Positions 1 to 15,635 of a DNA stretch of 15,635 nucleotides are shown one piece after another; position 1 is the stretch's first letter, and every line of letters begins with the position of its first letter. The DNA lies in assembly GCA_902791885.1 (NCBI GenBank), contig CADAXO010000070.1, positions 1 through 15,635 on the forward strand, read 5' to 3'. This DNA is from Oscillospiraceae bacterium. GTDB lineage: Bacteria; Bacillota_A; Clostridia; Saccharofermentanales; Saccharofermentanaceae. The position numbers and the translations under genes were made by a program. The notes under the pieces are model-generated. The model saw nothing but the letters and a program-made list of their open reading frames with translations, did not search any database and had not been told where the DNA came from.

Positions 1-15
1 TCCCACGTTTTTCCA

Positions 16-62
16 ACAAGAAAACGGGTGAAGTCACTCCGATAGGAGTAACTTCACCCGTT
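16..62 (-). terminator. Rho-independent terminator of the tRNA-Ser gene
   Basis: A 12-bp perfect stem (23-34 with 51-62) continues as a second 5-bp stem (36-40 with 45-49) around a GATA loop, with a single C/A mismatch between them. On the minus strand it is followed by a T-rich run (TTTTCTTGTT). It begins two bases after the encoded CCA end of the tRNA, so it should end that transcript. Confidence 0.9.
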
Positions 63-63
63 C

Positions 64-152
64 TGGCGGAGATGATGGGATTCGAACCCATGAGCCCCGG
101 AGGGCTAACGCATTTCGAGTGCGCCCCGTTATGACCACTTCGATACATCTCC
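64..152 (-). tRNA. tRNA-Ser, anticodon CGA
   Basis: The minus strand folds as an 89-nt class II tRNA with a long variable arm, as expected for serine. The acceptor stem pairs GGAGATG with CATCTCC, followed by discriminator G and an encoded CCA end. The anticodon stem GCGCA/TGCGT holds the loop CTCGAAA, giving anticodon CGA, which reads codon UCG. The T arm has GGGTTCGAATCCC. The gene stands alone with its own promoter and terminator. Confidence 0.95.
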
Positions 153-172
153 ATACCGTGAGTTGCCGTCAT

Positions 173-201
173 ATTGTATATAAAAAAGGTGAAAAATACA
201 A
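173..201 (-). promoter_or_regulatory. Putative promoter of tRNA-Ser
   Basis: On the minus strand, TTGTAT (201-196) and TACAAT (178-173) are 17 bp apart, which would place the transcript start about 14 nt before the mature tRNA. The -10 matches the consensus at 5 of 6 positions; the -35 is weak beyond its TTG. Confidence 0.45.
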
Positions 202-213
202 ATAAAAAGGTGA
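180..213. repeat. Two direct copies of ATAAAAA(A)GGTGA
   Basis: The motif occurs at 180-192 and 202-213, about two helical turns apart, upstream of the tRNA -10 and inside its possible -35 region. It may be a protein binding site or only low-complexity A-rich DNA. The rest of 153-326 holds the promoters and no gene that I can see. Confidence 0.3.
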
Positions 214-280
214 TAGAGGGGAATTTTTGAATATTTGGCTCGCCACGAGCATAATTTAAGCATTTTTAACATTTTTAATA

Positions 281-286
281 TATAAT
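281..286 (+). promoter_or_regulatory. Putative -10 element of the STAS gene
   Basis: A perfect TATAAT lies about 41 bp upstream of the start codon in an AT-rich tract. No convincing -35 hexamer is seen at 16-18 bp spacing, so the promoter may need an activator or rely on the AT-rich upstream region. Confidence 0.4.
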
Positions 287-326
287 AATGTACAGGTATA
301 TCTTCCAACTAAAGGAGAAATGAATA

Positions 327-623
327 ATGGAAACTAGTATGAATAGAGAAGGCAATAAGCTTACTGTTGCTATCACAGGCCGTTTGGATACTCTTTCCTC
401 ACCTGATTTTGAGAAGGAGATGGAGCCCGCCATTCAGGGTATAACAGATCTCGTTATCGATCTTAAGAATCTCGACTATATCTCTAGTGCAGGTCTTCGC
501 GTTCTTCTCGGTCTTGCCCAGACAATGGAAGATCAGGGTAAGATGGTAGTTACAAATCCTAACGATGCTGTTATGGACGTATTCAGTGTAACCGGATTTG
601 ATGACATCCTTACTATTGAGTAA
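327..623 (+). CDS. STAS-domain anti-sigma factor antagonist (SpoIIAA/RsbV type)
   Basis: This 98-residue protein is a single STAS domain, the usual size for free-standing antagonists. The motif DYISSAGLRVLL (residues 50-61) is the family's phosphoacceptor loop; Ser54 is the likely target by alignment with RsbV, with Ser53 adjacent. In this family the unphosphorylated form binds an RsbW-type protein, kinase phosphorylation releases it, and a PP2C phosphatase resets it. Candidates for both partners lie 3.6 and 5 kb away. The start is supported by AAAGGAG nine bases upstream. The gene has its own promoter and terminator, so its level can be set apart from its presumed partners. No sigma factor gene is nearby, so the partner could control something else. 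Confidence 0.9.
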   Translation: METSMNREGNKLTVAITGRLDTLSSPDFEKEMEPAIQGITDLVIDLKNLDYISSAGLRVLLGLAQTMEDQGKMVVTNPNDAVMDVFSVTGFDDILTIE

Positions 624-649
624 AGATAAGCTTAATTAGTGATTGAATG

Positions 650-687
650 GCTGCCTCTGAATGTTTCGGAGGCAGCTTTATTTTGCG
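650..687 (+). terminator. Rho-independent terminator after the STAS gene
   Basis: GCTGCCTC (650-657) pairs with GAGGCAGC (669-676) around an 11-nt loop, followed by TTTATTTT on the plus strand. The minus-strand side has no T run, so the hairpin is at best a weak terminator for the convergent operon ending at 692. Confidence 0.85.
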
Positions 688-691
688 TTAT

Positions 692-2440
692 TTACCTGCG
701 GTCAACCTTGATCCTTGTCTGATTCATGCCGAGGGTGTAGTTATATTCGAAGGAACTTGCGATCTTGCGAAGTACCGTCATGCTTGAAAAATCATTCTTG
801 TTCTCCGGCATGGATGACAGGTCGTATGCCTTGCCGATGCTTCTGAAATCCATGAGTACGTAGTCGGGGAAGATCTTCAGGATTATGTCTATGCTTTGAA
901 CTTTGGTATCATGACTGTTCTCAAGAGTGTAGACGCTCATCTCCTCGGAAACCAATGCGGTAAGAGTTGTAAGTCTCGGTTCGAGATCCTGGGACTCGCA
1001 GAAGCTTTCAATATTGCCTGCAAGCTCAGATATATCCTCACGGCTCATCATGATGGTGCAGTCGAAGACGGGGACGGTAGTATCTTCCTTCTCAATAAGC
1101 ATAAAACGGCTGTATTTCCCGCCGGAACGCGCGCTGATCACAAGGTTGACTACAAGGATCACTGCAAGCATAAGTGCAGGCAGAAGTGCGAAAGCCTCCC
1201 ACAGGCCGTTGATGCCGTGAAATCTCGTAAGGATCAACGACAGAGGGATTATTCCGAGGAAACCGTCGAAAAGGCTTATGATAAATGCATATCCCTTGCG
1301 TCCGTTTACGGGGAAGAGGCACATATACATGAGTATGAAGCCTCTTGTGATGAATGATAGGGAGAATATGCGTAAGCCAATTATCGCAGGCTCGGTCATA
1401 TCTCCTCCAACGTTATACATATCGAGCACGAGCTTAGGGAACGCTTCGAAAAATACAAGTGCGATAAGATTCGCAGTGAACTGCACCGTCATAGCTGTCT
1501 TCATGAGTATGCGTATACCGGCGAAGTCTCTTTGACCGTAAAGCGATGCCGACATCGGTATCGTGGCATCAATGACTCCTCCTATGAGAATGGATACCAT
1601 GGAGACCGCCTGCATGCATACGGAGAATGTCGTGACTCCTGCCATGCCTGCAAGCCCGAATGCGAGGCTGTTTACAAAAGCAATCTTGATACAGTAGCCG
1701 ATCTGGTTCATAGCCGAAGGAAGACCTGTGGAGCAGATCTCCAGAAGGATCTTAAACTCTTTGGAGTTGATCTTAGCTAACGGCAGACGTATTTCCTTCG
1801 TAAAGTGGAAGAACAATACGATGATAAATCCTGCTGCATAACCTGTAAGAGTTGCATAAGCGGCGCCTTCAAGGCCCATTCCGCAGATGCCGATATAAAC
1901 GTAGTCCATCAGAAGATTAATTACATTGGCAGCTATATTGATTATTGTTCCTTTACCCGGGCATCCGAATGCAGGCATGAAGTAGATGATTACCTGAACG
2001 GGTATGATCACGATGGCTGAGAAGATAAGGCCTTTCACATAAGGAATAAACTCAGGATAGTATTCGGGCGCTTTGCACATCGAAGCGGTCATGGGATTTA
2101 AGAATATGATGCCGCCGAGAAGGATTATCACCGATATAAGTGAAGCGGTAATGAATGTTACCGAGAATACCGAATCAGCCCTTTTGATATCATGACGGCC
2201 GGAATAGACCGCATACAGTGCGGATCCGCCGATTCCCAAAAGCGTGTAGACCACGCCGTAAGCGGTAACGAGCGGGGAGGCCATGGTGATAAGGCTCATT
2301 GCATCTGAATTGATTAAATTGGATACGATAAGGCTGTCTACGAACTCGTTAAGAGACATAGCCATAATACTCATGACGGTAGGGAGCAGGAAGGTGAAGA
2401 ATTTTTCCTTCAGGATACTTCCGTTACGCTTGTTGCTCAT
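692..2440 (-). CDS. MATE-family transporter fused to a degenerate RsbW-like (GHKL) domain
   Basis: Residues 10-438 are a MATE exporter with about twelve hydrophobic segments. This family moves organic cations, drugs or small metabolites out of the cell using an ion gradient. The usual MATE length is about 450; this protein has 582 residues. The extra cytoplasmic part (about 455-582) aligns by eye with the RsbW-like protein encoded at 4209-4616: both share the region ending in GMN at the final strand. The nucleotide-binding residues are absent: the N-box Asn is Val (SEEMSV), DNG of the G1 box is SIG (534-536), and the GLGI of the G2 box is MTVL. It therefore probably binds a partner rather than acting as a kinase. 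The start ATG overlaps the stop of the ATP-grasp gene (ATGA), with AGGAG ten bases upstream, indicating translational coupling. Confidence 0.85.
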   Translation of the reverse strand: MSNKRNGSILKEKFFTFLLPTVMSIMAMSLNEFVDSLIVSNLINSDAMSLITMASPLVTAYGVVYTLLGIGGSALYAVYSGRHDIKRADSVFSVTFITASLISVIILLGGIIFLNPMTASMCKAPEYYPEFIPYVKGLIFSAIVIIPVQVIIYFMPAFGCPGKGTIINIAANVINLLMDYVYIGICGMGLEGAAYATLTGYAAGFIIVLFFHFTKEIRLPLAKINSKEFKILLEICSTGLPSAMNQIGYCIKIAFVNSLAFGLAGMAGVTTFSVCMQAVSMVSILIGGVIDATIPMSASLYGQRDFAGIRILMKTAMTVQFTANLIALVFFEAFPKLVLDMYNVGGDMTEPAIIGLRIFSLSFITRGFILMYMCLFPVNGRKGYAFIISLFDGFLGIIPLSLILTRFHGINGLWEAFALLPALMLAVILVVNLVISARSGGKYSRFMLIEKEDTTVPVFDCTIMMSREDISELAGNIESFCESQDLEPRLTTLTALVSEEMSVYTLENSHDTKVQSIDIILKIFPDYVLMDFRSIGKAYDLSSMPENKNDFSSMTVLRKIASSFEYNYTLGMNQTRIKVDRR

Positions 2441-4119
2441 CGTACGGATACTCCTACTACATATTTCCGGCCGCCGATCTCGACAAAATCCGCTTCCATG
2501 TTTTTGATCTTAAGAAGCAGCTTAGCGCCTTCTTCTTTGTATGTCAGGTATTCATAGGTGTTGCCCGGGATTATGACAGTACCTCCGGGCTTTACTTTGT
2601 CTATCGTGTCGAAAATGAGTTTTAAGCACTGAGCTTCTTTAATCCCGAGGAACGAATGGCTGTAGCCTAGGATAACGTAATCAAACCCCTTATGGGCATC
2701 ACATAACGTATCGGGAGTTACGACCATCATGCCTTCCTTCTCCTTAGCTTCGTCGCAGGCGGCAAGAACTGCTCCGTGACACCCGAAATCATCCGTGATC
2801 GCATCGATATCGTTGACCGGGATGTTCTCGTTTTTAAACCATCTTCTCGACATGCCGTCGTTAAACACGAATGCGAAATAATTATCCTCGATGAGCTTAA
2901 GCAGTTCGAGGTCTTTCATAACTGTCGACTCATCGTCATCCATAAGGTATATCGTTCCGCCGGAAGTATCGAGATCCTGTGTCTTCTCATAAATAACGGG
3001 AAGGTTGCTATCGCTTATCTGGGTGATATAAGTGCTCTTAAGCTGGTCTGCGATTATCTTGATGGTGTAGTCTTCCACTTCGAGTAAACGGGGGACCTTG
3101 ATCATCTTAAGCGCATATTTACGAAGCGGCTGATAAGGCTTATTCATGTCCTTCTTAAAAGAATCGGGATCAAGATAGGCATCGAGCATTGTATCGGTCT
3201 CGTGCTGGCCGAATGCCATATCGAGGAACTCAGCAGGCATGGAACCTCCCATGGGCCTGCAGTTGACCTCTACAAGAACCGGTCCTTTATCGTCTATGAA
3301 GTATTCGCCATGGATAACTCCGTACTTGAATCCTATGGCATCTGCAACCTTAAGAGCGTAATCAATGAGCTCTTTATGCTCATCTTCAAGCACCATGACA
3401 TTCTCTTCCCAGTCGTAGATATAACCGCCTTCAGAGGTTCTGGTCTTGTGATATCTTGTAATTGAATTAATCTTGTGAAGTCCGTTGCATGATGCCGTAT
3501 TAACCACATATTCGATTCCCGTTATACGCTCCTGGATAAGAACGTGAGTAATAGGTTTGCCGAAGATGTCGTTGGAGGTGAGAAGTTTATCAACGGCATT
3601 TCGAACTTCGTCTGTATTGTCACAGAGAAAAAGTCCCTGACTGCTTGCGCTTCTTACGGGTTTTACTACCACGTCCGCAAGTCCGTTCTCCTTGCAGAAT
3701 GCCACTGCTTCTTCGGATGAGATGACGGCCTTGCCCCTGATATAGCGTAATCCCGCGTTCTTTAATGCCTCATGCATGGCGTCTTTACGGGTCATGGCGG
3801 CGATATTTTTATAGGGGTTGCCTGTAAGTCCCAAGTCTTCTGAAAGCCTTGTGGCGAGCTCGACTGCGCCCTCGAATCCCGGAACAATGATCAGCGGATC
3901 GTATTCTCTGACCATTTCCAAAGTTTCTTCATATTTATAGGAAGCTTTGATTATCTCGGGTTTGTGGTAAAGGATGCGGTAATATTTCTGACGGTATTCA
4001 TCAATATCCTCGGAATCTCCGGGAAGCTCCATAACGACAGGTATGCAGCCTCTTCTGACTGCGTCTTCCACGAGATTATAGCCGGTAGACACCGCCTCGA
4101 TGATGATGATATTACGCAT
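2437..4119 (-). CDS. ATP-grasp ligase (amino-acid ligase-like) with extra C-terminal domain
   Basis: This 560-residue cytoplasmic protein has an N-terminal pre-ATP-grasp fold (MRNIIIIEAVSTG onward), then an ATP-grasp domain. Lys153 in VVKPVRSASSQG is the likely ATP-binding lysine, QERITGIEY (196-204) is the adenine-side strand, and EVNCRPMGG (284-292) supplies the Mg-binding Glu284 and Asn286. This set is typical of enzymes that activate a carboxylate as acyl phosphate and join it to an amine, such as L-amino acid ligases. Residues 420-560 are extra; GFDYVILGY (478-486) and VKPGGTVIIPG (509-519) resemble the end of a class I methyltransferase, but a clear SAM-binding motif is not obvious. It is first in an operon with the MATE exporter, so its product may be the exported molecule. 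Its substrates cannot be read from the sequence. No Shine-Dalgarno precedes the start. Confidence 0.8.
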   Translation of the reverse strand: MRNIIIIEAVSTGYNLVEDAVRRGCIPVVMELPGDSEDIDEYRQKYYRILYHKPEIIKASYKYEETLEMVREYDPLIIVPGFEGAVELATRLSEDLGLTGNPYKNIAAMTRKDAMHEALKNAGLRYIRGKAVISSEEAVAFCKENGLADVVVKPVRSASSQGLFLCDNTDEVRNAVDKLLTSNDIFGKPITHVLIQERITGIEYVVNTASCNGLHKINSITRYHKTRTSEGGYIYDWEENVMVLEDEHKELIDYALKVADAIGFKYGVIHGEYFIDDKGPVLVEVNCRPMGGSMPAEFLDMAFGQHETDTMLDAYLDPDSFKKDMNKPYQPLRKYALKMIKVPRLLEVEDYTIKIIADQLKSTYITQISDSNLPVIYEKTQDLDTSGGTIYLMDDDESTVMKDLELLKLIEDNYFAFVFNDGMSRRWFKNENIPVNDIDAITDDFGCHGAVLAACDEAKEKEGMMVVTPDTLCDAHKGFDYVILGYSHSFLGIKEAQCLKLIFDTIDKVKPGGTVIIPGNTYEYLTYKEEGAKLLLKIKNMEADFVEIGGRKYVVGVSVR

Positions 4120-4125
4120 GGTGCT

Positions 4126-4134
4126 ATTATAACA
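4126..4134 (-). promoter_or_regulatory. Extended -10 promoter of the ATP-grasp/MATE operon
   Basis: The minus strand reads TGTTATAAT (4134-4126), a perfect extended -10 element. Only six bases separate the hexamer from the ATG at 4119, so transcription should start at or next to the A of the start codon, giving a leaderless mRNA. A weak TTAATA lies 19 bp further upstream. Confidence 0.6.
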
Positions 4135-4164
4135 CTCAAATAAAACTTATTATTAAAAATAATG

Positions 4165-4170
4165 TATAAT
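4165..4170 (+). promoter_or_regulatory. Putative -10 of the RsbW/acyltransferase/phosphatase operon
   Basis: A perfect TATAAT lies 38 bp before the start of the RsbW-like gene, which would give a leader of about 32 nt. No good -35 is seen. It is back to back with the ATP-grasp promoter, about 34 bp away, so one regulator could act on both. Confidence 0.5.
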
Positions 4171-4208
4171 ATTCCTATCCTGAGGAAAGAAGGCAGTAGT
4201 TAAGACAG

Positions 4209-4616
4209 ATGCGAGAGTTAAAGATTGCGGCTTTGAACGAGAATCTGCCGGAAGTGCTTAAGTTTATCGGTGAGAGTCTCGACAGCGCCGGATGTAAACC
4301 TGCCGACAGCACACGCATTGAAGTGGCTGTTGAAGAGATATTCAGCAATATTGCTAATTATGCTTATAATCCCATGACCGGATCAGCTACGGTCAGTGTG
4401 GAACTTTCTGAAAATCCGTTAAAGATCATTATAAGCTTCTCCGATAACGGAAAGCCATATAATCCGCTTGCCAAGGAGGATCCGAATGTGAAACTGGCTG
4501 TGTCTGAACGTAAGCGCGGCGGACTCGGGATCTTTATGACCAAGAAATTCATGGATAATGTCGCTTATGAATATAAAGACGGCATGAATATCCTGACTAT
4601 TGAGAAACTATTCTGA
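4209..4616 (+). CDS. RsbW/SpoIIAB-like ATP-binding protein (anti-sigma/switch kinase)
   Basis: This 135-residue protein is a complete GHKL-type ATPase domain of the usual RsbW length. The N-box EEIFSNIANYAY (42-53) holds the Mg-coordinating Asn46, DNGKPYNP (79-86) is the G1 box, and RGGLGIFM (103-110) is the G2 box. Proteins of this type phosphorylate a STAS antagonist and sequester a sigma factor or other target; the STAS gene at 327-623 is the likely substrate. The start is fixed by an in-frame TAG four codons upstream. The only purine-rich site, AGGAAAGAAGG, is rather far away (about 15 nt), so translation may be modest. It is the first of three tightly packed genes. Confidence 0.88.
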   Translation: MRELKIAALNENLPEVLKFIGESLDSAGCKPADSTRIEVAVEEIFSNIANYAYNPMTGSATVSVELSENPLKIIISFSDNGKPYNPLAKEDPNVKLAVSERKRGGLGIFMTKKFMDNVAYEYKDGMNILTIEKLF

Positions 4617-4617
4617 T

Positions 4618-5664
4618 ATGGGAAATAAGAACAGATTCGAATATATAACCGATACCAAGACTGCTGCGGTTGTTTTGGTTGTTCTTCTGCACTGCATGCT
4701 TTTCTTCGCGACCGAAGATTACTACTCGGAGAGAGCTTCGTATTCGAGCAGCACAGTGGAATACTTAAGCAACATTCTTAATTCGTCCCTGGTGTCTAGC
4801 CTGGTATGCTGCTCGGGCTTCCTTTTCGCGCACAGTGTGCTTGCCAAAGGAAAAACTGCGGGTGCTCTTGTTAAGTCGAGATCCTCAAGGCTCCTTCTTC
4901 GTTATTATCTGTACGGTGCGCTCTGGCTGGTGCCTCTTTATACGCTGTTTGATATCAGCTGCTGGGGAAGGGAATACGGCGATTCCTGGCTTGAATCATA
5001 CAAGTCCATGGCTCTCGGTGTGTTCTCGGATCATCTGTGGTTCCTGCTGATGCTTTACTGGGTATCGTTGGTATTCATTTTTATGATCCCGCTGCTTCGA
5101 AAAGATCTTATTATCGTTATGGGGCTGATCACGCTGGGACTCGCAGTAATTATCGAGCTGTTCTGCACATTCGAATACTTTAAGATAAGTCAGATATCCA
5201 CATACCTGCCCTGCTTCTTTATCGGCATATGCTTATACAGATACAGGGACAAGATTGAGAAGATTCCGACCGGTGTGCTGTGGGTACTGACCGGATGCTT
5301 CTTTATCACGACACTTTTCTATCAGAGTATGGCTGATGTGCACTTTTCCCTTTACTGGCTGTTTAAAGCCTGCGGAGCGGTGTTTATGGTGCTTCTGTTC
5401 ATGTCCTTGGACAGGATTCCTTTGCTTGTTAAGGTAAGAGAGGACGGTGTGGTGGATTTTGCCAGGAAGAACAGCCTGACGCTGTATCTTCTGAACTGCC
5501 CGTTTATTTATATTTATTTCAGAATGCTTGCACCTTTGACAGAGGAGAATATAATAATCTGCGTTCTTGCCAATTTCGTCTTATCCATGATAAGTTTACT
5601 TATAATGGCTTGGTTTATAGAATTGTGTAAGACAAAGATATTAAGTGTAATGAAACATGAGTAA
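4618..5664 (+). CDS. Acyltransferase-3-like integral membrane protein
   Basis: This 348-residue protein has about ten membrane segments and matches the acyltransferase 3 (OafA/Oac-like) layout. The first segment ends in the conserved-type histidine (LLHC, His25), SGFLFA is at 66-71, HLWFLLMLYW at 139-148, and a late NSLTLYLLNCPF segment at 285-296 is where many relatives read S-x-x-YLxH. Family members transfer acetyl or other acyl groups to sugars, peptidoglycan or small molecules at the membrane. I chose the ATG one base after the RsbW stop; a TTG at 4600 in the same frame would add six residues. It overlaps the phosphatase gene by 8 bp. The late histidine appears replaced, so activity is not assured. 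The substrate is unknown. Confidence 0.7.
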   Translation: MGNKNRFEYITDTKTAAVVLVVLLHCMLFFATEDYYSERASYSSSTVEYLSNILNSSLVSSLVCCSGFLFAHSVLAKGKTAGALVKSRSSRLLLRYYLYGALWLVPLYTLFDISCWGREYGDSWLESYKSMALGVFSDHLWFLLMLYWVSLVFIFMIPLLRKDLIIVMGLITLGLAVIIELFCTFEYFKISQISTYLPCFFIGICLYRYRDKIEKIPTGVLWVLTGCFFITTLFYQSMADVHFSLYWLFKACGAVFMVLLFMSLDRIPLLVKVREDGVVDFARKNSLTLYLLNCPFIYIYFRMLAPLTEENIIICVLANFVLSMISLLIMAWFIELCKTKILSVMKHE

Positions 5665-7408
5665 ATTTGTTAGAACGACAAAAGGCATAGTAAAGCAGAT
5701 CACTTATCCGGTATTTTTCGTATCGGTGATCTTTATTGTGATCGCGGTTATTACCTTTATCCTCTTCAATATGACGGTTCTCCTTAATCAGAGATTCGAG
5801 TATACGACTCAGATCGCAGGAGATGCTGTAGTAACCATCGAGGAATACAAGAGTCTGGATTTCCTCGTTCCTTATTGGCATGACCATTACGATGAGATGG
5901 AGTTCTTCTATAATGACCGTTATTCGGATGAGGAGCATGTAACTACCGAGATGGTTCTTGCTTTGGATGAAGACGGACAGAGGCTTTTCGCCGAAGTCTG
6001 TTACTATCAGCTGTGCCAGGACTTCGACAGGATCAAGACTGCTTACGGTCCGATGTTCCTTTACAGCTTCAGTATCGACGGAGACAACCAGTTCTTCTAT
6101 ATCACAGGCACCAAGGAAGGGGAGGCAAGAGAGAGCTCCGGCGGTGAGCTTTTCGAGCTCGGATGCACATATCCTTATCAGGAAGGCCGTTATCCCACCC
6201 TCGACAGTCTGATACAGACGGGTACCCCTGCAGACAGGATCGAGCTGTCGCTTAATAAGGATGCCGACAGAACAGCCGTACATGTATTTGCTCCCGTAAC
6301 GTGTAACGGACAGATGGTAATGATCGTGGGCGTATCCACTGACTGGGAAGACCTTATAAGCTACACACTGTATCTGACCGGATTCCTTGCTGCATTCATT
6401 GCAATTCTTGTTGCATCTTTGGTACTGCTGTTCTTCAGAATGCTTAGAAAGAATGCCGTAGAGCCGCTGTTCAAGGAGCGCGACATCATCAAGGTCTATG
6501 AGCAGGATAAGGACTCCGCCAAGGCTTTACCGGAACTTAAGTCGATCAATTCCGACAACGAGATCGAGGAACTCGCAGACGCGTTCTCGTCGATGCTTGT
6601 CGAGATTGACCGTTATATGGACGAGACCCAGAAGGCTGCGGTTGAGAAGGAAAGATTAGGTGCGGAGCTCAGCATGGCTGCTAACATTCAGGCAAGCCAG
6701 CTGCCGAGCACTTTCCCCGCTTTCCCTGACCGAAAAGACTTTGACATCTATGCTTCTATGACACCGGCCAAGACAGTAGGCGGTGACTTCTATGATTTCT
6801 TCCTTGTCGATGATGACAACATCGCGTTGGTAATGGCGGATGTATCGGGTAAAGGTATTCCCGCTTCGCTGTTCATGATGGTATCTAAGCTCCTTATCCA
6901 GAGCAGGATAATGATGGGAGAAAGCCCTGCAGAAGCTCTGTCCAACGCGAACGCGCAGCTGATGCAGAATAACGCGGCTAAGCAGTTCGTTACCGTATGG
7001 CTTGCCATATTCAATCTTAAGACAGGCAAGGGAATTGCTGCCAACGCAGGTCACGAACATCCTGCGATAAGAAGAGCAAACGGTCAGTATGAGCTTTCGA
7101 TCTACAAGCATTCGGCTCCTGTTGCCACGTTAAAGAAGCTGAAGGTTACGGATCACGAGTTCGAACTGCATCCCGGCGATTCACTGTTTGTATATACAGA
7201 CGGTGTTGCCGAGGCAAATAACTCTGCCGATGAATTGATGGGTGAGGAGAGAGTGCTCGCGGCACTTAACCGTGACCCTGATGCTGATTCGGAGACAACC
7301 TGCAAGAATGTTATGGACGGTATTAATGAGTTCGTTGCAGGCGCAGAACAGTTCGACGATATTACAATGATGTGCTTCAAATACTTCGGACCGGATAAGG
7401 CCGGGTAA
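5657..7408 (+). CDS. Membrane-anchored SpoIIE-family PP2C phosphatase with sensor and HAMP-like regions
   Basis: This 583-residue protein has a TM helix at about 14-40, an extracytoplasmic segment of roughly 190 residues (40-232) that may sense a ligand in a Cache-like way, a second TM at 233-261, a HAMP-like linker to about 325, and a PP2C/SpoIIE domain (330-578). Metal and catalytic motifs are intact: GGDFYD (375-380), ADVSGKG (394-400), NAGHEHP (463-469), TDGVAEA (514-520) and QFDDITMM (565-572). The layout matches RsbU/RsbP-type phosphatases, which dephosphorylate STAS antagonists, here probably the protein encoded at 327-623. The start overlaps the acyltransferase gene by 8 bp, so translation is coupled. 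The gene ends 22 bp from a convergent gene, and no terminator with a T run is visible there. Confidence 0.92.
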   Translation: MSKFVRTTKGIVKQITYPVFFVSVIFIVIAVITFILFNMTVLLNQRFEYTTQIAGDAVVTIEEYKSLDFLVPYWHDHYDEMEFFYNDRYSDEEHVTTEMVLALDEDGQRLFAEVCYYQLCQDFDRIKTAYGPMFLYSFSIDGDNQFFYITGTKEGEARESSGGELFELGCTYPYQEGRYPTLDSLIQTGTPADRIELSLNKDADRTAVHVFAPVTCNGQMVMIVGVSTDWEDLISYTLYLTGFLAAFIAILVASLVLLFFRMLRKNAVEPLFKERDIIKVYEQDKDSAKALPELKSINSDNEIEELADAFSSMLVEIDRYMDETQKAAVEKERLGAELSMAANIQASQLPSTFPAFPDRKDFDIYASMTPAKTVGGDFYDFFLVDDDNIALVMADVSGKGIPASLFMMVSKLLIQSRIMMGESPAEALSNANAQLMQNNAAKQFVTVWLAIFNLKTGKGIAANAGHEHPAIRRANGQYELSIYKHSAPVATLKKLKVTDHEFELHPGDSLFVYTDGVAEANNSADELMGEERVLAALNRDPDADSETTCKNVMDGINEFVAGAEQFDDITMMCFKYFGPDKAG

Positions 7409-7430
7409 AGAGTTCCCGAAGCGCCTTAGA

Positions 7431-8411
7431 TCACTGCTTTTGTAACATTGTTAAATCAGAATAAGAAGGAAATCCGTAAGCTCCGGACGCGCTCTTTACG
7501 GCGCGGGTAATGGCTCTGCTTATCACTTCGGCTGCAAGAGAACCGACTACATCCTGATCAGCTTTGACATCGCCTGCAGAAACCGCATAGATGCTGTCTC
7601 CGTCCGCTGAAGTATGCACGGGCCTTATAGATCTTGCATAACCGTCGTGTCCCATACCTGCGATCTTACAAAGTTCTGATTTACTGAAACGTGCATTCGT
7701 GATGATAACGGAGAGGGTAGTGTTGCTTGTTACGTTTTCTTCAAAGGCGCCGAAACCTTTTCGATAATCGTAAGGAATGCTGTCTGTGCCTGTTCTGCCG
7801 CTGTTAAGCATGCCTGCAATGATCTCACCGGTCTCGATGTCGTATATGTTTCCTAAGGCGTTAAGGGCAACGACAGCGCCTATCTTGAGGTCTCCGTCCT
7901 GTATGGCGTAACTTCCGATTCCGGTCTTCATGGCACGCGTAATGCCGCAGGCCTTGCCCACTGTGCATCCTGTACCTGCACCGAAGTTTCCGTCACGGTA
8001 GTTGGGGGCAGTCATGGCTGTCTTCGCAGCTTCATAGCCCATCTTTATGTCGGGACGCACCTTGGGATCTCCCACACCCAGATCGAAAAGATCCGACTGC
8101 ACTACAAGGGGCACATGAGTAACACCTACATCGAAGCCGATCCCCTGCTCTTCAAGGTAATTTACAACGCCGTTTCCCGCGCATAAGCCGAAAGTGCTAC
8201 CGCCGGCTAGAACGATGCCGTGTATGGGCCTTGCCGCCATGAGGGGGTTAAGGATAGGATTCTCCCTTGATGCAGGGCCGCCTCCTCTTACGTCAAGACC
8301 TGCCCGCATTCCTTCGGGACAGATAAACACCGTGCAGCCTGTGCCTGCGTCCCTGTCCTCGACCTGTCCGATATGTATATTACTAACGTCCTGAATCCTG
8401 ATCTCGTCCAT
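7431..8411 (-). CDS. P1/S58-family N-terminal nucleophile hydrolase (DmpA/NylC-like)
   Basis: The 326-residue protein has the hallmarks of the DmpA/NylC family: GIVLAGGSTFGLCAGNGV (65-82), GAGTGCTVGKACG (144-156) and SNTTLSVIITNA (229-240). Members cut themselves at one bond to expose the nucleophile, here probably Asn230-Thr231. Asp270 and Asp272 lie 39 and 41 residues after Thr231, the same spacing as in the Thr267-Asp306-Asp308 triad known for NylC. Such enzymes act as aminopeptidases or amide/oligoamide hydrolases. I chose the ATG at 8411 because GGAGG lies eight bases upstream; a longer reading to 8480 would run into the preceding gene. It follows the AraC gene by 16 bp and is probably cotranscribed with it. 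Confidence 0.9.
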   Translation of the reverse strand: MDEIRIQDVSNIHIGQVEDRDAGTGCTVFICPEGMRAGLDVRGGGPASRENPILNPLMAARPIHGIVLAGGSTFGLCAGNGVVNYLEEQGIGFDVGVTHVPLVVQSDLFDLGVGDPKVRPDIKMGYEAAKTAMTAPNYRDGNFGAGTGCTVGKACGITRAMKTGIGSYAIQDGDLKIGAVVALNALGNIYDIETGEIIAGMLNSGRTGTDSIPYDYRKGFGAFEENVTSNTTLSVIITNARFSKSELCKIAGMGHDGYARSIRPVHTSADGDSIYAVSAGDVKADQDVVGSLAAEVISRAITRAVKSASGAYGFPSYSDLTMLQKQ

Positions 8412-8427
8412 GTTGTTTCCTCCATAT

Positions 8428-9342
8428 TCACTCGTCTGTCGGCTCGGGCAATATCCCGAGCCACTGTTTTTTGTACTCACGCGGAGACTGACCGAAGAAC
8501 TTCTTGAACGTCTCTGACATATAGCTTACGCCGTTGAAGCCGGTAAGGTCGGCGATCTGCTTGAGCGTGTAATTGCCTGAACGTAAGTGTTCAGCGACCT
8601 TACGTGCACGAAGGTGCATAAGATAATTAATAGGCGACTCACCGACGAATTGGTTAAACAGATTATTACACTGTGACTTACTTACATTACCCGCGTGGGT
8701 GATGTCTTCCAGAGTTATCGTTTCCTTATAGTTAACATTCATGAAGTGCAGCATTGACTTGAACGACATCATTCTAGGATCGTAGTTCGTATCCTCGGGA
8801 CGCGGTCCGTAATCCTCGGTTTTCTTCATGATAAGATCCCACATCAGGAACAGCCTCTTCGTGATCTCGAAGGCATTGTGGCGGTAGTCGGGAAGATCGA
8901 TCATGAGATTATAGAAATCCTTGGTATAAGTGTTTATATATCTGAATCTCATGAAAGGCAGTTCGGGATTATCAATGATCGGTCTTATTGCTTCCATCTC
9001 AACTGTTACGGAAGACATAAGAATGGAAGGGTGGACAACGAATATGACGTACTTCGCGATCTGCCCGTCGAGCGACATGCTGTAGTGGATCTGATTGGAG
9101 TTAACGATGATTGTGTCGCCCTCGTGAAGCACGAGTGTGCGTCCGTTGACAGAATATGCCATCGAGCCCTCTCTTACTGTTACTATCTCGAGATCCTCGT
9201 GGTAATGAGGGACGCGCTCCCATGTGCAGTTGGGCTCGACCCAGCCGTCGTATATATATGAGGGAAATGAAGGATTATCGTAGTTTACGACCTCTGAACC
9301 GTCGTCACGCTTGATTATGAGACCCATCTGTTCGACATTCAT
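8428..9342 (-). CDS. AraC-family transcriptional regulator with cupin sensor domain
   Basis: The 304-residue protein has an N-terminal cupin fold (about 40-105, including HYHEDLEI at 46-53 and HEGDTIIVNSNQIHY at 73-87), the ligand-binding part of many AraC regulators of sugar or metabolite genes. The C-terminal double helix-turn-helix (about 195-295) ends in the family signature (IADLTGFNGVSYMSETFKKFFG, then SPREYK). GGAGG lies 12 bases before the ATG; Met6 is a possible alternative start. It is first in an operon with the S58 hydrolase and divergent from the ABC exporter, so it may control one or both. The ligand cannot be deduced. Confidence 0.93.
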   Translation of the reverse strand: MNVEQMGLIIKRDDGSEVVNYDNPSFPSYIYDGWVEPNCTWERVPHYHEDLEIVTVREGSMAYSVNGRTLVLHEGDTIIVNSNQIHYSMSLDGQIAKYVIFVVHPSILMSSVTVEMEAIRPIIDNPELPFMRFRYINTYTKDFYNLMIDLPDYRHNAFEITKRLFLMWDLIMKKTEDYGPRPEDTNYDPRMMSFKSMLHFMNVNYKETITLEDITHAGNVSKSQCNNLFNQFVGESPINYLMHLRARKVAEHLRSGNYTLKQIADLTGFNGVSYMSETFKKFFGQSPREYKKQWLGILPEPTDE

Positions 9343-9368
9343 AACTATCTTTGTCCTCCTTGTTCGAA

Positions 9369-9377
9369 ATTATAACA
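9369..9377 (-). promoter_or_regulatory. Extended -10 promoter of the AraC/S58 operon
   Basis: The minus strand reads TGTTATAAT (9377-9369), identical to the extended -10 of the ATP-grasp operon. It gives a leader of about 20 nt containing the GGAGG site. No clear -35 is seen at normal spacing, which fits a regulated promoter. Confidence 0.6.
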
Positions 9378-9396
9378 ATTTTCTATCACCGTGGAA

Positions 9397-9442
9397 TATA
9401 GTTATTAAAATCGCCTATAAACACACTGTTTTTATAACTATA
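9397..9442. promoter_or_regulatory. Inverted repeat, likely operator between divergent promoters
   Basis: TATAGTTATTAAAA (9397-9410) and TTTTTATAACTATA (9429-9442) are inverted copies matching at 13 of 14 positions, separated by 18 bp. Their centre (about 9419) lies between the two divergent -10 elements. Arm centres are about three helical turns apart, which suits binding by a dimer on one face of the DNA. The AraC protein is an obvious candidate binder, but this is inference. Confidence 0.55.
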
Positions 9443-9449
9443 ACACCAA

Positions 9450-9455
9450 TATACT
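9450..9455 (+). promoter_or_regulatory. Putative -10 of the ABC exporter operon
   Basis: TATACT lies 40 bp before the ATPase start; the leader would hold a good GGGAGG site (9485-9490). The right arm of the inverted repeat covers the position where the -35 would be, so a bound protein would directly affect polymerase. Confidence 0.4.
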
Positions 9456-9495
9456 GATTACAGAACAACAAAACAAGAGAAATTGGGAGGCAATT

Positions 9496-10437
9496 ATGGA
9501 AGATCAGGCTTTGGTAATGAAGAATGTCTGCAAGGATTTCAAGGTGCTGAACCGCCACGAAGGTTTGAAGGGAAGCATACAGGATCTTTTCTCACGTGAT
9601 TACAAGACCATAAGCGCGGTCAAGGATGTGTCGCTTGAGGTCAAAAGAGGCGAGATCATAGGATACCTGGGACCTAACGGAGCCGGTAAGTCCACTACCA
9701 TCAAGATGATGACAGGCGTACTTGAGCCCACATCAGGCGAGATCCTCGTAAACGGCAAGGTGCCTTATAAGAACAGAACAGAGAACTGCGAGAACATCGG
9801 AGTTGTATTCGGACAGCGTTCACAGCTGTGGTGGTCGCTGCCGCTCATCGAGTCTTTCAAGCTCTTAAGAGACCTGTATATGGTCCCCGAGAAGCAGTAC
9901 GAGGACATGATCGAGCTGTACCGCTCACTCGTTGATATCGAGCCGATCATCAACAAGCCGGTTCGTCAGATGTCACTCGGTCAGAGAACACTCTCTGATA
10001 TCCTCGCAGCGTTCATTCATAACCCTGCGATCGTATTCCTCGACGAGCCGACAATCGGTCTCGATGTCTCGATGAAGGACAAGATCCGTGCGCTCATCAA
10101 GGGCCTTAATAAGGAGAAGAACACAACAGTTATCCTTACAACTCACGATATGGGTGACGTCGACGCTCTCTGCCGAAGGATCGTCATCATCGATAAGGGA
10201 ACGAAGATCTACGACAACGACATCGAGCACCTGAAGGGCTACTTCGGTTCCTACAGAACACTGCACATGAAGCTTGCAGATGACACATGGGAGCAGATGC
10301 TCATTGATGAGAAGACAACCGACGTTATGCAGGTTATTACAGAGAAGCAGAAAGTCACGAAGATAAAGGACATCCGTCTTGAGGAGATCTCCACAGAGGA
10401 GGTCATCAAGAAGATCTACGAAGGAGAAGCAGTATGA
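9496..10437 (+). CDS. ABC-2 type exporter ATP-binding protein
   Basis: The 313-residue protein is a single nucleotide-binding domain: Walker A GPNGAGKST (59-67), Q-loop Gln107 in FGQRSQLWW, signature MSLGQR (159-164), Walker B with Asp183-Glu184 (FLDEPTIGLD) and switch His217. The FGQRSQLWW motif and the pairing with two unlike permeases are characteristic of a widespread clostridial exporter group (COG4586 with COG4587 and COG3694) whose substrate is unknown. The C-terminal 80 residues are an accessory region. GGGAGG is five bases before the ATG. The gene's stop overlaps the next start (ATGA), so the three genes form one operon. Confidence 0.93.
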   Translation: MEDQALVMKNVCKDFKVLNRHEGLKGSIQDLFSRDYKTISAVKDVSLEVKRGEIIGYLGPNGAGKSTTIKMMTGVLEPTSGEILVNGKVPYKNRTENCENIGVVFGQRSQLWWSLPLIESFKLLRDLYMVPEKQYEDMIELYRSLVDIEPIINKPVRQMSLGQRTLSDILAAFIHNPAIVFLDEPTIGLDVSMKDKIRALIKGLNKEKNTTVILTTHDMGDVDALCRRIVIIDKGTKIYDNDIEHLKGYFGSYRTLHMKLADDTWEQMLIDEKTTDVMQVITEKQKVTKIKDIRLEEISTEEVIKKIYEGEAV

Positions 10438-11243
10438 ATCCGCGAAAACTATTTGCACTGACACGTGCGGGCATAATGGAGTCGCTGCACTACAGGCTCG
10501 GTACATTCGTTACGCTGTTCGCGAACCTCATTTACCTCGTACTCGTGTACTACCTTTGGAAGGCGATCTACGCTTCCTCGGGAGTAGATGTGGTCAACGG
10601 CATGACCTTCACAGATACTATGATCTATCTGATCCTCGCAACGAGTCTTTTTAACTTCCTCGAGATGTTCGTAGTATGGGACATGAGCCGTTCGATCCAG
10701 TCGGGAAAGATAATCCTCGACCTGCTCAAGCCGATGAAGTTCAGGACATACACTTTCTGGAGTTATTCGGGAAGCCATGTAGTATCGTTCATCATGACGT
10801 TCATTCCTACATTCATTGTAGTTATGATCATCACAAAGGGCGCGATCCCCATCGGCATGAACCTTGTGTACTTTCTGATCGCAACCGTGTTCGCGCTCAT
10901 CGTTAACTTCAACATCGAGATGATCGTCGCGACGATCTGTCTGTACACGGAATCCACATGGGGCATCAACATCGTAAAGGAGACTATCGTGCTGCTCCTT
11001 TCCGGTGCGTCCATTCCTCTTGCGTTCTTCCCGGAGAAACTGAGGACTGTGGTGGACTACATGCCTTTTCGCGCTGTGTATGACATCCCGCTCACTATCC
11101 TGCTCGAAAAGAACGGTTCCGATACGCTGCAGGGGCTGCTGCCGATGTTTGGCTTCCAGCTTTTGTGGATCGTTATCCTGACTGCAGCCGGTACGCTGTT
11201 CTGGAACTACTCGGTGAAGAAGATCACCGTGAACGGAGGCTGA
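10434..11243 (+). CDS. ABC-2 type exporter permease, first subunit
   Basis: The 269-residue protein has six predicted membrane segments, the first at about 22-42, and no long soluble domain, as in ABC-2 family permeases of the COG4587/COG3694 type. A cytoplasmic stretch (SRSIQSGKIILDLLKPMKF) between the second and third segments resembles the coupling region that contacts the ATPase in this group. It overlaps the ATPase gene by four bases and the next permease follows after one base, which indicates equal, coupled synthesis. It presumably pairs with the next protein to form the membrane channel. Confidence 0.88.
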   Translation: MNPRKLFALTRAGIMESLHYRLGTFVTLFANLIYLVLVYYLWKAIYASSGVDVVNGMTFTDTMIYLILATSLFNFLEMFVVWDMSRSIQSGKIILDLLKPMKFRTYTFWSYSGSHVVSFIMTFIPTFIVVMIITKGAIPIGMNLVYFLIATVFALIVNFNIEMIVATICLYTESTWGINIVKETIVLLLSGASIPLAFFPEKLRTVVDYMPFRAVYDIPLTILLEKNGSDTLQGLLPMFGFQLLWIVILTAAGTLFWNYSVKKITVNGG

Positions 11244-11244
11244 T

Positions 11245-12054
11245 ATGGAAAAGAAGAAAAGAGGTTTTCGCTTCTACGCTGATATATACAGAAAGATCCT
11301 CGTGCAGGATCTGAAGACCAAGATGAGCTACCGTGCGGACTTCATCATATCCACTATCGGTATGATCATGGTCAACCTGTCGGGCTTTGTGACGTTCCTG
11401 ATCCTGTTCCGTAACTTCCCGACGATCAACGGCTGGGACTACTACCATATGCTGTTCCTGTACGGATTCTCGCTGGTCGCGCTGACACCTGTGCAGTGCT
11501 TCTTCGACAACAACTGGAACTTAAGATTCCACGTCACAAGCGGTGACTTCATCAAGTACTGCTTCAGACCCGTGAACGTATTCTTTTACTTCATGTCGGA
11601 GGTGTTCGATGTAAAGGGTTTAGGTCAGTTGGCGTTCGGTATAGGAACGCTGATCTACGCTTGGGTTCATATCGGTATCCCGGTAACACCGCTTGTTATC
11701 GCTAAGCTCATTGTGTTCCTGCTTACGGCATCGCTGTTCATGATCGCATTGATGAATGCTGCTGCGGCTACTTGTTTCTGGATCCGTAACTCGGGCTATG
11801 TAATGGTCATTATGTTCAGATTCAAGGACTTCGCGAAGTACCCGGCTTCGATCTTCTCGGGGATCTTCAGCTTCCTGTTCACGTTCATCATCCCGATCGC
11901 GTTCGTTGCTTACTATCCGAGTCTTGTCATTCTCGAGCCCGACAATGTGCCTCTGTTGTCCTGGGCCTCTCCGCTGCTCGGTATCCTGTTCTTTTACTTA
12001 AGCTATAAGTTCTGGATGCTGGGAGTAAGAAAGTACGACTTTACGGGATCTTAA
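11245..12054 (+). CDS. ABC-2 type exporter permease, second subunit
   Basis: The 269-residue protein also has six membrane segments. It has the same general layout as the previous gene product (SGDFIKYCFRPVNVFFYF occupies the same coupling position as SGKIILDLLKP) but is clearly divergent, so the two probably form a heterodimer. GGAGG lies five bases before the ATG and inside the end of the previous gene. It is the last gene of the operon, followed by a strong terminator. In a 30-codon sample near its start, 22 codons end in G or C, against 11 of 30 in the metal-binding lipoprotein gene. Confidence 0.88.
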   Translation: MEKKKRGFRFYADIYRKILVQDLKTKMSYRADFIISTIGMIMVNLSGFVTFLILFRNFPTINGWDYYHMLFLYGFSLVALTPVQCFFDNNWNLRFHVTSGDFIKYCFRPVNVFFYFMSEVFDVKGLGQLAFGIGTLIYAWVHIGIPVTPLVIAKLIVFLLTASLFMIALMNAAAATCFWIRNSGYVMVIMFRFKDFAKYPASIFSGIFSFLFTFIIPIAFVAYYPSLVILEPDNVPLLSWASPLLGILFFYLSYKFWMLGVRKYDFTGS

Positions 12055-12073
12055 CCCCACCGTAAAGTGCAGT

Positions 12074-12104
12074 CGGCCGGCCGTTGTGCCGGCCGTTTCT
12101 TTTT
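12074..12104 (+). terminator. Rho-independent terminator of the ABC exporter operon
   Basis: CGGCCGGC (12074-12081) pairs perfectly with GCCGGCCG (12088-12095) around a six-base loop, followed by TTTCTTTTT. It lies 20 bases after the last stop codon. Confidence 0.95.
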
Positions 12105-12135
12105 GCTTGTTGAAGCTCCTGAAGGCAATTACGGG

Positions 12136-12162
12136 TTGACATCCATTAAAGAATGGTAGAAT
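12136..12162 (+). promoter_or_regulatory. Promoter of the SPFH-like small gene
   Basis: A perfect TTGACA (12136-12141) and TAGAAT (12157-12162) are 15 bp apart, with TGG just before the -10 making an extended -10. The short spacing is offset by the TGn element. This is one of the best promoter matches in the window and suggests constitutive expression. Confidence 0.65.
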
Positions 12163-12194
12163 ATATAAAAATAATTTTATCAACGGAGGAAGAC

Positions 12195-12689
12195 ATGGGA
12201 TTATTAGATCAGCTGAAGAACAGCATTTCGCAGGTTACTTCAAAGCAGGAAGCTCCCGTAGTTGTACCTAAGTCCACACCGGCACCCGCGCCCGCTAAGG
12301 CAGTTGCGGAGACTAAGCCGCAGGTTAAGGATTCGTTCAGAGTTAAGTTCGGTGATGAGATGCCGTACTACGATCCCGAATTCGGAAGCGTAAATATTAT
12401 GTTTAACGGATTTGCAGAGGTTAAGTCCGAGAGTTGGGCAAAGGATCCCAAGGGCGAGAGCTTTGTTAAGATGATCATCGATTCATCTATCAAGAATTCG
12501 ATCATGAAGTTAAACGAGCAGAAGGTTTCCTATAACGATCTTACGAAGCACGGAATGGATATCAGAAAGAACTGCGAGCAGGCGTTAAAGGATAAGAATA
12601 TCGAAGCCAAGTCCGTCGCGCTTAACACGATCAACTTAACTGCTGAAAGCAAAGAGAGAGTCGACAGTATAAAGAAAAGTTCTACTTAA
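12195..12689 (+). CDS. Small protein with Ala/Pro-rich linker and SPFH/virion-core-like C-terminal part
   Basis: I do not firmly recognise this 164-residue protein. Residues 1-20 form a possible amphipathic helix, 21-45 are an Ala/Pro/Val-rich linker, and 46-160 are a folded part. The stretch YYDPEFGSVNIMFNGFAEVK and the ending KNIEAKSVALNTINLTAESKERV resemble the core and the last strand of SPFH-domain virion-core-like (YdjI-type) proteins, but the usual zinc ribbon and full length (over 300 residues) are missing. It has no TM segment or signal peptide and should be cytosolic or membrane-peripheral. The ATG at 12195 is chosen because GGAGG lies five bases upstream; an in-frame ATG at 12153 falls within the promoter. 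It is monocistronic, with its own promoter and terminator. Confidence 0.75.
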   Translation: MGLLDQLKNSISQVTSKQEAPVVVPKSTPAPAPAKAVAETKPQVKDSFRVKFGDEMPYYDPEFGSVNIMFNGFAEVKSESWAKDPKGESFVKMIIDSSIKNSIMKLNEQKVSYNDLTKHGMDIRKNCEQALKDKNIEAKSVALNTINLTAESKERVDSIKKSST

Positions 12690-12712
12690 TTACTCTATAA
12701 CTCTATAAAGGG

Positions 12713-12740
12713 AAGGGGGCTTCGAAGCCCCCTTTTCTTT
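12713..12740 (+). terminator. Rho-independent terminator, possibly shared by convergent genes
   Basis: The perfectly palindromic GGGGGCTTCGAAGCCCCC (12715-12732) has flanking AA and TT that extend the stem, and is followed by TTTTCTTT. It ends the SPFH-like gene. The minus side has a weaker pyrimidine run (TTCCCTTT), so it may also stop transcription from the membrane-protein gene that ends at 12745. Confidence 0.92.
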
Positions 12741-12744
12741 ATGA

Positions 12745-13398
12745 TCAATATTGCTTTTTCTTGAACGCGTATATTGTCAAAAACGCGGTGCAGACAGCAC
12801 AGATTCCTCCGATGACAAGAAATAATACTCCCATATGTTCATTGTCACTTATATAGTAGGGGACGATCATCGAAGCAAGATCATGAGGTGTAAAGCCTGC
12901 TTCAGTCATAGCTTCTCTGCAGTATTCAATCTGCGAGCCGTTCATCTTTTTTAAGTAACCGTCGATATGTATGGTTACCGTATTGTATTCGACGGTTCCG
13001 CTTCTGTCTCTCCACCATCTTTCTGTGTTGGCGACTATAGTCTCAGCTGTGGGAATATCTGCGCTGTTGACTTTAACGCCGATGACTCTGTCGATGTCGT
13101 AGTAATCATTATAAGAATCGTATTCAACATGGGGCATAAGATAGTCGCGCTCAGTCTCTCTGCCGTCGCGGCTCGTTGTCATATAAGCGCCTATAAGGAT
13201 ATCGACATCCATCTCGACATGCTGACCGCTCTCAAGATAATTCCAGTCCATATGGGTCTCGTTAAGATCGATGGGCTTCGCATTCATTCTAATTAAATCG
13301 ACCGTGCCCATAATAAGAAGGGCTATGGTTAAGATGGCAAGAAAGCCGCATCTTACTAAAGTTACTATCCTTGGTTCGTTTCTGAGAAAGAAAAACAT
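12745..13398 (-). CDS. Two-TM membrane protein of unknown function
   Basis: I do not recognise a named family. The 217-residue protein has a TM helix at about 14-36 and another at about 190-212, followed by a short basic tail (FKKKQY). Between them lies a 150-residue region with no enzymatic motif, and by the positive-inside rule it should face outward. That region is rich in Asp and Tyr (for example EYDSYNDYYDIDRVIGVKV) and has a Trp-Trp pair (ERWWRDRS). GGAGG lies five bases upstream of the start. It follows the phosphoesterase gene by 14 bases and is probably cotranscribed with it. Confidence 0.85.
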   Translation of the reverse strand: MFFFLRNEPRIVTLVRCGFLAILTIALLIMGTVDLIRMNAKPIDLNETHMDWNYLESGQHVEMDVDILIGAYMTTSRDGRETERDYLMPHVEYDSYNDYYDIDRVIGVKVNSADIPTAETIVANTERWWRDRSGTVEYNTVTIHIDGYLKKMNGSQIEYCREAMTEAGFTPHDLASMIVPYYISDNEHMGVLFLVIGGICAVCTAFLTIYAFKKKQY

Positions 13399-13412
13399 CT
13401 TATCCTCCGCTG

Positions 13413-14123
13413 TTACTTTATTGATTCGAATTCACCCGTAACTGTGTCTATAACGGGAAATTCGCATGTTCCTATAGGTGTCTTGTCCTTATATGTTGAG
13501 AAGACGTCGCATGAGATAACGGCTCCTTTTCGCGCTGTGTACTTCACGGGTGTGTGTCCTACAACCTGAGTGTAAACGTATTCTTCCCATATAGGCTCGT
13601 TCGAGTACTGCGGGCGGAACCACAGGGGAGAATTCTCACTCCACATCACTTCCGGGGGAAGCTTGTTTACGGCGCGTATCACTTTATCGATATCGTTCCA
13701 CTTCGTACGGTCGACGTGAGCTTTCACGAACTTCTCAGAAAGCCCTCCGTGCATGAAAAGCGTGTTATCGATCCTGTGGATGTATGTCATCCTGTCGAGG
13801 GAAGGGAGCGCGTTCTTAAGAGCGTTAAGCTTGCTTGTTACGGTGCTTATGGCATAGGTAGAGAATCCGGTCTCCAAAGCCTCCCACACATAACTTAAGT
13901 CGTGGTTGCCGTAGCACCACAGCGTATCGGGATGATCCTTCCCGAATCTTATTGCACGGTCGAAGGTCTGCTCGTAAAGGCTGATGTTATATTCCTGATT
14001 GAAGTCATCGGGGAGATCCATAAGACAAACGGCACGCGAAGCTTTTCCTTCTTTAAGAAGCTCATCCGCGCGGTCGAAAATATGAGGCTTAAGGTGAACA
14101 TCGGGGATGACTAAGACCTTCAT
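13413..14123 (-). CDS. Calcineurin-like metallophosphoesterase
   Basis: The 236-residue cytoplasmic protein carries the metallophosphoesterase metal-binding set: Asp8 and His10 (IPDVH), Asp36 (MDLPDD, where the family usually has GDxxDR), Asn73-His74 (GNHD), His125 (MHGG) and the closing Gly189-His190-Thr191. Members hydrolyse phosphomono- or phosphodiesters with two metal ions; this sequence recalls the Ser/Thr protein phosphatase/ApaH-like branch, but the substrate is not determinable. The change of Gly to Met before Asp36 is unusual. Ribosome binding is poor: GGAG lies 16 bases before the ATG. It is first in an operon with the membrane protein gene. Confidence 0.87.
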   Translation of the reverse strand: MKVLVIPDVHLKPHIFDRADELLKEGKASRAVCLMDLPDDFNQEYNISLYEQTFDRAIRFGKDHPDTLWCYGNHDLSYVWEALETGFSTYAISTVTSKLNALKNALPSLDRMTYIHRIDNTLFMHGGLSEKFVKAHVDRTKWNDIDKVIRAVNKLPPEVMWSENSPLWFRPQYSNEPIWEEYVYTQVVGHTPVKYTARKGAVISCDVFSTYKDKTPIGTCEFPVIDTVTGEFESIK

Positions 14124-14153
14124 CAGATGTGAAACATTACTCCGTTTTTTATT

Positions 14154-14184
14154 TTGCTAAGATTGAATATCTTGGTGTATTATA
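14154..14184. promoter_or_regulatory. Overlapping divergent promoters with a small inverted repeat
   Basis: On the plus strand, TTGCTA (14154-14159) and TATTAT (14178-14183) are 18 bp apart and face the small Cys-rich gene. On the minus strand, TATAAT (14184-14179) uses the same bases and faces the phosphoesterase gene. AAGAT-TGAAT-ATCTT (14159-14173) is an inverted repeat between the plus-strand elements and could be an operator. The two promoters should compete. Confidence 0.45.
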
Positions 14185-14196
14185 GCGTAGATAATT

Positions 14197-14430
14197 ATGA
14201 GATACTACGGAAAACAAGACAACAGATTCAGGAAAATTGCTTCGGTCATTCTGGCTTTGATGATGATCGTTGTTGTGTTGTTCTCGTCTTTTATCATCGC
14301 GGTTAAAGCAGAACACGAGTGTGAGGGCGAAGAGTGCCATATCTGTGAATGTATCGAAGTCTGTATCGGCATTCTCCATAAGTTAGGCGTTAAACTCTCA
14401 TCTGCCGCAGCCGTAAGACTTAATAATTAA
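14197..14430 (+). CDS. Small membrane-anchored Cys/His-rich protein of the metal uptake operon
   Basis: The 77-residue protein has a basic N-terminus, one hydrophobic helix (about 14-36, possibly a signal anchor or signal peptide ending at VKA) and then a dense cluster with His40, Cys42, Cys47, His48, Cys50, Cys52 and Cys56 (HECEGEECHICECIEVC), followed by a short amphipathic helix. The cluster could bind zinc or another thiophilic metal on the outer face of the membrane. It lies 57 bases upstream of the ZnuA-like gene on the same strand with no terminator between, so a role in metal delivery or sensing is inferred. No family name is offered. No Shine-Dalgarno is visible, and the predicted transcript start is only about seven bases upstream. 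Confidence 0.75.
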   Translation: MRYYGKQDNRFRKIASVILALMMIVVVLFSSFIIAVKAEHECEGEECHICECIEVCIGILHKLGVKLSSAAAVRLNN

Positions 14431-14487
14431 TACCGCTCCGTTTATCGATCTGTAAAACCTATATATCAATAACGGAGGATTTCTATT

Positions 14488-15474
14488 TTGAAAAAGATTC
14501 TTGCTTCTGTTCTCGCTGCCTCAATGGCGGCGGGTGCTTTATGTGCGTGCAGCTTAAACGCTGATACAAATGATAATAACAAAGATAATTTAAGTATTGT
14601 GACTACTATCTTCCCCGAGTATGACTGGGTCATGGAAGTTCTTGGTGATAACCCTGCAGGTGCAGAGGTTACGATGCTTCTCGATAACGGTGTCGATCTT
14701 CACAGTTTCCAGCCTACTGCTGAAGATATTATGACGATAGCAGACTGTGATCTGTTCATATATGTCGGAGGTGAATCCGATGAGTGGGTCGAAGATGCTC
14801 TTGCCGAATCAGTTAATGAAGACATGGTTGTCATCAACCTTCTTGAGGTCTTAGGTGATTCTGTTGTTGAAGAAGAGATCGTCGAAGGCATGGAAGCCGA
14901 AGAAGAGGAGGAAGCAGAAGAAGGTGAGGAAGAGCCCGAATACGACGAGCATGTATGGCTGTCTTTAAGAAAAGCGGCAGTGATCGTTGATGCCATAAGG
15001 AATGCATTGATTACGGTCGATCCTGCTAACGAAGCCGTATATAACGATAATGCTTCTTCCTATATCGATGAGCTTAATGCTCTTGATGCGGAATACATTG
15101 ATGTTGTTGATAATGCATCATGCGGTACTTTGCTCTTCGGCGACAGATTTCCGTTCAGATACATGACGGATGATTACGGTCTGAATTACTATGCCGCATT
15201 CGTCGGATGTTCAGCTGAGACTGAGGCCTCATTCGAGACCGTCATGTTCCTTGCGGGTAAAGTTGATGAGCTGTCTTTACACACGATCATGACGATCGAA
15301 GGAACAGATCACAGCATCGCCGAGACAATAGCAGAGAACTCGAATGTCCCGGATATTCAGATCCTGACACTTGATTCCATGCAGTCGACGACATCTTCAG
15401 ATGCCGCTTCCGGAACAACATATCTGTCGGTAATGAGAGACAATCTTGATGTGCTTCGTGAAGCACTGTCTTAA
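14488..15474 (+). CDS. ZnuA-like metal ABC transporter substrate-binding lipoprotein
   Basis: The 328-residue protein starts with a lipoprotein signal peptide, with Cys21 in LCAC as the probable lipidated residue. It follows the cluster A-I metal-binding fold: IVTTIFPEYDWV (37-48), His72 in DLHSFQPT, an acidic loop (126-154, mostly Glu), then DEHVWLS with His155. In ZnuA proteins a third ligand is His in an H-x-x-F-x-Y motif; here the site reads GDRFPFRY (218-225), so the His is replaced by Arg220. The loop is normally His-rich and here is Glu-rich. It captures metal, most likely zinc, and hands it to the membrane transporter. The start is TTG, supported by GGAGG nine bases upstream. The ZnuC-like gene follows after 11 bases. 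Confidence 0.88.
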   Translation: MKKILASVLAASMAAGALCACSLNADTNDNNKDNLSIVTTIFPEYDWVMEVLGDNPAGAEVTMLLDNGVDLHSFQPTAEDIMTIADCDLFIYVGGESDEWVEDALAESVNEDMVVINLLEVLGDSVVEEEIVEGMEAEEEEEAEEGEEEPEYDEHVWLSLRKAAVIVDAIRNALITVDPANEAVYNDNASSYIDELNALDAEYIDVVDNASCGTLLFGDRFPFRYMTDDYGLNYYAAFVGCSAETEASFETVMFLAGKVDELSLHTIMTIEGTDHSIAETIAENSNVPDIQILTLDSMQSTTSSDAASGTTYLSVMRDNLDVLREALS

Positions 15475-15485
15475 GGAGGCTTAAG

Positions 15486-15635
15486 ATGGCTTTGATCACC
15501 GTTGAAGATCTGTCCCTCGGGTATGAATCCGGGGTGATAGCAAAGGATATTAATTTTGAAGTCAATAAGGGGGATTATCTGTTCGTATTAGGAGAGAACG
15601 GATCAGGTAAATCTACCCTGATGAAGACATTGCTT
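15486..15635 (+). CDS. znuC: Metal ABC transporter ATP-binding protein (ZnuC-like), partial
   Basis: Only the first 50 codons are inside the window; the gene runs off the right edge. The translation begins MALITVEDLSLGYESG and reaches a Walker A motif GENGSGKST at 37-45, typical of the cluster 9 metal-transport ATPases. AAGGAGG overlaps the stop of the substrate-binding gene and is six bases before the ATG. A permease gene (ZnuB-like) is expected just beyond the window. Confidence 0.88.
   Translation, partial: MALITVEDLSLGYESGVIAKDINFEVNKGDYLFVLGENGSGKSTLMKTLL

Follow-up and report, generated by a model that had tools for sequence, protein, structure and literature searches.

A partner switch interleaved with membrane proteins

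The partner switches of Bacillus, RsbV/RsbW/RsbU-SigB and SpoIIAA/SpoIIAB/SpoIIE-SigF, control a sigma factor. What, then, does a switch of this kind control when its genes are interleaved with those for a ligase, an exporter and a membrane acyltransferase? This question is raised by the window, a stretch of 15,635 nucleotides from an Oscillospiraceae bacterium, for which a sequence-only reading had proposed that the STAS protein switches the exporter or the ligase instead of a sigma factor. Our analysis supports this proposal in part, with the acyltransferase emerging as a further candidate output.

Upon re-examination, the boundaries of the six-gene locus (327 to 7408) were found to be correct, and Pfam scans confirmed all six gene families. 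On the forward strand, the gene for the STAS antagonist (327..623; 98 aa; PF01740, 1.5e-17; TIGR00377, 3.9e-22) is followed by a terminator-like hairpin (649..677, forward strand), with a 13-pair stem and a T-rich tail, which lies between it and the convergent MATE exporter gene. This hairpin has the longest stem of nine terminator-like sites in the region, where 6.8 are expected by shuffling. The MATE gene (692..2440, reverse strand; 582 aa; PF01554, 2.9e-14) overlaps by four bases with the stop of the ATP-grasp ligase gene (2437..4119, reverse strand; 560 aa; PF13535, 1.8e-13). Across a divergent intergenic region of 89 bp (4120..4208), the forward strand encodes an RsbW-like serine kinase (4209..4616; 135 aa; PF13581, 1e-22), a membrane acyltransferase, AT3 (Acyl_transf_3; 4618..5664; PF01757, 3.2e-20), and a SpoIIE/PP2C phosphatase (5657..7408; 583 aa; PF07228, 2.9e-44). 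The listed AT3 frame starts at a TTG at 4600, with an in-frame ATG at 4618. The divergent promoters previously postulated between ligase and kinase are backed by two -10-like hexamers in the gap, one per strand, conserved in four of four sequences, but a consensus scan calls no site there and its total does not exceed that of shuffled sequences; the ligase-facing hexamer stops six bases short of the ligase start codon.

The switch proteins are of classical type, without a detected sigma gene

The three switch proteins share their families with the Bacillus SigB and SigF switches, and their motifs are intact. The STAS protein, recognized by PF01740 and TIGR00377 as an antagonist, contains a YISSAGL loop, which carries the phospho-serine in RsbV and SpoIIAA. 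The stand-alone RsbW is indeed an intact GHKL serine kinase by its N (EEIFSN), G1 (SDNG) and G2 (GGLGIF) boxes, and its profile retrieves RsbW (6m36, 2.1e-7) and SpoIIAB (0.001) from the PDB. The phosphatase retains the motifs GGDFYDFF, DVSGKG and DDITMM. Its description as sensor-bearing stands insofar as the PF07228 domain is accompanied by two hydrophobic stretches (approximately residues 19-37 and 242-260), some 204 residues apart, between which there is probably an outside domain, but no match to any sensor family was found. A search of viral contigs with this protein gave no match.

Two features set the window apart from the Bacillus switches, namely, RsbW-like domains attached to membrane proteins and the lack of a detected sigma gene. 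The latter, already noted in the sequence-only reading, was upheld by Pfam and NCBIfam scans covering the window apart from the ABC genes at 9496-12054; the sigma factor that an RsbV/W/U-type switch encodes with its module is not found here. Ordinary sigma control, with RsbW as the anti-sigma factor of a sigma gene located elsewhere and the membrane genes as regulon members or mere neighbours, would agree with the classical features of RsbW, STAS and SpoIIE, and with one extra candidate sigma in each of two genomes: a weak region-3 match, below the cut-off, in a 296-aa protein of G001, and a 269-aa sigma-like protein of G004, about 12 kb from a STAS-RsbW-AT3-SpoIIE operon on the same contig. 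Nevertheless, we consider this explanation improbable, as an anti-sigma role is ill-suited to RsbW domains fused to membrane proteins, and the cluster-bearing genomes G002 and G003, which as MAGs may be incomplete, yielded no Sigma70_r3 match apart from an RpoD-sized frame. Three further Sigma70_r2 proteins of G003 look ECF-like. Region-3 sigma matches number only one to three per genome, RpoD included, in the eight genomes checked, and SpoIIE matches number one to 15 per genome across 20 genomes, which raises the question of what these switches control; RsbW-fold transporters and acyltransferases are concrete candidate targets.

The cluster is composed of two modules

The gene order of the window is also present in three other loci (L001-L003; the SpoIIE gene of L002 is cut by the contig end), and it is broken in the next relative, G004, whose halves lie on separate contigs: a compact STAS-RsbW-AT3-SpoIIE operon (L050) and L004. 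The expectation that the six families would recur as one cluster was not borne out, since this arrangement was found in L001-L003 only. The cluster is made of two modules, STAS-RsbW-AT3-SpoIIE and ligase-MATE. Each of the genomes G001-G004 has four to seven STAS and four to six SpoIIE matches, and in such a background unrelated genes could have become neighbours by chance. We deem this very improbable, given that the order is kept in L001-L003 though the flanks differ (one of nine flanking genes of the window, S58, was matched, in L003), that genes overlap, and that the co-occurrence and enrichment tests presented below are positive. The same richness in STAS and SpoIIE means that partners of the MATE tail may lie elsewhere in these genomes. 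A gene first clustered with SpoIIE (L046, 10979-13129) encodes an HD-domain protein and was dropped.

The exporter carries a degenerate RsbW-derived tail

The MATE assignment is sustained by MatE domains in Pfam and by the MATE fold of an AF2 model (pLDDT 89.3; best Foldseek match 4mlb, E 4.2e-15); the best 50 Foldseek matches listed for the full model are MATE, WzxE and MurJ transporters. The C-terminal tail (residues ~454-582; 695..1081, reverse strand) had been described as RsbW-like. Homology is supported by profile-profile comparison of 31 tails with ten stand-alone RsbW sequences (probability 94, E 1.1e-7), where unrelated control profiles reach only E 0.2-0.6, but Pfam is blind to the tail of the window protein, which is not among the eight of 31 tails matching PF13581 at E<=1, the best of these at 7e-4. 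In the other class of MATE tails, 23 of 25 match PF13581 at this threshold, and a PDB sequence search retrieves RsbW (6m36, 1.7e-5); the same search with the class A tails found no RsbW, its best match, a ferritin (E 0.065), being judged a chance hit.

The N-box Asn, G1 Asp and G2 box of the stand-alone kinase are all missing from the tail of the window protein, which reads EEMSVY in place of the N-box and RSIG in place of G1. Read from its residues, it is a degenerate pseudo-RsbW, in which kinase activity is unlikely because the Asn and Asp of the ATP boxes are absent. Seven residues are invariant in class A tails (A3 numbering), of which E46 and E47 lie within the old N-box and G83 within the old G1 box, with D65, Y115, G118 and N120 elsewhere. 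Both the lid and the ATP boxes, which form part of the surface used by SpoIIAB, are gone from class A tails, so that a STAS protein may no longer fit them.

In a tree of the MATE proteins, none of the labels A, B and plain can be set off from the rest by cutting a single branch (5, 3 and 6 changes, respectively). Four plain rows fall inside A, three of them contig-end cuts (L030, L034 and L035); the fourth, L020, ends within its contig and has no tail, yet groups with A. L114, inside B, carries a tail, and nine B rows, mostly long-branched, fall outside the main B branch.

Switch genes are enriched near tailed exporters

To some extent, the link between exporter and switch extends beyond the window. 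Within the family, STAS, RsbW or SpoIIE genes occur within 8 kb of 12 of 40 RsbW-tailed MATEs (L083-L122, high-scoring fusion rows that leave some listed fusions outside the count and include two of class A, and L114, a short frame keeping its tail) and of one of 40 plain MATEs (L130-L169; Fisher 0.0015), with loci drawn from related genomes and hence not independent. The STAS or RsbW neighbours of four tailed case genes had already been seen in short loci (L062, L063, L071 and L072) before regions were chosen by score. The link is weakened by class A MATEs outside this group, which have a STAS gene within 8 kb in none of 25 cases.

A second count covered 69 fusions in 20 other genomes, taking two split rows of G134 as one place and leaving out four plain MATE rows, SpoIIE rows below 100 bits and five sub-cut-off STAS_2 rows, one of which adjoins a tailed MATE (L177). 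SpoIIE lies within 8 kb of class A tails in 4/25 cases, with 0.8 expected (P 0.009); for STAS or SpoIIE combined, these 4/25 are set against 1.4 expected, with a P of only 0.05. For the remaining tails, the combined count is 9/44, with 2.5 expected (P 0.001). Among individual arrangements, STAS-APH genes precede MATE-RsbW in operons in L174 (4-base overlap) and L175 (17 bases apart), and SpoIIE precedes MATE-RsbW by 12 bases in L172. MATE-ligase-SpoIIE operons occur in L025 and L028, and operons with another ATP-grasp gene in place of the ligase in L170 and in L171, the latter assigned from length and order.

The acyltransferase as a further candidate output

RsbW and a membrane acyltransferase form a single fusion protein in two relatives. 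This fusion, identified by Pfam in L186, is positioned between STAS and SpoIIE, as is that of L187, which is 69% identical to it; their RsbW parts are 63-67% identical to the RsbW of the window, and, with BLAST at E<=0.01, the fused acyltransferase did not match the AT3 of the window. These fusions put AT3 at least on a par with the MATE exporter as a likely output, and suggest that the acyltransferase may be the first target of RsbW. In L181 and L185, AT3-SpoIIE pairs stand in examined stretches that contain neither a STAS nor an RsbW gene.

Could the switch, then, control the acyltransferase, or a distant target, and nothing else, the ligase-MATE pair having been inserted between STAS and RsbW accidentally or to share their expression, and the MATE tail independently sensing a small molecule? 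We regard this as a serious possibility, although less likely than not. The operon of G004, compact without ligase-MATE, the RsbW-acyltransferase fusions and the lack of STAS genes near class A MATEs elsewhere all agree with it, and the invariant E46, E47 and G83 could form a new ligand site. Against it are the enrichment of SpoIIE beside class A MATEs, the operons that join SpoIIE to a MATE and two kinds of ATP-grasp gene, and those of other RsbW-tailed MATEs with STAS-APH or SpoIIE genes.

The ligase and its pairing with the exporter

By fold and sequence, residues 1-414 of the ATP-grasp protein are of the L-amino acid ligase type, which makes the enzyme a putative L-amino acid ligase; it differs from BL00235, BacD and RizA in an additional C-terminal alpha/beta domain (residues ~421-560). 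A PDB search with this domain gave nothing below E 0.4, and VIA-align hardly covers it; its resemblance to a methyltransferase half, by strand order only, was discarded. That ligase and exporter belong together is supported by co-occurrence, as the ligase is found in six of 115 family genomes and class A MATEs in exactly those six, and by adjacency in 26 of 35 decidable loci. The two are unlinked in G042 and G061. His genes were not found beside the ligase in the window, L001-L046, L083, L084, L170 or L171; their known link to it is confined to G042 and G061.

Functional implications

Partner switches with outputs other than sigma factors have precedents. In SiaABCD of Pseudomonas aeruginosa, phosphorylation of a STAS-like protein is governed by a PP2C phosphatase and a kinase (PMC7647112, PMC8457831), and the partner, SiaD, is a diguanylate cyclase and not a sigma factor (PMC7647112); the difference lies in the target, a cyclase there and here a proposed transporter and acyltransferase, with an RsbW-derived domain on the target. 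In the Mla system of E. coli, the STAS protein MlaB binds the transporter subunit MlaF, affecting assembly and function, and its authors raise the question of control by phosphorylation; this is an ABC transporter for which the excerpted account describes no RsbW/SpoIIE pair or RsbW-like transporter domain (PMC7367683). For SypA/SypE of Vibrio fischeri, the excerpts describe a STAS switch whose target is not known and name no transporter (PMC8256260). Besides MlaB and SulP/SLC26, excerpts of the open-licence literature yielded no description of MATE exporters or other transporters being controlled by RsbW or STAS proteins.

The patterns described here suggest that a switch of ruminant-gut bacteria may directly turn membrane exporters and acyltransferases on and off. 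We give about even weight to the reading of the locus as a sigma-independent partner switch with membrane proteins as outputs. In these families, RsbW phosphorylates the STAS protein, and the membrane phosphatase SpoIIE dephosphorylates it once its outside domain is stimulated; the window proteins would share this chemistry. RsbW would act with or on the adjoining acyltransferase, whose activity would be altered by STAS binding, and docking of unphosphorylated STAS on the exporter's pseudo-RsbW tail, itself predicted to be unable to phosphorylate STAS, would in addition gate export of the amino-acid-ligase product. If true, this would link outside sensing to the export of a dipeptide-like product, and provide a natural answer to the question raised for MlaB, whether transport can be gated by a STAS protein in its phosphorylated form.

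More tentatively, and with a likelihood a little short of even, RsbW-derived domains may serve quite generally as plugs by which STAS proteins, set by RsbW kinases and SpoIIE phosphatases, dock on the membrane proteins of gut anaerobes and directly switch transport and envelope modification without transcription; the class A tail would then be a former kinase that now does no more than receive STAS. The domain is C-terminal on MATE exporters, and N-terminal on a membrane acyltransferase and on SDF symporters (hhalign probability 96-98). One further candidate, an ABC ATPase (L022, 13297-14391), was set aside, as its RsbW-like tail emerges only with an iterated profile and Pfam finds just the ABC part. 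One of the RsbW-headed SDF symporters, in L024, is encoded between a MATE and a SpoIIE gene.

Gene content and order of the locus

The interval 327-7408 is wholly taken up by six genes, and domain calls confirmed the families that the sequence-only reading had assigned to them. The forward strand carries STAS (327-623), RsbW (4209-4616), a membrane acyltransferase (AT3, ending at 5664) and a SpoIIE phosphatase (5657-7408), and the minus strand an ATP-grasp ligase (2437-4119), upstream of a MATE exporter (692-2440) that it overlaps by four bases. Between STAS and the MATE gene that converges on it lies a terminator-like hairpin with a 13-pair stem. What stands of the divergent promoters proposed between ligase and RsbW is a -10-like hexamer per strand in the 89-bp gap, conserved in the window and in three loci of other genomes (L001-L003), although a consensus promoter scan listed none in this gap of the window. 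At 4119-4131, the ligase-facing hexamer ends 6 bases from the ligase start codon and no ribosome site was seen, so that the ligase-MATE message may be leaderless.

Co-occurrence of the six families as one cluster holds in part. L001-L003 keep the window order of the six genes (SpoIIE of L002 is cut by a contig end), with one of nine flanking window genes (S58) matched, in L003; however, the close relative G004 has a compact STAS-RsbW-AT3-SpoIIE operon (L050, 9254-12994) with ligase-MATE (L004) on another contig. Therefore, ligase-MATE has either entered the interval between STAS and RsbW or left it.

Several neighbouring features were recorded. After SpoIIE in G004, L050 13041-13748 starts, by eye, like the phosphoesterase-like protein of window 13413-14123 (MKxLVIPDVHLKP). 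In G061 and G042, a histidine biosynthesis operon ends with the ligase gene (L188 3440-5140, L189 3772-5472). The close relatives G001-G003 have SpoIIE-X-STAS-X-RsbW clusters (L047, also L048 and L049), whose X proteins, of about 205 aa (8207-8824 and 9184-9798 in L047), have an EE motif reminiscent of the N-box; Pfam gave no match for either X protein of L047. Window 14488-15474 encodes a metal-binding lipoprotein of the ZnuA/AdcA type in which a low-complexity acidic stretch takes the place of the usual His-rich loop.

Sigma factors

As anticipated, no sigma-factor domain was found among the scanned window proteins, the ABC genes at 9496-12054 lying outside the scan. Sigma70_r3 had one match each in G002 and G003, in RpoD-sized frames of 560 and 601 aa, and two each in G001 and G004, the extra ones being a 296-aa protein below cut-off (G001) and a 269-aa protein about 12 kb from the STAS-RsbW-AT3-SpoIIE operon (G004). 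Further Sigma70_r2 proteins inspected, three of G001, three of G003 and one of G004, look ECF-like; those of G002 and two of G001 fell outside this inspection. Since these genomes are MAGs, the absence is provisional. Sigma70_r2 proteins of 438-692 aa (L125, L126) resemble ECF sigma factors carrying a long C-terminal extension; one 12-kb stretch of G001 encodes three such proteins.

A degenerate RsbW tail on the exporter

The RsbW-like tail attributed to the MATE escaped Pfam in the window protein but was borne out by profile comparisons, and three lines point to RsbW descent of such window-like (class A) tails. First, 31 of them, compared profile to profile, matched 10 stand-alone RsbW proteins (probability 94, E 1.1e-7); unrelated profiles used as controls reached E 0.2-0.6. 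Second, they are akin (E 5e-26) to a second MATE tail set, of which 23/25 match PF13581 at E<=1 and whose profile found RsbW in the PDB at 1.7e-5; class A tails alone found no RsbW there. Third, the predicted strand/helix order of MATE residues 458-580 fits this descent (model pLDDT 89).

Counting one row per distinct motif set, the N-box Asn is gone in 33/34 class A tails (the exception being L024), the G1-box Asp in all 33 spanning that box, and GGLG of the G2 box is in none; the window tail reads EEMSVY and RSIG. Other RsbW-like tails (class B) keep Asn in 27/39 and Asp in 39/39. Because the stand-alone RsbW has all boxes, in agreement with the intact kinase proposed earlier, whereas the MATE tail has lost them, the window apparently encodes one real kinase and one pseudo-kinase tail. 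In a MATE-domain tree, 26 rows of class A group with four that have no tail (three cut by contig ends, L020 not) on a single branch (100/100) covering Bacillota and Spirochaetota.

RsbW-like domains on other membrane proteins

Among seven loci fetched around SpoIIE relatives in other genomes of the host's family, two (L186 4951-6450, L187 7032-8540) encode, between STAS and SpoIIE, a protein that joins RsbW to a membrane domain of the acyltransferase type (in L186, PF13581 at 7-132 and PF01757 at 139-480). The fusions are 69% identical over 495 residues, and their RsbW parts 63-67% identical to window RsbW. BLAST of the fused acyltransferase against window AT3 gave no match; thus, the arrangement recurs, but not the AT3 orthologue. 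Of the other five loci, L181 and L185 pair AT3 with SpoIIE but lack STAS and RsbW, and in L182-L184 SpoIIE is the sole member of these families.

By profile comparison, an SDF symporter family is likewise RsbW-like over its N-terminal 150 residues (probability 96-98, E 7e-9 to 1.1e-12; 59 of 118 sequences aligned), with precomputed PF13581 in 1/120 homologues among the matches listed (P0241-P0360). One such dicarboxylate symporter lies between MATE and SpoIIE (L024 14228-15928).

A proposed partner switch on membrane proteins

Within the family, STAS, RsbW or SpoIIE lies within 8 kb of 12/40 RsbW-tailed MATE loci versus 1/40 plain ones (Fisher 0.0015). In 20 genomes reached from class A loci, with expectations from gene density, class A MATEs had SpoIIE within 8 kb in 4/25 cases (0.8 expected, P 0.009), STAS in 0/25 (0.6 expected) and either in 4/25 (1.4 expected, P 0.05); the corresponding values for other tailed MATEs were 6/44 (1.5 expected, P 0.004), 3/44 (1.1 expected, P 0.09) and 9/44 (2.5 expected, P 0.001). 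All these P values, Fisher's included, are optimistic because the loci belong to related genomes. Operon-like arrangements include STAS-APH kinase then MATE-RsbW (4-base overlap in L174, gap of 17 in L175), SpoIIE then MATE-RsbW (L172, gap of 12) and MATE-ligase-SpoIIE (L025, L028).

We propose, with confidence evenly divided, a sigma-independent partner switch acting on membrane proteins: SpoIIE, sensing the outside, would reset STAS phosphate in opposition to RsbW, and STAS would act on AT3 via RsbW and on MATE via the pseudo-RsbW tail. The enrichment near tailed MATEs favours this proposal; two points count against it, namely that class A MATEs elsewhere have no STAS nearby and that their tails have lost the ATP boxes. 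The interpretation given in the sequence-only reading is supported in part. The main rival, that AT3 is the only output, is possible, yet we lean against it. Sigma-free partner switches are already known, as described for SiaABCD (PMC7647112) and for SypA, its target there given as unknown (PMC8256260); MlaB is a STAS protein acting on an ABC transporter, its use of phosphorylation left open by the authors (PMC7367683). Text searches of open-licence papers brought up none that describes MATE or SDF transporters as carrying RsbW-like domains or as being controlled by STAS. A switch on membrane proteins is put forward as a testable wider principle.

Fusions that join STAS to a small-molecule kinase of the APH type were also seen beside or near RsbW-tailed MATEs in L087 (7139-8701, with an RsbW domain in addition), L090 (4706-5896), L174 (6850-8064), L175 (6232-7431) and L177 (9663-10853), the last with a cytidylyltransferase-like gene between fusion and MATE.
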